From: Spiribacter salinus M19-40
GTDB lineage: Bacteria > Pseudomonadota > Gammaproteobacteria > Nitrococcales > Nitrococcaceae
Assembly (NCBI RefSeq): GCF_000319575.2
Contig: NC_021291.1
Location: 682,001-746,000, forward strand
Direction of reading: 5' to 3'
Length of the DNA stretch: 64,000 nucleotides
Shown: positions 1 to 64,000 of the stretch, one piece after another
Layout: every line of letters starts with the position of its first letter
Numbering within the stretch: the first letter of the stretch is position 1
Program-made: the position numbers and the translations under genes
Notes under the pieces: model-generated
The model's database searches: none
What the model was told of the DNA's origin: nothing
Seen by the model: the letters and a program-made list of their open reading frames with translations, nothing else

Positions 1-490
1 GCGCCAGGCCGAGCCGCCGACAGCCTTCGAGGACTTGGTGCGGATGCGGTTTGCGCAAGGCGATGTCATCGCCGGTCACCAGACAGTCCGGGCGTTCGTG
101 ATAGCCGAGTTCGTTGATCAGAGGGCGGGTCAGCCAGCCAGGCTTGTTGGTCACAATACCCCAGGGTACGCCAGCGGCCTCCAGCGTCTCTAGCATGGGT
201 TCCATGCCCTCGTAGGGGAGGGTCTCAGCACTCAGGCTCTCATGGTAAAGCTCGAGAAAGCGCACCCGCAGCGGCTCAAAACGCGGCTGGTCAGGAGACA
301 GGTGAAAGGCCCGTGCAATCATGGGTGCGCTGCCATGGCCGACCGCGTTGGCGAATTCCGCGGCCGGCAGCGGCGGTAGCGATTGCTCTTCGCGCAGGGT
401 ATTCATCGCGTTGATCAGGTCGGGTGCGGTATCGAAGAGTGTCCCATCCAGGTCCAAAAGTACGCCGCGGGCCAGGGCAAACGGGGTCAT
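1..490 (-). CDS. mupP: HAD-family phosphatase, MupP/Gph type (3' part missing)
   Basis: The N-terminal ~163 residues are visible and the gene runs off the left edge. The start ATG (488-490) overlaps the ubiG stop as ATGA. The HAD nucleophile motif DLDGTLFDTAPD is at about residues 13-24, the second motif (VTNKPG) at about 117-122 and the Lys motif (ALRKPHP) at about 147-153, the usual layout of phosphoglycolate phosphatase-like enzymes. In Pseudomonas the gene in this position (beside ubiG, mtaD and gyrA) encodes MupP, the N-acetylmuramate 6-phosphate phosphatase of peptidoglycan recycling. MupP is therefore a better guess than true phosphoglycolate phosphatase, but the sequence alone does not separate the two. 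Family call sure; substrate inferred from gene order. Confidence 0.85.
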   Translation of the reverse strand, partial: MTPFALARGVLLDLDGTLFDTAPDLINAMNTLREEQSLPPLPAAEFANAVGHGSAPMIARAFHLSPDQPRFEPLRVRFLELYHESLSAETLPYEGMEPMLETLEAAGVPWGIVTNKPGWLTRPLINELGYHERPDCLVTGDDIALRKPHPHQVLEGCRRLGLA

Positions 491-1197
491 CGCACCTCCG
501 GACGGGTTGCCTGCATCAGGTAGTTCACTGAAATGTCTTCGCTGAGAGCGTAAGTCTGAGTGAGTGGGTTGTACTGCAAGCCCGTCATGTCCTCGATTGA
601 GAGCCCGCCCCGTCGCGACCAGCGTGCAAGTTCTGCGGGTTGAATAAACGACCGGGCATCGTGTGTCCCGCGGGGAAGCAGGCGCAGGAGATGCTCAGCG
701 CCGACAATGGCAAACAGCCAGGCCCGCGCGTTGCGATTGATCGTTGAAAAATAGACCTGGCCGCCCGGGCGCACGAGCGCCGCGCAGGCGTAGACGATCG
801 ATGCGGGATCCGGGACGTGCTCTAGTAACTCCAGGCAGGTCACGACATCCCATTCGCCCGGAGCCTCGTCAGCCAGTGACTCAGCAGCAATCGCACGATA
901 ATCGACCTCGACCCCGGTTTCGAGGGCATGCAGGCCGGCGATCTCCAGGCTGTGCTCGGCCAAATCAATGCCAGTGACCTGAGCGCCGCGCTCCGCCATT
1001 GCCTCAGAAAGGATTCCCCCACCACAACCCACATCCAGCACGCGCCTTCCGCGCAGGGGCCCGGCGTGACGTTCAATGTAGTCAAGGCGAAGTGGGTTGA
1101 TGGCATGCAGCGGCGCGAAGGGTCCGGCAGGATCCCACCAGGCGCTGGCATCCTCATCAAACTTGGCGATTTCAGCCTGATCCGCGTTCTGGCTCAT
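487..1197 (-). CDS. ubiG: UbiG, ubiquinone biosynthesis O-methyltransferase
   Basis: 236 aa SAM-dependent methyltransferase that performs both O-methylations of the ubiquinone head group (2-polyprenyl-6-hydroxyphenol and demethylubiquinol). The SAM-binding motif LDVGCGGGILSEAMAERG lies near residues 54-71, followed by the acidic loop VTGIDLAE. The N-terminal EIAKFDEDASAWWDPAGPF segment, about residues 9-27, and the C-terminal SVNYLMQA are hallmarks of UbiG. Its start overlaps the mtaD stop by one base (TAATG read on the minus strand) and its stop overlaps the phosphatase start by four bases. The three genes therefore look like one translationally coupled operon read mtaD-ubiG-phosphatase. Confidence 0.95.
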   Translation of the reverse strand: MSQNADQAEIAKFDEDASAWWDPAGPFAPLHAINPLRLDYIERHAGPLRGRRVLDVGCGGGILSEAMAERGAQVTGIDLAEHSLEIAGLHALETGVEVDYRAIAAESLADEAPGEWDVVTCLELLEHVPDPASIVYACAALVRPGGQVYFSTINRNARAWLFAIVGAEHLLRLLPRGTHDARSFIQPAELARWSRRGGLSIEDMTGLQYNPLTQTYALSEDISVNYLMQATRPEVR

Positions 1198-2510
1198 TAG
1201 CGTTGGAGTTTATCACGCCATTCGGCTGCTCGGGCGCGGATTGCCGGGACATCGAGTGTGACGGGTTCGCGCGCCTTCAACACATGCCGGCCGGCGATCC
1301 AGACGTCCCGAACGGCCTCGCGGCCACAGGCATAAACGACTTGGGAGGCCACGTCGTGGAGGGGGTCTGCTTCCGGGGTGTTGAGATCGAGGCTGACCAA
1401 GTCGGCCGCCTTGCCAACGACCAGGCTGCCGATCTCCTGGTCACGGCCAATCGCTCGGGCGCCACCGAGGGTGGCTATTTCCAAGGCCTGGTGAGCTGGG
1501 AGCGCGGTCGCATCCAGGCTTGCTCCCTTGGCTAGCATTGCCGCGGTTCGCATTTCACCAAGGATATCGAGGTTGTTGTTACTGGCAGCGCCATCCGTGC
1601 CGAGGGCAAGGCCAACTCCACGCGCCGCAAGGTCGGCGATGGGACAGATGCCACTGGCGAGTTTGAGATTGGCCTCAGGGCAGTGGATCACGTGGGCACC
1701 GGTCGCGCTGATGCGATCGCGTTCGCGTTCATCCAGGTGCGTCATGTGGACGGCGAGCAACTGCGGTCCGACCAGACCCAGCGCATCCAGACGCATCAGG
1801 GGCCGGCTGCCGGTCTTCTCGACACTGGCGTCAATTTCGCCAAGCGTCTCGTGGATGTGCATGTGCAGGCGGCGACCATGCCTCTCAGCCAGCTCAGCCG
1901 CGCGCACGAGGTGCGGTTCGCTCACTGTGTAAGGGGCATGCGGGGCCATTGTCGTGTCAATCAACGGGTCGTTTGCCCACTGTGCATGGAGGGCTTCGCC
2001 CTTTTCGAAGTACGCCTCCGGGCCGGACGCGTACGGTGTCGGGAAGTCGATGAGGATCATGCCGACGGTTGCCCGCATCCCGGCCTCTGCCGCCACAGCG
2101 GCCGTCGTTTCGGGAAAGAAGTACATGTCGTTAAAGCACGTAATGCCACCGCGCAGCATCTCAAGCACCGCGAGTGCCGAACCGTCCCGCACGAATGCCT
2201 CGCCAACATGGGCCTGCTCCGCCGGCCAGATATGCGATTCCAGCCACGTCATCAGCGGCAGGTCGTCGGCATACCCGCGCAGCAGGGTCATCGCGGCATG
2301 GGTGTGGGCATTGATGAGCCCCGGCATGATGACCTGCCCGGGCAGTTCCTTGACGGCTGCTGCTTGATGACGGCTTTCGAGCGCCTGGCGCGGTTCAATG
2401 GCGGCGATACGCCCCTGATCGATGGCGATGGAGTGACCAGTGAGGACCTCGCCCGCCGGCTCGATGGGCAGAACCCAATCCGGATGAAGAATCTGCTCGA
2501 CAGGGATCAT
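1197..2510 (-). CDS. mtaD: TRZ/ATZ amidohydrolase, 5'-methylthioadenosine/S-adenosylhomocysteine deaminase type
   Basis: 437 aa metal-dependent deaminase of the amidohydrolase superfamily. Metal ligands are visible: the HxH in INAHTHAAMTLLRG (about residues 65-78), the His in HMHIHETLGE (about 216-225), a further His in VIHCPEANLKLASG and the Asp in LALGTDGAASNN (about 301-312). The family converts 5'-methylthioadenosine and S-adenosylhomocysteine to inosine derivatives. A link with SAM turnover makes sense next to the methyltransferase ubiG, as in Pseudomonas. It is first in a tight operon with ubiG and the HAD phosphatase. The family also contains chlorohydrolases and guanine deaminase-like enzymes, so the exact substrate is inferred. 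Confidence 0.88.
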   Translation of the reverse strand: MIPVEQILHPDWVLPIEPAGEVLTGHSIAIDQGRIAAIEPRQALESRHQAAAVKELPGQVIMPGLINAHTHAAMTLLRGYADDLPLMTWLESHIWPAEQAHVGEAFVRDGSALAVLEMLRGGITCFNDMYFFPETTAAVAAEAGMRATVGMILIDFPTPYASGPEAYFEKGEALHAQWANDPLIDTTMAPHAPYTVSEPHLVRAAELAERHGRRLHMHIHETLGEIDASVEKTGSRPLMRLDALGLVGPQLLAVHMTHLDERERDRISATGAHVIHCPEANLKLASGICPIADLAARGVGLALGTDGAASNNNLDILGEMRTAAMLAKGASLDATALPAHQALEIATLGGARAIGRDQEIGSLVVGKAADLVSLDLNTPEADPLHDVASQVVYACGREAVRDVWIAGRHVLKAREPVTLDVPAIRARAAEWRDKLQR

Positions 2511-2613
2511 TGTACCCGCCTCAGTCGCTCATCGAGTAGCGCAGTGTGCGACAATAACCCCGTGATGTCAGTGCCCGTCCCCCGGCCACATTTGCTAACA
2601 GGGAGAAGTGTGC

Positions 2614-3177
2614 ATGAAGTTGCTGCCACTGGGCTTTGCCCTTGCCACGGCGGTTGGTGCCGGTGTCGCCAATGCCGAGAACCCCCGCGTTGTCTTTGAG
2701 ACCACCGCAGGCGATATCCAGCTTGAGCTCTATGCCGATGATGCGCCGGTCAGTGTCGAGAATTTTCTGGCGTACGTGGATGACGGGTTTTACGACGGAA
2801 CCATATTCCACCGGGTTATTCCCGGATTCGTCATTCAGGGCGGGGGCTTTGACGAGGAGATGACGCGTCAGGACACGCGGGATCCGATCGTTAACGAGGC
2901 GGACAACGGGCTCAAGAATGAGCGCGGCACGCTGTCGATGGCACGCACACAGGCGCGGGACAGCGCGACATCGCAGTTCTTTGTCAATCTTGCCGACAAC
3001 CCCTTCCTGGATCATGGCGAGCGGGATTTCGGTTATGCCGTCTTCGCACGCGTTGTTGAGGGAATGGCGGTTGTGGATGAGATCGCAGCCGGTGAAACCG
3101 CCCGGCGTAACGGCATGGCGGATGTCCCGGTCGAACCGGTTCGTGTCGAGCGGGCCCGCCGTCTGAGCGGCGATTGA
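2614..3177 (+). CDS. ppiA: Periplasmic peptidyl-prolyl cis-trans isomerase, cyclophilin type
   Basis: 187 aa cyclophilin that isomerises prolyl peptide bonds in the periplasm. The ATG at 2614 is preferred over the GTG at 2608 because GGGAGAA (2601-2607) then sits seven bases upstream. It also yields a clean signal peptide, [21 protein letters not shown], cleaved about residue 21. Cyclophilin motifs follow: [32 protein letters not shown] (about residues 55-73), [10 protein letters not shown] and [14 protein letters not shown]. The arrangement is that of bacterial PpiA/PpiB, and the signal peptide points to PpiA. It stands alone between the divergent mtaD operon and gyrA. Confidence 0.93.
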
Positions 3178-3201
3178 GCCGCTGAGTTGAGCCCACCGGC
3201 G

Positions 3202-3210
3202 TGGTATAAT
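3202..3210 (+). promoter_or_regulatory. Extended -10 promoter of gyrA
   Basis: TGGTATAAT combines a consensus -10 hexamer (3205-3210) with the TG dinucleotide of an extended -10. No good -35 lies 16-18 bp upstream, as expected for this promoter class. Transcription would start near 3217, giving a leader of about 40 nt before the gyrA ATG at 3257. Confidence 0.7.
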
Positions 3211-3256
3211 CCGCGCTTTCGCATTGAACGTTCAGTGGTAGTCGAGAACCCCAGTC

Positions 3257-5821
3257 ATGTCCAGCGTCGCTAAGGAAATTCTTCCGGTTAATCTCGAAGA
3301 CGAGATGCGCCAGTCCTATCTGGATTACGCCATGAGCGTCATTGTGGGGCGCGCGCTGCCCGATGTTCGCGATGGGCTCAAGCCGGTGCACCGGCGGGTC
3401 TTGCACGCCATGCGCGAGCTGGGGAATGACTGGAACAAGCCGTACAAGAAATCGGCCCGTGTAGTCGGTGATGTGATTGGTAAGTACCACCCGCACGGCG
3501 ACTCGGCGGTCTACGACACGATCGTTCGAATGGCGCAGGATTTCTCTATGCGCTACCCGCTCGTAGACGGGCAGGGCAACTTCGGCTCGATTGACGGCGA
3601 TAACGCCGCAGCCATGCGCTACACCGAAGTCCGCATGGCACGCATCGCCCACGAGCTGCTGGCGGATATCGACAAGGAGACAGTCGACTTCGCCGACAAC
3701 TACGACGGCTCCGAGCGCGAGCCGCAGGTGCTGCCGACGCGGGTTCCGAATTTCCTTATCAATGGCGGCTCGGGTATCGCGGTGGGTATGGCCACCAACG
3801 TGCCTCCACACAACCTCACCGAGGTTGTCGATGCCTGTGTGGCGCTAATTGATGATGAGACGCTCGACATCGAACAGTTGATGGAGATTATCCCGGGCCC
3901 GGATCTTCCCACCCGCGGCATTATCAACGGTGTCGAGGGGGTCCGGGAGGCCTATCGCACGGGTCGTGGGCGCCTGGTGATGCGGGCCCGGTGCCAGTTC
4001 GAACATGATGAATCGAACGGCAAAGCCAGCATCGTCGTTAACGAGCTGCCTTATCAGGTTAACAAGGCCCGTCTGCTCGAGAAGATAGCCGAGCTGGTCA
4101 AGGAAAAGCGCATCGAGGGCATTACCGAGCTGCGTGACGAGTCCGATAAAGATGGGATTCGGATGGTGATTGAGTTGCGCCGGGGTGAAGTCCCCGAGGT
4201 CATTCTCAATAACCTGTATCAGCAAACGCAACTTGAGACGGTCTTTGGCATCAATATGGTTGCCCTGCACGAGGGCCAGCCGAAACAGCACAACCTAAAG
4301 GATGTGCTGGAGGCCTTTATTTCTCATCGCCGCGAGGTGGTGACGCGGCGGACTGTATTCGAACTGCGAAAAGCCCGGGAGCGGGCTCACGTGCTCGAAG
4401 GGCTGGCCGTCGCGCTGGCCAACATCGATGAGGTGATTGCCCTGATCAAGGCGTCGCCGACTTCCTCCGACGCCAAAGCGGCGCTGGTGTCCCGTGACTG
4501 GGCGCCGGGTGTGGTGAGCGACATGCTCGCGCGGGCTGGTGCCGAGGCATCACGCCCGGAAGAGCTGGGCAGCGACGTCGGGCTGGTTGGCCAGGCGTAT
4601 CGCCTGACGGAGTCTCAGGCACAGGCCATTCTGGACCTGCGGCTGCACCGCCTGACGGGGCTCGAGCAGGACCGCATTGTCGATGAGTACCGCGAGATCC
4701 TCGAGCGGATCGAGGGGCTGCTCGCCATCCTCGCGAGTAGCGAGCGTTTGATGGAAGTGATTCGCGACGAACTCCTGGAAGCCCGTGAGCGTTACGGCGA
4801 TGAGCGCCGCAGTGAAATCCTCGAGCATCGCCTTGATCTGACCATGGAAGATCTCATTCCCGAGCAGGACGTCGTGGTCACACTCTCCCATGGCGGCTAC
4901 GCCAAATCGCAGCCCATTGATGTCTACCAGGCGCAGCGCCGCGGTGGAAAGGGCAAGGCGGCGACACGGATGCGCGATGAGGACTTCGTCGACAAGCTCT
5001 GGATTGCGAACAGTCACGACACGCTGCTTTGTTTTTCGAGCCACGGTAAGTGCTACTGGCTAAAGGTCTACGAACTACCGCACGGTAGTCGGGGTTCCAA
5101 AGGCAAGCCGATTGTTAATCTGCTGCCTCTGGAAGAAGACGAGCGTATTAACGCCGTGCTGCCCGTCAGTGAATTCGATGGTGATTATCACGTGTTCATG
5201 GCCACACAGCAGGGAACCGTCAAAAAGACACCGCTGTCGCACTTCTCCCGGCCACGGTCATCCGGAATCATCGCGGTGCATTTAGCCGATGGTGATCGAC
5301 TGGTGAACGTCGGCATGACGGATGGCAACTCCGACATCATGTTGCTCACCAGCGCAGGTAAGGCGATCCGGTTTGAAGAATCGAAAGTCCGGGCCATGGG
5401 ACGAACGGCTGCGGGTGTGCGCGGCGTCCGCCTGGCGCCGGGCCAGACCGTCATTGAATGCCTGATTCTGGGTGAGGGTCATGTGCTGACGGTAACCGAG
5501 AACGGCTTCGGCAAGGTCACGCCGGTTGCAGACTATCCGCTGCGGGGTCGCGGCGGCATGGGGGTCATCGGCATTCAAACGTCCGAGCGTAACGGCGCCG
5601 TTGTCGGCGCTGCACAGGTCAGTGAAGACGACGAGGTCATGCTGATCAGTAACGGTGGAACACTGGTGCGCACGCGGGCCGCTGAGATCTCGGTGTTAAG
5701 CCGGAATACTCAAGGCGTCAAGCTGATCAGCCTGGGTCGTGGCGAACATTTGGTGGGTCTGGCGCGGATTGAGTCCCTTGAGGATGACGTCGAGGAAATG
5801 GATCCCGACACCGCGGACTGA
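3257..5821 (+). CDS. gyrA: DNA gyrase subunit A
   Basis: 854 aa, close to the 875 aa of E. coli GyrA. It carries the breakage-reunion domain with catalytic Tyr122 in AAMRYTE. The quinolone-resistance region reads [19 protein letters not shown], with Ser83 and Asp87 in E. coli numbering, the susceptible-type residues. The GyrA box QRRGGKGK near residue 560 and the six-bladed C-terminal repeats (such as [41 protein letters not shown]) separate it from ParC. The C-terminus is acidic ([12 protein letters not shown]), as usual for gyrase. It has its own extended -10 promoter and is followed after about 40 bp by serC. Confidence 0.98.
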
Positions 5822-5862
5822 CCCGGACCGTTTTTCTTTTGCAATCAGTTCTGGAGCGCAGA

Positions 5863-6945
5863 ATGGCACGCGTTTACAACTTCAGCGCAGGCCCGGCGGT
5901 ATTGCCGGAGCCGGTTCTCGAACAAGCCGCGAGCGAAATGCTCGACTGGCATGGGACGGGGATGTCCGTGATGGAAATGAGTCATCGCGGAAAGTCATTC
6001 GTCTCAATCGCTGAGCAGGCGGAGGCCGCGCTGCGCGAGCTGCTGGCCGTGCCCGATAACTACAAAGTGCTGTTTTTGCAGGGTGGCGCTACCGCCCAAT
6101 TCGCCGCCGTCCCATTAAATCTGCTGGGTGATGCTAGCAGCGTGGACTATCTCAACAGCGGAAGCTGGTCGAAAAAGGCCATTGCCGAGGCGAAAAACTA
6201 CACCTCGGTCAACGTCGTGGCCGAGGGCGGCAACACCGATCCGATGACCATCCCTCCGCAGGCGGAATGGGCGCTCGATCCCAACGCTGCGTATCTCCAT
6301 TACTGCGCCAATGAGACGATTACAGGCGTTGAGCTCCACGAGCCTCCCCAGGTCGGGGATGTTCCATTGGTATCGGACATGTCCTCGACATTTCTGTCAC
6401 GGCCGATTGATGTCTCCCGCTATGGCGTGATTTATGCCGGGGCGCAAAAGAATTTTGGCCCGGCTGGTCTAACGGTTGTCATCGTTCGCGATGACCTGCT
6501 CGACCGCGCCAGTCACCAGACGCCCTCTGTCTGGCATAACCAGCGCCAGGCCGAGGCAGACTCGATGCTGAATACCCCCGCAACCTATAGTTGGTATATC
6601 GCGGGTCTGGTCTTTCAGTGGCTGCAAGCCGAGGGTGGGTTAAGCGCGATGGGTGAGCGCAACCAGCGCAAGGCGGCTCGGCTGTATGCCGCCATTGATG
6701 CGTCGGATTTCTACCGCAATCCGGTTGCTCCCGAGGTGCGCTCGCTCATGAACGTTCCGTTCGTACTCGCGGATGATCAGCTGGATGGCCAGTTCCTTGA
6801 CGAAGCGGCTAAAGCAGGCTTGCACACGCTTAAGGGTCACCGATCCGTCGGCGGGATGCGCGCGAGTATCTACAACGCAATGCCTGAAGCCGGGGTGGAT
6901 GCCCTGATTGACTTTATGGCTGATTTTGAACGACGTCACGGCTAA
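5863..6945 (+). CDS. serC: Phosphoserine aminotransferase
   Basis: 360 aa PLP enzyme that transfers an amino group from glutamate to 3-phosphohydroxypyruvate (serine) and to the matching pyridoxine precursor. The ATG at 5863 is chosen because GGAG (5853-5856) lies at the right distance and the protein then begins [19 protein letters not shown], as in the family. The PLP lysine is in [16 protein letters not shown] (about residues 191-206). The conserved [16 protein letters not shown] segment is near the C-terminus. It is the first gene of the serC-serA-pheA-tyrA-aroA run, so serine and aromatic amino acid synthesis are probably co-transcribed, as serC-pheA-aroA are in other Gammaproteobacteria. 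Confidence 0.97.
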
Positions 6946-6950
6946 TAGAT

Positions 6951-8120
6951 ATGCATAAGATACTGACCATGAACAATATCTCGGCGCGTGGACTGGATCG
7001 CTTTCCGCGTGAACAATTCGAGATTGCCTCGGAAATGTCCAATCCGGACGCGGTCTTGCTGCGCTCTGCGAAGCTCCACGACTGGGACATTCCAGACACG
7101 CTTAAAGCGGTGGGGCGTGCGGGCGCCGGGGTCAACAATATCCCGGTTGACGCGATGAGCAAGCGCGGCATCCCCGTCTTCAACGCACCGGGGGCGAACG
7201 CCAACGCGGTCAAGGAGCTGGTTCTCGGTGGCCTATTCATGGCGGCACGCTGCATGGGCCCGGCGTGGGAGTTCTCAAGGGGGCTCACGGGCACCAATGC
7301 CGAGATGAATCAAGCCGCTGAGGCGGGCAAGAAACAGTTCACGGGCTTTGAGCTTCCTGGCCGGACGCTGGGTGTGATTGGCCTGGGTGCCATCGGTGTG
7401 AACGTCGCCAATGCCGCAATGGCCCTCGGCATGCGGGTGATTGGATATGACCCGCAAATCACGGTGCGCAGCGCCTGGAATCTGGAAGCCGGTGTCCGGC
7501 GGGCTCACAGCGTGGACGAAGTCCTCGCCGCCGCGGATGTCGTTACGCTGCATGTGCCCGAAACCGATGACACGCGTGGGTTGATCAACGGCGCCCGTCT
7601 CGCCGGCAGTCGGGAGGGCCAGGTGCTGCTCAACTTTGCCCGCGCGGGCATTGTTGATGAAACGGCGGTGGTCAAGGCGCTGGATCAGGGACGGCTGCGT
7701 ACCTATGTCTGCGACTTCCCCGCTGCTGCCTTTGAGGGACGCACCGATGTCATTGCGCTGCCGCACATTGGCGCCTCTACCAACGAGGCCCAGGAAAACT
7801 GTGCCGTCATGGCCGCGGACGAAGTCCGGGATTATCTGGAGACCGGGAACATCGTTAATGCGGTCAACTTCCCCGAGCTCATGCTGCCGCGAAACGGCAG
7901 TGGTGATCGGCTCACCGTGGCCAATGCGAACGTGCCAAACATGCTGGGTCAGATCTCTTCTGCGGTGGCTGAAGCCGACCTCAACATTGCCGACATGTAC
8001 AACAAGTCCCGGGGCGATCTGGCCTATAGTGTGGTCGATATTGATGGCAAGTTGCCGGACGACGTGGTCACCCGGCTGCGCAGTACCGAAGGGGTGCTGG
8101 CCGTTCGGGTGATTGAGTAG
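6951..8120 (+). CDS. serA: D-3-phosphoglycerate dehydrogenase (short form with ACT domain)
   Basis: 389 aa NAD-dependent D-2-hydroxyacid dehydrogenase that opens serine synthesis by oxidising 3-phosphoglycerate; SerC, encoded five bases upstream, uses its product. The Rossmann motif GVIGLGAIGVNVANAAMALG is near residues 140-159. The catalytic Arg is in NFARAGIVDE (about 226-235), Glu in the region AAAFEGR and His in LPHIGASTNEAQENC (about 268-282). The C-terminal ~75 residues (NANVPNMLGQISSAVAEADLNI...) form an ACT domain expected to sense serine. Its place inside the aromatic cluster is unlike the Pseudomonas order, where serC is followed directly by pheA. Confidence 0.94.
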   Translation: MHKILTMNNISARGLDRFPREQFEIASEMSNPDAVLLRSAKLHDWDIPDTLKAVGRAGAGVNNIPVDAMSKRGIPVFNAPGANANAVKELVLGGLFMAARCMGPAWEFSRGLTGTNAEMNQAAEAGKKQFTGFELPGRTLGVIGLGAIGVNVANAAMALGMRVIGYDPQITVRSAWNLEAGVRRAHSVDEVLAAADVVTLHVPETDDTRGLINGARLAGSREGQVLLNFARAGIVDETAVVKALDQGRLRTYVCDFPAAAFEGRTDVIALPHIGASTNEAQENCAVMAADEVRDYLETGNIVNAVNFPELMLPRNGSGDRLTVANANVPNMLGQISSAVAEADLNIADMYNKSRGDLAYSVVDIDGKLPDDVVTRLRSTEGVLAVRVIE

Positions 8121-8136
8121 GCAAGAGGGAACTGGC

Positions 8137-9219
8137 GTGACTGACGAGACGCTCCAGGCCATCCGCGCGCGGATCGATGAAATCGATGATGCGTTGTTAC
8201 GTCTGGTGAACGAGCGTGCCGGCGCCGCAGCGGAAGTCGCCGCTGCCAAAGAGGCTGAGGGCCGTCAGGCGGATTTTTATCGCCCGGCGCGTGAGGCGGA
8301 AGTGCTGCGGCGGCTGCGTGATGCCAATGAGGGGCCACTCTCCGATGAGGACATCACCCGCCTGTTTCGTGAGGTTATGTCGGCATGTCTGGCGCTCCAA
8401 CGACCCCTGCGCGTGGCTTTTCTGGGGCCGGAGGGAACGTTTACCCAGGAAGCGGCGCTAAAGCATTTTGGTCATGCCATCCACAGCCAGCCGCTGCAAG
8501 GCATTGATGCCGTGTTTCGTGAGGTGGAGTCGGGCGGGGCCGAGTACGGTGTCGTGCCCGTGGAGAACTCCACCGAGGGCATGGTCACCCATACCCTCGA
8601 CCGGCTCCTGTCATCTTCGTTGCAGATCGTGGGCGAGGTTGAGTTACCGATCGTCCAGAACCTGGCCACGAACGCCACGGCGCTACCAGAGATTACCCGC
8701 ATCTACTCCCATCAGCAGGGCCTGGCCCAGTGCCGCCTGTGGCTGGAGACCCACGCACCCGCCGCAGAGCGCATCGCGGTCTCGAGCACCGCCGAGGCGG
8801 CCCGTCTGGCCTCAGAGGACTCGCAGGCGGCCGCGATTGCCTCCGATGCCGCTGCTGAGCGTTACGGCTTGCCCATTCATCAGGCCTCGATCCAGGACGG
8901 GGCGGCCAACAGCACCCGCTTCCTGGTGCTAGGCCATGAGAGCCCGGAACCGACGGGCGAGGACAAGACGTCTCTGGTAATTGCCCGGGAGAACCGGCCT
9001 GGCGGACTAGCAGGCTTGTTGGCGCCCCTGGCTCGGTATGGGCTGAACATGACACGACTTGAATCCCGTCCCTCTCCGGAAGGGATGTGGGAGTACGTGT
9101 TCTTCATCGACCTGATGGGCCATGCCGAGGATCCCGATCTCAAACGGGCGCTGGGTGAGATGCAGCAGCTTGCAAGCCTGCTGAAGACGCTGGGCTCCTA
9201 TCCCCGGTCGGTGGACTGA
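8137..9219 (+). CDS. pheA: Bifunctional chorismate mutase/prephenate dehydratase (P-protein)
   Basis: 360 aa. The GTG at 8137 is preferred to the TTG at 8113 because AAGAGGGA (8123-8130) sits just upstream. An AroQ chorismate mutase domain fills residues 1-~90 (TLQAIRARIDEIDDALLRLVNERA). The prephenate dehydratase domain begins with VAFLGPEGTFTQEAALKHFG (about residue 96). It includes the VVPVENSTEGMVTHTLD loop, with the catalytic Thr-Arg-Phe near NSTRFLVLGHE (about 260-270). A C-terminal ACT domain (TSLVIARENRPGGLAGLLAPLARYGLNMTRLESRP) should give feedback control by phenylalanine. It makes phenylpyruvate from chorismate and is followed by tyrA, the competing branch. Confidence 0.97.
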   Translation: MTDETLQAIRARIDEIDDALLRLVNERAGAAAEVAAAKEAEGRQADFYRPAREAEVLRRLRDANEGPLSDEDITRLFREVMSACLALQRPLRVAFLGPEGTFTQEAALKHFGHAIHSQPLQGIDAVFREVESGGAEYGVVPVENSTEGMVTHTLDRLLSSSLQIVGEVELPIVQNLATNATALPEITRIYSHQQGLAQCRLWLETHAPAAERIAVSSTAEAARLASEDSQAAAIASDAAAERYGLPIHQASIQDGAANSTRFLVLGHESPEPTGEDKTSLVIARENRPGGLAGLLAPLARYGLNMTRLESRPSPEGMWEYVFFIDLMGHAEDPDLKRALGEMQQLASLLKTLGSYPRSVD

Positions 9220-9229
9220 GCCGGATTCT

Positions 9230-10126
9230 ATGGCGCAAAGCACCGGGCCCCGCATTTGTTTGGTCGGCGTGGGACTGATAGCCGGCTCTCTGGGGCTTGC
9301 CCTGCGCGGGCGGCCAGAAATCGGTGAAGTGATTGGGTTGGGGCGCCATCCAGAGCAATTGCAACGGGCTTTAGCCCACGGCGCTGTGGATCGGGTGACC
9401 GTCTCGGCTGCTGACGCGTTGGCGGACGTGGATATCGTGGTGCTTGGGGTGCCGCTGGGCGCTATCCGCACGGTGATGGCCGAGATTCGACCACACCTGC
9501 CGGAACAGGCGGTGATAACCGATGTGGGCAGTGCCAAAGGCTGTGTCGTCGCGGACGTTGAAGCCGAATTCGGCGGGCCCCTGCCACGCTTTGTCCCGGG
9601 TCACCCCATCGCGGGAACGGAACACAGTGGCGTTGAGGCCGCCTTTGGGCGTTTGTTTGTTGACCGCCGGGTCATCCTTACCCCGACACCGCAGACCGAC
9701 GAGGATGCACTCGAGAGGGTCCAGCGGCTCTGGGCCTGGGCCGGTGCGCGCGTGGTCACGATGTCCGTCGATCATCACGACCGCATGCTGGCCATGACCT
9801 CCCATCTGCCCCATATGCTCGCCTTTGGCCTGGTAGACAGTCTCGCCAGCGACCCGTCGCACGAGGAAATCTTTCGCTATGCCGCCGGCGGTTTTCGCGA
9901 CTTCACCCGCATCGCTTCCAGTGATCCAGTCATGTGGCGGGATATCTGCCTGGGAAATCGAGACGCATTACTCGAGGCACTGGCCGCGTATCGGGGCGAT
10001 CTGGAACAGCTGACCGCACTGATTGAGGCGGCCGATGGGGAAGGCCTCGAGGGCGTGTTTCGCAATGCCAAGCAGATCCGTGATGGCTATCTGCAGTGGT
10101 TTGAGGACCGAGTGGATGAGGACTGA
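9230..10126 (+). CDS. tyrA: Prephenate (or arogenate) dehydrogenase
   Basis: 298 aa NAD(P)-dependent dehydrogenase of the tyrosine branch. The Rossmann motif ICLVGVGLIAGSLGLALRGR is near residues 8-27. The substrate site includes GHPIAGTEHSGVEAA (about 123-137) and the catalytic-region His in SVDHHDRMLAMTSHLPHMLAF (about 180-200). It lacks an AroQ mutase domain, so it is the monofunctional type. Its TGA (10124-10126) is followed by CCG and then the aroA ATG in the same reading frame. In Pseudomonas the equivalent two genes form one fused ORF. Choice of prephenate versus arogenate cannot be read from the sequence. Confidence 0.94.
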   Translation: MAQSTGPRICLVGVGLIAGSLGLALRGRPEIGEVIGLGRHPEQLQRALAHGAVDRVTVSAADALADVDIVVLGVPLGAIRTVMAEIRPHLPEQAVITDVGSAKGCVVADVEAEFGGPLPRFVPGHPIAGTEHSGVEAAFGRLFVDRRVILTPTPQTDEDALERVQRLWAWAGARVVTMSVDHHDRMLAMTSHLPHMLAFGLVDSLASDPSHEEIFRYAAGGFRDFTRIASSDPVMWRDICLGNRDALLEALAAYRGDLEQLTALIEAADGEGLEGVFRNAKQIRDGYLQWFEDRVDED

Positions 10127-10129
10127 CCG

Positions 10130-11458
10130 ATGACGAGTGCCTCGAATCGGCAGTTCCGTGTCACGCCAGGCGGGTGCCTTCGTGGCGACATTCGGGTGCC
10201 GGGCGATAAGTCCATTTCTCACCGCGCAGTCATGCTCGGTGCGATCGCGGAGGGAATCACCGAGGTCCGTGGCTTTCTGGAGGGTGATGACGCCATGGCC
10301 ACGCTGGCGGCGATGCGGGCTCTGGGCGTTGCCATTGACGGGCCGAAGCAAGGGGCATTGCAGATTGATGGGGTGGGTTTGCACGGGCTCTCCGCACCGG
10401 CTGGCCCACTGGATCTCGGTAATTCCGGTACATCGATGCGGCTTTTCTGTGGGCTGCTTGCCGGCCAGACCTTCACGGCGGAACTGGTAGGCGATGCCTC
10501 GTTGATGCGCCGGCCGATGCGACGGGTCACCGAGCCTTTGGCCAGGATGGGTGCGGTTATTCACGCGACTGAGGCCGGTACCGCACCGCTTTCGATTCAG
10601 CCGGCGGCGGGTCTTCATACCATTGATTACGCCATGCCCATGGCCAGCGCGCAGGTGAAATCGGCGGTTTTGCTCGCCGGGCTTTATGCGCGTGGTCAAA
10701 CCACGGTGACAGAACCGGGGATCACCCGCGATCACACAGAGCGCATGCTCACGGCCTTTGGCTATCCGGTCGAAAGTCATGGCGGGGAAGTCCGTGTCAG
10801 CGGCGGTGGACGCTTAACGGCGGGCCCGATTGATGTCCCAGCCGATATTTCTTCTGCGGCCTTTTTCCTGGTGGGTGCGGCCATCGCGGCCGGGTCTTCA
10901 CTCACACTACGCGATGTCGGACTCAACCCCACCCGTATTGGCGTGATCGAAATCCTTCGGCGCATGGGCGCCCAAATTGATATCGAACCAGCTTCCAGCG
11001 CAGGCGGTGAACCAGTCGGCACCCTGCATGTCACGCCTGCGCCGCTGCATGGCATCGAGATACCCACGGATTGGGTGCCATTGGCCATCGATGAATTTCC
11101 GGTGCTTTTTATCGCGGCTGCCTGCGCGCACGGCGTGACCACGCTGAGTGGAGCCGAGGAGCTGCGGGTAAAAGAAAGCGATCGCCTCGCGGTCATGGCG
11201 GAAGGGCTCACCGCGCTGGGCGTCGCGGTTGAGACCAGGGCGGACGGGTTAACGATGACCGGTGGGCCTATTCAGGGCGGTCGCGTTCACGCCCATGGTG
11301 ACCATCGGATTGCGATGGCGTTCGCGATGGCGGGCCTGGTTGCCGATGGGCCCATTGAGATTAGCGGTTGCGCCGAGGTCGATACCTCTTTCCCGGGCTT
11401 TGTCGAACTGGCCGCACAGGTGGGTCTACGCATTTCAGCGGTGGAGCAGGCGACATGA
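10130..11458 (+). CDS. aroA: 3-phosphoshikimate 1-carboxyvinyltransferase (EPSP synthase)
   Basis: 442 aa, sixth step of the shikimate pathway: joins phosphoenolpyruvate to shikimate 3-phosphate. Conserved elements are GDKSISHRAVMLGAIAEG (about residues 24-41), LDLGNSGTSMRLFCGLLAGQ (about 87-106), RPMRRVTEPLARMGA and ESDRLAVMAEGLTALG. The motif LGNSGTSMRLF and VTEPLARMGA have the class II (glyphosate-tolerant type) look rather than the E. coli class I LGNAGTAMRPL. The start lies three bases after the tyrA stop, and the stop overlaps the cmk start as ATGA, so translation is probably coupled on both sides. Confidence 0.97.
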   Translation: MTSASNRQFRVTPGGCLRGDIRVPGDKSISHRAVMLGAIAEGITEVRGFLEGDDAMATLAAMRALGVAIDGPKQGALQIDGVGLHGLSAPAGPLDLGNSGTSMRLFCGLLAGQTFTAELVGDASLMRRPMRRVTEPLARMGAVIHATEAGTAPLSIQPAAGLHTIDYAMPMASAQVKSAVLLAGLYARGQTTVTEPGITRDHTERMLTAFGYPVESHGGEVRVSGGGRLTAGPIDVPADISSAAFFLVGAAIAAGSSLTLRDVGLNPTRIGVIEILRRMGAQIDIEPASSAGGEPVGTLHVTPAPLHGIEIPTDWVPLAIDEFPVLFIAAACAHGVTTLSGAEELRVKESDRLAVMAEGLTALGVAVETRADGLTMTGGPIQGGRVHAHGDHRIAMAFAMAGLVADGPIEISGCAEVDTSFPGFVELAAQVGLRISAVEQAT

Positions 11459-12153
11459 CACGTCAGGACGTCCCGATCGTCACCATTGATGGCCCCGGGG
11501 GTGCCGGGAAGGGCACGATCGCACAGGCCATTGCTGCGCGACTCGACTGGCACTTTCTTGACAGTGGCGCCATCTACCGCCTGCTGGCGCTGGATTCCCT
11601 GGAGGCGGGCATCGCGGTGGATGACCTCCCAGCGTTGATCGCGCGCAGCCAGGCCTTGCAGATCGAGTTTCCCACGGTGGGGCCGCAAGCCGGTGAGGTC
11701 CTGTTGAACGGGGTCGTGGTGACCACAGCCATTCGTGACGAGGCTTGCGGAGCACGGGCCTCGGAGCTGGCCGCCATCCCGGCGGTCCGCGATGCGCTAC
11801 TCGCACGTCAAAGGGCTTTCCGTCAGTGGCCAGGACTGGTCGCGGATGGCCGTGACATGGGCACGGTCGTCTTCCCGGACGCTGCCGTGAAGATTTTTCT
11901 GACAGCCAGCGCCGAGGAGCGGGCGCGGAGACGCCATAAGCAGTTGATGGAGCAGGGTGTCAGTGCTAATCTCGCCGATCTTTTGCAGGAATTGCGAGCG
12001 CGCGACCAACGCGACATGAACCGAGCGGTGGCACCGCTTGCACCTGCTGAAGACGCGATCAGCGTTGATACCACGTCGATGGACGTGGAGGCGGTGATCC
12101 GAACAGTCATGGAGCAGGTTGAGGCCTGCATTCCAAACGGGGGTGCCGTCTAG
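11455..12153 (+). CDS. cmk: Cytidylate kinase
   Basis: 232 aa P-loop kinase that phosphorylates CMP and dCMP with ATP. The ATG at 11455 overlaps the aroA stop (ATGA) and gives [24 protein letters not shown], with the P-loop GPGGAGKGT at about residues 13-21. [36 protein letters not shown] and the Arg-rich lid [10 protein letters not shown] follow, as in the family. Its TAG stop (12151-12153) begins in the centre of an 18-bp palindrome that may act as a weak terminator before rpsA. Confidence 0.97.
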
Positions 12154-12165
12154 ACGGCACGTTTT
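12143..12165 (+). terminator. Palindrome over the cmk stop codon, possible weak terminator
   Basis: GTGCCGTC-TA-GACGGCAC (12143-12160) is a perfect 18-bp palindrome that would fold as seven base pairs around a CTAG loop holding most of the cmk stop codon. GTTTT follows (12161-12165). A partial terminator or an attenuator between cmk and rpsA is plausible, but the T-run is short. Confidence 0.45.
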
Positions 12166-12179
12166 ATTCATCAACCATT

Positions 12180-12196
12180 GGATCGGCTTACGATCC
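12180..12196 (+). promoter_or_regulatory. Stem-loop in the rpsA leader
   Basis: GGATCG-GCTTA-CGATCC forms a perfect 6-bp stem 17 bases before the rpsA ATG (12213), and no strong Shine-Dalgarno sequence lies between. In E. coli, rpsA also starts from a structured leader with a degenerate Shine-Dalgarno and is autoregulated by S1. A similar arrangement is inferred here. Confidence 0.45.
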
Positions 12197-12212
12197 CGGA
12201 TTTATTCAGCCC

Positions 12213-13895
12213 ATGAGCGAAAGCTTTGCAGAACTCTTCGAACAGAGCCTGGTGCAGACCGATATGCGCCCGGGTTCCATTGTCACTGCGCAGGTGGTGG
12301 CCATCGACGGCGAAGACGTCATCGTCAATGCCGGCCTTAAGTCAGAAGCGGTCATTCCGCTTCGGCAATTCACCGACGAGCAGGGCAACGTCGAAGTCAA
12401 TGTCGGCGACGACGTCGAAGTGGCTCTGGACGCCGTTGAAGACGGCTCCGGCGAGACCAAGCTGTCCCGGGAGAAGGCCAAGCGTGCCCGTGCCTGGCGT
12501 GTACTCGAAGCAGCCTACGAAGGCGCTGAGACCGTCAATGGACAGATCAGTGGCAAGGTAAAGGGCGGTTTTACCGTCGATCTGGGCCATATTCGCGCGT
12601 TCCTCCCAGGCTCCCTGGTCGATATCCGGCCGGTGCGGGATACCACCTATCTTGAGGGCAAGGACCTCGAGTTCAAGGTGATCAAGCTCGACGCCCGTCG
12701 GAACAACGTGGTCGTCTCTCGCCGGGCAGTGGTTGAGGAAGAGTACAGCGCTGAGCGTGAGGCCCTGCTCGAGAAGCTGCAGGAAGGTCAGACACTCAAG
12801 GGCATCGTCAAAAATCTCACCGACTACGGTGCCTTCGTCGATCTCGGTGGCATCGATGGTCTGTTGCACATCACCGACATGGCCTGGCGCCGCGTGAAGC
12901 ACCCGTCTGAGGTTGTGGATGTCGGCCAGGAAATCGACGTCAAGGTGCTGAAGTTCGACCGCGAGCGCAATCGCGTTTCGCTGGGCCTCAAGCAGCTCGG
13001 CGAGGATCCGTGGGAGGCCATCGCGCGTCGCTATCCTGAGGGTAGCCGCGTGGTCGGCAAGGTTACGAACATCACCGACTACGGCTCCTTCGTGGAGATC
13101 GAAGAGGGTGTCGAGGGGCTCGTCCATGTGTCCGAAATGGACTGGACGAACAAGAACGTGAACCCGGCCAAGATGGTGTCGATCGGCGACGAGGTCGAGG
13201 TCATGATCCTCGACATTGATGAAGAGCGCCGCCGGATCTCGCTGGGTATGAAACAGTGCCAGCCGAACCCGTGGGACGAGTTCGCCGCGCAGTACAACAA
13301 GGGCGACCGGGTCACCGGTGCCATCAAGTCGATCACGGACTTCGGGATCTTCGTTGGTCTGGAAGGCGGCATCGATGGTCTGGTGCACCTGTCGGATCTC
13401 TCCTGGAGTGATGCGGGCGAAGAGTCCATCCATGAATTCCAGAAGGGCGAAGAAGTGGAGGCCGTCGTGCTGTCGGTGGACCCGGAGCGCGAGCGGATCA
13501 GTCTTGGCGTCAAGCAGTTGGCCCAGGATCCCGTCTCCCAGTGGGTTGCCAACCATCCCAAGGGGACGATCGTGACGGGCACGGCGACGGAAGTCGACGC
13601 CAAGGGTGTCGTGGTCGATTTGGGTGACGAGGTGTTGGGTTACCTGCGGGCCTCCGACCTGGATCGGGAGCGCGTCGAAGACGCTCGCACCGTCGTCAAG
13701 GAAGGGGACTCGGTCGAGGCCAAGTTCATGGCAGTCGACCGTCGCAACCGCATGATTAGCTTGTCTGTCCGTGCCAAGGACCAGCAGGATGAGCGAGAGG
13801 TCGTGCAGGATTATGGCAACACGGGTGCCGCTGGAACGACGACGTTGGGTGATCTCCTCAAAGAGCAGATGTCGGATCGCGACGCCGACGAGTGA
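12213..13895 (+). CDS. rpsA: 30S ribosomal protein S1
   Basis: 560 aa (E. coli 557). Six S1/OB-fold RNA-binding repeats are visible, beginning near residues 20, 106, 191, 278, 365 and 452. The later ones share the signature G-x-V-x-x-I-T-D-[YF]-G-x-F-V-x-[LI], for example [21 protein letters not shown] and [22 protein letters not shown]1 delivers mRNA to the small subunit and is needed for messages with weak Shine-Dalgarno sequences. The ATG at 12213 has no strong Shine-Dalgarno itself. It is preceded by cmk and followed by ihfB, the conserved gammaproteobacterial order. Confidence 0.98.
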
Positions 13896-13906
13896 GATCC
13901 ACGAAC

Positions 13907-13941
13907 GAGCGCCGACCTTCGCGTGGCGGTGGTCGGCGCTC
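13907..13941 (+). terminator. Strong hairpin after rpsA
   Basis: GAGCGCCGACC (13907-13917) and GGTCGGCGCTC (13931-13941) are perfect 11-bp arms around a 13-base loop, 12 bases after the rpsA stop. No T-run follows, so it may stabilise the rpsA mRNA 3' end or attenuate transcription into ihfB rather than act as a full intrinsic terminator. Confidence 0.5.
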
Positions 13942-13982
13942 TCCGCCCTTAACAGGGCCCGTGCAGTGATGGATAGCCGTCG

Positions 13983-14288
13983 ATGACCAAGTCGGAATTG
14001 ATCGAACTTATCGCCAAAAGCCAGCAGCATCTGGCTCAGCGCGATGTTGAATTGGCGGTAAAGACTTTGCTCGAGCAAATGAGCGAAGCGCTGGCCGGTG
14101 GCGAGCGAATTGAAGTGCGGGGCTTTGGTAGCTTCTCACTTCATCATCGGCCGCCGCGAATTGGCCGCAATCCAAAAACCGGTGAGCCGGTTTCCCTGCC
14201 CGGCAAACACGTGCCCCATTTTAAGCCGGGCAAACAGATGCGTGAGCGCGTCGATGAGGGGCGTGAGCGGGAAGAGGCGCAAGGATGA
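13983..14288 (+). CDS. ihfB: Integration host factor subunit beta
   Basis: 101 aa DNA-bending protein of the HU/IHF family. It begins [33 protein letters not shown]. The beta-arm motif [27 protein letters not shown] (about residues 60-86) carries the RNPKTG tip and the Pro that intercalates in DNA. The place directly after rpsA is diagnostic of ihfB (himD). The partner alpha subunit is encoded at 44403-44702 in this window. The stop overlaps the lapA start (ATGA). Confidence 0.96.
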
Positions 14289-14578
14289 AGCGTCTGGTTT
14301 GGCTGGCCCTGGCGCTGATGGTGATCGCCATCGGGCTGAGCTTTGCCATGCTGAACCCGGCCGCAACGGAACTGGATTTCTATTTTGGCCGGCTGGCCCT
14401 GCCGCTGTCGCTGTGGTTAGTCATTGCATTCGCCCTTGGTGCCTTGCTCGGCATGGTGGCCGCGGTGGGAATCATTACCAAACAGCGCTGGCAGCTTGCC
14501 CGCTTGCGTCGAGAGGTGGCCTCGTCCCGAGATGAACTCTCGGAGCTTCGCAAGCTGCCCATACGGAATAGCCCCTGA
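14285..14578 (+). CDS. lapA: LapA, inner-membrane protein of LPS assembly control
   Basis: 97 aa. Two transmembrane helices (about residues 3-22 and 38-62) are followed by a short basic coiled segment ([24 protein letters not shown]), the plan of LapA/YciS. It works with LapB in controlling lipopolysaccharide synthesis. It overlaps ihfB by four bases and is followed two bases later by lapB. Confidence 0.9.
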
Positions 14579-14580
14579 CG

Positions 14581-15750
14581 ATGCTCCAGCTCTTGTGGCT
14601 GCTGCTCCCCTTGGCAGCCCTCTCCGGCTGGTGGATAGGTCGTAGGCCCGATAAGCAGGGTCGCCAGCCAAAGGCGCTTTCGAGGGATTACTTCCAGGGC
14701 CTCAATTATCTGCTCAATGAGCAGCCCGACCAGGCGATTGAAGTCTTCATCCGCATGGTCGAACTCGACGAGGACACCGTCGAGACGCATCTCACACTCG
14801 GTAACCTGTTTCGTCGCCGTGGCGAGGCGGATCGGGCCGTTCGCATTCACCAGAACCTGATCGCGCGGCCTTCGCTTGCGCCCGAGCAGCGGGCGGCCTC
14901 CCTGGTGGAGCTGGCACGGGATTATTTCGCCGCCGGTTTGCTTGACCGTGCTGAGGCGCTTTTTCTCGAGGCCCTCGAGTTTGCTGATTACCGAGTGACG
15001 GCGTTGCAGTCGCTGCTGGATATCTACCAGCAGGAAAAGGAATGGGAAAAGGGCATCGAGACCGCCCGAAAACTGCAACGGGAAGGGCAATCCCACTGCG
15101 GCCCGATCATGGCGCAGTTTGCCTGTGAGCAGGCTGAGGCGCTCATCCGAGGCCATGGCTCGACGGCAGCGATTCGACAGGCTCTGCGTCGGGCGCTCGG
15201 CTATGATGCGCACTGTGTGCGCGCTGCGCTTCTGCAAAGCGATCTCGAACGCAACGAGGGCCGCTGGCGACCGGCGATCAAGGCCGCCCAGCGTGTTGAA
15301 GATCAGGACATAGACTATATCCCGGAGGCATTGCCCCGACTGGAAGCGGCCTATCAGGCGATCGGACAGCGTGGCGCTTTTCGCGCTGATTTGAACCGTC
15401 TGGTGCGCCGGTATCCAGGGGTTTCTGTTGTGATGAAGCTCTCTGAGCTGATTGAAGAGGACGACGGTCGCAAGGCGGCCATCGAATTCCTGGCAGAGCA
15501 GTTACGCGAGCGCCCATCCGTGCGTGGGCTTGAGCGATTGGTGGCGCTGAATATTGATGACGAGGACAGTGATCGCCGTCGTCAGCGGGATTTGCAGGTC
15601 CTGCGGGAGCTGTTCGACGCGCTGCTCGGCGATAGCCTGCCATATCGGTGTGTGGAATGCGGATTCGAGGCCCGGCAACTGCACTGGCAATGTCCCGGAT
15701 GCCGGACGTGGGCCAGCATTAAGCCGCGCCGTGGTCTGCAAGGGGAGTAA
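14581..15750 (+). CDS. lapB: LapB (YciM), LPS assembly regulator with TPR and rubredoxin-like domains
   Basis: 389 aa. An N-terminal membrane anchor ([19 protein letters not shown], residues 4-22) is followed by several TPR units, such as [21 protein letters not shown] and [23 protein letters not shown]-terminal zinc/iron ribbon contains YRCVECGF and [11 protein letters not shown] (two CxxC pairs, about residues 357-380). In E. coli LapB acts with FtsH and LapC to set LpxC level and so lipid A synthesis. It forms a transcription unit with lapA and probably pyrF (start two bases after the lapB stop). Confidence 0.94.
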
Positions 15751-15752
15751 AT

Positions 15753-16472
15753 ATGGTGGCTAACCCACCGATCATCGCCCTGGATTATCGGGATGTAGCC
15801 AGCGCTCGGGCGCTGGTAGAGCAATTGCCTGTGGGCGCATGCCGCCTGAAAGTGGGTAAGGAGCTTTTCGTGCGCGGCGGCCCAGCTTTGGTCGAGTCGT
15901 TTGTCGCCGATGGGTGGGAGGTCTTCTTAGATCTCAAATTTCACGATATTCCAAACACCGTCGCCGGCGCCTGCCGGGCTGCCGCCGACCTGGGTGTCTG
16001 GATGGTCAATGTCCATGCCCTCGGTGGGCTCGCCATGCTCGAGGCGGCCCGTGCGGCCATTGACCAGCGACCGCATTCCCCTTTACTGACCGCCGTTACG
16101 GTATTAACCAGTCATGATGCCGAGACGCTCGCGCAGACCGGTATAGAGGGACCGCCGGAAGCCGCCGTCCTGCGACTGGCCCGGTTGGCCTTTGAGGCGG
16201 GCCTGGATGGTGTTGTTTGTTCGGCTTGGGAGGCCGACGCGATCCGGCAGACCTTCGGCGAGGACTTTCGTCGTGTCACGCCCGGGGTTCGCCCCTCGGG
16301 TCGTGGCGATGACGATCAACGGCGGGTGGTGACACCGCAAGCAGCGATGGCGGGTGGGTCAACGGATCTCGTGATCGGCCGTCCGATAACACAAGCCGCT
16401 GATCCAATGGCGGCGCTGGTGGCGATCCAGAATGAGATGCAGATCACGGAAGGACCGCCAACGTCGCCCTAG
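15753..16472 (+). CDS. pyrF: Orotidine 5'-phosphate decarboxylase
   Basis: 239 aa TIM-barrel enzyme making UMP from OMP. The catalytic Lys-Asp-Lys-Asp array sits in [19 protein letters not shown] (about residues 58-76). [15 protein letters not shown] (about 30-44) carries the substrate Lys and [18 protein letters not shown] (about 175-192) the phosphate loop. GGGGAG (15741-15746) is the ribosome binding site. It follows lapB by two bases, the same neighbour as in E. coli. Confidence 0.96.
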
Positions 16473-16496
16473 TCTTCGAGACTCCATCACTGGAGT
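16471..16496 (+). other. Two overlapping small hairpins between pyrF and comEA
   Basis: AGTCT-TCG-AGACT (16471-16483) and ACTCCA-TCAC-TGGAGT (16481-16496) share the bases ACT, so they are mutually exclusive folds. They directly follow the pyrF stop and lie just before the comEA ribosome binding site (AAGGAG, 16500-16505). Any regulatory role is speculative. Confidence 0.35.
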
Positions 16497-16508
16497 ACCA
16501 AGGAGACT

Positions 16509-16778
16509 ATGATGATTTTTCGATCGATCACCGCCGCTGCACTCCCATTATTGCTCGTCACTTCCCTGGCGGTCGCCAGCAGCGCGTCTGTCAACATCAA
16601 CGAAGCGGACGCGGAGGGTCTGCAGGCTCTGGTTGGGGTTGGCCCAGCGACGGCGGCGGCCATCATTCAGGACCGAGCGGATAATGGCCCGTACGAATCG
16701 GCAGAGGCACTGACGCGTGTCAACGGGATCGGCGTGGTAACGCTGGATGCCATTCGCGAGCAGATCACGCTCGAGTGA
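16509..16778 (+). CDS. ComEA-like secreted helix-hairpin-helix DNA-binding protein
   Basis: 89 aa. A signal peptide (MIFRSITAAALPLLLVTSLAVASS, about residues 2-25) is followed by one (HhH)2 domain: VNINEADAEGLQALVGVGPATAAAIIQ... and GPYESAEALTRVNGIGVVTLDAIREQI. This is the short ComEA form lacking the long N-terminal region. Such proteins bind incoming double-stranded DNA in the periplasm during natural transformation. No other com gene is close, although pilD (26818-27630) could serve the same uptake pilus. Two in-frame ATGs (16509 and 16512) follow the ribosome binding site and either could start it. Confidence 0.85.
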   Translation: MMIFRSITAAALPLLLVTSLAVASSASVNINEADAEGLQALVGVGPATAAAIIQDRADNGPYESAEALTRVNGIGVVTLDAIREQITLE

Positions 16779-16786
16779 GGCTGGTC

Positions 16787-16817
16787 GGGCCGTCAAACCT
16801 GACAGGCTTGGCGGCCC
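16787..16817 (+). terminator. Long imperfect hairpin after comEA
   Basis: GGGCCG (16787-16792) pairs with CGGCCC (16812-16817). Inside, CAA/TTG and CCT/AGG add further pairs separated by single mismatches, giving a stem of about 12 pairs starting nine bases after the comEA stop. There is no T-run on either strand. It is a likely transcript-end structure between comEA and galU. Confidence 0.5.
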
Positions 16818-16870
16818 CGGTTAAAATCAGGCGCTAACACACTGATCCGTCTCTTGGAGTGTAGCGGTTG

Positions 16871-17746
16871 ATGGCAAAACGTATTCGCAAGGCAGTCTTC
16901 CCCGTCGCCGGACTGGGCACGCGGTTTCTCCCAGCCACCAAGGCGAATCCGAAAGAGATGCTGCCGGTGGTGGATAAACCACTGATTCAGTATGCCGCCG
17001 AGGAGGCCGTCAAAGCGGGTATCGAGACGCTGATCTTTGTGAATGGGCGCAACAAGCGCAGCATTCCTGATCATTTCGACAAGGCCTATGAGCTCGAAAC
17101 CGAGCTTGAAGAACAGGGCAAGATGGAGCGCCTCGAGGCCGTGCGCAACATCGTTCCCTCGCATGTCGCCTGCATCTACATCCGGCAGTCTGAAGCGTTG
17201 GGGCTGGGCCATGCAGTCATGTGCGCCGAGCCAGCGGTTGGTGATGAGCCGTTTGCGGTCATTCTCGCCGATGATTTGATTGATGATGGCGACGGCGATG
17301 GATGCCTCGCGCAAATGGTGGCCCGCTATGACGAGCAGGTTGCCAGCATCCTCGGTGTGCAGCGCGTACCGCATGATCAGGTGGATCGCTATGGCGTGGT
17401 CGATGTCGAGCCCGTAGCCGAGCGGCTGGGCCAGCTCAAGGGCATTGTCGAAAAGCCCGATCCGGCGGACGCACCTTCTGATCTCGGCGTGGTCGGCCGC
17501 TATATCCTTAACTCGAGCATCTTCAACAAGCTCCGCCAGACCCGGCCGGGCTCCGGCGGCGAAATCCAGCTGACGGATGCCCTCGATGCCCTACGTCAGG
17601 ACGAGCCGGTGCTGGCCTACGAGTTCATCGGGACCCGTTATGACTGTGGCGACAAGCTTGGTTATCTTCAGGCGACCGTTGAATACGGCCTGAAACACCC
17701 AGAGCTGGGGCCCGCGTTTGCCGAATACCTTGCACAGCGCGGCTGA
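16871..17746 (+). CDS. galU: UTP-glucose-1-phosphate uridylyltransferase
   Basis: 291 aa nucleotidyltransferase making UDP-glucose. The ATG at 16871 is used rather than the TTG just before it. The N-terminal signature [31 protein letters not shown] includes the Gly-rich nucleotide loop and catalytic Lys. [10 protein letters not shown] (metal Asp) is near residue 135 and [10 protein letters not shown] near 190. UDP-glucose feeds cell-surface glycans and glucans. Its stop abuts the stop of the outer-membrane barrel gene on the other strand (TGATCA, 17744-17749). Confidence 0.97.
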
Positions 17747-19024
17747 TCAAAAGCTGTAGCGAAGCCGGGTGTACAGGTTGCTGTTGTCTTCCAGCTGGGT
17801 ATGAAAGGTCCACTCGTCTTCACCGCCGAACAGATTCCCACCCACGGTTCCAAATAGCCGGTCACTGAAGCGGTACCGAGCGCGGGGCCGCAAGTAGTAG
17901 TCCTCGTCAGAGGGCGAGACGAAGCTGAACAGCGACAGCGTGAGGTCCTGCTGCATTAGCTGCCAGGTGATGCGATTGGTGATCAGGTGGCGATACTCAT
18001 CCGGCGCGTAGGGGCGCTGCGCATCTGGCGTGGCGGCGACCAACGCGTCGTGGTCCTGGGTCCACTCAAGATAGTACTGCCAGCCAAGGGTCAGGTTGCC
18101 AACAGGTTCATGTGTAAACCCGGCGAGGAAGCGAAGCTGGTCTTCCTCGGCGTCATACCATGCCGTCTCCAGATTGCCGATGCCCTGTCCAATCGGTCGG
18201 CGCACGCTCGCGCCAAAGGCGTTCAAGCGCGGAAAGTAGGGCGTTTGACTGTTCGGGTCCTGACCGCTCGGCTGTTTTTCATAGCCGCTATAGGCGTAGC
18301 CGGCGTACTCGGTGCCGTTCACTGTCTGGTAGACGCGCAGCGCGAATTCGCTATCGTCCACAAGTTCGTCGCGGTCGACCGGGTCCACGCGTGTGCTGGT
18401 GCGCTGGCCGGCCTGCGGTGAGAAGTAGGATAGCCGCTCGCCTTCGATGTACCGATTCGGCTGTGCAACCGGCATCCACACCACTTCAACGTTAACCGGC
18501 CCATACCAGGACAACCGCAAGGCATCGCTTGGGGCTTTCAGGTATTCGTCATCACGGCCATTAAAAAACGAGACGTAGTCTTTGGGGAAGAGATCATTGA
18601 GGAATACGAGATCGCCCGTGCCCCAGGTCAGGGTCTGACGGCCCGCCTTCACGTCGATTTGATCCGTCACCGTCCCGGAAAGCGTTGCCTCCCGCAGATC
18701 ACCCCGGCCGCCATCTTCAATACCATCGGCCCAGACATCCGCTTTGAGCACGGCTTCAAAGCGCCCGAATTGACGCTCACCCTCCAGTTGGGCACGCAGC
18801 TCACTCAGGGTCGCGTCTTCCTCCAGCGTGGGATCGTTTTGGGTTCGTCCGGCATACGCACCCTCGATAAACCCGTACCACTGCCAGCCTTCTGGCTCCT
18901 CCGCCCATGGTTCATCCCCCCAATCGTCGCCATTTTCCCACGGGTCAGCCTCGGTCTGTGCCGGTGCGGGCCCGACAACAGCCAGGGTAATGATCAGGGT
19001 CGATAACCAGTGGCGTGTCTTCAT
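17747..19024 (-). CDS. Putative outer-membrane beta-barrel protein in an RND/LolA-like cluster
   Basis: 425 aa from the ATG at 19022-19024, which gives the signal peptide MKTRHWLSTLIITLAVVGPAPAQ. The mature part opens with a strongly acidic stretch rich in Asp, Glu and Trp, then alternates aromatic and polar residues (GWQWYGFIEGAYAGR, GNLTLGWQYYLEWTQD). It ends in LYTRLRYSF, a terminal Phe typical of BAM-assembled barrels. It resembles the DUF1302/alginate-porin-like barrels often encoded beside MMPL transporters, but the family is assigned by appearance only. It is the last gene of a three-gene run (transporter, LolA-like protein, barrel). It may be the outer-membrane exit or acceptor for a lipid or hydrophobic substrate; that is inference. 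Confidence 0.75.
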   Translation of the reverse strand: MKTRHWLSTLIITLAVVGPAPAQTEADPWENGDDWGDEPWAEEPEGWQWYGFIEGAYAGRTQNDPTLEEDATLSELRAQLEGERQFGRFEAVLKADVWADGIEDGGRGDLREATLSGTVTDQIDVKAGRQTLTWGTGDLVFLNDLFPKDYVSFFNGRDDEYLKAPSDALRLSWYGPVNVEVVWMPVAQPNRYIEGERLSYFSPQAGQRTSTRVDPVDRDELVDDSEFALRVYQTVNGTEYAGYAYSGYEKQPSGQDPNSQTPYFPRLNAFGASVRRPIGQGIGNLETAWYDAEEDQLRFLAGFTHEPVGNLTLGWQYYLEWTQDHDALVAATPDAQRPYAPDEYRHLITNRITWQLMQQDLTLSLFSFVSPSDEDYYLRPRARYRFSDRLFGTVGGNLFGGEDEWTFHTQLEDNSNLYTRLRYSF

Positions 19025-19038
19025 CGTCGGCCTCCCAG

Positions 19039-19842
19039 CTACCGGCGCAGCCACTCGCGGGGCGGATTGCGCAGCGAGCGCTCGCTGAAAATATTGTCCG
19101 GCAATCCAACGTCATACTCGGAGTAACGGAACTGGGTGATGGTCTCGCCACCACTGTCGAGGTCCTGCATGCGGACTTCGGTACCGGTGGGATAACCATC
19201 GATCGTCTCGACCTCCGTGACTTCCATACGGCGGTAGATTTCACCGGACTCCCGCTGATAGGCCGTGCGCATGGGCAAGAGGGTGTCCCGATCAATCCAG
19301 CTGCGATAGCGGGCAAATTCCACGTTGTCAGGGTCTCGCGGGGTGCTCTCGATAACGTAATAGGCTTCCGTTGTCTCAACGAGCTCATGGCGGTCCTCGC
19401 CAGTGCCTCGACCGGAGATATCCTCATAATAGAAATGTGAACCAACGAAACTGGTGCGTTTATCACCTGAGGAGATCCGTTTAACCAGGTCGAGGCCGGG
19501 CAGATAAAGCCAACGGTCATCGGAATCGCCGACCTGCTTTTCCACCCGGAAGACGGTGCCGCGGATATCCGCCGGCCGGCTGAACACCACGAGGTAGCGT
19601 TGATCGCCGCCGTCTTCGACATCCTTTCTCAGTAGAGTGAACTGGCGACGCTGGCGATTACCGTCATCATCAGCGATCAGCATTCGGGCGGCGGATCGGC
19701 CGTCGTCGCCCGCGTAATACGAGGCCTCGTTAGCCGCCTCGACGATCGCTACCGGGTCGGTCATGGTCTCGGCGAATGCCGGCACCGTGATGAGCGCGAG
19801 ACTCAGGGCGGCGGCGCCGGTGTATAGCGTACGTGATTTCAT
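19039..19842 (-). CDS. LolA-like outer membrane lipoprotein-sorting family protein (periplasmic)
   Basis: 267 aa. The signal peptide is MKSRTLYTGAAALSLALITVPAFA (cleavage near 24). The domain resembles LolA-like proteins encoded beside MMPL transporters: RQRRQFTLLRKDVEDGGDQRYL, FSRPADIRGTVFRVEKQ, RWLYLPGLDLVKRISSGDKRTSFVGSHFYYEDI and TGTEVRMQDL. Such folds make a half-barrel that carries acyl chains across the periplasm. The start overlaps the transporter stop by four bases (ATGA), so the two are translationally coupled. It is not LolA itself, which is shorter and usually lies elsewhere. The cargo is unknown. Confidence 0.85.
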   Translation of the reverse strand: MKSRTLYTGAAALSLALITVPAFAETMTDPVAIVEAANEASYYAGDDGRSAARMLIADDDGNRQRRQFTLLRKDVEDGGDQRYLVVFSRPADIRGTVFRVEKQVGDSDDRWLYLPGLDLVKRISSGDKRTSFVGSHFYYEDISGRGTGEDRHELVETTEAYYVIESTPRDPDNVEFARYRSWIDRDTLLPMRTAYQRESGEIYRRMEVTEVETIDGYPTGTEVRMQDLDSGGETITQFRYSEYDVGLPDNIFSERSLRNPPREWLRR

Positions 19843-22439
19843 GGTGTGTCCTCCGAAGGGGTATCGCTCGCCGGGTGCGTATCCGGCATGAGCCTGTTGC
19901 GCATCAGCCTCAGCAGGGCAGGTAACAGGATGATCGAGGCGAGGGCAGAGGCTGCCATGATGCTCGCCAGAAAGATCCCGACCGTGTTGTAGGGCACAAG
20001 CGGCGCGGCCAGCAGCGGCAAGAAGCCGACCGCGATGACGATCGCATTGCGACTGATCGCGCGCGCCGGCTCTTTGAACATGCGCCGCATCGTTTCCGTG
20101 AAGTTCCCAGTCAGCCGATAGGTCTCACGGCTGCGCTCGATAAAGTGAATGGCAAAGTCCACCGACAGCCCGAGCGTGAGCGAGGAGAGCACCGCAATGG
20201 GCATGTCGTAGTACTTGCCGATCAGGCCCACTACGCCGTAAATAAGCGCAATACTCACGGTGAGCGGCACCATGGCCAATAGGCCAAAGATCACCGAGCG
20301 GAACAGAATCAGCATCATGAAAGCGACCATCACCCAGGCGATGGCCAGGCTCTGGGCCATGCCTTTCACCATGGCGTCCTGCCAGACCACGTTAATGTAG
20401 TTCAGGCCGCCCCAGCTCATCGAAACGCCGTCTGGCAACGGATTGTCCGCGATGTACGCCTCGGTGCGATCGACCACCGCCTCCATGTCCTGGTTGTCAC
20501 CGCTGCTGAGCTGTAACCAGAGGTTGGTGGCCTGATAATCAGGCGTCACTGTGCGCCAGAGATCCTGCGGTCGGTGTGATCCCTGGAAGCTCAGAATGGT
20601 CTGGGCGACGGCCTGTCGGCTCTCCGGGATGCGATAGTCACTGTCCTCGCCCCTGCGTAGCTCCCGATAGACAGTCCGCACGAGGTCGGCAAGCGTGTTG
20701 ACCTTGCCCACTTCCTCGCTCTCGACAAGATGATCCTGCAAGCCAGCGATGTAATCCAGTGCGGCCGGTCGCTTGAAGTAGTTGAGGTCACCCCGTGCAT
20801 CATCGACCAGGGTCAGCATGTCCTCCCAGAATGGATAGGCGGCGTCACTGGCGGCGAACATCTCATCCTCGACGGCCAGGCTGATTTCCTCGAGCTGCCT
20901 GTCGAAGTCCTCGGTTTTGGACTCGACATCCCCGCGAAGGCGCTGCCAGGTCTGTGTGATGTCCAGACCCGCCGCCTCGGCCTCGGCGAGGCGCTCGTCG
21001 ACCCGGGTCTCAAATCGCGAGGGCGCCTCATCGCCGACATCAGAGGACAGGCGCAGGTAGGCGCTGTAGGTGCCGGCAAAGTGCTCATTCAATACGCGGT
21101 CGGCCACACGAATCGGGTGATCCGACTGGAACCAGCGCACGGGGTTGTCGTTGACGGTGATCTGGCTGATGCCATAGGCCGCGAGGCCAAGACTGGCTGC
21201 GAAGATCAGCACAACGGCATGGGCGTGGCCAATGGCGAGGCGGCCAACCGCACTGAGTCCGCGCGCAAGTCGGGTGTCATCCGGCGCGCGTCGCCGCCCA
21301 GCGCTGCTCAGTGACGCCAGTCGCGCCGGCCCGAGGACCGCGGCATAGGCTGGAATGAATAGAATGGTGAGGACAAAGGCAAGCAGAATGCCACCCGCGA
21401 CGAACAGCCCAAAGACTTGAACCGGTGGTATCGGCGTGAACGCAAGGGAGGCGAATCCGATCGCTGAGGTGACCGAGGTGTAGAGCATGGGCGTGAATAA
21501 ATGGCCCATGACCTCTTTCATGGTTTCCCGCGCGCCGCGCTCCGGCCGGTAGCGATCGGCAAACTCCGAGATGATATGCACCGAGTCCACCACAGCGATC
21601 GGCATGAGAAAGATGGGAATCATTGAGCTCATGATGTGCACGGTGTACCCCATCCCAATCAGCGTCCCCACCGTGGTGAGCACGACGGCGAACGCCATCA
21701 GCATGGGCGCGATCACCAGGGTGACTGAGCGGAAGAACCACCACATCAATGCGAAGATCACCAGCGCGGCAAGCGGTGCGGAAATGGCCATCTGGATGAA
21801 CATCTCCACCCCGAAGGTATCCTCAGCCACTGGCAGCCCGGTGATGTGGTGGGTGTCTGTAACATCCAGATCAGCGATCAGTGATCGGATTTCGCCGGCA
21901 ATCCGGTAACTCTGGTCCTTGGCCTCGATCGGGACATAGAGCGCGGTCGCCTCGCCATCGCCCGAAACGAGTGTGTCGCGGTACAAGGGCAGATCGAGGG
22001 TGTTGTCACGCACATCCCGTGCGGCCTGTGCGTCAGCCGGTGGGCGGTTCATCATCCATTCAAAACGGATGGTGCCTGGGCCCGCCTGCTCGATGTTGTC
22101 CACCGTGGCCAGCGAGAGCAGATCCTGCCGAATCACCCCGTCGATCTCGGCAATGCCCTCACTCAGGCGATGCACGCCCTCCAGCGAGCGAGGATTGAAG
22201 ACGCCCTGCTCATGCGACTCATTCACCACCCCCACCACGATCATGTCGTGGAGGTTGAACTGATCCTTTATCACGTTGTGGCGTACGCGATCCGCCTGCT
22301 CTGCCGGGAGCATATTCTCGGGATCGGTATCGATCTCGATGAGTGGAATCAGCGCGGTCCCGATCAGCGTGAGAATCAGCGTGGTGAGAAACACGACGCG
22401 CGGGTGGTGCATGGCCAGCGTGGCGAGTCGGCGACCCAT
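19839..22439 (-). CDS. RND superfamily transporter, MMPL type
   Basis: 866 aa. The twelve-helix RND plan appears as two halves. Each has one N-terminal helix (VVFLTTLILTLIGTALIPLI, about residues 15-34; the second near residue 405), a large periplasmic loop and a five-helix cluster (about 220-370 and 690-850). The helices contain SSMIPIFLMPIAVVDSVHI and LSSLTLGLSVDFAIHF, with Asp residues suited to proton coupling. There is no adjacent membrane-fusion protein or TolC, unlike drug-efflux RND pumps. This fits the MMPL/HpnN branch, whose members export lipids to partner periplasmic proteins. AGGAG (22446-22450 on the minus strand) serves the ATG at 22437-22439. Expression should start from the palindromic promoter at 22462-22493. 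Confidence 0.88.
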   Translation of the reverse strand: MGRRLATLAMHHPRVVFLTTLILTLIGTALIPLIEIDTDPENMLPAEQADRVRHNVIKDQFNLHDMIVVGVVNESHEQGVFNPRSLEGVHRLSEGIAEIDGVIRQDLLSLATVDNIEQAGPGTIRFEWMMNRPPADAQAARDVRDNTLDLPLYRDTLVSGDGEATALYVPIEAKDQSYRIAGEIRSLIADLDVTDTHHITGLPVAEDTFGVEMFIQMAISAPLAALVIFALMWWFFRSVTLVIAPMLMAFAVVLTTVGTLIGMGYTVHIMSSMIPIFLMPIAVVDSVHIISEFADRYRPERGARETMKEVMGHLFTPMLYTSVTSAIGFASLAFTPIPPVQVFGLFVAGGILLAFVLTILFIPAYAAVLGPARLASLSSAGRRRAPDDTRLARGLSAVGRLAIGHAHAVVLIFAASLGLAAYGISQITVNDNPVRWFQSDHPIRVADRVLNEHFAGTYSAYLRLSSDVGDEAPSRFETRVDERLAEAEAAGLDITQTWQRLRGDVESKTEDFDRQLEEISLAVEDEMFAASDAAYPFWEDMLTLVDDARGDLNYFKRPAALDYIAGLQDHLVESEEVGKVNTLADLVRTVYRELRRGEDSDYRIPESRQAVAQTILSFQGSHRPQDLWRTVTPDYQATNLWLQLSSGDNQDMEAVVDRTEAYIADNPLPDGVSMSWGGLNYINVVWQDAMVKGMAQSLAIAWVMVAFMMLILFRSVIFGLLAMVPLTVSIALIYGVVGLIGKYYDMPIAVLSSLTLGLSVDFAIHFIERSRETYRLTGNFTETMRRMFKEPARAISRNAIVIAVGFLPLLAAPLVPYNTVGIFLASIMAASALASIILLPALLRLMRNRLMPDTHPASDTPSEDTP

Positions 22440-22461
22440 GAGTGCTCCTGTCAGGTTTTTA

Positions 22462-22493
22462 TTTACTATATGCGTGCATACTCATATAGTAAA
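22462..22493. promoter_or_regulatory. Perfect palindromic bidirectional promoter/operator between the MMPL operon and arsR-type gene
   Basis: TTTACTATATG (22462-22472) and CATATAGTAAA (22483-22493) are perfect 11-bp inverted arms around a 10-base spacer. On the plus strand they spell -35 TTTACT (22462-22467), a 17-bp spacer and -10 TATAGT (22485-22490), toward the regulator. By symmetry the minus strand has -35 TTTACT (22493-22488), 17 bp and -10 TATAGT (22470-22465), toward the transporter operon. A nested TATGC-GT-GCATA (22469-22480) adds a second inverted repeat. AT-rich inverted repeats over the -10 are typical ArsR/SmtB operators, so the divergent regulator most likely binds here and controls both directions. 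Confidence 0.8.
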
Positions 22494-22522
22494 GACGACA
22501 AGCGTGTTTGAGGGTTGCCGTC

Positions 22523-22846
22523 ATGGCGCAAAACAAGTCCATGGAGCTGATCGCGCAGTACTTCCGGGTACTTGGCGATGCGCAGCGGCTGCGGATACTG
22601 CATTGCCTGCGCTCGGGGGAGCATACGGTGGGGCAAATCGCCGAGTTGACCGGCGCGAATCAGTCGAACGTCTCGAAGCACCTGGCGCTGTTGCGCTCCA
22701 GTGGGCTGGTGGGACGCCGCCAGGAGGGCAATCGCGCGTGGTTCGGTATCACCGCGCCGTTTATCTTCGAGCTTTGCGAGATTGTGTGCGACGGGGCTCG
22801 CGAGCGCCTCGAACACGAGCGCTCGCAGCTTGCGCTGATCGATTAA
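22523..22846 (+). CDS. ArsR/SmtB-family transcriptional regulator
   Basis: 107 aa from the ATG at 22523, with GAGGG (22510-22514) upstream; the TTG at 22508 is less likely. The winged helix-turn-helix is clear: FRVLGDAQRLRILHCLRSGEHTVGQIAELTGANQSNVSKHLALLRSSGLVGRRQEG, about residues 14-69. Three cysteines are present: Cys28 at the end of the RLRIL helix, and Cys85 and Cys89 in the C-terminal helix (ELCEIVCDGA). The classic metal-site motif ELCVCDL is absent. One Cys in the N-terminal helix plus one in the last helix resembles the thiol/persulfide-sensing BigR/SqrR group, but that assignment is inference. It is divergent from the MMPL/LolA-like/barrel operon. Confidence 0.88.
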   Translation: MAQNKSMELIAQYFRVLGDAQRLRILHCLRSGEHTVGQIAELTGANQSNVSKHLALLRSSGLVGRRQEGNRAWFGITAPFIFELCEIVCDGARERLEHERSQLALID

Positions 22847-22917
22847 CCGTCTCTTGCCCGAGTGCCGTCAGATTTCGGAGTTGCGTTATACTGACCGGCT
22901 AACGCGCTTCGGAGACG

Positions 22918-24030
22918 ATGCCAATGACCGTGCAGAGTCCATTCGCGGGCGCCTCGACCCGGCCCGAAACCGAGGCTCAGCCCGCCCGGGCGGCCTCCTC
23001 GATCCGTATTGAGGGACTGAGTAAGTCGTTCGATGGGGCGGTTAGTGCGCTCAGCGACATTACGCTCGAGATCAATCCCGGTGAGTTTTTCACGCTCCTT
23101 GGGCCTTCTGGATGTGGAAAGACCACGCTGCTCCGTCTCCTTGCCGGGCTTGAGTCGCCAGATGCGGGCACGATTTATATTGGCGACCAGCCGATGGCCG
23201 GCGTTCCGGCGCACCGCCGCAGCGTCAACACGGTTTTCCAGTCTTATGCGCTTTTCCCCCATCGGAATGTTCGGCGCAACATTGCGTTTGGCCTGCAGAT
23301 GCGTGGCACGGATGCTGCAGAGATCGATCGTCGCGTCGAGGCCATGGCCGCTTTAATCGGCATTGAATCCTTACTCGAGCGCGGTGTGCATCAACTCTCC
23401 GGGGGGCAGCGTCAGCGGGTGGCTCTCGCCCGTGCACTGGTTAACGAACCTGATGTCCTGCTGCTTGATGAACCGCTATCGGCCTTGGATGCGGGGCTGC
23501 GCGGCCGCCTGCAGGTCGAACTCAAACGCCTGCAGGATCAACTCGGTATGACCTTCGTGTTCGTGACCCACGATCAGGAAGAGGCGATGGTCATGAGTGA
23601 TCGCATGGCCGTCCTCGATGGTGGCGAAATTGCCCAGGTGGGAACGCCACAGGCGATTTATGAGCAACCCAGTGACCTCTTTGTCGCCCGTTTCATGGGC
23701 CATGAAAACCTCCTGCCGATTACCCACCAAGACGATGAGGGGATCGAGACCGCCCTAGGGCGGATTGAGGGTGTTTTCACCGCGGGAAGCCACCTCCTGT
23801 TGCGGCCTGAGGCCCTGAAACTGCACGCGACTCCGCAGGCAGCGCGTCCGCATTTTGAGGCGCAAGTCATCGAGTGCCTTTACCGTGGACCGGTGACCGA
23901 CTATCGGTTGCGTTGCGGAGAGGCCCAAATCGCCGTGCGCTGCGGTAACGAAGGTCAACGGCGGCCCGGCGTGGGTGAAACCGTTCAGGTGGAGGTTGCC
24001 CCGGCGGGCACCGCCACTTTGCAGGGCTGA
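22918..24030 (+). CDS. potA: Spermidine/putrescine ABC transporter ATP-binding protein
   Basis: 370 aa (ATG 22918; a second in-frame ATG at 22924 is also possible). Walker A is GPSGCGKTT (about residues 62-70), the Q-loop VFQSYALFPHRNV, the signature LSGGQRQRVALARAL (about 160-174), Walker B DVLLLDEP and the switch His THDQEEAM. The C-terminal ~100 residues form the TOBE regulatory domain (LLLRPEALKL). It is encoded with two permeases and a PotD-like binding protein in the order potA-B-C-D, the standard polyamine importer operon. Related ABC importers for other compounds share this layout, so polyamine specificity rests mainly on the PotD homologue. Confidence 0.9.
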   Translation: MPMTVQSPFAGASTRPETEAQPARAASSIRIEGLSKSFDGAVSALSDITLEINPGEFFTLLGPSGCGKTTLLRLLAGLESPDAGTIYIGDQPMAGVPAHRRSVNTVFQSYALFPHRNVRRNIAFGLQMRGTDAAEIDRRVEAMAALIGIESLLERGVHQLSGGQRQRVALARALVNEPDVLLLDEPLSALDAGLRGRLQVELKRLQDQLGMTFVFVTHDQEEAMVMSDRMAVLDGGEIAQVGTPQAIYEQPSDLFVARFMGHENLLPITHQDDEGIETALGRIEGVFTAGSHLLLRPEALKLHATPQAARPHFEAQVIECLYRGPVTDYRLRCGEAQIAVRCGNEGQRRPGVGETVQVEVAPAGTATLQG

Positions 24031-24042
24031 GGCCGACATCCG

Positions 24043-24933
24043 TTGCTGAAATCCGCTCGAGACAGCCTCCATCTGCTGGCTATCGTCGCGCCAGGGGCGC
24101 TTTTTATCGTCGTGTTTCTGGTGCTGCCGAGCCTCTATCTCATGGGGATGGCTTTTACGAGCACGGGGCCCTCGGGTCTTCCCGCATTGCCGTTCAGTCT
24201 GCAGGCGTTCCGCGAGCTTGCCGGGTTCGGTTTTCTTGGCTGGAGTCCGGGTAACCTCTACACGCTGTTGCGGTCGGTCTGGCAGACATTTCTGGCAACG
24301 GCGCTGGTCATCCTGCTGGCTTATCCCGCGGCCTATTACATCGCCTCCCGCCCGACCCGTTGGCGACCGCTGCTGTTGCTGGCCGTCGTGGTGCCGTCCT
24401 GGACAAATCAGGTGATCCGCTCAGTTGGGTGGATGAATCTCTTCGCTCCGGGAACACCCATCTCCGATTTTGCGGTGCTGATCGGGCTGACCGAGCCACG
24501 GATGGGGCTGTTTCCCTCTCAGTTCGCGGTGATCGTGGGGTTGGTCTATAACTTTCTGCCGTTCATGGTGCTGCCGCTCTATGCCGCGTTTGAGCGGCTT
24601 GATCATGCCCAGGTTGAGGCGGCGCGTGATCTGTTCGCCTCACCGCTCGCGGTGTTTCGGCATGCGGTGTTCCCGCAGACCCTGCCCGGATTGATGGCCG
24701 GTACCGTTTTGGTGGCCATTCCCGCATTCGGTATGTACGTGGTTACCGAGCTGCTCGGCGGCGGCAAGGCGACGATGATCGGCAACCTCGTCGCGCGGCA
24801 GTTCGCCGATGCGACCAACTGGCCCCTGGGCGCGGCCGGCGCCATTCTCATGATCTTGGCGACGGTCGGCGGGCTTTGGGTGCTCCGGCGACTCGGTCGA
24901 CGGCTCGGCGGCGATCGGGAGGTTGTCCTATGA
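24043..24933 (+). CDS. potB: Polyamine ABC transporter permease, PotB type
   Basis: 296 aa inner-membrane permease. The likely start is a TTG at 24043 with GAGG (24029-24032) upstream; the next in-frame ATG would delete the first membrane helix. Six hydrophobic helices are visible (such as LAIVAPGALFIVVFLVLPSLYLMGM near the N-terminus and TFLATALVILLAYPAAYYIA). The ABC coupling loop EAARDLFASPLAVFRHAVFPQTLPG (about residues 190-214) carries the EAA motif that contacts PotA. The stop overlaps the potC start by four bases. Confidence 0.9.
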   Translation: MLKSARDSLHLLAIVAPGALFIVVFLVLPSLYLMGMAFTSTGPSGLPALPFSLQAFRELAGFGFLGWSPGNLYTLLRSVWQTFLATALVILLAYPAAYYIASRPTRWRPLLLLAVVVPSWTNQVIRSVGWMNLFAPGTPISDFAVLIGLTEPRMGLFPSQFAVIVGLVYNFLPFMVLPLYAAFERLDHAQVEAARDLFASPLAVFRHAVFPQTLPGLMAGTVLVAIPAFGMYVVTELLGGGKATMIGNLVARQFADATNWPLGAAGAILMILATVGGLWVLRRLGRRLGGDREVVL

Positions 24934-25736
24934 GCGCGACGCTAGAGCGCAGCCTGCGGGCATTCTGGATTGTGTTGATGGTGTTTCTGTATGCGCCACT
25001 GGCCGTCGTGGTGTTTTTTTCATTTAACGCGATCAATTCCTCGGCCCGCTTTGCCGGCTTTTCACTGCGCTGGTACGAACGGCTGTTCAGCAATGAGGCG
25101 ATCCTTTCAGCGCTGGCAAACACGGCGATCCTGGCCACCACATCGACCGTGCTCGGCGTGGCCATCGGTTTGCTACTGGGTTATGGGCTTTATCGCTATC
25201 GGCATCGCCGGCTGGCCTGGCTTATCTGGTTGATTTATCTGCCGGTGATCATGCCGGATATTGTGTTCGGGCTATCGGAGATGACGTTTTTCGTCACCCT
25301 GGATCAGCGCTTCGGCATCTTGAGCCCGGGGCTCGGCACCATGGTCATCGCACACGTGACCTTTCAGGTACCGTTTGTTGCCTTGCTGGTGCATGCACGC
25401 TTGCTCTCGCTCGACCCACAGCTTTTCGAGGCCTGTCACGACCTGTATGCGAGTCCTTGGCAGCGGGCGCGCTTTTTCATCCTGCCCGTACTGACGCCGG
25501 CGATCGTGGCGAGCCTGCTGCTGGCGCTCACGCTGTCGATTGATGATTTTGTGATCAGCTTCTTTACCGCGGGCCCGGATAGCACCACACTCCCGATTTA
25601 CATTTGGAGTGCGATCAAAAAAGGCGTTACCCCCGAGGTGAATGCCATTGCCACGCTGATGATTGTCGGCGTTTTCCTGGTGGCGTTAAGCAGCCTTGTG
25701 TTGCAGCGGCGCCCCGATCCGTCAGATCCATCGTAA
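24930..25736 (+). CDS. potC: Polyamine ABC transporter permease, PotC type
   Basis: 268 aa from the ATG at 24930 that overlaps the potB stop (ATGA). It has six membrane helices: the first is FWIVLMVFLYAPLAVVVFFSFN, and the second follows ALANTAILATTSTVLGVAIGLLLGYGLY. The EAA coupling loop is EACHDLYASPWQRARFFILPVLTPAI (about residues 168-193). PotC pairs with PotB to form the channel. Downstream, the potD ribosome binding site (AAGGGAG) overlaps the potC stop region, so the operon continues. Confidence 0.91.
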   Translation: MSATLERSLRAFWIVLMVFLYAPLAVVVFFSFNAINSSARFAGFSLRWYERLFSNEAILSALANTAILATTSTVLGVAIGLLLGYGLYRYRHRRLAWLIWLIYLPVIMPDIVFGLSEMTFFVTLDQRFGILSPGLGTMVIAHVTFQVPFVALLVHARLLSLDPQLFEACHDLYASPWQRARFFILPVLTPAIVASLLLALTLSIDDFVISFFTAGPDSTTLPIYIWSAIKKGVTPEVNAIATLMIVGVFLVALSSLVLQRRPDPSDPS

Positions 25737-25750
25737 GGGAGATCCATGCA

Positions 25751-26821
25751 ATGACCGCTCGTATCGCTTGCCGCTGCTTCATGCTCCTCAGCCTGTTGGT
25801 GCCATTGGCCTCTGTCTCGGCTGAGGACGCCGATACGCTGTACCTGTTTAATTGGTCGCAGTACATGGACCCTTCCATTATCGAGGCGTTTGAAGCCGAG
25901 CATGAGGTTGAAGTGGTAGAGAACTACTTCAACTCGAACGGGGAGATGTTCTCAAAGCTGCAGGCGGGCGGGGTGAGTCAGTACGACGTGGTTGTGCCCT
26001 CGAACTACTACGTGCCCCGGTTGATTGAGAGCGACCTGGTTCAGCGCCTGGACAAAGCGCAGATTCCGAACCTTGATAACTTGATGGAAACGTTTATTGA
26101 CCCGGCGTATGACCCGGGCAATGACTACTCCGCTGCCTATCAATGGGGCACCACCGGGCTGGTCTATGACCGCAGCGCGCTTGGCGAGCAGCCAGCAAGC
26201 TGGTCTGTGCTGTTCGATCCCGATGTTAATCCTGACGCGCCGTTTGCGGTGCCGGAGGATGGCCAGGTCACCCTGGGCGCGGCCTGTGCGTATCTGGGCC
26301 ACGGTTATGACTGCACTGATCGTGATGCACTGGAGGAGGCAGCTCGACTGGTGCTGGATGCCAAGGCGCGGGATAACTTCGCTGGGTTTATCCAGGGCAC
26401 GCCCGTGCTCCAGCAGCTTGTACGTGGATCGGTCAGTGCCGGGATGACCTTCAATGGCGACTATTTTTATCTGAAGGAAGAGGATCCCGAGGGGTTTGCC
26501 GACATTGAGTTCGTGATCCCGGAAGAGGGGGCGGAGATCTGGGTCGACACCATGATGATTCCGGCCGATGCCCCGAATCCTGAGCTCGCCCACGCCTTCA
26601 TCAACTTCATCCTGGATGCGGAAGTGGGGGCACAGCTGTCGAACTGGAACTACTACTCGAGCCCGAATGCGGCAGCGTTACCGCTGCTGAATGAAGTGCT
26701 CCAGGCGCCGCCGATCTCACCCACTGATGAGACAATGGAGACGCTGGCGTTCACCCCAAGCCTCATGGGCGATGAGCTGCAGTTTCTCCAGCAGATCTGG
26801 CGCGAGGTCGAGTCTCGCTAG
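25751..26821 (+). CDS. potD: Spermidine/putrescine-binding periplasmic protein
   Basis: 356 aa from the ATG at 25751, with a signal peptide (residues 1-~24, ending SVSA). Family motifs are LYLFNWSQYMDPSIIEAFE (about residues 30-48), YFNSNGEMFSKLQAGGVSQYDVVVPSNYYVPRLI (about 60-93) and YQWGTTGLVYDRSAL (about 129-143). Trp and Asp residues in such segments bind the amines in E. coli PotD. It captures polyamine in the periplasm and delivers it to PotBC. Its stop is shared with the converging pilD gene in the palindrome CTAG (26818-26821). Confidence 0.92.
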   Translation: MTARIACRCFMLLSLLVPLASVSAEDADTLYLFNWSQYMDPSIIEAFEAEHEVEVVENYFNSNGEMFSKLQAGGVSQYDVVVPSNYYVPRLIESDLVQRLDKAQIPNLDNLMETFIDPAYDPGNDYSAAYQWGTTGLVYDRSALGEQPASWSVLFDPDVNPDAPFAVPEDGQVTLGAACAYLGHGYDCTDRDALEEAARLVLDAKARDNFAGFIQGTPVLQQLVRGSVSAGMTFNGDYFYLKEEDPEGFADIEFVIPEEGAEIWVDTMMIPADAPNPELAHAFINFILDAEVGAQLSNWNYYSSPNAAALPLLNEVLQAPPISPTDETMETLAFTPSLMGDELQFLQQIWREVESR

Positions 26822-27630
26822 CCGAGTACCGGCAGGACGCCGCCGGTCATCGCTGTCAGCCATCCCCCAAGAGCTAAGTAGGGCCCGAAGGGGATGGCCT
26901 GACCGGCCTCGAGGCGCCGGGTGATCAGACCAACCAGTGCTACGAGCAGGGCGGCGAGTGATGCGAGGAGGGCAGTGGTGATCAGTCCCTCGGGGCCGGT
27001 CCACGCGCCGATCATGGCAAAGAGCTTGAAATCACCGAAACCCATGCCATCGCGCCCGCGCAAGCGCCCATATCCCGCGTTGATCAGCCACAGGGCGCTA
27101 TATCCGGCCGCTGCGCTAAGGATAGCGAGTGCGGGTGAGGTCAGTGCCGCCGGTGTGAGGCTCAATAGCAGTCCCAGCCACAGGCCGGAAAGCGTCAGGC
27201 TGTCGGGCAGTAGCTGGGTTTCGAAGTCGATGACGGCAAGGGCCAGTAACCACCACGTAAAGATCAGTAGGCCAGCGGCGCTTGCCGTCACCCCAAACTG
27301 CAGCACCACGGCCACGGTGACAGCAGCGCCCAGCAACTCCGTGATCGGGTAGCGAGCGCTGATGGCAGCATGGCAGTCGCGGCAGTGCCCTTTCAGGCGC
27401 AAGTAGCTGAGGATGGGGACGTTGTCAGCGATGCGAATCGGGTGATGGCATGCAGGACAACGCGACCCGGGCCAGGCAATACCAGGCGGCCGAACGCCAG
27501 AATCTGCGGGCGGCGTGTCAGGCGCTTGTGCCCAGTCATAAGCGAGCCGGGCAGGTATCCGGGAAGCCACCACGTTGAGAAAACTGCCAACGATGGCACC
27601 AAAAAGGCATGCGCTTAGAATTAACGTCAT
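26818..27630 (-). CDS. pilD: Type IV prepilin peptidase/N-methyltransferase
   Basis: 270 aa; the start ATG (27628-27630) gives MTLILSACLFGAIVGSFLNVVASRIP. This bifunctional inner-membrane enzyme cleaves type IV pilin and pseudopilin leaders and N-methylates the new N-terminus. Two CxxC pairs are present (SRCPACHHP and GHCRDCHAA, about residues 52-80), the zinc-type motif of the full-length family. The catalytic aspartates lie in IDFETQLLPDSLTLSG (about 141-156) and GMGFGDFKLFAMIG (about 203-216). About seven membrane helices follow the cytoplasmic loop. pilB and pilC, its usual neighbours, are not adjacent. It could serve a type IV pilus and the Tad system suggested at the right edge. Confidence 0.93.
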   Translation of the reverse strand: MTLILSACLFGAIVGSFLNVVASRIPARLAYDWAQAPDTPPADSGVRPPGIAWPGSRCPACHHPIRIADNVPILSYLRLKGHCRDCHAAISARYPITELLGAAVTVAVVLQFGVTASAAGLLIFTWWLLALAVIDFETQLLPDSLTLSGLWLGLLLSLTPAALTSPALAILSAAAGYSALWLINAGYGRLRGRDGMGFGDFKLFAMIGAWTGPEGLITTALLASLAALLVALVGLITRRLEAGQAIPFGPYLALGGWLTAMTGGVLPVLG

Positions 27631-27722
27631 TGCGGGTTCTTTACTCGCGACACCGGCTCTGATTTGCAGAGCGTATCGGATCTCGAGCGAGCGTGGTGTG
27701 ATGACGTTATCAGTCGAAAGAT

Positions 27723-27797
27723 TGGCTCCCCGGGACGGATTCGAACCGCCGACCCAGTGATTAACAGTCACTCGCTCTACCGCTGAGCTACCGGGGA
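27723..27797 (-). tRNA. tRNA-Asn (anticodon GTT)
   Basis: A 75-nt cloverleaf read on the minus strand. The acceptor stem TCCCCGG pairs with CCGGGGA, then G and an encoded CCA at 27723-27725. The D-arm is GCTCAGCGGTAGAGC. The anticodon stem GTGAC/ATCAC closes the loop CTGTTAA-type with anticodon GTT. The T-arm is GGCGG-TTCGAAT-CCGTC. Closely matches the usual gammaproteobacterial tRNA-Asn. Confidence 0.96.
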
Positions 27798-27821
27798 AAT
27801 GACGCTGTCATCGAAGCGCGT

Positions 27822-27849
27822 AGTGTAGCGCCTCGGGCCGCGCCGTCAA
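27822..27849 (-). promoter_or_regulatory. Promoter of tRNA-Asn
   Basis: On the minus strand, -35 TTGACG (27849-27844) and -10 TACACT (27827-27822) are 16 bp apart. Transcription would start near 27815, about 18 nt before the mature tRNA end. The -35 lies inside the loop region of the GC-rich hairpin at 27836-27860. Confidence 0.6.
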
Positions 27850-27879
27850 CCGACGCGGCCTGCAAGCACCGCTCCTACA
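27836..27879 (-). repeat. REP-like palindromic element at the 3' end of aspC
   Basis: Read on the minus strand it starts TGTAGGAGCGG across the aspC stop codon (TAG), continues TGCTTGCAGGCCGCG, then has a GGCCGCG...CGCGGCC hairpin (27836-27860). A GTAG tetranucleotide followed by GAGCGG and a GC-rich imperfect hairpin is the form of REP elements known in Pseudomonas and relatives. Only one copy is seen in this window, so a chance match or a plain aspC terminator hairpin is also possible. Confidence 0.4.
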
Positions 27880-29065
27880 CGCGGCCAAACACGCCCTCGA
27901 GGCGGTCCATGGCCTTTTCAAGGTTCTCCATGCTCGTGGCATAGGAGATCCGCATGTGGCCAGGCAGGCCAAAGGCGGTGCCAGGCACCAACGCGACGTT
28001 CGCCTCACCAATCAGGTACTCGGCAAGCGCCGTGTCATTCTCTACCCCATCCAGTGCGGCGATGGCACCGCTGACGTTCGGATAGGCGTAGAACGTGCCA
28101 TCGCCCACAATGCAGCTCACGCCCTGCATGGCATTCAAACGCTCGACCACATAGTCGTGGCGCTCACGAAAGGCCTTGACCATGGGCCCGATGACCGACT
28201 GATCGCCATCGAGGGCAGCCACGGATGCCGCCTGCGAGATGGAGCTGGCATTGGATGTGCTCTGCGACTGGATCTTTTTCATGGCGCCGATGACTGGCGC
28301 GGGACCCGCCGCGTACCCGATACGCCAGCCCGTCATGGCATAGCCCTTGGAGACGCCATTCACCACCACCGTGCGCTCAGTGAGATCGGGACAGGCCATG
28401 ACGATGTTGGCGAAGCCCTCGTCGGTCCAGAGGATTTCCTCGTAGATGTCATCGCTGGCGATCACAACATCGGGGTACCGTCGAAGCACCTCGCCGAGGG
28501 CCTCGAACTCGGCGCGGGAGTAGGCGCTGCCCGTCGGGTTCGAGGGGCTGTTCAGCACGACGATGCGGGTGCGATCGGTGATCGCTGCATCGAGCTGATC
28601 TGGCGTGATCTTGAAGCGCTGGGACTGGTCCGCTTCCACCACCACCGGTGTGGCGCCGGCGAGCAGGGCCATATCCGGATATGACACCCAGTACGGCGCG
28701 GGGATCACCACCTCATCGCCCTCATCGAGCAGGGCCATGAACAGGTTGTAGAGACTCTGCTTGGCCCCGGAGGAGACAAGGATCTGGTTCGCCTCATAGT
28801 GCAGCCCGTTGTCCCGCTCGAACTTGGCCTGAATGGCTTTTTTCAGGGCCGGGGTGCCGTCAACGGCGGTGTAGCGGGTCTGGCCCGCACGAATCGCCTC
28901 AATGGCCGCGGCGCTGATATGCTCCGGGGTGTCGAAGTCGGGTTCGCCGGCGCCCAGGCCGATGATGTCGTGACCGGCGGCGCGCATTTCCGCGGCCCGG
29001 GCCGTGACGGCCATGGTGGGCGAGGGCTTGACGCGCTGAACGCGCTCGGCAAGTTGAATATCCAA
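27875..29065 (-). CDS. aspC: Aspartate aminotransferase (class I/II PLP aminotransferase)
   Basis: 396 aa. The start is a TTG (29065-29063) with GGAGG (29076-29072 on the minus strand) six bases upstream, giving (M)DIQLAERVQRVKPSPTMAVTARAAE; extension further upstream has no family support. The PLP Lys is in VVNGVSKGYAMTGWRIGY (about residues 227-244). Other conserved sites are LGAGEPDFDTPEHI, VLNSPSNPTGSAY (about 165-177) and the C-terminal RISYATS carboxylate-binding Arg. It interconverts aspartate and oxaloacetate with glutamate. The sequence is of the subgroup I-gamma type; prephenate aminotransferase activity, found in some members, cannot be ruled out. It is divergent from uvrB. Confidence 0.92.
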   Translation of the reverse strand: MDIQLAERVQRVKPSPTMAVTARAAEMRAAGHDIIGLGAGEPDFDTPEHISAAAIEAIRAGQTRYTAVDGTPALKKAIQAKFERDNGLHYEANQILVSSGAKQSLYNLFMALLDEGDEVVIPAPYWVSYPDMALLAGATPVVVEADQSQRFKITPDQLDAAITDRTRIVVLNSPSNPTGSAYSRAEFEALGEVLRRYPDVVIASDDIYEEILWTDEGFANIVMACPDLTERTVVVNGVSKGYAMTGWRIGYAAGPAPVIGAMKKIQSQSTSNASSISQAASVAALDGDQSVIGPMVKAFRERHDYVVERLNAMQGVSCIVGDGTFYAYPNVSGAIAALDGVENDTALAEYLIGEANVALVPGTAFGLPGHMRISYATSMENLEKAMDRLEGVFGRV

Positions 29066-29130
29066 GGATCGCCTCCATTTCTTGATCTCTGCGTAGATGA
29101 TACGCCAAACCGGAACAGGCCTGCATTGCC

Positions 29131-31164
29131 ATGACCGACGAAACACGCCATTTCAGGCTCGAAAGCGAGTTCGAACCGGCTGGAGATCAGCCGACCGCCA
29201 TTGCCTCGCTGGCTGACAGTTTGCGCGCTCGCGGCGATCATCAGACGTTGCTCGGTGTCACCGGCTCGGGCAAGACTTTCACGATGGCGAGCCTGATCGC
29301 CCAGGAGCAGCGCCCCGCCGTCATTCTGGCGCCGAACAAGACGCTGGCCGCGCAGCTGTATGGCGAGATGAAGGCGTTCTTCCCGGACAATGCCGTGGAG
29401 TATTTCGTCTCCTATTACGATTACTATCAGCCCGAGGCCTATGTGCCGTCCTCGGACACCTTCATTGAAAAAGACGCCTCGGTGAACGAGCACATCGAGC
29501 AGATGCGCCTGTCGGCCACCAAGGCCATCCTGGAGCGCCGTGACACCATCATCGTGGCCTCGGTGTCCTCGATTTACGGTCTCGGTGACCCGAGCGCTTA
29601 CCTCAAGATGGTCCTGCATCTTACCCAGGGCGAGCAGGTGGATCAGCGCCGCATCCTGCGCCGCCTCGCCCAACTCCAGTACGCCCGTAACGACCATGAC
29701 TTCTCCCGCGGCACTTACCGCGCCCGGGGCGATGTGATCGACATCTTCCCGGCGGAGTCCGAGGACGAGGCGGTGCGCGTCGAGCTCTTCGATGACGAGG
29801 TGGAGAGCCTCGCCTGGTTCGACCCGCTCACCGGCGAGGTGCTGCGGCGGGTGCCACGGCTTACGATCTACCCGAAATCCCATTACGTAACCCCGCGGGA
29901 GACGGTCCTGGAGGCCGTGGAGAAGATCAAGGTTGAGCTCAAGGAGCGGCTCGACGAGCTGCAGAAGGCCGGCCGACTCCTCGAAGCACAGCGCTTGGAG
30001 CAGCGCACCCAGTTCGATCTCGAGATGATGAAGGAGCTTGGCTACTGCAACGGCATCGAGAACTACTCGCGGTATCTGTCCGGGCGTGGCCCGGGAGAGC
30101 CGCCACCGTGCCTGTTCGACTACGTGCCTGAGGATGCCATTCTTTTTATCGACGAATCCCACGTCACCGTCAGTCAGGTGGGCGGGATGTATCGCGGTGA
30201 CCGCGCGCGAAAGGAGACCCTGGTCGAATACGGCTTTCGCCTGCCCTCAGCGCTCGACAATCGGCCGCTCAAGTTCGAGGAATTTGATGACATCGCGCCG
30301 CAGCGGATTTACGTGTCCGCCACCCCGGGGCCTTACGAACAGAAACACTCCACTGTCGTCGCTGAGCAGGTGGTGCGGCCGACCGGGCTCGTGGACCCCG
30401 CTGTCGAGGTGCGCCCGGCGGGCACGCAGGTGGATGACGTGCTCGGTGAGATCCGCGAGCGCAGCGATGCCGGCGAGCGGGTTCTGGTCACCACGCTCAC
30501 CAAGCGGATGTCGGAGGATTTGACGGAGTATCTTTCCGAGAATGGGGTGCGGGTGCGCTACCTCCACTCGGATATCGATACCGTCGAGCGCACGGAGATC
30601 ATTCGTGACCTGCGCCTGGGCGAATTTGACGTGCTGGTGGGGATTAACCTGTTGCGCGAGGGGCTCGATATCCCCGAAGTCTCACTGGTCGCGATACTGG
30701 ATGCCGACAAGGAGGGCTTCCTGCGCGCGGAGCGCTCGCTTATCCAGACCATCGGGCGTGCGGCGCGCAACGTCAATGGCCGGGCAATCCTCTATGCCGA
30801 CGTGATCACCGACTCCATGCGCCGGGCGATGGATGAAACCGAGCGGCGTCGGGAAAAGCAGGTCGCGCACAATACCGAACATGGCATCACGCCTCAGGGT
30901 ATTCGCAAGGCCATTGCCGATGTCATGGAGCGGGGCGGCGCGAGTGCGCCAGATACCGCCGAGCACTATGCCGAGGTCGCCGAGGAGGCAAAGGCCTACG
31001 CCGATCTGACCACGGCTCAAGCGGTCAAGCGGATCAAGGAACTCGAGCAGAAAATGCACCAGCATGCCCGCAACCTCGAGTTCGAGGAGGCAGGCAAGCT
31101 GCGTGATGAGATCAAGCGCCTACAGCGGCATGCCTTGGGCGAGCCCGCGCGGAATACAGCCTAG
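29131..31164 (+). CDS. uvrB: UvrABC system protein B
   Basis: 677 aa helicase-like damage-recognition subunit of nucleotide excision repair. Walker A is [12 protein letters not shown] (about residues 43-54). The beta-hairpin that probes the helix is in [36 protein letters not shown] (about 96-131). The DESH-type Walker B is FIDESHV (about 342-348), and the helicase C-terminal motif [20 protein letters not shown] follows. A C-terminal UVR domain ([32 protein letters not shown], about 634-665) binds UvrC. It stands alone, divergent from aspC. Confidence 0.98.
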
Positions 31165-31179
31165 CCCCAGAGGCTAAGC

Positions 31180-32001
<822 letters not shown>

Positions 32002-32046
32002 CTATTCCCACTCCGCCAGTTTTCTATGTGTTGGAGGATTGTGTGC

Positions 32047-32358
32047 CTAAAATCGTTCGGCGCGTAGCACCTCGCAGTCGACCACGCTCACCACGCCGAT
32101 ATGGCGATCGACCACCTCGAAAGCGGCGTCCAGAAGGGTATCCAACCGATCAGGGCGGATGATGCAGGCCACGTTGACCATGCCGCGGGCGCGACCGATT
32201 TCGCCCTCCTGCGTCCATTGGCCTGATCGGCCGGAGCCACCCAGCACGGGCATCACCGTAAAGCCCGTTACGCCGGCTTTTCGCAAGGCCGCGGTCAGTC
32301 GCTCTTCCATCACGGCTTCGATAATGATTTCCACCCGTTTGGCGGTATGCGTTTGCAT
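32047..32358 (-). CDS. sbtB: PII-like signalling protein, SbtB type
   Basis: 103 aa PII-fold protein: KRVEIIIEAVMEERLTAALRKAGVTGFTVMPVLGGSGRSGQW... ARGMVNVACIIRPDRLDTLLDAAFEVVDRHIGVVSVVDCEVLRAERF. The T-loop region (GSGRSGQWTQEGEIGRARGM, about residues 41-60) lacks the uridylylated Tyr of GlnB/GlnK. It also lacks the C-terminal Cys loop found in some cyanobacterial SbtB. It begins four bases after the sbtA stop in the same operon. In cyanobacteria SbtB binds adenyl nucleotides and gates the bicarbonate permease SbtA; the same role is inferred from gene pairing. Confidence 0.83.
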   Translation of the reverse strand: MQTHTAKRVEIIIEAVMEERLTAALRKAGVTGFTVMPVLGGSGRSGQWTQEGEIGRARGMVNVACIIRPDRLDTLLDAAFEVVDRHIGVVSVVDCEVLRAERF

Positions 32359-32362
32359 GACT

Positions 32363-33343
32363 TCAACCTCCGGTCAGGGCCCGGGATATGGCCAGGTAAA
32401 TGGGGATGCCGAGTGTCAGGTTGAATGGGAAGGTGACGCCAAGGGACAGCGTCAAATAAATCGAGGGGTTGGCCTCGGGCAAGGCAACGCGCATGGCGGC
32501 GGGGACCGCGATGTAGGAGGCCGACGCCGCCAAGGTCATGAAGAGCATGACACCACCCGGGCTCAGGCCGAGGAGCAGCCCGGTGCCGGCACCGACACCG
32601 GCACCGATTATCGGCATGAGGACGCCAAATGCGAACAGCCCTGCGGTAAGCACTGAGCGTGCCTCCCGAAGGCCCCGCCCAGCAACGAGCCCCATGTCCA
32701 GAAGGAAAAGGCACAGCACTCCTTGGAAGGGTTCTTCGATAAACGGCGCGATCAGTTGCATGCCCTCATCGCCTGTCGCCCAGCCAATGAAAAATGAACC
32801 GACCAGCAACACGATTGAGCCGTTGAGGAGAATTTCCCGAATCAGCCCCTCTTCCATGTCCGCGGATGTTGTACCAAAACGGGCGATGATCCAGAGCGCT
32901 GACAGGATGGCGGGCGCTTCCATCACGGCGGCTACCGCCACCATGTAGCCCTCAGGCGAAAGCCCCGCCGAAGTGGCGACCGACGAGGCGGCCACGAACG
33001 TCACGATGGAAATGGAGCCGTAATGTCCGGCCACGGCTGCCGCGTCAGTGACCGACAAACGGGTGATGCCGCGGAGCAGAGCGAAGGCGATGACGGGCAG
33101 CGCAAACGAGAGAGCGGCGCCAGCCAGCAGTGACAGAACGAGTGTGGTGTCAACACCATGCCCGGCTACGCTGACCCCACCTTTGAACCCAATGGCCAGC
33201 AGTAAATAGATCGACAAGCCCTTGGCAACGGCTTCGGGAATCGAGAGATCGGAGCGGGCGAAGGCCGCTGCGACACCGAGCATGAAAAACAGAATGATGG
33301 GTGAAGTGAGATTGTTGGCCGCAATCGCCAGAGTGCCGTCCAT
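32363..33343 (-). CDS. sbtA: Sodium-dependent bicarbonate transporter, SbtA family
   Basis: 326 aa membrane protein with about ten hydrophobic helices in two inverted halves. Family features include NLTSPIILFFMLGVAAAFARSDLSIPEAVAKGLSIYLL at the N-terminus. The first half contains ITRLSVTDAAAVAGHYGSISIVTF, the second half GLSPGGVMLFMTLAASASYIAVPAAMRVALPEANPSIYLTLSLGVTFPFNL. The repeated Ala/Ser-Ser-x-Ser/Tyr segments form the Na+/HCO3- site in cyanobacterial SbtA. The neighbouring SbtB-like gene supports the assignment. Length matches the shorter bacterial forms rather than the ~370 aa Synechocystis protein. Likely role: bicarbonate uptake for anaplerotic carboxylation or pH balance, as no Rubisco gene is in view. 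Confidence 0.86.
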   Translation of the reverse strand: MDGTLAIAANNLTSPIILFFMLGVAAAFARSDLSIPEAVAKGLSIYLLLAIGFKGGVSVAGHGVDTTLVLSLLAGAALSFALPVIAFALLRGITRLSVTDAAAVAGHYGSISIVTFVAASSVATSAGLSPEGYMVAVAAVMEAPAILSALWIIARFGTTSADMEEGLIREILLNGSIVLLVGSFFIGWATGDEGMQLIAPFIEEPFQGVLCLFLLDMGLVAGRGLREARSVLTAGLFAFGVLMPIIGAGVGAGTGLLLGLSPGGVMLFMTLAASASYIAVPAAMRVALPEANPSIYLTLSLGVTFPFNLTLGIPIYLAISRALTGG

Positions 33344-33446
33344 TCCTGCCTCGGTACCGGTTTGTTTTATTCGACGTCATGTTACCGGGTTGCCGCCGCG
33401 GGTAAAGGCCTGCCCCCAGGCGGGTGCTCGTGTTCTGCGCTATACG

Positions 33447-33463
33447 GATCAATTTTATTGATC
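33447..33463. promoter_or_regulatory. Palindrome upstream of the proX-like gene, probable operator
   Basis: GATCAAT-TTT-ATTGATC is a perfect inverted repeat with 7-bp arms in the 189-bp spacer between sbtA and the proX-like gene. It is AT-rich in a GC-rich background and lies about 70 bp before the ATG at 33533. An operator for an unlinked regulator is likely. The rest of the spacer shows no clear promoter. Confidence 0.5.
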
Positions 33464-33532
33464 TACAGTTAAACAAAGGTGGATGCCATTCTGGACAGTC
33501 CGCCTTCTGGAAAGAGCAAAAAGGAGATGAAT

Positions 33533-34498
33533 ATGATCAAGCGTTCCCTGTACGCGCTCGCGCTGACGGGTGCCATGGTGCCCATGGCCGCGCATGCCGA
33601 ATGCGGTGAGATTTCCGTTGCGGAGATGAACTGGACATCGGGCCGAATCATTACCGGTGTGACCGAGTTTCTGCTGGAGCAGGGTTACGGTTGTGACGTT
33701 ACCGTTGTGCCATCCGCAACAACCACAGCGATCACCTCACTGGCCGAAAACAATGAGCCGGATATTGTGCCGGAGCTCTGGCCCAACGGTGCGCCGGCGT
33801 ACTACGACCTGGCTGAGGAGGGCAAGCTCGTCAAGGCCTCGGATGCGTTCAGCGAGGGCGGTACCGAGCACTGGTTGGTTCCGTCCTATCTTGTCGATGA
33901 ACATCCCGAGCTCGCGACCATCGAGGGCGTCCTGGATAACCCGGAGCTCGTTGGCGGGCGCTTCCACAACTGCCCGGACGGATGGGGTTGCCGAATCGCG
34001 AATGATTCTCTGAAAGAGGCCTTTGATCTGGAAGGTCACGGCATCGAAGTCTTTAACCATGGCTCGGGTGAGACGCTGCAGACAGCGCTTGTCTCTGCTT
34101 ATGAGGGCCGCGAACCCTATTTCGGCTATTACTGGGGGCCGACGGCGCCGTTGGGTCAATACGACATGGTCAGTGTTGATCTTGGTCCGGTCGATCGAGA
34201 CGTTCACGAATGCAATCAGGATGTCGATTGCAACGAGGTGGGCAAGACGAGCTTCCCGGCCTCGCCCGTGTTTAATGTTGTCACAACCGATCTGGCTGAG
34301 CGCGAGCCGGAAGTCTTCGAGCTCATGAAGAACGTCACCTTCAAGAATGCGGAGATGAACAGCCTGCTGGCGTGGCATTCAGACAACGACGCGAGTGCTG
34401 ATGAGGCCGTTGTCCACTATCTTCAAAACAACGAAGACGAGTGGATGAGTTGGGTAAGTGACTCGGCACGAGCCAACCTTGAGGGTATGTTCGAGTAA
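33533..34498 (+). CDS. Glycine betaine/choline-type ABC substrate-binding protein, ProX-like, unlinked to permease
   Basis: 321 aa from the ATG at 33533. GGAG (33523-33526) fits this start better than the ATG at 33527. The signal peptide MIKRSLYALALTGAMVPMAAHA precedes ECGEISVAEMNWTSGRIITGVTEFLLEQGYGCDVTVV. The OpuAC/ProX fold is indicated by NEPDIVPELWPNGAP (about residues 79-93) and AYEGREPYFGYYWGPTAPLGQYDM (about 190-213); Trp and Tyr residues in such segments usually form the aromatic cage for trimethylammonium groups. Several Cys (CGE, CDVT, HNCPDGWGCR, ECNQDVDCNE) suggest disulfides. No permease or ATPase gene is next to it. Exact ligand unknown. Confidence 0.85.
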   Translation: MIKRSLYALALTGAMVPMAAHAECGEISVAEMNWTSGRIITGVTEFLLEQGYGCDVTVVPSATTTAITSLAENNEPDIVPELWPNGAPAYYDLAEEGKLVKASDAFSEGGTEHWLVPSYLVDEHPELATIEGVLDNPELVGGRFHNCPDGWGCRIANDSLKEAFDLEGHGIEVFNHGSGETLQTALVSAYEGREPYFGYYWGPTAPLGQYDMVSVDLGPVDRDVHECNQDVDCNEVGKTSFPASPVFNVVTTDLAEREPEVFELMKNVTFKNAEMNSLLAWHSDNDASADEAVVHYLQNNEDEWMSWVSDSARANLEGMFE

Positions 34499-34518
34499 GC
34501 CGAAGACGTTAGACCAAT

Positions 34519-34548
34519 CTGCAGGCGGCGGTTTCAAGCCGCCTGCAG
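34519..34548. terminator. Bidirectional hairpin between converging proX-like gene and lldD
   Basis: CTGCAGGCGGC (34519-34529) and GCCGCCTGCAG (34538-34548) form a perfect 11-bp stem with an 8-base loop, between two converging stop codons. Neither side has a long T-run. It probably ends both transcripts. Confidence 0.6.
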
Positions 34549-34558
34549 CCTGATTGAA

Positions 34559-35734
34559 TCAACTTGACTCGGTTACCCAGCGGCCTGAGAAGTCCTCGGG
34601 CACATGCAGGATATTGCGGTCGACCTCATTGATATCGCGATGCCCGCAGAGTGCCATCGTCGTATCCAGCTCTTTATGCAGCACCTCGAGGGCTTTTGTG
34701 ACGCCTTCTTCGCCCATCGCGCCCAGGCCATAGACCCAGGACCGGCCGATCATGACGCCATCGGCCCCCAGCGCCAACGCCTTCAGGATGTCTTGTCCCG
34801 TGCGGATGCCGCTGTCGAAATACACTTCCATGCGATCACCTACTGCTTCGATGATCTCTGGTAATACGCGGATACTGCTCAGCGCACCATCGAGCTGACG
34901 CCCACCATGATTCGAGACCACGATGGCGTCTGCGCCGAGCTCTGCAGCGCGCTCGGCATCCTCGCGGTTCATGATGCCCTTGAGCACGACCTTGCCGCCC
35001 CAGAGATCCATAAGTTCCTTGACGCGATTCCAGTCGAGGGAGTGGTCAAAGGCCTCGGCGGTCCAGGACGACAGAGAGCTTGAATCGGTGACGCCTTGGG
35101 CGTGGCCGACAACATTCCCGAAGGTCCGGCGCTTGGCGCCCAGCATCTCGATGCCCCAGGACACTTTCGTCGCCAGGTTGGCGATGGATTTGATCGTGAG
35201 CTTGGGTGGCGCACTCAGGCCGTTTTTCAAATCCTTATGACGCTGACCCTGCACTTGAAGATCGAGCGTGATGACGATGGCCGAACAGTTGGCGGCCCGA
35301 GCGCGCTCCATCAGGCGTTTCATGAAGTCGTCATCAGAGAGCGTGTAGACCTGAAACCAAAATGGCTTGGTTGTTGCCTCGGCGACATCCTCGATGGAGC
35401 AAATGGAGAGCGTCGACAGCGTGAAGGGGACGCCGAACTGCTCTGCAGCCTTCGCCGCCAGGATCTCGCCATCGGCATGCTGCATGCCCGTCAGACCAAC
35501 TGGGGCCAGCGCCACCGGCATGCTGACGTCGTGGCCAAGCATGCGGGTTGCCGTGGTGCGGTTGGTCATGTCGATCGCCACCCGCTGGCGGAAGTAGAGA
35601 TCGCGGAAGTCGCTCGTGTTCTCTTCAAAGGTCTGCTCAGTCCAACTGCCGGTCTCGCAGTAGTCGTAGAACATCTTTGGTACACGGCGCTTGTAGATGC
35701 GCTTCAGATCATCAATGCAGGTAATCACTGCCAC
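34559..35734 (-). CDS. lldD: FMN-dependent alpha-hydroxy acid dehydrogenase, L-lactate dehydrogenase (LldD) type
   Basis: 391 aa. The GTG at 35734 (minus strand) is chosen because GGAGG lies eight bases upstream. It gives VAVITCIDDLKRIYKRRVPKMFYDYCETGSW, like the family N-terminus. FMN-enzyme residues follow: VALAPVGLTGMQHADGEI (about residues 76-93), VYTLSDDDFM, KGIMNREDAE, the catalytic His in VSNHGGRQLDGALSS (about 275-289) and the phosphate loop FDSGIRTGQDILKALALGADGVMIGR. It oxidises L-lactate or a related 2-hydroxy acid and passes electrons to the respiratory chain. There is no lldP or lldR nearby, so the exact 2-hydroxy acid is uncertain. Confidence 0.87.
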   Translation of the reverse strand: MAVITCIDDLKRIYKRRVPKMFYDYCETGSWTEQTFEENTSDFRDLYFRQRVAIDMTNRTTATRMLGHDVSMPVALAPVGLTGMQHADGEILAAKAAEQFGVPFTLSTLSICSIEDVAEATTKPFWFQVYTLSDDDFMKRLMERARAANCSAIVITLDLQVQGQRHKDLKNGLSAPPKLTIKSIANLATKVSWGIEMLGAKRRTFGNVVGHAQGVTDSSSLSSWTAEAFDHSLDWNRVKELMDLWGGKVVLKGIMNREDAERAAELGADAIVVSNHGGRQLDGALSSIRVLPEIIEAVGDRMEVYFDSGIRTGQDILKALALGADGVMIGRSWVYGLGAMGEEGVTKALEVLHKELDTTMALCGHRDINEVDRNILHVPEDFSGRWVTESS

Positions 35735-35861
35735 GTTATTTTCCTCCGCGGTTGGTGCGCATGGATGCGAGCTCAGCATCAGAGTGATAAGCGCATCGAA
35801 ATTAATTATAGAGTATTAGGCTTTCGGGACTACTGAAATACGGAAAGTGATGTATTAGCGG

Positions 35862-36881
35862 ATGTTCTCTCGGCAATTGAGACTTGACGTGCCGCTCGCC
35901 CTCGCGCTGCAGGGCGGTGGATCCCACGGGGCTTTTACCTGGGGTGTCCTTGACTGCTTGCTGAAAGCGGGTCTGCAGCCCGCCGGGTTAAGCGGGACGA
36001 GCGCTGGCGCCTTAAACGCCGTCGCCCTGGCCGCGGGCTGGGCGGCGGACGGTGAAAAGGGCGCGCGAGGCGCATTGCGGGCGCTTTGGGAGGGCATTGG
36101 CCAGATCAATGCCCCTTTGCAGCCGCCCTGGCGCTCCGATGGATCTCTCCAAGGCCAAGCGCTGAAGGCGGTCACACAGATGGTTTCGCCCTATCAGTTC
36201 AATCCGGCGGGGTTTAATCCCCTACGCCAGTTGCTCGGGCAGTGCCTGGATTGGGAAGCGCTGCGTGCAAAGGGCCAACCGCCGGTGTTTATTGCCGCGA
36301 CGGAAGTGGCAACCGGCCGGCTGCGGTTGTTTCAGCGCCATGAATTGAGCGTGGACGCGCTTTTGGCCTCCACCTGCATTCCCACGCTCTTCCAGGCGAT
36401 TGAGATTGATGGGCGCTTTTACTGGGACGGGGGCTTTGCGGCTAATCCGGCGTTGCTTCCCCTGATTAAGACAGCGCCTTCAAGCGACTTAATGCTGGTC
36501 CAGTTACTGCCGGAATACAGCCCAGGCATGCCGCCCCGGCGTGTTGAAGGCATTCTGCAACGCAGCCGGGAACTGGGGTTTAGCGCTCATCTCCTCAATG
36601 AGTTGCAGTGGCTTGCCCTCATGCAATCGGACGCAGGTTGGCTTGGCCGCTGGTCCCCTTCGCGACTGCGCCGACGAGTCGCTCGCCTTCGTTTTCATCA
36701 CCTGGATGGTGGCGCTGCATTAACCGGTCAATCAGCCGCAAGCCCGCTGAATACGGATAGCCTGTCGCTTGACGTGCTTCATGACGCAGGCCAAGCGACG
36801 GCACGGGATTGGTTGGCGCGTCATGCAGGTGCTATTGGGCGCCGCAGTTCCCGGGCACTGAGTGATTTCAATGCTGAGTAG
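35862..36881 (+). CDS. Patatin-like phospholipase
   Basis: 339 aa. The patatin catalytic elements are all present: oxyanion loop LQGGGSHGAFTWGVLDCLL (about residues 16-34), nucleophile elbow GTSAGALN (Ser at about 48) and the dyad Asp in YWDGGFAANPALLPLI (about 187-202). It has no signal peptide, so a cytoplasmic or membrane-associated acyl hydrolase is expected. About 130 bp of AT-rich spacer separates it from the divergent lldD gene. Natural substrate not known; related genes are annotated RssA-like. Confidence 0.9.
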   Translation: MFSRQLRLDVPLALALQGGGSHGAFTWGVLDCLLKAGLQPAGLSGTSAGALNAVALAAGWAADGEKGARGALRALWEGIGQINAPLQPPWRSDGSLQGQALKAVTQMVSPYQFNPAGFNPLRQLLGQCLDWEALRAKGQPPVFIAATEVATGRLRLFQRHELSVDALLASTCIPTLFQAIEIDGRFYWDGGFAANPALLPLIKTAPSSDLMLVQLLPEYSPGMPPRRVEGILQRSRELGFSAHLLNELQWLALMQSDAGWLGRWSPSRLRRRVARLRFHHLDGGAALTGQSAASPLNTDSLSLDVLHDAGQATARDWLARHAGAIGRRSSRALSDFNAE

Positions 36882-36907
36882 GCGCATGACACAACCGGCA
36901 TACGATT

Positions 36908-37558
36908 TTAATCATGGGTATCGTTCGCTATCTGGCGGATCGCATCGGCGAGCTGAGTGGCTGGCTGCGCGCCGGAAATCAGATAGCGGCCGTCGATCAC
37001 GAAACCCGGCACGGCGCTGACACCCGCCTGAATGAATCGCTGCTCGGCCGCTCGCACGGTCTCGGCGTAGCGTTCGGAGCGGGCAACGGCCTCGGCGGCG
37101 TCACCGTCGAGGCCGACCTGTTGTGCCGCCTCGCGCAGAACCACCGGGTCTGACGGGGCCTTCGCGTCTCCAAAATAGGCATCAAACAGCGCTAGCTGCA
37201 GTGCCGTTTCCTGGCCCTGTTCCGCGGCCCAGGCGAGCACGCGATGGGCATCGAACGTATTGTGTGCGCGACGCGCCCTCGCACCATCGAAGTTCAGGCC
37301 CAGGTCACTGGCTAGATTGATCATTTCGCCCTGCATCTGCTCGATGCTGTCGGCGTCTTGGCCGTATTTCCGGCATAGGTGATCGAGTATGGGCTCGCCC
37401 TCGGGCGGCATGTCTGGGTTCAGCTCGAAAGGCTGCCAGACGAGCTCGACATCGATCTCGTCGTTGAGCATCTCCAATGCCTGCTCCAGGCGTCGATAGC
37501 CGATCGCGCACCATGGACAGGCGATATCAGAAACCAGATCGATTCGAAGGGTTTGCAT
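36908..37558 (-). CDS. DsbA-family thioredoxin-fold oxidoreductase, FrnE-like
   Basis: 216 aa from the ATG at 37558, with AAGGA (37570-37566, minus strand) upstream. RIDLVSDIACPWCAIGYRRLEQAL (about residues 4-27) holds the CPWC active site. The helical insert and the late GVSAVPGFVIDGRYLISGAQP (about 177-197) with the cis-Pro are typical of the FrnE/2-hydroxychromene-2-carboxylate isomerase branch. There is no signal peptide, so it acts in the cytoplasm, perhaps as a disulfide or glutathione-dependent enzyme in oxidative stress, as for FrnE. Function beyond the fold is not established. Confidence 0.87.
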   Translation of the reverse strand: MQTLRIDLVSDIACPWCAIGYRRLEQALEMLNDEIDVELVWQPFELNPDMPPEGEPILDHLCRKYGQDADSIEQMQGEMINLASDLGLNFDGARARRAHNTFDAHRVLAWAAEQGQETALQLALFDAYFGDAKAPSDPVVLREAAQQVGLDGDAAEAVARSERYAETVRAAEQRFIQAGVSAVPGFVIDGRYLISGAQPATQLADAIRQIANDTHD

Positions 37559-37587
37559 AGCGTATGTCCTTAACCGCGGGAGGGCGT

Positions 37588-37616
37588 TTGGCAACGTCAA
37601 CCAACCTCGCTATACT
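37588..37616 (+). promoter_or_regulatory. Strong promoter of tRNA-Val
   Basis: -35 TTGGCA (37588-37593), a 17-bp spacer and -10 TATACT (37611-37616). The start would be near 37623, nine bases before the mature tRNA. It may also supply transcripts for thrS downstream. Confidence 0.78.
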
Positions 37617-37631
37617 CTCGCCTCCGACGAC

Positions 37632-37708
37632 AGGCGCGTAGCTCAGCTGGTTAGAGCACCACCTTGACATGGTGGGGGTCGGTGGTTCGAGTCCACTCGC
37701 GCCTACCA
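37632..37708 (+). tRNA. tRNA-Val (anticodon GAC)
   Basis: 77-nt cloverleaf. The acceptor AGGCGCG pairs with CGCGCCT, discriminator A and encoded CCA (37706-37708). D-arm GCTCAGCTGGTTAGAGC. Anticodon stem CCACC/GGTGG closes a loop with anticodon GAC. T-arm GGTGG-TTCGAGT-CCACT. The body is nearly the same as E. coli tRNA-Val(GAC). Confidence 0.96.
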
Positions 37709-37765
37709 AGACATGTATAAGAACATGTGGCCTTTGGTAGCGGTCACCACTGTGGAGCCTCTTCG

Positions 37766-39691
37766 ATGCCCCAGATTACCCTTCCCGACGGCAGTCAGCG
37801 TGACTATGCCGAACCCCTCTCTGTGCTTGATGTCGCCCAGGACATTGGTCCGGGCCTTGCCAAGGCGACTGTCGCCGGGCGAGTGAACGGCCAGCTCGTC
37901 GATGCGACCGATGTCATCGACACCGATGCCGAACTCCAGATCATCACGCCGAAAGATCCCGAAGGGCTCGAGATCATCCGGCATTCCTGCTGTCACCTGC
38001 TGGGCCAAGCGGTCAAGCAGCTGTACCCGGAAGCCCAAATGGCCATTGGCCCGGTGATTGAGGATGGCTTCTACTACGACATTCGCTACGACGCGGGCTT
38101 TCACCCCGAGGACCTTGAGCGGATCGAGCGGCGGATGGCGGAGCTGATTGACCAGGAATATGACGTGGTCAAGCAGGTCACGCCGCGCTACGAAGTGCAG
38201 CAGATTTTTCGGGAGCGGGGCGAGAACTACAAGGTGGAGCTCGTCGAGAACCTGACCGATGTAGACGCGATGGCGCTCTACTATCATCAGGACTACATCG
38301 ACATGTGCCTTGGCCCACATGTGCCGAACACCCGGTTTCTCAAGGCGTTCAAGCTGACCAAGCTCGCCGGCGCTTACTGGCGCGGGGATGCCAGCAACGA
38401 GATGCTCCAGCGCATCTATGGCACCGCATTCGCTGACCGTAAGGCGCTCAAGGGCTATCTCAAGTTCCTGGAAGAGGCGCAGAAGCGCGATCATCGCCGC
38501 ATCGCGCGCAGTCAGGATCTTTTCCATCTGCAGGATGAAGCGCCGGGCATGGTGTTTTGGCACCCCAATGGCTGGCGGATTTACACCGTGCTACAGGATT
38601 ATCTGCGCGTACGGCTTGAGGACCATGGCTACCAGGAGATCCGCACGCCGGAGCTGGTGGACCGTAGCCTCTGGGAGCGCTCGGGGCACTGGGAGAAATT
38701 CCGCGAGGACATGTTCACCACGCACTCCGAGCATCGGGACTATGCAGTCAAGCCGATGAATTGCCCGTGTCACGTACAGGTGTACAACCAGGGGCTGAAG
38801 AGTTACCGCGATTTACCGCTGCGCTTTTCGGAATTCGGGAACTGCCACCGCAATGAGCCTTCGGGCACGCTCCACGGCCTCATGCGGGTGCGTAACTTTG
38901 TTCAGGACGATGCCCACATCTTCTGTACCGAGGATCAGCTGCAGGCGGAGGTGGCGGCATTCCTGGACCTTGCCTTCAGCGTCTACCGCGATTTCGGTTT
39001 CGATGATGTGCAGGTAGCGTTGTCGACTCGTCCTGCGAAGCGGGTTGGTGAGGATGCGCTGTGGGACAAGGCCGAGGCGGCCCTCGAGCAGGCCCTCGAT
39101 GGCAAGGGCATGAACTGGACGGTCAACCCGGGCGAGGGCGCCTTCTATGGCCCCAAGATCGAGCTGTCGATGCGCGACTGCCTGAATCGGGTCTGGCAGT
39201 GCGGCACCATGCAGGTCGACTTCTCGATGCCTGGGCGCTTGGATGCAGAGTTTGTGACCGAAGGTGGTGATCGCGCGGTGCCCGTCATGCTTCATCGGGC
39301 CATTTTCGGTTCGTTCGAGCGCTTTATTGGTGTACTCACTGAGCACTATGGGGGTGATTGGCCCGTCTGGCTCGCGCCCGGGCAAGTTGAGGTCATGAAC
39401 ATCACCGACCGCCACGCTGATTATGCCGCCGATGTGCAGAAAATGCTGTCGGATCGCGGGTTTCGCGCGCATTGCGACTTGAGGAACGAGAAGATCGGCT
39501 TTAAGATTCGGGAACATACGATTCGTCGCGTGCCCTATATGGTCGTGGTCGGTGATCAGGAGCGGGAATCGGGGCAAGTGGCCGTGCGAACCCGCACGGG
39601 AGACGATCTCGGGGTGATGTCGCTCGAGGCGTTTATTGAACGTCTCCAAACCGATGTTGCCCGACTGGGCCGAACGCTTTTGGAGGAATGA
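37766..39691 (+). CDS. thrS: Threonyl-tRNA synthetase
   Basis: 641 aa (E. coli 642). The ATG at 37766 has TGGAG (37752-37756) upstream and yields [28 protein letters not shown], the N-terminal TGS domain. The editing domain follows, with [16 protein letters not shown] (about residues 73-88). The class II core contains motif 2 region [31 protein letters not shown] (about 357-387), the zinc Cys in MNCPCHVQ and motif 3 [15 protein letters not shown]. The C-terminal anticodon-binding domain ends it. It heads the conserved thrS-infC-rpmI-rplT-pheST-ihfA block just after tRNA-Val. infC lies in the same frame three bases after its TGA. Confidence 0.98.
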
Positions 39692-39694
39692 AGC

Positions 39695-40255
39695 ATCGCT
39701 ATACGCAGAAAGCCTGGGGCGCGCCGCCAGCAGCCCGGGGCCGGTGAAAACCGGCGCATCAATGAGGACATTCAGGTACCGAACGTTCGCCTGATCGACG
39801 AGAACGGAGAGCAGGTCGGCATTGTCCCGACCGCAGAGGCCATCCAGCGCGCTGAAGGCGTTAGCTTAGATGTTGTAGAGCTTGATCCCAACGCCGACCC
39901 GCCAGTTTGCCGGGTGATGGATTTCGGCAAATGGAAGTTCGAGCAGTCGAAAAAGCAGCAGGCGGCCAAGAAAAAACAAAAACAAATTCAGGTGAAAGAG
40001 GTAAAATTTCGGCCTGGTACCGATTCCGGCGACTATGAAGTCAAGCTGAAAAACCTCAAACGCTTCCTCGAGGAAGGCGATAAGATTAAGATCACACTGC
40101 GGTTTCGTGGTCGTGAGATGGCGCACCAGGAGCTCGGGCTGGAATTGCTCGAGCGCGTCGAAAAAGACCTGGAAGAATTCGCCACCGTGGACCAGCGCCC
40201 AAAAATGGAAGGCCGGTTGATGGTGATGACGATGTCTCCCCGGAAGGGGAAGTAA
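39695..40255 (+). CDS. infC: Translation initiation factor IF-3, apparent ATC start
   Basis: 186 aa (E. coli 180). The in-frame stop of thrS (39689-39691) limits the N-terminus. No ATG, GTG or TTG lies between it and the conserved [17 protein letters not shown], so the start must be unusual. ATC at 39695 is eight bases after GGAGG (39682-39686) and is the best candidate; ATA at 39701 is a weaker one. The protein contains the N-domain [41 protein letters not shown], a Lys-rich linker and the C-domain ([41 protein letters not shown]). E. coli infC starts at AUU, allowing IF-3 to repress its own translation by proofreading the codon; the same control is inferred. Confidence 0.93.
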
Positions 40256-40257
40256 GC

Positions 40258-40300
40258 AGGGGTTAATCCCCTTGGGATGATATCCCGGCGATGCCGGGAT
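40258..40300 (+). promoter_or_regulatory. Tandem hairpins between infC and rpmI
   Basis: AGGGG-TTAAT-CCCCT (40258-40272) and ATCCCGGC-GAT-GCCGGGAT (40282-40300) are two perfect stem-loops. The second is followed by TTCTTG. In E. coli the infC-rpmI region folds into the L20 repressor site, so an r-protein leader or attenuator is a fair reading. The stems are not checked against the L20 consensus. Confidence 0.5.
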
Positions 40301-40330
40301 TTCTTGTTTGTGGCAACGGAGAAACGGTTC

Positions 40331-40528
40331 ATGCCCAAGATCAAGACGAACCGTGGCGCCGCCAAGCGCTTCCGCAAGACGGCCAGTGGCCGTTATAAGC
40401 GGGCGCACGCGTTCCATAATCACATCCTCACCAAAAAGGATGCGAAGCGGAAACTCGGGCTGCGTGCCACTACACTCGTATCGGAGCAGGATACGCCGGC
40501 CATTCGGCGGCTGCTGCCCTACGTCTGA
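40331..40528 (+). CDS. rpmI: 50S ribosomal protein L35
   Basis: 65 aa basic protein from the ATG at 40331: [20 protein letters not shown], then the conserved [27 protein letters not shown]. It is a standard member of the family, located between infC and rplT as in most bacteria. The longer in-frame extension upstream has no family support. Confidence 0.97.
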
Positions 40529-40554
40529 ACACGACTGACTAGAGGATTCTGACG

Positions 40555-40911
40555 ATGGCAAGAGTAAAGCGTGGCGTGATCTCACGTCGCCGCCACAATA
40601 AGGTCCTCGGCAAGGCGAAAGGCTACTATGGTGCGCGTCGGAAGACGTTCAAGATAGCCAACCAGGCGGTCATTAAGGCCGGCCAATACGCCTACCGGGA
40701 TCGACGGGTACGCAAGCGCGAGTTTCGCGCCCTGTGGATCCAGCGGATCAACGCCGCAGCGCGGCAGAATGGGCTTTCCTACAGCCGGTTGATCAATGGC
40801 CTCAAGCAGGCTGAGATTGACATCGATCGCAAGGTACTTGCCGACATGGCGGTGCACGACAGCACTGGCTTTGCGGCGGTGGCCGAGCGGGCGAAGGCGG
40901 CCCTCGCCTAG
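40555..40911 (+). CDS. rplT: 50S ribosomal protein L20
   Basis: 118 aa (E. coli 118). [68 protein letters not shown] is the signature. L20 binds 23S rRNA early in 50S assembly and in E. coli represses its own operon. GAGGATTCTGACG precedes the ATG. A strong terminator-like hairpin (40939-40967) follows it. Confidence 0.98.
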
Positions 40912-40938
40912 ACAGCTGCTGACGGCTGTCGGGCAGGC

Positions 40939-40967
40939 GGGGGAAGGCGGTGGCCTTCCCCCTTTTT
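40939..40967 (+). terminator. Intrinsic terminator/attenuator between rplT and pheS
   Basis: GGGGGAAGGC-GGTG-GCCTTCCCCC is a perfect 10-bp stem with a tetraloop followed by TTTTT. It sits between the r-protein genes and pheST. E. coli has a Phe-rich leader peptide (pheM) and attenuator at this place; I see no such peptide in the 27 bases between the rplT stop and this stem, so control by pheM-type attenuation looks absent. Confidence 0.88.
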
Positions 40968-40975
40968 GTCTCTGA

Positions 40976-42007
<1,032 letters not shown>

Positions 42008-42016
42008 GAGCCAGGC

Positions 42017-44395
42017 ATGAGAATCAGCAAGCACTGGTTGAGTGAATGGGTGGCGGTGCCCGCAGACACGGCGGCGCTGGCTGAGCAGTTGACCATGGCA
42101 GGGCTTGAGGTCGACTCGGTCGAACCGGCGGCGCCGCTGTTCAATTCGGTTGTTGTGGGCGAGATTGTCGCGTGTGAACCGCACCCGGATGCCGAGCGGC
42201 TGAAAGTCTGTCAGGTCGATGATGGAACTGGCGAGCTGAAAGACGTGGTCTGTGGCGCGCCGAACGCGGCGATGGGGCTGAAAGCCCCGTTTGCGCAAGT
42301 CGGCGCGCGGTTGCCGGGCGATCTGAAGATCAAGGCGGCCAAACTTCGGGGTGTGAAATCCCACGGGATGCTCTGCGCCGCCCGGGAATTGGGCCTGTCC
42401 GAAGACAGTGAAGGTCTCATGCCGTTGCCAGCAGACGCGCCAGTCGGCGAAGCCTTCCGCGATTGGCTTAATCTGGATGATGATGTCATCGAAATCGAGC
42501 TAACACCCAACCGCAGCGACTGCCTGAGCGTGAGCGGGGTGGCGCGTGAAGTGGGTGTGCTCAATGGTGAAAAGGTCAGCTCGCCGGCGTTGCCCACTGT
42601 ACCGGCAGCCAGTGACCGAGCCTTGCCGATCGACCTGGTGGCAGAAGCCGATTGCCCGCGATACTGCGGCCGGGTGATTGAGGGCGTCGACGCAGCCGCG
42701 CCCACGCCAATGTGGCTTCAGGAGCGGCTGCGGCGGGCTGGCGTGCGGCCATTGGGCATCGTGGTTGATGTGACCAACTACGTCATGCTGGAGCTCGGCC
42801 AACCCATGCATGCCTTTGACCTTGAACGCCTCTCAGGGGGTATTCGGGTTCGGCGCGCCGAGGCGGGTGAGACGCTCACACTGCTGAGCGGCGAACCCAT
42901 CACGCTGAGTGCTGATACCTTGGTGATCGCGGATGAGATCCAGCCGGTCGCGCTCGCTGGGGTCATGGGGGGCGATGCGACGGCGGTCAGTGAAACCACC
43001 ACCCAGGTGTTTCTTGAGTCCGCATTCTTCGCGCCGGCGGCCCTGAGTGGCCGGGCCCGTCAGTACGGTCTGCACACCGATGCATCCCATCGTTTTGAGC
43101 GGGGCGTGGATCCGATGCTCTGCCTCCAGGCCATTGAGCGCGCGACCGCCCTGTTGCTGGAACTTGCGGGCGGTCAGCCCGGCCCGGTCACCGATGTTCA
43201 GGCAGACCAGGCGATGCCTCAGCCAGGGGTCGTTGCGCTGCGACCTGCCCGTGTGAACGCGCTACTGGGTACAAATATTGAAGAGGCGGAGATGCGGGAT
43301 ACGCTCACCCGCCTTGGTATGCCGCCTCAGACTAATGGAGACACGTGGCAGGTGCAGGCACCGAGCTGGCGCTTTGATATTGCGCGTGAGGTTGATCTCA
43401 TTGAGGAAATCGCTCGTGTGCATGGCTATAACGCGTTGCCACCGCGGCGAGCGGCGGCACCGGCTGACATCCCGGCAGAATCCGAGGCCCAGGTCAGCAT
43501 CGCGCGGCAACGGATGGTGATGGTGGACCGGGGTTACCAGGAGGCCATCACGTACAGTTTTGTCGATGAGGCGCTACAAGCGAGTCTGGATCCGGATGAA
43601 ACCCCGCTCGCGCTTGCCAATCCACTCTCCAGCGATCTGGGGGTGATGCGAACTTCATTGTGGCCGGGGCTTGTCCGGGCCTTGGTGCACAACCAGAACC
43701 GCCAGATGGCTCGGGTGCGATTGTTCGAGACGGGCTTAAGGTTTCGGGGAAGTCTGGATTCGCTCGATCAAACGCCGGTGCTCGCCGCCATTGCGGCTGG
43801 CCCAGTGCACGAGGCGGACTGGAGTGCGCGCGAGCGTCCGGTTGATTTCTTTGACTTCAAGGCGGATGTCGAGGCGCTTCTTGATCTTGCGGGCCCGAAT
43901 CGGAAGCTCCGTTTTATCGCCGCAGAGCACCCAGCTCTCCATCCTGGACAGTGCGCCCGCATTGAGATGGATGACGAGGCGATTGGGTGGATCGGGGCGT
44001 TGCACCCGCGGGTTACGACAGCGCATGACCTGAGTGGTCCGGCTTTTGTGACGGAGATCCAACAGTCGGTATTCACTAAAAGGCCCGTACCAGCCTTTGA
44101 ATCAATTTCTCGCTATCCGGCGATCCGACGGGATCTGGCCATTGTGGTGAAAGAGTCAGTCAGCGCACAGTCGGTGGAAGATTGCATTCGATCCGCTGCG
44201 GGTGAAGCGTTACGTTCACTCGATATCTTTGATGTTTACCAAGGCAAGGGTGTGAGTGACGGGTTCAAAAGTCTCGCCATGGGATTGATCCTGCAGGATT
44301 ATTCCCGCACTCTTACCGACGAAGAAGTTGAAGCAACACAGCAGCGCATTGTGGCTCAACTCAAAACAACACTGGGCGCGGAACTGCGGGAGTAG
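42017..44395 (+). CDS. pheT: Phenylalanyl-tRNA synthetase beta subunit
   Basis: 792 aa (E. coli 795). The N-terminal tRNA-binding (EMAP-like) domain spans about residues 40-150. The B3/B4 editing region includes [25 protein letters not shown] (about 239-263), the B5 domain [15 protein letters not shown] and the catalytic-like core [13 protein letters not shown]-terminal anticodon-binding FDX-ACB domain ([29 protein letters not shown]...) closes it. It proofreads Tyr-tRNA-Phe. It is followed seven bases later by ihfA, the same order as in E. coli. Confidence 0.98.
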
Positions 44396-44402
44396 CGATC
44401 GG

Positions 44403-44702
44403 ATGGCATTGACCAAAGCGGACATGGCCGAGCGCCTGTTCGAGGAAGTGGGGCTGAACAAGCGCGAGGCCAAGGAGCTGGTCGAGCGGTTTTTCGAAGA
44501 GATCCGGGGTGCGCTCGAGGCAGGCACGCCGGTTAAGCTCTCGGGCTTCGGCAATTTCGATCTGCGAGACAAAAACGAACGGCCGGGCAGAAACCCGAAA
44601 ACCGGCGAGGAAATTCCGATCTCCGCGCGCCGAGTGGTGACCTTCCGGCCAGGGCAAAAACTGAAGTCGAGGGTTGAGGCTTATGCTGGACGCGAGCAGT
44701 AA
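44403..44702 (+). CDS. ihfA: Integration host factor subunit alpha
   Basis: 99 aa from the ATG at 44403: [35 protein letters not shown]. The beta-arm region reads [41 protein letters not shown], with the NPKTGE tip and intercalating Pro. It pairs with the beta subunit encoded at 13983-14288 to bend DNA. The position after pheT is diagnostic of ihfA (himA). The stop overlaps the next gene by about 20 bases. Confidence 0.97.
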
Positions 44703-45039
44703 CGACGAGCTGCCGCCCATCCCGGCAAAGCGGTATTTCACCATTGGTGAAGTCAGCGAGCTGTGTGGCGTCAAGCCGCATGTCCTTCGCTACTGGGAAC
44801 AGGAGTTTCCACAACTCAACCCGGTCAAGCGCCGTGGCAATCGCCGCTACTATCAGCGACAGGATGTGCTGCTGATTCGCCAGATCCGCGGCTTGCTCTA
44901 CCAGCAGGGGTTTACGATTGGTGGCGCACGCCAGCAACTCTCCGGTGAGTCCGCCAAGGACGACGCGACCCAGCGCCAACAGGTGATCCGGCAAATGCGC
45001 AGTGAGCTTGAGGCGCTGCTGGCCGAGCTCAAGCGCTGA
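44683..45039 (+). CDS. MerR-family transcriptional regulator (post-ihfA type)
   Basis: 118 aa. The N-terminal MerR helix-turn-helix is [52 protein letters not shown] (about residues 17-68), followed by a short coiled-coil dimer helix. There is no C-terminal metal or drug site, so its signal is unknown. This small MerR protein is regularly encoded just after ihfA in Gammaproteobacteria. The ATG at 44683 lies within the ihfA coding end; a TTG nine bases earlier is less likely. Confidence 0.9.
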
Positions 45040-45054
45040 TTGCGGGCCGGGCGA

Positions 45055-45083
45055 TTGGCCTGTCCGTGTGCGTATTGTATGGT
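45055..45083 (+). promoter_or_regulatory. Promoter of tRNA-Pro
   Basis: -35 TTGGCC (45055-45060), 17-bp spacer and -10 TATGGT (45078-45083). Transcription would start near 45090, about six bases before the mature tRNA. Confidence 0.55.
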
Positions 45084-45095
45084 AATGGTTTCCTT

Positions 45096-45172
<77 letters not shown>

Positions 45173-45210
45173 GTTTTTCTTTCCCTTCCTTTTGCGGTGA
45201 GTCGAGCATC

Positions 45211-45579
45211 ATGAAAGGCATCGGCGCCGAGATTCAGCGCCTCGTCCAGGCGGCGCGCTGCTCCATGGCAGGATTGCGGTCTGCTTTTTCCAGCGAGGCC
45301 GCTTTCCGCCTCGAGGTTTTGGTCAGCCTCCCACTGATCATTGTTGCGATCGTCGTCGCTGATAACGCGCTGGAGCTGGCGATCTTGCTCATCGCACTGG
45401 CCCTAGTCTGGATCACCGAGCTGCTCAATACCGCGATCGAAACGGCGGTGGACCGGATCGGTCCCGAGTCGCATTTGCTATCCGGAAAAGCAAAAGATAT
45501 CGGCTCCGCCGCGGTGTTTGTGGCGAGCGTTGTCGCGGGTCTTGTCTGGCTTTTGGTGCTGACGGACGGGTCAGGCTAG
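45211..45579 (+). CDS. dgkA: Diacylglycerol kinase (small, membrane)
   Basis: 122 aa (E. coli 122). It begins MKGIGAEIQRLVQAARCSMAGLRSAFSSEAAFRLEVLVSL and has three membrane helices. The family motif ELLNTAIETAVDRIGPESHLLSGKAKDIGSAAVFVA (about residues 71-106) carries the catalytic Glu/Asn/Glu set. It recycles diacylglycerol from membrane-derived phosphoglycerol transfer into phosphatidic acid. The ATG at 45211 is the family start; upstream in-frame sequence lies in tRNA-Pro. Confidence 0.95.
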   Translation: MKGIGAEIQRLVQAARCSMAGLRSAFSSEAAFRLEVLVSLPLIIVAIVVADNALELAILLIALALVWITELLNTAIETAVDRIGPESHLLSGKAKDIGSAAVFVASVVAGLVWLLVLTDGSG

Positions 45580-45584
45580 ACCGA

Positions 45585-46523
45585 ATGCAGCCCATCCCGG
45601 CAGTCCACCATCCCGACTACACGTTTCCTCTGCCAGCTCGGCATCCCTTTCCCATGGAGAAGTTCCGCCTGCTGCGCCAACATCTGGACGCCTTGGGGGA
45701 TTCACTCGAATGGCATCAGCCGACGCCGATTTCATTGGCGGCACTTAAGCAAGTGCACGATGCGGACTACATCGAAGCGCTCGTGAAAGGGCAGTTGGAT
45801 GAGCGCGCGCAGCGTCGCAGCGGTTTTCCCTGGTCAGAGGCGCTTGTACGTCGGGTGCGCCTTGAAACGGGTGGGACGCTGCTCGGCGCACGGCTTGCGC
45901 TCACCGACGGGCTCGCCTTGAACGCAGCCGGCGGGACGCACCACGCGCACGCCGACTTTGCGAGTGGGTATTGTTTGATTAATGACCTGGCCGTTGTCGC
46001 TATGGAGCTTTTGCGACGCGGCGAGGTGGAGCGGCTGCTGATCATTGATCTTGACGTCCATCAGGGGGATGGAACGGCCCGGCTTCTCGCTAATGAGCCG
46101 AGGGCCTTTACGTTCTCGATGCATGCTGGCCGCAATTTCCCGGCGCGAAAGGCCAGTAGCGATGAAGATATCGCGCTGGAGAGCGCAACGGCGGATGATG
46201 CCTACCTTGCGGTTCTCCAGCAGGCAATTCCTCGGCTCATACAATCCGTTCGCCCGGGTTTGGTGATTTATGACGCGGGTGCTGACGTTCACAAGGCCGA
46301 TCGACTGGGTCACTTGGCGCTAACGGACACAGGGCTCAGAGCGCGAGATGCTGCTGTGATCGAGACGGTACGAGGCGCTGGGTTGCCGCTGCTTGCCGTC
46401 ATCGGTGGCGGCTATGACCGTGACACCCCAGCGCTCGTCGCCCGGCATGCCATGGTTTTTGAGGAAGCGGTGCGCGCGCGTGAGCGAACCCCCTATAATG
46501 AGGACCATGAACCGGGGGCATAG
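45585..46523 (+). CDS. Histone deacetylase-like amidohydrolase (HDAC/AcuC family)
   Basis: 312 aa zinc hydrolase of the arginase/deacetylase fold. It begins with the family substrate rim VHHPDYTFPLPARHPFPMEKF. Active-site elements are AAGGTHHAHADFASGYCLINDLAV (double His, about residues 112-135), zinc ligands in IDLDVHQGDGTARL (about 152-165), the zinc Asp in IYDAGADVHKADRLGHLALTDTGL (about 226-249) and the GGGY tyrosine (about 268). Bacterial members deacetylate small acetylated amines such as acetylpolyamines, or proteins; substrate unknown here. It starts five bases after dgkA and ends seven bases before the PagL-like gene, so co-transcription is likely. Confidence 0.91.
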   Translation: MQPIPAVHHPDYTFPLPARHPFPMEKFRLLRQHLDALGDSLEWHQPTPISLAALKQVHDADYIEALVKGQLDERAQRRSGFPWSEALVRRVRLETGGTLLGARLALTDGLALNAAGGTHHAHADFASGYCLINDLAVVAMELLRRGEVERLLIIDLDVHQGDGTARLLANEPRAFTFSMHAGRNFPARKASSDEDIALESATADDAYLAVLQQAIPRLIQSVRPGLVIYDAGADVHKADRLGHLALTDTGLRARDAAVIETVRGAGLPLLAVIGGGYDRDTPALVARHAMVFEEAVRARERTPYNEDHEPGA

Positions 46524-46529
46524 GGGGCA

Positions 46530-47069
46530 ATGATGTTCACCACTGGGCGATGGCGCACGGCAATTGGGCTGCTTCTGCTGGCAGTTGGGTCGAGTGCGTG
46601 GGGGCAGTCCCCTGTTGAAACGCGAGAGATGGGGCTCCGCAGCGGGACAGGCGATCATTACGACATGATTGAGGTGTATGGGCGGCAGTCTGCCGACTGG
46701 GTCGAGGACGACCTATTGCGTGGCGTGTTGCCCAAGCGGGTCAGTGCGCAGTGGGATGTGAGCCTCGGCTACTGGGAAGGACGCGAGAACGACTCGGGCT
46801 TCTTCACTATTGGTCCGGTTTTTGAGATTCAGGCGGCAAAGACGTGGTACTGGCGTCTTGGTGTTCAGCCAACGCTGATTTCCAGTCATGAGGATGCAGG
46901 ACGCGATCTGGGCGGTCCTTTCCAGTTCACCAGTCACCTTGGTTTGGCCTGGGCACCGCCAGGTGCGCTTGTGCTCGGCGTTCGCGTACAGCACACCTCC
47001 AATGCCCGCCTTTACAGCTCCAACCCAGGGGTCGATACCTTATCGCTTGAGGCGGGTTACGCCTTTTAA
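46530..47069 (+). CDS. pagL: PagL-like lipid A 3-O-deacylase (outer membrane)
   Basis: 179 aa. The signal peptide MFTTGRWRTAIGLLLLAVGSSAWG precedes an eight-strand barrel-like sequence, with the terminal residue Phe (EAGYAF) for BAM insertion. The active-site segment RVQHTSNARLY holds His155 and Ser157, matching the His-x-Ser of PagL. Twelve residues after the Ser, where Pseudomonas PagL (from memory) has the third triad residue Glu, this protein has Asp169 in NPGVD. PagL removes the 3-O acyl chain of lipid A in the outer membrane. The stop is shared with the converging AEC gene in TTAA (47066-47069). Confidence 0.85.
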   Translation: MMFTTGRWRTAIGLLLLAVGSSAWGQSPVETREMGLRSGTGDHYDMIEVYGRQSADWVEDDLLRGVLPKRVSAQWDVSLGYWEGRENDSGFFTIGPVFEIQAAKTWYWRLGVQPTLISSHEDAGRDLGGPFQFTSHLGLAWAPPGALVLGVRVQHTSNARLYSSNPGVDTLSLEAGYAF

Positions 47070-48010
47070 CCGGGTGCGGTGTAAAGCCAACCAATGAGCA
47101 CCGAGATCGTCACAACCGAGGCGGCGGTGGAGATAAAGATTGCCGTCGAGATTTGCTCCGGTCGGCGCTCGTAGCGCTGCGCGAGCACATACACGTTCGC
47201 TGCGATCGGCAAGGCGGCCTGCAGTATGGCAACCGATGCCCATACGGCGGGCAGCTTGAATACCCAGATGGCCATCAGCGCGACAAGCGCCGGGTGCATG
47301 AAAAGCTTCATGCTGACGAGATAGGCGGTCTCAGTGGCACCTTCTCGCATCGGTCGACCGGCTAGCGTTGCGCCGAGTGCAAACAGGGCACATGGACCAG
47401 CCGCGCCCGCCAAAAGGCCACCATAGCGAAGGATCGGCTCGGGCACCGGTGCGGAGAGCAGATTGAGCGTCACGCCAACCAAACCCGCGGTGACGATGGG
47501 ATTGCGGATCACACCGGCGCCGATTTGCCCGAGGAAAGCCAGACCGCGGCGGCCGCCGCCCAGATCGCCCTCGACGACCGCGGTGGCCAGTCCGAGCATG
47601 ACGATCGTGTCGCCCATCACAATCAATACCGCAGGCAGCGCGGCTTCGCTGCCGTAAAGCAGAATGATCAAGGGCAGGCCAATGAACCCGACATTGGAGA
47701 AAACCCCCCCTAATGACTGAATGGCGGCATCCGCAGGCCGAAGGCGAAACAGTCGCCGCCCGAGGAATAGGAGCAGACCGAACAGGGCAATGCCCGGCAG
47801 ATAATAACTCGCAAGAAGGCCGGCGACCGCGCCGGTTGCCGCGGGTGCCTGGAAGGTTTCGATCAACAGCAGCGCAGGCAAGGCGAAGTAGAAGACGAAC
47901 GTGTTGAGCCCGGCCACTGTGGTCTCGCCTAGCATGCCCCCGCGCGCAGCCAAATAGCCGGTAAAAATCAGCGCAAAGAAGGGCAGCGCAAGATTGACGA
48001 CGGCCTGCAT
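47066..48010 (-). CDS. AEC-family (auxin efflux carrier-like) transporter
   Basis: 314 aa membrane protein with about ten helices in two five-helix halves. It begins MQAVVNLALPFFALIFTGYLAARGGMLGETTVAGLNTFVFYFALPALLL, the AEC N-terminus. The crossover-type segment LGGVFSNVGFIGLPLIILLYGSEAALP is near residues 98-124, and PCALFALGATLAG near 211. Bacterial members (for example MleP, MdcF) export malonate, malate or other small acids, so substrate is open. It converges on the PagL-like gene and is divergent from the DASS transporter. Confidence 0.88.
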   Translation of the reverse strand: MQAVVNLALPFFALIFTGYLAARGGMLGETTVAGLNTFVFYFALPALLLIETFQAPAATGAVAGLLASYYLPGIALFGLLLFLGRRLFRLRPADAAIQSLGGVFSNVGFIGLPLIILLYGSEAALPAVLIVMGDTIVMLGLATAVVEGDLGGGRRGLAFLGQIGAGVIRNPIVTAGLVGVTLNLLSAPVPEPILRYGGLLAGAAGPCALFALGATLAGRPMREGATETAYLVSMKLFMHPALVALMAIWVFKLPAVWASVAILQAALPIAANVYVLAQRYERRPEQISTAIFISTAASVVTISVLIGWLYTAPG

Positions 48011-48111
48011 GGGAATCCCCGGAACCCGTAAAACCGAGAGTCTATCGGTTTGTGGTGACCCCGGCGAGGCGATCTGTCAGGTCAGCCCGGGGGTGGGTAT
48101 GATTTGCCCCC

Positions 48112-49497
48112 ATGCGATTACGAGTTGATGCCTCCAGCGTGTTGGTGGGTAGTGCGCTTCTCGGTGCACTGTGGGTTGTGTGGATGCCGCCAGCTTGGCT
48201 TCCAGCGGGGACGGGAGCGGCTACCAGTGTCGTCCTTGTCACGATTGCGCTGCTCGCGACCGGGGTGGTGGCTGAAGCCGTCACGATCTTGCTGTTTTTT
48301 CTGGCGGCAATGCTTTTCGCCATCGCGCCCGCATCCGTGGTGTTTTCCGGCTTTGCGTCCAGTGCGTTCTGGATCATTTTTGGCGGCTTGATCCTTGGCA
48401 TGGCGATTCGTCATACCGGCCTGGGTCAGGCCCTTGCCAGTGCACTTTTGCAACGCCTGCCCGGATGGTATCCACTCGTCATTGCGGGGACGGTTTTGGT
48501 GGGATTGCTCCTTGCCTTTGTGATGCCGGGTGCGATGGGGCGGATGGTGCTTCTGGTGCCGATCGCAATCGCCGTGGCTGAGCGTCTTGGCTTTGGCGAG
48601 GCCGACAATGGCCGTGTGGCGATCGTGCTTGGCGCTATATTCGGGACGCACACCGGTTCGTTTTCCATCCTGCCCTCCAATACACCAAATGTCGTGTGGT
48701 CCGGCGCGATGGAGTCGGTCCATGGCCTCGAGATCGGGTATCTAGACTATTTATGGTGGCATTTTCCCGTACTTGGGTTATTGCGCTCGATATTGCTCGT
48801 GGCATTGCTGGTCGTCATTTTCCCGGATCAGTTACGCAAGCGAGATGAAGCACCCGGTAGCGCAGCTGATGCCCTGACGGATGATCAGCGGTTATTGCGT
48901 TGGGTGCTCGTGGTAGCGCTTGGCCTGTGGGCAACGGATTTTATTCACGGTGTTGGCCCGGCATGGGTTGCCCTTGGGGCTGCGGTTGGTTGCCTGCTAG
49001 CCGGGCAACGGCTCGTACCTGCAAAGCCACTTGCGGCATTGGATATGGGCCCGCTAGTGCTCGTCGCTGGTGTCCTCGGGTTGGGGGCGGTCGTTGCAGA
49101 GCTCGGTATGGGGGAGGCCGCTTTTAACCAGTTGCTCCCTTACCTGCCACTCGCAGCAGGCGCTGATGCGCTCAATTACGCGTTTGTGAGTCTTGGTGGC
49201 GTCGGCTTGGCCGTTTTGACGACAATGCCGGGTGTGCCCGCCATCGGTGTGCCTTTGGGTGAGACGCTGGCCGAATCCACCGGCTGGTCCATCGAGTCCG
49301 TGATGATCGTCCTTGCCGCCTCCTACTCGACTTACTTGCTACCTTATCAGGCGCCGCCAATTCTTATTGGCGCTCAGCTTGGCGGGATTCCGTGGCGTTC
49401 TCTGGTCTGGTTTACGTTTGTGTTTGCACTACTCAGCATCGTGGTCATTTTCCCGTTTCACTACCTCTGGCTCTTATTGATTGGCGTGCTCGGGTAG
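48112..49497 (+). CDS. Anion permease, SLC13/DASS type
   Basis: 461 aa integral membrane protein with about eleven helices and no signal peptide. Features of the Na+/sulfate-dicarboxylate family are PASVVFSGFASSAFWIIFGGLILGMAIRHTGLGQALA (about residues 80-116) and LGAIFGTHTGSFSILPSNTPNVVWSGAME (about 174-202, the first Ser-Asn-Thr-like site). The second half includes TTMPGVPAIGVPLGETLAESTGW and LLPYQAPPILIGAQLGGIPW (about 416-435). Substrate (sulfate, di- or tricarboxylate) cannot be told. No linked enzyme genes help. Confidence 0.82.
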   Translation: MRLRVDASSVLVGSALLGALWVVWMPPAWLPAGTGAATSVVLVTIALLATGVVAEAVTILLFFLAAMLFAIAPASVVFSGFASSAFWIIFGGLILGMAIRHTGLGQALASALLQRLPGWYPLVIAGTVLVGLLLAFVMPGAMGRMVLLVPIAIAVAERLGFGEADNGRVAIVLGAIFGTHTGSFSILPSNTPNVVWSGAMESVHGLEIGYLDYLWWHFPVLGLLRSILLVALLVVIFPDQLRKRDEAPGSAADALTDDQRLLRWVLVVALGLWATDFIHGVGPAWVALGAAVGCLLAGQRLVPAKPLAALDMGPLVLVAGVLGLGAVVAELGMGEAAFNQLLPYLPLAAGADALNYAFVSLGGVGLAVLTTMPGVPAIGVPLGETLAESTGWSIESVMIVLAASYSTYLLPYQAPPILIGAQLGGIPWRSLVWFTFVFALLSIVVIFPFHYLWLLLIGVLG

Positions 49498-49609
49498 ATC
49501 TGTGCCGCTGTGGATCGGGGTCGTTGCCAAATGATCGCTTGTCAGGGTTATGCTGCGGCGCGAAAATTACCCCAGTATCAGTTATTAACCACTACAAGCG
49601 GAGTTTTCG

Positions 49610-49987
49610 GTGCAGGAGCAGTTTCTTCAGACCGCAGAGACCCTTTCCTGGGATCTCGAGACGCAGATCGACCGCCTCGATGAGTTCGTGCGCGCCTACG
49701 GTGCGGCTGGTCGAATGGATGCAGAACTCTCCGAAATCGGACTCTCGGTCGGCCAGTCTTTTCATCGCGAAGCCCTCTGCCGCGCCATGCTCAGCTTTAT
49801 CGAGCGCCTGGGGGCAGCCGGTGCGTTTTCGCATTTTCTCCACCGCCAGCTACAGCGCATGACGGCGGAGGCGAATGCGGCGCCCAGTCCTGTGCCTGAA
49901 CACTCGTCTGGTGTCTTGAGCGCTCTCGTGCGGCGGTGGCTTCCCAGCCGTGAGGCTCGTGCTGGCCGGCAGGCAGTGGCATCCTGA
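49610..49987 (+). CDS. Small unknown protein, helical
   Basis: 125 aa, not recognised. The start is a GTG at 49610 (after AGCGGAG, 49597-49603). Residues 1-85 look like several amphipathic helices (QTAETLSWDLETQIDRLDEFVRAYG, MLSFIERLGAAGAFSHFLHRQLQRM). The last ~40 residues are Pro/Ala/Arg-rich and probably disordered. It has no signal peptide or membrane helix. It ends five bases before the amidotransferase ATG, so the two may share a transcript. Candidate promoter elements TTGCCA (49524) and TATGCT (49549) have 19-bp spacing and are weak. Confidence 0.6.
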   Translation: MQEQFLQTAETLSWDLETQIDRLDEFVRAYGAAGRMDAELSEIGLSVGQSFHREALCRAMLSFIERLGAAGAFSHFLHRQLQRMTAEANAAPSPVPEHSSGVLSALVRRWLPSREARAGRQAVAS

Positions 49988-49992
49988 CGTTG

Positions 49993-50736
49993 ATGGCATT
50001 GAGCGAGTCTGCACTACGAACGATCGGTATCCTGCTCTGCGACGACCTGCACGAGGAGTTGCGGACGCGCTGGTCGTCCTATCTATCGCTGTTTGAAACG
50101 CTGGTGGCGGATGAAGTCGATGACCTCACGGCCGTTGGCTATCGCGTTCATGCCGGGGAGTGGCCAGCAGGCCCGGATGCGGCAGACGCATGGTTGGTGA
50201 CTGGCAGCCGGGCGAGCGTTCATGAGCCACCAGAGTGGGTGGCGCCGTTGCAGGCATTCGTGCGACAGATTCATGCAGCCGGTCAGCCGTTGGTCGGTGT
50301 GTGCTTTGGGCATCAGCTGGTTCACTCTGCATTGGGTGGTCGTACTGAGCGCTCGGCGCGCGGGTGGCATCTTGGCAGCTACCCGGTTGAATGCCATACC
50401 GGCTTTGCCGGCTTACCGGCGGGTGGACCATTGCGGCTATTAGCGGTTCACCAGGATCAAGTGGTTGAGCCAGCACCTGGCTTTCAGCGGTTGGCCAGCA
50501 GTCCCGATTGTCACTGGTATGCGAGTTACCACGAGCAGGTGTTCACGATTCAGGGTCATCCGGAATTCGATCGGGAGTTCTTCTCCGCGCTGATGCAGCG
50601 GGTACGTCAGAAGGCGGGGAATCAGGCGGTTGACGCGGCGCTCGGTGCCTTACCGCCCGACGATGACACGCTCGCCATACGCCGTTTCATGCGTGACTGG
50701 CTACGCGGGCGGGCAGCGCTTAGCGACGCGCGTTAA
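49993..50736 (+). CDS. Class I glutamine amidotransferase-like protein
   Basis: 247 aa; ATG at 49993 preferred over the TTG three bases earlier. The nucleophile elbow GVCFGHQLVHSALGGRTERSARGWHLG (Cys at about residue 97) and the catalytic His/Glu in FTIQGHPEFDREFF (about 180-193) are intact. The architecture is a free-standing GuaA-type amidotransferase, like yeast YLR126C or bacterial peptidase C26-like proteins, with no synthase domain fused or adjacent. Its target is unknown. Its end overlaps the hexR end on the other strand by 17 bp. Confidence 0.87.
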   Translation: MALSESALRTIGILLCDDLHEELRTRWSSYLSLFETLVADEVDDLTAVGYRVHAGEWPAGPDAADAWLVTGSRASVHEPPEWVAPLQAFVRQIHAAGQPLVGVCFGHQLVHSALGGRTERSARGWHLGSYPVECHTGFAGLPAGGPLRLLAVHQDQVVEPAPGFQRLASSPDCHWYASYHEQVFTIQGHPEFDREFFSALMQRVRQKAGNQAVDAALGALPPDDDTLAIRRFMRDWLRGRAALSDAR

Positions 50737-51568
50737 GCACGGTCTTGATCTGCCCCAGACGCTCGCGGCCCGCAGCGCCTGCCCGCAGCGCAACCCCCAC
50801 CGCGAGGACATCCAGTAGCGCAAGATGAGTCAGCCGCGAGAGCATCGGGGTGTAGACGTCGGTATCTTCGTCAACTTCGACATGCAGGCGAACCGTTGCC
50901 AGCTTTGCCAGAGGCGTGCCGGGCCGGGTCAGGCCGATGATAGGGATCTCGCGTTGCTGAGCGATGGCGAGGCTATCGAGCAAGTCCCGGCTGCGCCCGG
51001 TATGCGAGATGGCTATGATCACCGCATCCGGAGGAATAACGGCCGCGGAAATCGCGTGATTATGGGGATCAGTATAGGCAGCGACCGGCGACCCGAGGCG
51101 GAAGAACTTGTGCTGGGCATCTTCAGCGACGAGCCCAGATGCGCCGTGGCCATAGAGCTCGATACGGCTGGCGTTAGCAAGTAACCCAATGGCGCGCTCG
51201 AGCGCCTGATGGTCCAGGTTGTTGCGCGTTTGGATCAACGTCGCGATCTGTCGGTCCATCACCTTGGCGGCGAGGCCCTCAAGCGGCTCATTGCTCGCCA
51301 CATCCATCACGCCGGCGGGTTGTGTCGTCGCCAGGCTCCGTGTCAGCGCCAGTTTGAACGACTGTATGCCGCGGTAACCGAGGCGTTGGCAGAAACGCAC
51401 CACGCTTGGCTCGCTCACGCCGGCCTGAGCGGCGATACGGGCGATCGGCTGATTGATGACCGTGTGGGGCTGGGCGAGGATTCGATCGGCGACTTTGCCC
51501 TCTGATGGCGGCAGGCGATCCCGCTCCGTGCTGATTCGGGCGAGTAGCGGTGATGAGTGCGCCGTCAT
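50720..51568 (-). CDS. hexR: HexR, RpiR-family repressor of central sugar metabolism
   Basis: 282 aa. The N-terminal RpiR helix-turn-helix is INQPIARIAAQAGVSEPSVVRFCQRLGYRGIQSFKLALTRSL (about residues 38-79), followed by a SIS sugar-phosphate domain (IELYGHGASGLVAEDAQHKFFRLG and IAISHTGRSRDLLDSLAIAQ). In Pseudomonas HexR binds KDPG, which releases it from zwf, edd and gap operators. Here it is the last gene of zwf-pgl-glk-hexR, four bases overlapping glk (ATGA). Two HexR-like sites lie between zwf and edd, so it should repress both directions and itself. Confidence 0.92.
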   Translation of the reverse strand: MTAHSSPLLARISTERDRLPPSEGKVADRILAQPHTVINQPIARIAAQAGVSEPSVVRFCQRLGYRGIQSFKLALTRSLATTQPAGVMDVASNEPLEGLAAKVMDRQIATLIQTRNNLDHQALERAIGLLANASRIELYGHGASGLVAEDAQHKFFRLGSPVAAYTDPHNHAISAAVIPPDAVIIAISHTGRSRDLLDSLAIAQQREIPIIGLTRPGTPLAKLATVRLHVEVDEDTDVYTPMLSRLTHLALLDVLAVGVALRAGAAGRERLGQIKTVLNARR

Positions 51569-52533
51569 GCCGTCTCTTCCAGATAATGGGCAAGGCCGAG
51601 CAGGGCGGGCGCCTCATGGGTGATCAGCCATACCGGAATCTGGCGTAGATACTCATCAAAGCGGCCTTTCTGCTGCAAACGTGTGCGAAATGCCTGCCAG
51701 TCAAAGTGCTTGCCAAGCGCAGGAATCAGTCCACCGCCGATGTAAACACCGCCTCTCGCACCGGTCGCGAGCATGAGATCCCCCGTGGCACTGCCAAGGA
51801 TGCGGGTGAGCAGATCGATGGCCTCCAAGGCGATGGCATCGCCGGCTGTGGCAGCCTGGCCGATGGCCTCGGCATCCTGGGCTTGCGCCGTGCACTGATC
51901 CATGTGGCATAGCGCTGAGTAAACGGACTCAAGGCCTGTCCCCGAAGCGATTCGCTCGGCGCTGCAGTGACCGAAGCGGCGGTGAAGCTCGAGGATGAGT
52001 TCAGCCTCCCGGGCGTTGGTTGGCGCGACGCTGATATGGCCGCCTTCGGCTGCAAAAACTTGCCATTGTCCGTTGTGGGGCGTCATAAGCGTGGTCCCCA
52101 GGCCAGTTCCTGGTCCAAGGGCGATGCGCGGGGCATCGGGGTCTGGTGTGCCGGGCTGTATGGTCCGCAGGTCGTTGTCATTGAGTGTGGGCACGGCCCA
52201 GCCTTGGGCGACCCAGTCGTTGATGACTTCCAGGCGCTCCAGGCCGAGCTGCGCTTGCGTCTTCAATACCGAAAAGTGCCAGCCGGCGTTGGTTAAGCGG
52301 ACGTCATCGCCTGCTGCTGGGCTAGCCAGCGCGCAGGCCACTTGCCGGGGCGGTGGGCCGTCAACGCGGGTGAATGCGTCCGATAGCATCTCGGCGAGAT
52401 TGCCATAGTCGGCCGTCGCGAGCTGGCATAGCGTCTGAGGGCGTTGCTGCGGGCCTTTGACCACAGCGACGCGCACATTGGTCCCACCAATGTCGGCAAC
52501 CAGCCAGGGTTGATCAGGGCGACCAGTAGACAT
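51565..52533 (-). CDS. glk: Glucokinase
   Basis: 322 aa, Glk type (E. coli 321). ATP site LVADIGGTNVRVAVVKG (about residues 11-27), the substrate/catalytic Asp in LEVINDWVAQGWAVPTL (Asp at about 102) and RIALGPGTGLGTTLM (about 136-150) are as in the family. Later, EGGHISVAP and GARGGVYIGGGLIPAL are typical. It supplies glucose 6-phosphate to Zwf. The start lies 20 bases inside the end of pgl, so translation is coupled. Confidence 0.94.
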   Translation of the reverse strand: MSTGRPDQPWLVADIGGTNVRVAVVKGPQQRPQTLCQLATADYGNLAEMLSDAFTRVDGPPPRQVACALASPAAGDDVRLTNAGWHFSVLKTQAQLGLERLEVINDWVAQGWAVPTLNDNDLRTIQPGTPDPDAPRIALGPGTGLGTTLMTPHNGQWQVFAAEGGHISVAPTNAREAELILELHRRFGHCSAERIASGTGLESVYSALCHMDQCTAQAQDAEAIGQAATAGDAIALEAIDLLTRILGSATGDLMLATGARGGVYIGGGLIPALGKHFDWQAFRTRLQQKGRFDEYLRQIPVWLITHEAPALLGLAHYLEETA

Positions 52534-53227
52534 GAACCGGCACTCGGCGTTGGGCTAATAGGGCCTGGACGGGGTGCTGACGGGCATCATCCGCGGCCGC
52601 GGCGTTTTGAATCGCATCCCACTTGGCAGCGCCGCTGAGGTGCAATGCGATCCACCGGCTTTCCAGCAATGTGGCGAGTGTGAGGCTCAGGCGCGCATGG
52701 GGTTCGCTGGGCGCACGAGTCGTCGCGCAATGGGCTTCCGTGTCCTGTGAGAGGGCGCGCGTGCTGGCCGCATCACCTGGGAAGAGTGAGGCGAAATGGG
52801 CGTCATCGCCCATGCCGAGAATCACGGCGTCGAAGGGTCTGGGCAGCATGCCAAGTGCTGCGCCGCAAGCCGCCTCATCGGCTCGATCATCCACGCCATC
52901 ACGATGCAGTGGCTGGAAGTGGGCGTCGGCCGCTTTGTCTTTCAGGAGGACCTCCTGAACCAGTCGCGCATTGCTGTTTGGGTCTGTTTGCGGGACCCGG
53001 CGCTCGTCGGTGAGGCTGACGTAGACGGACGCCCAGGGCAGCTCGAGAGATCGCAGTGCCTCAAACAGGGGGATAGGCGTGCGCCCGCCCGGGACGAGCA
53101 GGCTGGCACGACCGCGGGCCCGCACGGCAAAGCCGATAATATCCGCCACCCGGGATGCGAGCGCCTCAGCCGCGCGGCTGGCGCTGGGGAAGCGCTGGGC
53201 GGATTCCAGTGTCTGTGTGGCAGACAT
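52514..53227 (-). CDS. pgl: 6-phosphogluconolactonase
   Basis: 237 aa of the DevB/NagB-like family. The Gly-rich motif LLVPGGRTPIPLFEALRSL is near residues 43-61, VSLTDERRVPQTDPNSNARLV near 71-91 and the conserved ILGMGDDAHFASLFPGD near 135-151. It hydrolyses 6-phosphogluconolactone made by Zwf. Start ATG overlaps the zwf stop (TGATG). It is the second gene of the zwf-pgl-glk-hexR operon. Confidence 0.94.
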   Translation of the reverse strand: MSATQTLESAQRFPSASRAAEALASRVADIIGFAVRARGRASLLVPGGRTPIPLFEALRSLELPWASVYVSLTDERRVPQTDPNSNARLVQEVLLKDKAADAHFQPLHRDGVDDRADEAACGAALGMLPRPFDAVILGMGDDAHFASLFPGDAASTRALSQDTEAHCATTRAPSEPHARLSLTLATLLESRWIALHLSGAAKWDAIQNAAAADDARQHPVQALLAQRRVPVHVYWSP

Positions 53228-54690
53228 CAGCTCTCCTCGTGCCAGCTCGCGTCTTCGCGCCCCAACAGGGCGCTGGAGGCGGCAGGCCCCCAGGTACCTG
53301 CGGTATAGGGTTTGGGCGCATCACCGGCGGTGTCCCAGGCCTGCAGGATGGGTTCGATCCAGTCCCAGGCGGAATAAAGCTCGTCACGGCGCATGAACAG
53401 CGTGAGCCGGCCGCGCAGAACGTCCATGAGCAATCGCTCATAGGCATCGGCCTGGCGCCCTTGAAACGCCTCAGCGAAATCGAGGTTCAGGGCCACCGGA
53501 CGGAGCTCCATCTGATCGCCCGGGCTCTTCGCCATCATGTGCATGCGCACGCCCTCGTCGGGCTGTAGCCGAATAACGAGCCGGTTCGGCTGTCCGGCGC
53601 CATAGGTCACATGAAAGATAGAATGGGGGACATCGCGGAAGTTGACGACAATCTCGGCAGTACGCTCCTGCAGGCGCTTGCCCGTGCGCAGATAAAACGG
53701 CACGCCGGCCCAGCGCCAGTTCGCAAGCTCGGTGCGCAGCGCAACAAATGTCTCGGTGCGGCTGTCGCCAGGCACACCTTCCTCGTCAAGATAGCCGCTG
53801 ACGGGCTGGCCATTAATCGCCCCCGCCCGGTACTGGCCACGGACCGTATTGCGCAACGCGTCCTTGCCCTCGAGGCGGGTGAGGGCACGCAGGACTTTCA
53901 GTTTTTCATCCCGCACCGCGTCGGCTTCGATGCTGGTCGGCGGTTCCATGGCGATGATGCAGAGCAGCTGCAGCAGATGATTCTGAACCATGTCGCGGAG
54001 CGCGCCCGTGCGATCATAGAACCCCGCCCGGCCACTTACGCCGACCTGCTCGGCAACACTGATCTGCACATCGCGCACCCAGTCGCGGCGCCATAGCGGT
54101 TCAAAGAGCATGTTGCCAAAGCGCAGTGCCATAAGGTTCTGTACCGTCTCCTTGCCCAAGTAGTGATCAATTCGATAGATCGCATCCTCGGCAAAGATCG
54201 CCCCAATCCGCTCGCTGATGGCCTGTGCTGAGGCCAGGTCATGTCCCAGGGGCTTTTCGAGCACGACCCGCGCCTGGGCCGAGACCAGACCGTGGTCGTT
54301 GAGATGCTCGCAGATATCGACAAAGTGCCTCGGTGCCACTGCAAGGTAGAACACCCGACAGTGGGCCTCTCGGCCGGCAAGCGCCTCGGCGAGGTCGGCA
54401 AAGCCGCGGGGTTCGCTCGCATCCACCGAGACAAACTGCAGCCGCTCGGTAAACGACTGCCAGTCGCCTTCGGTGAGCTCGTCGGCCGCGAGTCGCGTGG
54501 CGAGATTCTCGCGCACTCGCTCGATGAATGCGCTCCGGTCCAGTTCGGATCGCGCGGTGGCGATGATCCGGCCGTTATCCGGGAGCTGGCCGGCGCTATG
54601 ACGGCGATAGAGCGCTGGCAGCAACTTGCGCATGGAAAGATCGCCGGTGGCGCCAAACAGCACGAGGTCGAACGGAGCGAGTGATTCCAC
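53227..54690 (-). CDS. zwf: Glucose-6-phosphate 1-dehydrogenase
   Basis: 487 aa (E. coli 491). The start is a GTG (54690-54688) with GGGAGG five bases upstream. The nucleotide motif [20 protein letters not shown] is near residues 12-31. The substrate site [19 protein letters not shown] (about 172-190) contains the catalytic His-Tyr-Lys set. It oxidises glucose 6-phosphate, opening both the pentose phosphate and Entner-Doudoroff routes. It is divergent from edd, with HexR-type operators in the 128-bp spacer. Confidence 0.97.
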
Positions 54691-54707
54691 TGGGCCTCCC
54701 GGGCAGA

Positions 54708-54722
54708 TGTAGGAAAACTACA
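54708..54722. promoter_or_regulatory. HexR operator 1
   Basis: TGTAGGAAAACTACA is a palindrome (TGTAG-GAAAA-CTACA) that fits the HexR consensus, roughly TGTARTWWWAYTACA. It lies 18 bp upstream of the zwf GTG, where bound HexR would block zwf-pgl-glk-hexR. Confidence 0.82.
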
Positions 54723-54783
54723 AAAAATTATATCGGCCTATGGAGACGATCGGAAGGGCCGCGTTGGGAATCACGGCAGGCGC

Positions 54784-54798
54784 TGTAGTAAACTTTCA
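54784..54798. promoter_or_regulatory. HexR operator 2 (imperfect)
   Basis: TGTAGTAAACTTTCA keeps the left HexR half (TGTAGTAAA) and 13 of 15 consensus positions. It sits 20 bp upstream of the edd ATG and probably controls edd-eda. Confidence 0.65.
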
Positions 54799-54818
54799 AC
54801 AAAGCACAGGAGGTTTGC

Positions 54819-56651
54819 ATGCCTGATCTCAATGCCGTCGTCGAGCAGGTCACCGACAGAATACGCGAGCGAAGTCAGGGGTCGCGCGGTGACTATCTTC
54901 GCCGACTGGATGCGGCAGCGGCCGAGGGACCGGTGCGATCAAGCCTGTCTTGTACCAATCTGGCGCACGCGTTCGCTGCGGCACCTGACGGTGACAAAGC
55001 CGCGCTCAAAGGCCTGCAGCGGCCTAATGTCGGTATCGTCTCGGCCTATAACGACATGTTGTCCGCTCACCAGCCCCTGGAGCGATTCCCGGCGCTGCTC
55101 AAGCAGGCGGTTCGAGAGGCCGGCGGGACGGCGCAGTTTGCCGGCGGCGTGCCGGCGATGTGTGACGGTGTGACCCAGGGGCAACCCGGCATGGAGCTCT
55201 CGCTGTTTAGCCGGGATGTGATTGCGATGGCCACGGGTGTCGCGCTGTCGCACAACACGTTTGATGCCGGGCTTTGTCTGGGCGTCTGCGACAAGATCGT
55301 CCCTGGGCTTTTGATCGGGGCGTTGCATTTTGGGCAGCTGCCGTTTGTGTTTGTCCCGGCGGGGCCCATGCCTTCCGGCATGCCCAATGATGAGAAAGCC
55401 CGTATTCGTGGCCTGTTCGCCGAGGGCAAGGTCGGCCGGGAAGCCCTGCTTGAATCCGAATCGCAGTCGTATCACGGCCCAGGCACGTGTACGTTCTATG
55501 GCACGGCCAACAGCAATCAGATGCTCATGGAGGTGATGGGCCTGCATTTGCCCGGCGCGGCTTTCGTCAACCCGAATACACCCCTGCGCGATGCGCTGAC
55601 GATCAGTGCCGGCCACCGAGTGGTCGAGATCATGGCGCACGGTGATGCCTATACCCCCGTGGGTCGCGTAATCAGTGAGCAAGCCATCGTGAACGGGATT
55701 GTTGGCCTGCTGGCAACCGGGGGTTCAACCAATCACACCATCCATTTGATCGCGATCGCGCGTGCAGCCGGGATCCACCTCACCTGGGATGATCTTCATG
55801 CACTCTCTGCCGTTGTGCCGTTGCTGACGCGGATCTATCCGAACGGCAAGGCCGACGTGAACCATTTCCACGCTGCCGGCGGCATGGGGTTGTTAGTGCG
55901 CGAGCTCCTGGATGCCGGATTGCTTCATGAGGATGTGATGACGGTGGCGGGCGGCGGCCTGCGTGCCTATACCCAGGAGCCGGTGCTCGCTGAGGGCGGA
56001 GTCCAGTGGCAGGATGCGCCTGACCGATCGGCGGACCCGGACGTCCTTCGCCCAGTGGCCGAACCGTTTGATGTGGATGGTGGTCTGCGCGTGCTGGACG
56101 GCAACCTCGGCCGAGCGGTCGTGAAGGTCTCTGCTGTCAAACCCGAGCACCGGGTTGTTGAGGCGCCCGCGCGCGTGTTTGAAAATCAGCAAGCGGTCTT
56201 GGCCGCCTTTCGGGCGGATGAGCTCACTGGGGATTTTGTCTGTGTTGTGCGCGGTCAAGGCCCGCGGGCTAACGGCATGCCGGAGCTTCACAAGCTCACG
56301 CCTGAACTCGGTGTGCTCCAGTCCCGAGGTCAAAAGGTGGCGCTGGTAACCGACGGGCGGATGTCTGGCGCGTCCGGGAAAGTACCCGCGGCGATTCACT
56401 TGACACCGGAATGGGTCGCCGGGGGGGGGATCGGGCGGATCCGCGATGGCGATATCATTCGGCTGGATACCGAGACTGGCGAGCTCAACGCGCAGGTACC
56501 GGAATCCGAGTGGTTCGCACGCGAAATCGCATCGCCTGACACCGAGCCACAGCATGGAATGGGTCGTGAGATGTTTGCGCATTTTCGAGCAACCGCCAGT
56601 GGCGCCGAGACTGGCGCGGTGACATTTCCAGGCCAGGAGATGAGCCCATGA
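54819..56651 (+). CDS. edd: Phosphogluconate dehydratase
   Basis: 610 aa (E. coli 603) IlvD/Edd-family dehydratase converting 6-phosphogluconate to KDPG. The iron-sulfur cysteines are in [19 protein letters not shown] (about residues 115-133) and [13 protein letters not shown] (about 152-164), with a third in [14 protein letters not shown] (about 224-237). The motif [22 protein letters not shown] near residue 515 is conserved. AGGAGG precedes the ATG. The four-base overlap with eda (ATGA) couples both steps of the Entner-Doudoroff pathway. The Fe-S cluster it needs fits the SUF operon encoded just downstream. Confidence 0.97.
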
Positions 56652-57352
56652 GCCCGCATCAACCGGTTGCCATGAGTTTCCTGATGGCCCGTGCCCCGGT
56701 CATTCCCGTTTTGGCCATTGCCCGTGTTGAGGATGCCGTGCCGCTCGCACGCGCGCTGGTGGCCGGGGGGTTGCCTGTCCTGGAGATTACGTTGCGAACG
56801 CCGCAGGCTCTTGAGTGTGTTGAGGCCGTGGCGAGTGCGGTACCCGAGGCGCTGGTTGGTGTGGGGACCTACACGCGGTCTGAACAGGCACTGGCTGCCC
56901 GCGAGGCGGGCGCCCAGTTTCTGGTGAGTCCGGGCTTATCAGATGCCCTGGTGAGCGGCGCGATGAACGCGGATCTCCCGTTTCTGCCCGGCGTTGCAAC
57001 AGCCTCTGATGTGATTCGGGCTCAGGAGGCGGGTTACGACCATCTGAAATTCTTCCCCGCCGAGAGCAGCGGCGGTATTGAAGCGCTCAAGGCACTAGGC
57101 GGGCCATTCGGTGATGTGCGGTTTTGCCCCACTGGAGGTATTGGGCCAACCAATTGTCTGGACTACCTCAGCCTTCCCAATGTGCTTTGCGTTGGCGGCA
57201 GTTGGGTGGCGCCGGCCAGTGCGGTTGCTGCCGGTGACTGGGAGCGGGTAACTGGGTTGGCCGCTGCGGTGACTGGCCATTATTCGGCGTCGGACTGGTA
57301 TTCCGTTGCGGGAGAGGAAGACCCCGGCAGCGGTGACGAAAAGCTTCGTTAA
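56648..57352 (+). CDS. eda: KDPG/KHG aldolase
   Basis: 234 aa class I aldolase splitting KDPG into pyruvate and glyceraldehyde 3-phosphate. Catalytic Glu is in [13 protein letters not shown] (about residues 46-58) and the Schiff-base Lys in [18 protein letters not shown] (about 126-143), with the phosphate loop [17 protein letters not shown]. The C-terminal ~25 residues ([16 protein letters not shown]) extend a little past the usual 213 aa. It overlaps edd by four bases, and its stop lies 55 bp before the SUF regulator. Confidence 0.97.
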
Positions 57353-57399
57353 ATTTTCCAGTTTAAAATGTACCAAAGCGGTCCTCTTTCCGTTATAAT
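57349..57399 (+). promoter_or_regulatory. Promoter and possible operator of the SUF operon
   Basis: A consensus -10 TATAAT (57394-57399) lies only eight bases before the regulator ATG (57408). No good -35 is 17 bp upstream. TTAAA-TTTTCCAG-TTTAA (57349-57366) is an AT-rich inverted repeat about 28 bp upstream of the -10 and overlaps the eda stop codon. A nearly leaderless mRNA, with activation or repression at the inverted repeat, is inferred. Confidence 0.5.
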
Positions 57400-57407
57400 C
57401 GCTAACC

Positions 57408-57881
57408 ATGATCAGGTTGAACCGCGAAACGGATTACGGGATCGGCATCCTCACGCTCATGGCGCAGGCCCCCGAGGCCCGGTTCAATGCGGGCTCGCTG
57501 GCGGAAACGCGCGGCCTTCCGCAGCCGATCGTCAGTAAAATCCTCAAACACCTGGCCCGACGGGGCGTGCTGGTGTCCTACCGCGGCGCCAAGGGTGGTT
57601 ACGGCCTTGCCCGCCGGCCGGAGGACATCAGCATCGCCGAGGTGATTACCGTGCTGGAAGGCCCCATTGCCCTGACCGACTGCATCGAAGGGGGGCAGGA
57701 TGCCTGCCAGTACGGCAGTAACTGTCAGACCAGCGGCGTGTGGAATCACATCAACAATGTGGTTCTACAGGCCCTTTCCGATATCACGCTAGCCGAAATG
57801 ACCGGGGCCGACGGCACCGGGATTCAAGGCCAAGCCCACACCCTGGAATTTACGGGAGTGCGTCATGTCCGCGAGCACTGA
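57408..57881 (+). CDS. Rrf2-family SUF operon regulator (IscR-like)
   Basis: 157 aa. The winged helix begins [67 protein letters not shown]. The cluster-binding cysteines are in [17 protein letters not shown] (about residues 85-101), C-x7-C-x5-C, near the IscR spacing. It matches the SUF-system regulator group found upstream of sufBCDS in many Proteobacteria. It should sense Fe-S status and control the operon. Its end overlaps the start of sufB by 17 bases, which ties it to the operon. Confidence 0.91.
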
Positions 57882-59313
57882 GACGATTGAGCGATTCACC
57901 CAGAAAGGGTACGAAGCCGGCTTCGTGACCGATGTCGAAGAGGACCGGGTCGCACCGGGCCTTAGCGAGGACACGATCCGTTTTATCTCTGCCAAGAAAG
58001 ATGAGCCGGAGTGGCTCCTTGAATGGCGTCTTGAGGCCTATCGGAACTGGCTGAACATGCCGGAACCCGACTGGCAGTACGTCCATTATGATCCCATCGA
58101 TTTCCAGGCCATTTCGTATTACTCGGCGCCAAAACGCGACGAGGATCGGCCACAGAGCCTTGATGACATCGATCCGGAGATCAAAGAGACCTACGACAAG
58201 CTGGGTATTCCGCTCTATGAGCAGGAAGTGCTGGCCGGTGTCGCCGTGGATGCGGTCTTTGACTCGGTTTCCGTGGCGACCTCCTACAAGGAGCGGCTTG
58301 CCGAGCAGGGCATTATCTTCTGCTCCATGTCCGAGGCCGTGCACGAGCATCCGGAACTGGTGAAGCACTACTTGGGGACTGTCATTCCGCAAAACGACAA
58401 CTTCTTTGCGGCGCTGAACTCGGCGGTGTTTACCGATGGCTCGTTTGTTTACATTCCGAAGGGCGTGCGTTGCCCAATGGAGCTTTCAACGTACTTCCGC
58501 ATTAACGCGGCGAACACCGGTCAGTTCGAGCGCACGTTGATCATTGCCGAGGACAGCAGTTACGTGTCGTACCTCGAGGGCTGCACGGCACCAATGCGGG
58601 ATGAAAACCAGCTCCATGCCGCGGTGGTTGAGCTGGTCGCACTCGATAACGCCGAGATTAAGTACTCGACGGTGCAGAACTGGTATCCCGGCAATGCCGA
58701 GGGCAAGGGTGGCGTCTACAACTTCGTCACCAAACGGGGCCTGGCGGCGGGAGATAACTCCAAAATCTCCTGGACGCAGGTGGAAACCGGCTCAGCGATC
58801 ACGTGGAAGTATCCCAGCGTGGTGATGCGCGGGGACAACTCGGTGGGTGAATTCTACAGCGTGGCGGTGACGCGGCTGCGTCAGCAGGCGGATACCGGTA
58901 CCAAGATGATCCACATGGGCAAGAACACCCGCAGCACCATTGTCTCGAAGGGCATCTCGGCCCAGGAAGGCCAGCAGGTGTATCGCGGACTGGTCCGGAT
59001 CGCGCCAACCGCCGAGAACGCGCGTAACTACTCGCAGTGTGACTCCATGCTGATGGGCTCGGAGTGCGGGGCACATACCTTCCCGTATCTCGATGTGAAC
59101 AACAGCACCGCGCAGCTGGAGCATGAGGCGACCACCTCGAAGATCGGCGAGGATCAGATCCTCTACTGCACGTCACGCGGTATTTCGGCGGAAGACGCCG
59201 TGTCGCTGATCGTTAACGGCTTTTGTAAGGAAGTCTTCCGCGAGCTTCCGATGGAGTTTGCTGTCGAGGCGCAGAAGCTGCTCGAGATTACGCTGGAGGA
59301 CTCGGTGGGCTAA
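57865..59313 (+). CDS. sufB: Fe-S cluster assembly scaffold SufB
   Basis: 482 aa (E. coli 495). The C-terminal beta-helix with [58 protein letters not shown] (about residues 388-445) is the core of the family, including the conserved Cys and the late His/Glu. [29 protein letters not shown] (about 188-216) is also diagnostic. SufB binds SufC and SufD and is the scaffold on which the cluster forms. GGAG before the ATG at 57865 lies inside the regulator gene. Confidence 0.97.
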
Positions 59314-59372
59314 GCGCCCACCCGTCCCGCTTTACCGCATAACCGATTCAGGCATTCAATCAGGAGTCATTC

Positions 59373-60128
59373 ATGGCACTGCTCGAAATCCGCAACCTGC
59401 ACGTCAACGTGGAGGGGACCGAAATCCTCAAGGGCCTCGATCTGAGCATCGACTCGGGGAAAGTCCACGCCATTATGGGGCCGAACGGCGGGGGCAAGAG
59501 CACCCTGGCCAAGGCCCTGGTGGGCGACGAGGCCTACGAGATCACCGAGGGTGAAGTGCTGTTCAACGGCAAAGACCTGCTCGACATGGACCCGGAAGAT
59601 CGGGCCCGCGAAGGCGTGTTTCTCGGTTTTCAGTACCCGGTGGAAATACCGGGTGTGTCGAATACCTACTTCCTGAAGGCCGCCGTCAATGCGATTCGCA
59701 AGCATCATGGCCAGGATGAGATTGATGCCATGGAATTTCTGGAAATGGTCCGTGAGCGTGCCCGGCGCGTGAAGCTCGACGAGGGGCTGTTGCAGCGCCC
59801 GGTCAATGAGGGCTTTTCCGGCGGTGAGAAAAAGCGCAACGAGATCTTTCACATGTCCGTGCTCGAGCCGCAGCTCGGCATCCTCGACGAGACGGACTCG
59901 GGGCTCGACATCGACGCGCTGCGGATCGTCTCCGAGGGCGTGAATGCCATGCGCGACGAAGATCGCTCGTTCCTGGTGATTACCCACTATCAGCGCCTGC
60001 TTCAGTACATCGTGCCCGACGTGGTGCATGTCCTGGTGAATGGCCGGATCGTGAAGACCGGTGGTAAAGAACTCGCCGAAGAGCTCGAGACCAAGGGGTA
60101 CGAGGGCTTCGAAGAGGCAGCGGCCTGA
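59373..60128 (+). CDS. sufC: Fe-S cluster assembly ATPase SufC
   Basis: 251 aa ABC-type soluble ATPase. Walker A is GPNGGGKSTLAK (about residues 36-47), the Q-loop LGFQYPVEIPGVS, the signature FSGGEKKRNEIFHM (about 149-162) and Walker B LGILDETDSGLDIDAL, typical of SufC rather than of transporters. The switch His is in VITHYQRLLQYI. It drives the SufBCD conformational change that exposes the cluster-assembly site. A 59-bp spacer separates it from sufB. Confidence 0.97.
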   Translation: MALLEIRNLHVNVEGTEILKGLDLSIDSGKVHAIMGPNGGGKSTLAKALVGDEAYEITEGEVLFNGKDLLDMDPEDRAREGVFLGFQYPVEIPGVSNTYFLKAAVNAIRKHHGQDEIDAMEFLEMVRERARRVKLDEGLLQRPVNEGFSGGEKKRNEIFHMSVLEPQLGILDETDSGLDIDALRIVSEGVNAMRDEDRSFLVITHYQRLLQYIVPDVVHVLVNGRIVKTGGKELAEELETKGYEGFEEAAA

Positions 60129-60146
60129 GGCTGAGGAGTGGAATCA

Positions 60147-61475
60147 ATGCAAGCAGTCGCACAGGAGAAGAGCGCTTACCTTGAAGCGTTTGAAGCAAAC
60201 GGGCCCAGTGGCCCGAGCTGGCTGAGCGCACTTCACGAGCGGGGTATGCGGGCTTTCGAGGACCGAGGTTTCCCTGGGCCGCGGGAAGAGGCGTGGCGCA
60301 AGACAAACCTCCGGCCGGTGACCGAAGCGCACTTTCCCGTCGCCGAGTCACAGGGCGCGACACCGCCAGCGCTTATCGAGCGCCTGGACGATCTGGGCGA
60401 TAGTCATCGGCTGGTGTTCGTTGATGGGCATTTTGCGGCGGATCTTTCGGATCTCAGCGACCTTGCCCCTGGGCTAACGGTCACGCCCCTTAGCGAGTAC
60501 GGCGACACGGCGCCAGAGCGTATGCTCTCAGCGCTTGGCGCACGCGCAGACATTGACTGGCATCCGTTTGCCGCCTTGAACACCGCGTTTTTCATGGACG
60601 GGGCCTACGTGCATGTAGCCCGTGGGGCACTAATCGAAAAGCCCATTGCCGTGACGCACATTATTACGGCGGAGGCGGATCGCCATGCCGTGTATCCGCG
60701 TCTCCTGGTTGAGGCGGAAGATGGCGCAGAGGTCCGAGTCGTTGAGCGGTTTATTGGGGATGCCCAGACCGGCGCTCTGGTGTGCCCGGTCAGTGAGCTG
60801 TCGGCGGGTAACAATACCGTGCTCGACTACAGCCGGCTTCAGGAAGATGGCATTGCTACGCTCAACATTGGAACCGTTAATCTGGCTTCGCAGCGAGATG
60901 CGTCATTGCGCGGTGCGTTTGTCGGAGATGGCGGGCGTCTTGCGCGGCTCGATCTCATCGCTGATCTGGAAGGACAGGGTGGCGAGATCGACTGCAACGG
61001 CATTTATCTCACAGAAGGCCGGCAGTTCACCGATTTCCATACCTGGTTTAACCATCGGGTGGATAACTGCTACAGCCGTCAGCGCTTCAAAGGCATGCTG
61101 CAGGGCCGCTCCGAGACGGTGTTCGATGGCCTCGTCAAGGTGTTTGAGGGCGCTCAGAAGACTGACGCCGTCCAGGAAAATCGGAATCTGATCCTGGGCA
61201 AGCGGGCCCTGGCGCATTCCAATCCGCGGCTCGAGATCTTTGCCGATGACGTGAAGTGCACCCATGGCTCCACGGTCGGCGAGCTGGATGAGGAAGCCCT
61301 GTTTTATCTGCGCACCCGCGGCATTAGCGCAGAGGGTGCCAAAGGCATGCTCACGCTGGCATTCGCCGGCGAGATTGTAGATATGTTCCGGGTCAGTGGT
61401 GTGCGCGATCACGTCCGACGCGTACTGATGCGGCGTCTAAATGTTGAAGACGCGGATATCGGGGATATTCTTTGA
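60147..61475 (+). CDS. sufD: Fe-S cluster assembly protein SufD
   Basis: 442 aa from the ATG at 60147, with GAGGAG (60133-60138) upstream. An N-terminal helical part (PREEAWRKTNLRPVTEAHFP) leads into the SufB/D beta-helix. DCNGIYLTEGRQFTDFHTWFNHRVDNCYSRQRFKGMLQGRSETVFDGLVKV is near residues 280-330 and PRLEIFADDVKCTHGSTVGELDEEALFYLRTRGIS near 365-399, with the conserved His that acts with SufB. It is one partner of SufBC2D. Its TGA overlaps the TTG start of sufS. Confidence 0.96.
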   Translation: MQAVAQEKSAYLEAFEANGPSGPSWLSALHERGMRAFEDRGFPGPREEAWRKTNLRPVTEAHFPVAESQGATPPALIERLDDLGDSHRLVFVDGHFAADLSDLSDLAPGLTVTPLSEYGDTAPERMLSALGARADIDWHPFAALNTAFFMDGAYVHVARGALIEKPIAVTHIITAEADRHAVYPRLLVEAEDGAEVRVVERFIGDAQTGALVCPVSELSAGNNTVLDYSRLQEDGIATLNIGTVNLASQRDASLRGAFVGDGGRLARLDLIADLEGQGGEIDCNGIYLTEGRQFTDFHTWFNHRVDNCYSRQRFKGMLQGRSETVFDGLVKVFEGAQKTDAVQENRNLILGKRALAHSNPRLEIFADDVKCTHGSTVGELDEEALFYLRTRGISAEGAKGMLTLAFAGEIVDMFRVSGVRDHVRRVLMRRLNVEDADIGDIL

Positions 61476-62728
61476 GTGTAAAGGCGACCGACAATGCGGT
61501 GATCGCGGGCGCGAACGACCTTCTGGATGTTCGTAGCGACTTTCCGGTCTTGCAGCAGCCGATGAACGGCAAGCGGCTGGCGTTCCTGGACAGTGCCGCC
61601 AGTGCCCAGAAGCCACAGGTCGTTATCGACGCTGAGCGCGCCTGCTATGAGCAGTACTACGCCAATATCCACCGCGGTGTTTATCAGCTTTCACAGCGCT
61701 CCACGCAGGCCTATGAAAATGTTCGTGGCATCGTCCAGCGCTTTTTGAATGCGCCAGACGAGCGCGAAGTCGTTTTCGTGCGGGGGGCCACCGAAGGCGT
61801 CAATCTTGTCGCGCAGTCTTTCGTGCGCCCGAGATTGAGCCCTGGGGACGAGATTCTGATCACGGAGATGGAGCATCACGCGAACATCGTGCCCTGGCAG
61901 ATGATCGCTGAGGCCACGGGCGCAGAGCTCGTGGTCGCGCCGATTCTGGATGATGGCCGCCTTGACATGGAGGCTTTCCGCGCCCGCGTGTCCGAGCGCA
62001 CAAAGTTCATAAGCGTGGTGCATATCTCGAACACGCTCGGTACCGTGAATCCCGTCGAAGACATTATTGCGATCGCTCGGGACAAGGCGATCCCGGTGAT
62101 GGTGGATGGTGCGCAGTCAGCGCCCCATATGCCAGTGGATATTCAGTCCCTTGGAGCGGATTTCTATACATTTTCCGCCCATAAGACATACGGTCCGAGC
62201 GGTGCCGGGGTTCTCTGGGGCAAGCTCGAGCATTTGGAGGCCATGCCGCCTTATCAGGGCGGTGGCGACATGATTCGGACGGTGTCTTTCGAGAAAACCG
62301 AGTACGCCCCGCCGCCTGCCAAATTTGAAGCGGGCACACCCAATATCGCCGGCGTGATCGGGTTGGGTCGCGGCCTTGAGTACATGATGGAGATCGGTCG
62401 TGAGCGCATCTCCGCGCATGAACAGGCGCTGTTGCACTATGCCAGCGACCGACTCAAGACCATCGATGGCCTGCGGATTATTGGCACGGCGCCGGGCAAG
62501 GCAGCGGTGATTTCGTTCGTGCTGGAGGGCGCCCATCCTCATGATGTCGGCACCATTCTGGACATGGACGGCGTTGCCGTGCGGGTGGGGCACCACTGCA
62601 CGCAGCCGCTGATGGAACGCTTTGGCGTGCCGGCGACGGTGCGAGCCTCTTTTGGCGTGTATAACGACTTCGAGGATGTCGAGGCGCTGGTCAGTGGGCT
62701 CAAGCGCGTGAAGGAGTTTCTTGCCTAG
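61472..62728 (+). CDS. sufS: Cysteine desulfurase SufS
   Basis: 418 aa group II NifS-like PLP enzyme. The start is a TTG at 61472 overlapping the sufD stop (TTGA); no ATG or GTG in frame fits better. The early DFPVLQQPMNGKRLAFLDSAASAQKP (about residues 24-49), EMEHHANIVPWQMIA, the PLP Lys in DFYTFSAHKTYGPSGAGVLWG (about 229-249) and the active-site Cys in RVGHHCTQPLMERFGVPATVRASFGVYN (about 371-398) are all present. It supplies persulfide sulfur, most likely to SufU encoded two bases downstream. Confidence 0.96.
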   Translation: MSVKATDNAVIAGANDLLDVRSDFPVLQQPMNGKRLAFLDSAASAQKPQVVIDAERACYEQYYANIHRGVYQLSQRSTQAYENVRGIVQRFLNAPDEREVVFVRGATEGVNLVAQSFVRPRLSPGDEILITEMEHHANIVPWQMIAEATGAELVVAPILDDGRLDMEAFRARVSERTKFISVVHISNTLGTVNPVEDIIAIARDKAIPVMVDGAQSAPHMPVDIQSLGADFYTFSAHKTYGPSGAGVLWGKLEHLEAMPPYQGGGDMIRTVSFEKTEYAPPPAKFEAGTPNIAGVIGLGRGLEYMMEIGRERISAHEQALLHYASDRLKTIDGLRIIGTAPGKAAVISFVLEGAHPHDVGTILDMDGVAVRVGHHCTQPLMERFGVPATVRASFGVYNDFEDVEALVSGLKRVKEFLA

Positions 62729-62730
62729 CC

Positions 62731-63159
62731 ATGGCGGATCCGCGCGCGCTCTACCAGGCCGTCATCCTGGATCACAACAAGCACCCGCGTAATTTCCATG
62801 CTGTCCAGCCTCACAGCCACAGTGCCGATGGGCATAACCCGCTTTGCGGTGATCAGCTCCATCTGGAACTGCGTGTCGATTCCGACGGCCGAATTGAAGA
62901 TATTGGTTTTACCGGTGATGGCTGCGCAATCTCCATGGCATCGACTTCCATCATGACCGAGGCACTCAAGGGCCAGAGCATCGAATCGGCTCGGGCCCTG
63001 TTTGAGTCGTTTCACGCTGTGGTAACCGACGAATCCATCGAGCCGGATCCCAGCCTGGGCAAGCTTTCGGTTCTCGCCGGTGTGCGTGCGTATCCGATGC
63101 GGGTGAAATGCGCCACGCTGCCCTGGCATACCCTGGAGGCGGCACTTGCGCATGAGTGA
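62731..63159 (+). CDS. sufU: SufU-type IscU-like sulfurtransferase/scaffold
   Basis: 142 aa. The three conserved Cys are in NPLCGDQLHLEL (about residues 39-50), FTGDGCAISMASTSIMTE (about 60-77) and VKCATLPWHTLEAAL (about 127-141). The Gly-Asp after the first Cys supplies the zinc Asp of SufU. An insertion of about 20 residues before the third Cys, relative to IscU, is typical of SufU. In Bacillus it relays sulfur from SufS, the job done by SufE in enteric bacteria; no sufE gene is in this operon. Confidence 0.92.
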   Translation: MADPRALYQAVILDHNKHPRNFHAVQPHSHSADGHNPLCGDQLHLELRVDSDGRIEDIGFTGDGCAISMASTSIMTEALKGQSIESARALFESFHAVVTDESIEPDPSLGKLSVLAGVRAYPMRVKCATLPWHTLEAALAHE

Positions 63160-63475
63160 ACGTCCATCCGTTGAGACGATGCAGGGCGAGATCGTCGCCG
63201 CGCTGCGCAGCGTCTACGACCCGGAAATCCCTGTGGATATCTATGAGCTGGGCCTGATCTATGCCATCGATGTCGACGAGGATGGCTTTGTGGACGTCAC
63301 CATGACGCTGACGTCCCCAGCCTGCCCCGTGGCCGGGCAAATGCCGATCATGGTGAAAGCGGCGGTGGAGCAAGTGAGTGGGGTAGAAGCCGCCGAGGTG
63401 GAGCTCACCTGGGATCCGCCATGGACACAGGAGCGCATGTCAGAAAGCGCCCGCTTGCAGCTCGGGTTGATGTGA
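63152..63475 (+). CDS. sufT: SufT-like DUF59/MIP18-family Fe-S maturation protein
   Basis: 107 aa; the ATG at 63152 lies inside the end of sufU (8-bp overlap). The DUF59 core is EIVAALRSVYDPEIPVDIYELGLIYAIDVDEDGFVDVTMTLTSPACPVAGQMPIMVKAAVEQVSGVEAAEVELTWDPPWTQERMSESARLQLGL. The Cys in SPACP (about residue 57) and the DPEIPVDIYELGLIY motif are family hallmarks. Members assist late Fe-S protein maturation. It is the last gene of the SUF operon and overlaps the converging secretion ATPase gene by 36 bp. Confidence 0.91.
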   Translation: MSERPSVETMQGEIVAALRSVYDPEIPVDIYELGLIYAIDVDEDGFVDVTMTLTSPACPVAGQMPIMVKAAVEQVSGVEAAEVELTWDPPWTQERMSESARLQLGLM

Positions 63476-64000
63476 GTGGCCAGTCGGGTGCGTTTGGAAC
63501 CCGGAGAGATCGACTGGCTGGCCTTCCGCCTGAAGGGCCTGAATAAACTGCGGAATCTGTCCGGTCGCCCGGTGCTGTCCCTGCGCCCGGCTGCCGTGAC
63601 TGGCATTGCGCTGGAAGACGAACAGTTCGTTTAACAGGATTCGGTCGGCTTCCATCCCGTCGACCTCCGTTATAGCCGTGATGCGGCGCGATCCATCCGC
63701 GAATCTTGTCAGCTGAACGATGATGTCCACGGCGGCACTGATCTGCTCACGGATGGCGCGTAACGGAAGCTCGAATCCAGCCATTAACGTCATCACTTCC
63801 AATCGTGCGACCGCGTCGCGCGGGGTATTCGCATGCGCTGTCGTGAGTGATCCATCATGACCGGTGTTCATGGCCTGAAGCATATCGAGCGCTTCGCCAC
63901 CGCGGCATTCGCCGACGAGGATTCGGTCGGGTCGCATGCGCAGGGCATTGCGCACCAACTCCCGTATGGAAATCGCACCGCTGCCTTCAATATTGGCGGG
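63440..64000 (-). CDS. CpaF/TadA-type secretion ATPase (5' part missing)
   Basis: The C-terminal ~186 residues are visible and the gene continues beyond the right edge. ISIRELVRNALRMRPDRILVGECRGGEALDMLQAMNTGHDGSLTTAHANTPRDAVARLEVM is the Walker B/His-box region of the VirB11/CpaF branch of type II/IV secretion ATPases. It is followed by the CpaF-like AIREQISAAVDIIVQLTRFADGSRRITAITEV. This type powers Tad (Flp) pili. Other tad genes would be expected upstream, outside the window. Its last ~62 residues are less conserved, and its end overlaps sufT by 36 bp. Confidence 0.88.
   Translation of the reverse strand, partial: PANIEGSGAISIRELVRNALRMRPDRILVGECRGGEALDMLQAMNTGHDGSLTTAHANTPRDAVARLEVMTLMAGFELPLRAIREQISAAVDIIVQLTRFADGSRRITAITEVDGMEADRILLNELFVFQRNASHGSRAQGQHRATGQIPQFIQALQAEGQPVDLSGFQTHPTGHSHQPELQAGAF

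Follow-up and report, generated by a model that had tools for sequence, protein, structure and literature searches.

The spacer between a divergently oriented arsR gene and an RND transporter gene in Spiribacter salinus M19-40 contains a 32-bp inverted repeat, within which comparison of related genomes strongly supports both an ArsR/SmtB-type operator core and a promoter facing the RND gene. The best explanation for the pattern seen, to which we give a probability of roughly 0.64, is that an ancestral operator and RND promoter were accompanied by an offset arsR promoter, and that in this species arsR may have fallen back on the -10 element of the palindrome itself. Throughout, "the window" denotes the whole 64-kb stretch of DNA that was analysed.

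The inverted repeat and its neighbouring genes

The sequence at 22462-22493 is TTTACTATATGCGTGCATACTCATATAGTAAA, a 32-bp inverted repeat in which the arms TTTACTATATG and CATATAGTAAA are exact reverse complements of 11 bp each around a 10-nt centre; 13 of the 16 symmetric positions agree over the whole site. The 83-bp spacer that contains the repeat separates arsR from the RND gene (Table 1). Matched strand by strand in the window genome, TTTACT-N17-TATAGT occurs on both strands of the palindrome, each copy agreeing with the consensus at 9 of 12 positions, and -35/-10-like pairs of two opposite directions are thus found on the same DNA. This is what the sequence-only reading had described, and a re-reading of the sequence together with a promoter scan confirmed it, as ORFs and family matches did for its placement of the site between a divergent ArsR-type gene and an RND/LolA-like/barrel operon.

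Table 1. Positions in the window of the genes and of the observed and predicted elements of the spacer
Feature	Positions	Strand	Support and remarks
Inverted repeat, 32 bp, perfect 11-bp arms, 10-nt centre	22462..22493	.	Read from sequence
Core, 26 bp, 12-2-12 geometry, ACTATATGCGTG-CA-TACTCATATAGT; predicted ArsR site	22465..22490	.	Geometry and conservation
RND operon -35, TTTACT, predicted	22488..22493	-	12/13 genomes; TTGCCT in the 13th
RND operon -10, TATAGT, predicted	22465..22470	-	12/13, same register; start expected near 22458
Candidate arsR -35, TTTACT	22462..22467	+	1/13 genomes; outer TTT not conserved
Candidate arsR -10, TATAGT	22485..22490	+	9/13; also operator sequence; start expected near 22497
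GAGGGT at the TANNNT position; Shine-Dalgarno-like in the window	22510..22515	+	Alignment with the TANNNT of 10/13
arsR, 107 aa from ATG (112 aa from TTG at 22508)	22523..22846	+	Pfam HTH_5, NCBIfam HTH_metalloreg, ORFs
RND transporter, MMPL/HAE3 type, 866 aa; AGGAG before ATG	19839..22439	-	ORFs, family matches
LolA-like outer-membrane lipoprotein-sorting protein	19039..19842	-	PF17131, E 7.8e-56
Probable outer-membrane barrel, weak DUF1302 match	17747..19054	-	PF06980, E 7e-4, below cutoff

Chance expectations were estimated from the 64-kb window and from pattern searches of the organism's own genome (1,739,487 bases); the S. salinus M19-40 paper (PMC3832224) puts the median length of intergenic spacers at 14-19 nt. 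Dinucleotide shuffling of the 83-bp spacer produced an inverted repeat with 11-bp arms (loop up to 20) in 1 of 20,000 trials; superimposed promoter pairs came up in 3 of 5,000 such trials and, when the whole window was shuffled, in 1 of 60, against one observed. Promoter-like sites in the window number 16 against a shuffle mean of 16.0, and perfect inverted repeats of the palindrome's size number three against a shuffle mean of 0.7 (maximum 4). Given these totals, each single element is weak evidence. Nor are the two promoters of one palindrome two independent observations, since a match on one strand forces a match on the other. The argument rests on conservation and not on the shuffle numbers. 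The two further perfect inverted repeats of the window, at 13907-13941 and 34519-34548, have arms of at least 11 bp and are G+C-rich.

The 107-aa regulator is a winged-helix ArsR-family protein, scoring 53 bits against HTH_5 (cutoff 22) and 79.6 bits against HTH_metalloreg (cutoff 55), and none of the NCBIfam equivalogs passes its cutoff for this protein. Among its relatives by sequence with solved structures are SmtB, CzrA and Rv0081. The motif C85-x3-C89 is invariant in an alignment of 20 homologues, which suggests a thiol-based sensor; C28 is found only in the 13 rows of that alignment that belong to the genus. At an arsR locus from Acidobacteria (L033, 3-2888, minus strand), the gene faces those for rhodanese, metallo-beta-lactamase-rhodanese, DsrE and TauE proteins, a sulfur-oxidation-like set that hints at a sulfur species as the ligand, at least at that locus, and provides a lead for the subfamily.

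Among the 18 genomes with arsR, the order arsR-RND-LolA-barrel was found in all ten regions fetched, nine of nine from the genus and one from genome G028. Downstream of arsR, at 22918-26821, the ORFs look like a set of genes for a polyamine-type ABC transporter. At two other loci (L073 and L074), arsR also adjoins part of a homologue of the first of these genes.

Conservation of the probable operator core and the predicted RND-facing promoter

The core of the palindrome is a 12-2-12 inverted repeat, the operator form bound by ArsR/SmtB repressors (PMC8790569), and sequence comparison finds it beside the regulator gene and kept together with it. An arsR orthologue is present in 13 of the 14 genomes of the genus, and the same 13 have the RND gene. 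In each of these the core sits in the spacer of the divergent gene pair, at 22-29 nt from the start of RND, and is retained where the flanking spacer sequence diverges. The invariant positions of the 32, counted over the 13 genomes, are 4-6, 8-10, 23, 25-28 and 31-32. The 14th genome (G005, 99% complete) lacks both the arsR orthologue and the RND gene, its best ArsR match being a 37% relative, and has no match to the 32-bp pattern at up to two mismatches.

Across 54 genomes of the order, the 32-bp pattern with up to two mismatches was found in nine, in one place each and always in the arsR-RND spacer, against no matches for the reversed control; without mismatch it occurs in the window genome only. 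The remaining four genus genomes with the gene pair differ from the pattern at more than two positions. Within the 1.74-Mb genome of S. salinus, the exact core ACTATAT-N12-ATATAGT occurs once and the five other places retrieved carry two or three mismatches, giving six in total against nine for the reversed control. A genome-wide ArsR regulon was accordingly rejected at the search sensitivity used, no second site rising above background.

The inner motif ATAT-N12-ATAT (22468-22487) is exact in nine of the 13 genus spacers; the other four each depart from it by one base, always at the same place. It is also exact in four of four spacers with the divergent pair from another family of the order, and at the arsR gene of genome G016, where no RND match lies within the 3.3-kb locus. 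Of two arsR loci from Acidobacteria, one (L033) has the exact motif and the other (L032) was counted as a miss; the 20-mers of L033 and of the G016 locus (L014) are identical, on opposite strands. Loci L015-L018 were counted for this motif but not for promoters, and ArsR matches of less than 40% identity (L019-L030) were excluded from the spacer counts. Named genomes provided seven further loci. L031 is a repeat of the contig of L002, L032 and L033 were used, and L034 (Gammaproteobacteria), L035-L036 (Streptomyces) and L037 (Ignavibacteriae) were inspected for palindromes and excluded from all counts; L037 has one palindrome with 10 of 13 symmetric positions.

The 12-2-12 geometry, a core kept in 13 of 13 genomes, the joint absence of the genes from the 14th and the same geometry at distant arsR genes together strongly support the view that the core is an ArsR/SmtB-type operator, and the proposal that the palindrome is the likely operator was thereby upheld. 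A third, central half-site ATATAGT, which would yield the shorter palindrome ACTATAT-N4-ATATAGT, has seven of seven letters in five of the 13 genomes (L003, L005, L006, L007 and L011) and is degenerate in the other eight genus spacers, with four of seven letters in the window.

The RND-facing promoter predicted within the palindrome is strongly supported as well. Both of its hexamers are kept in 12 of 13 genomes each, in agreement with the earlier claim for this direction, and across the 13 genomes it keeps one register and a 17-bp spacer; the -35 element agrees with TTGACA at four of six positions in every genome, and the single exceptional -10 element is TAAAGT. Each -10 element and the ACT of each -35 element are operator letters, so by themselves they provide no argument for promoters, and repressor binding alone may account for the conservation of both TATAGT hexamers. 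On the RND side, the AAA, which is not part of the 26-bp core, is kept in 12 of 13 genomes, with a chance of 0.0095 per genome if genomes are taken as independent. This right-arm AAA could instead be an extension of the operator or part of an arsR -35 region.

The arsR-facing side of the spacer

The arsR-facing half of the symmetry is conserved quite differently. TTTACT on the arsR side is found in the window genome alone among the 13, and agreement with TTGACA amounts to four of six positions in five genomes, three in five and two in three. The outer TTT, present in one genome of 13, is at chance level, the probability of at least one occurrence in 13 being 0.26 with genomes taken as independent. 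Ten of the 13 genomes moreover have another candidate arsR -10 element, and the claim that arsR has a mirror-image promoter with a separate -35 element gained no support from the comparison. Of the expectation that related spacers would conserve the arrangement, the part concerning the genes and the operator core held, and the part concerning full -35/-10 symmetry did not.

In the spacer of the window, both arsR-facing sites with at least 8 of 12 consensus matches use the TATAGT of the palindrome, and a sigma-70-like scan of 21900-23000 at 9 of 12 returned no further site on either strand. Starts at 22458 and 22497 are consistent with the short leaders predicted (19 and 26 nt) and their Shine-Dalgarno-like motifs. 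Other arsR-facing promoter-like sites were found in L002, L003, L005, L006 and L007.

The other candidate arsR -10 element is a TANNNT hexamer that starts exactly 16 nt beyond the palindrome in 10 of the 13 genus genomes. Shuffling of the ten spacers that contain it placed such a hexamer at one offset in at most four of ten genomes (30 of 20,000 trials). This set of ten was picked after the absence from the other three was known, and the test was repeated on all 13, where at most five genomes shared an offset (3 of 20,000). With one member of each close pair (L003, L007) dropped, the hexamer is found in 8 of 11. The 16 nt between palindrome and hexamer have a pairwise identity of 0.06-0.75, and a T stands five bases before the hexamer in ten of ten. 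The hexamers agree with TATAAT at just three or four of six positions, and only one of the ten genomes (L011) has a promoter-like site of 8 of 12 there. The hexamers of L002-L005 contain an ATG in frame, so conservation of a start codon could explain the hexamer in these genomes but not in the other six.

At the corresponding position the window has GAGGGT, which keeps A2 and T6 and agrees with the consensus at two of six positions. Site and ATG are 29 nt apart, just as in L005 and L007, whose hexamers are TATGCT and TATCCT. If arsR begins at the ATG at 22523, GAGGG has the position of a Shine-Dalgarno sequence, and the arsR mRNA of the window species should then begin upstream of it; this reading of GAGGG depends on that ATG, there being an in-frame TTG at 22508. 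In the other two genomes that lack the hexamer (L009 and L010), the site is followed by the start codon after 11 and 10 nt, respectively, and the hexamer position falls in coding sequence. A start from the palindrome -10 element would there fall inside the only Shine-Dalgarno sequence (GGAG), which makes the same fallback awkward for these two. On the RND-protein tree, much of which is unresolved and which has the window row on a long branch, the hexamer-less state needs at least two changes. Taken together, the comparison suggests that the genus probably shares this hexamer as the promoter of arsR, its -35 region lying in the right arm of the operator, and that the window species lost it. In L005 and L007 the hexamer ends 7 nt before an in-frame arsR ATG and no Shine-Dalgarno sequence is apparent by eye; arsR may be translated from a leaderless mRNA in these two.

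Regulatory model, alternatives and relation to known systems

Built on the observed sequence, geometry, conservation pattern and gene linkage, the preferred model predicts repressor binding, the activity and start sites of both promoters, a ligand and an order of evolutionary events. The palindrome would act as the 12-2-12 operator for the divergently encoded ArsR/SmtB repressor, and its 32 bp would contain the entire core promoter of the RND-LolA-barrel operon, with the -35 element in one arm and the -10 element in the other, so that RNA polymerase would be kept off this operon when a repressor dimer is bound. Since the arsR promoter would be covered by the palindrome or lie just downstream of it, arsR would also repress itself. 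Displacement by a ligand that perhaps reacts with the thiols of C85-x3-C89 would switch on both directions. The ancestral arsR would probably have used a separate -10 hexamer that began 16 nt past the operator; the window species would have lost this hexamer and arsR would probably start about 7 nt past the TATAGT of the palindrome, which would leave the two promoters superimposed in this species.

The main competitor, which follows the sequence-only reading, takes the fully symmetric promoter pair as the functional unit and the operator at once, with polymerases competing and the symmetry itself under selection. Symmetric promoters were reportedly defined in a 2021 paper. The pair is perfect on both strands in the window and rare in shuffles, the short leaders with their Shine-Dalgarno-like motifs fit the two predicted starts, the second T of the arsR -35 element is present in 10 of 13 genomes, and five of 13 reach four of six in that element, with a chance of 0.076 for five or more. 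This model is nevertheless unlikely, given that the arsR-side TTT, in one genome and at its chance level, contrasts with the RND-side AAA in 12, and that most of the genus has the alternative -10 candidate.

The asymmetric conservation would also suit a palindrome that is operator and RND promoter only, with arsR relying on another promoter that is weak or escaped recognition, for example one upstream within the RND gene or the degenerate hexamer at 22510, whose A2 and T6 are kept. We consider this quite unlikely, because GAGGGT has two of six consensus letters, both arsR-facing sites of at least 8 of 12 in the window spacer use the palindrome's own TATAGT, and the sigma-70-like scan of 21900-23000 at 9 of 12 yields nothing else. 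That the palindrome has nothing to do with ArsR and is a structural or terminator element, or an AT-rich inverted repeat that arose by chance, is scarcely credible: the window does contain three perfect repeats of this size, but the place and letters of this one are kept in 13 of 13 genomes, the gene pair is jointly missing from the 14th, and no terminator-like site was called at the palindrome.

The predicted operator resembles those of SmtB/smtA, ZiaR/ziaA and AzuR/nmtA, in which a 26-bp repeat with 12-nt halves and a 2-nt centre lies beside the regulated gene; ZiaR is divergently transcribed, and the AzuR site overlaps a predicted -35 element (PMC8790569). It differs from them in having TATAGT in its arms on both strands and in facing an RND-LolA-barrel operon, the targets described there being metallothionein (nmtA), smtA and ziaA (PMC8790569). 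As at the Pc and Pr promoters of pLS20, candidate promoters of opposite direction coincide or partly overlap and a putative regulator motif covers the core promoters; pLS20, however, has many motifs, looping and activation (PMC4207663), whereas the palindrome would be one site of simple repression. Divergent regulator and target genes also share a small promoter region at acrA/acrR and soxS/soxR of Escherichia coli, where acrR faces an efflux operon and opposing polymerases cannot bind at once (PMC12825309). The perfect two-way symmetry, seen in one genome of 13, is probably a minor variant of a well-known arrangement.

Judged by its predicted starts, the palindrome does not qualify as a bidirectional promoter in the published sense, which requires a shared -10 element and divergent starts 7-25 bp apart (PMC10268837); unlike the bidirectional promoters of E. 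coli, it has separate -10 elements and predicted starts 39 bp apart. The polymerase competition put forward in the sequence-only reading is possible by geometry. It is weakened by the finding that five tested bidirectional promoters of E. coli are basally too weak to compete, competition appearing when one direction is activated (PMC12825309). A search of titles and abstract openings returned, among the matches listed, no ArsR operator doubling as a mirror-symmetric divergent promoter, which is weak evidence of absence, and a look-up in one paper on S. salinus (PMC5818414) found no mention of RNA-seq, transcriptomes, transcription starts, primer extension or promoters.

For the salt-pond bacteria studied here, the model predicts a target operon and an operator for a C-x3-C subfamily of ArsR regulators that faces RND-LolA-barrel transport. 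It is a tentative suggestion that in this streamlined genome the built-in symmetry of the operator absorbed the loss of arsR's own promoter; if it did, the genus would show both the ancestral and the derived state. On this view, since a 26-bp 12-2-12 operator with TATAGT arms comes close in length to a 29-bp sigma-70 promoter with a 17-bp spacer, a change in the outer triplet alone could make a one-directional operator-promoter strictly mirror-symmetric for both genes. With a nearly fixed operator and RND promoter and a variable arsR-facing side, the 13 spacers form a natural series and would offer a test bed for the joint evolution of operators and divergent promoters and for polymerase competition.
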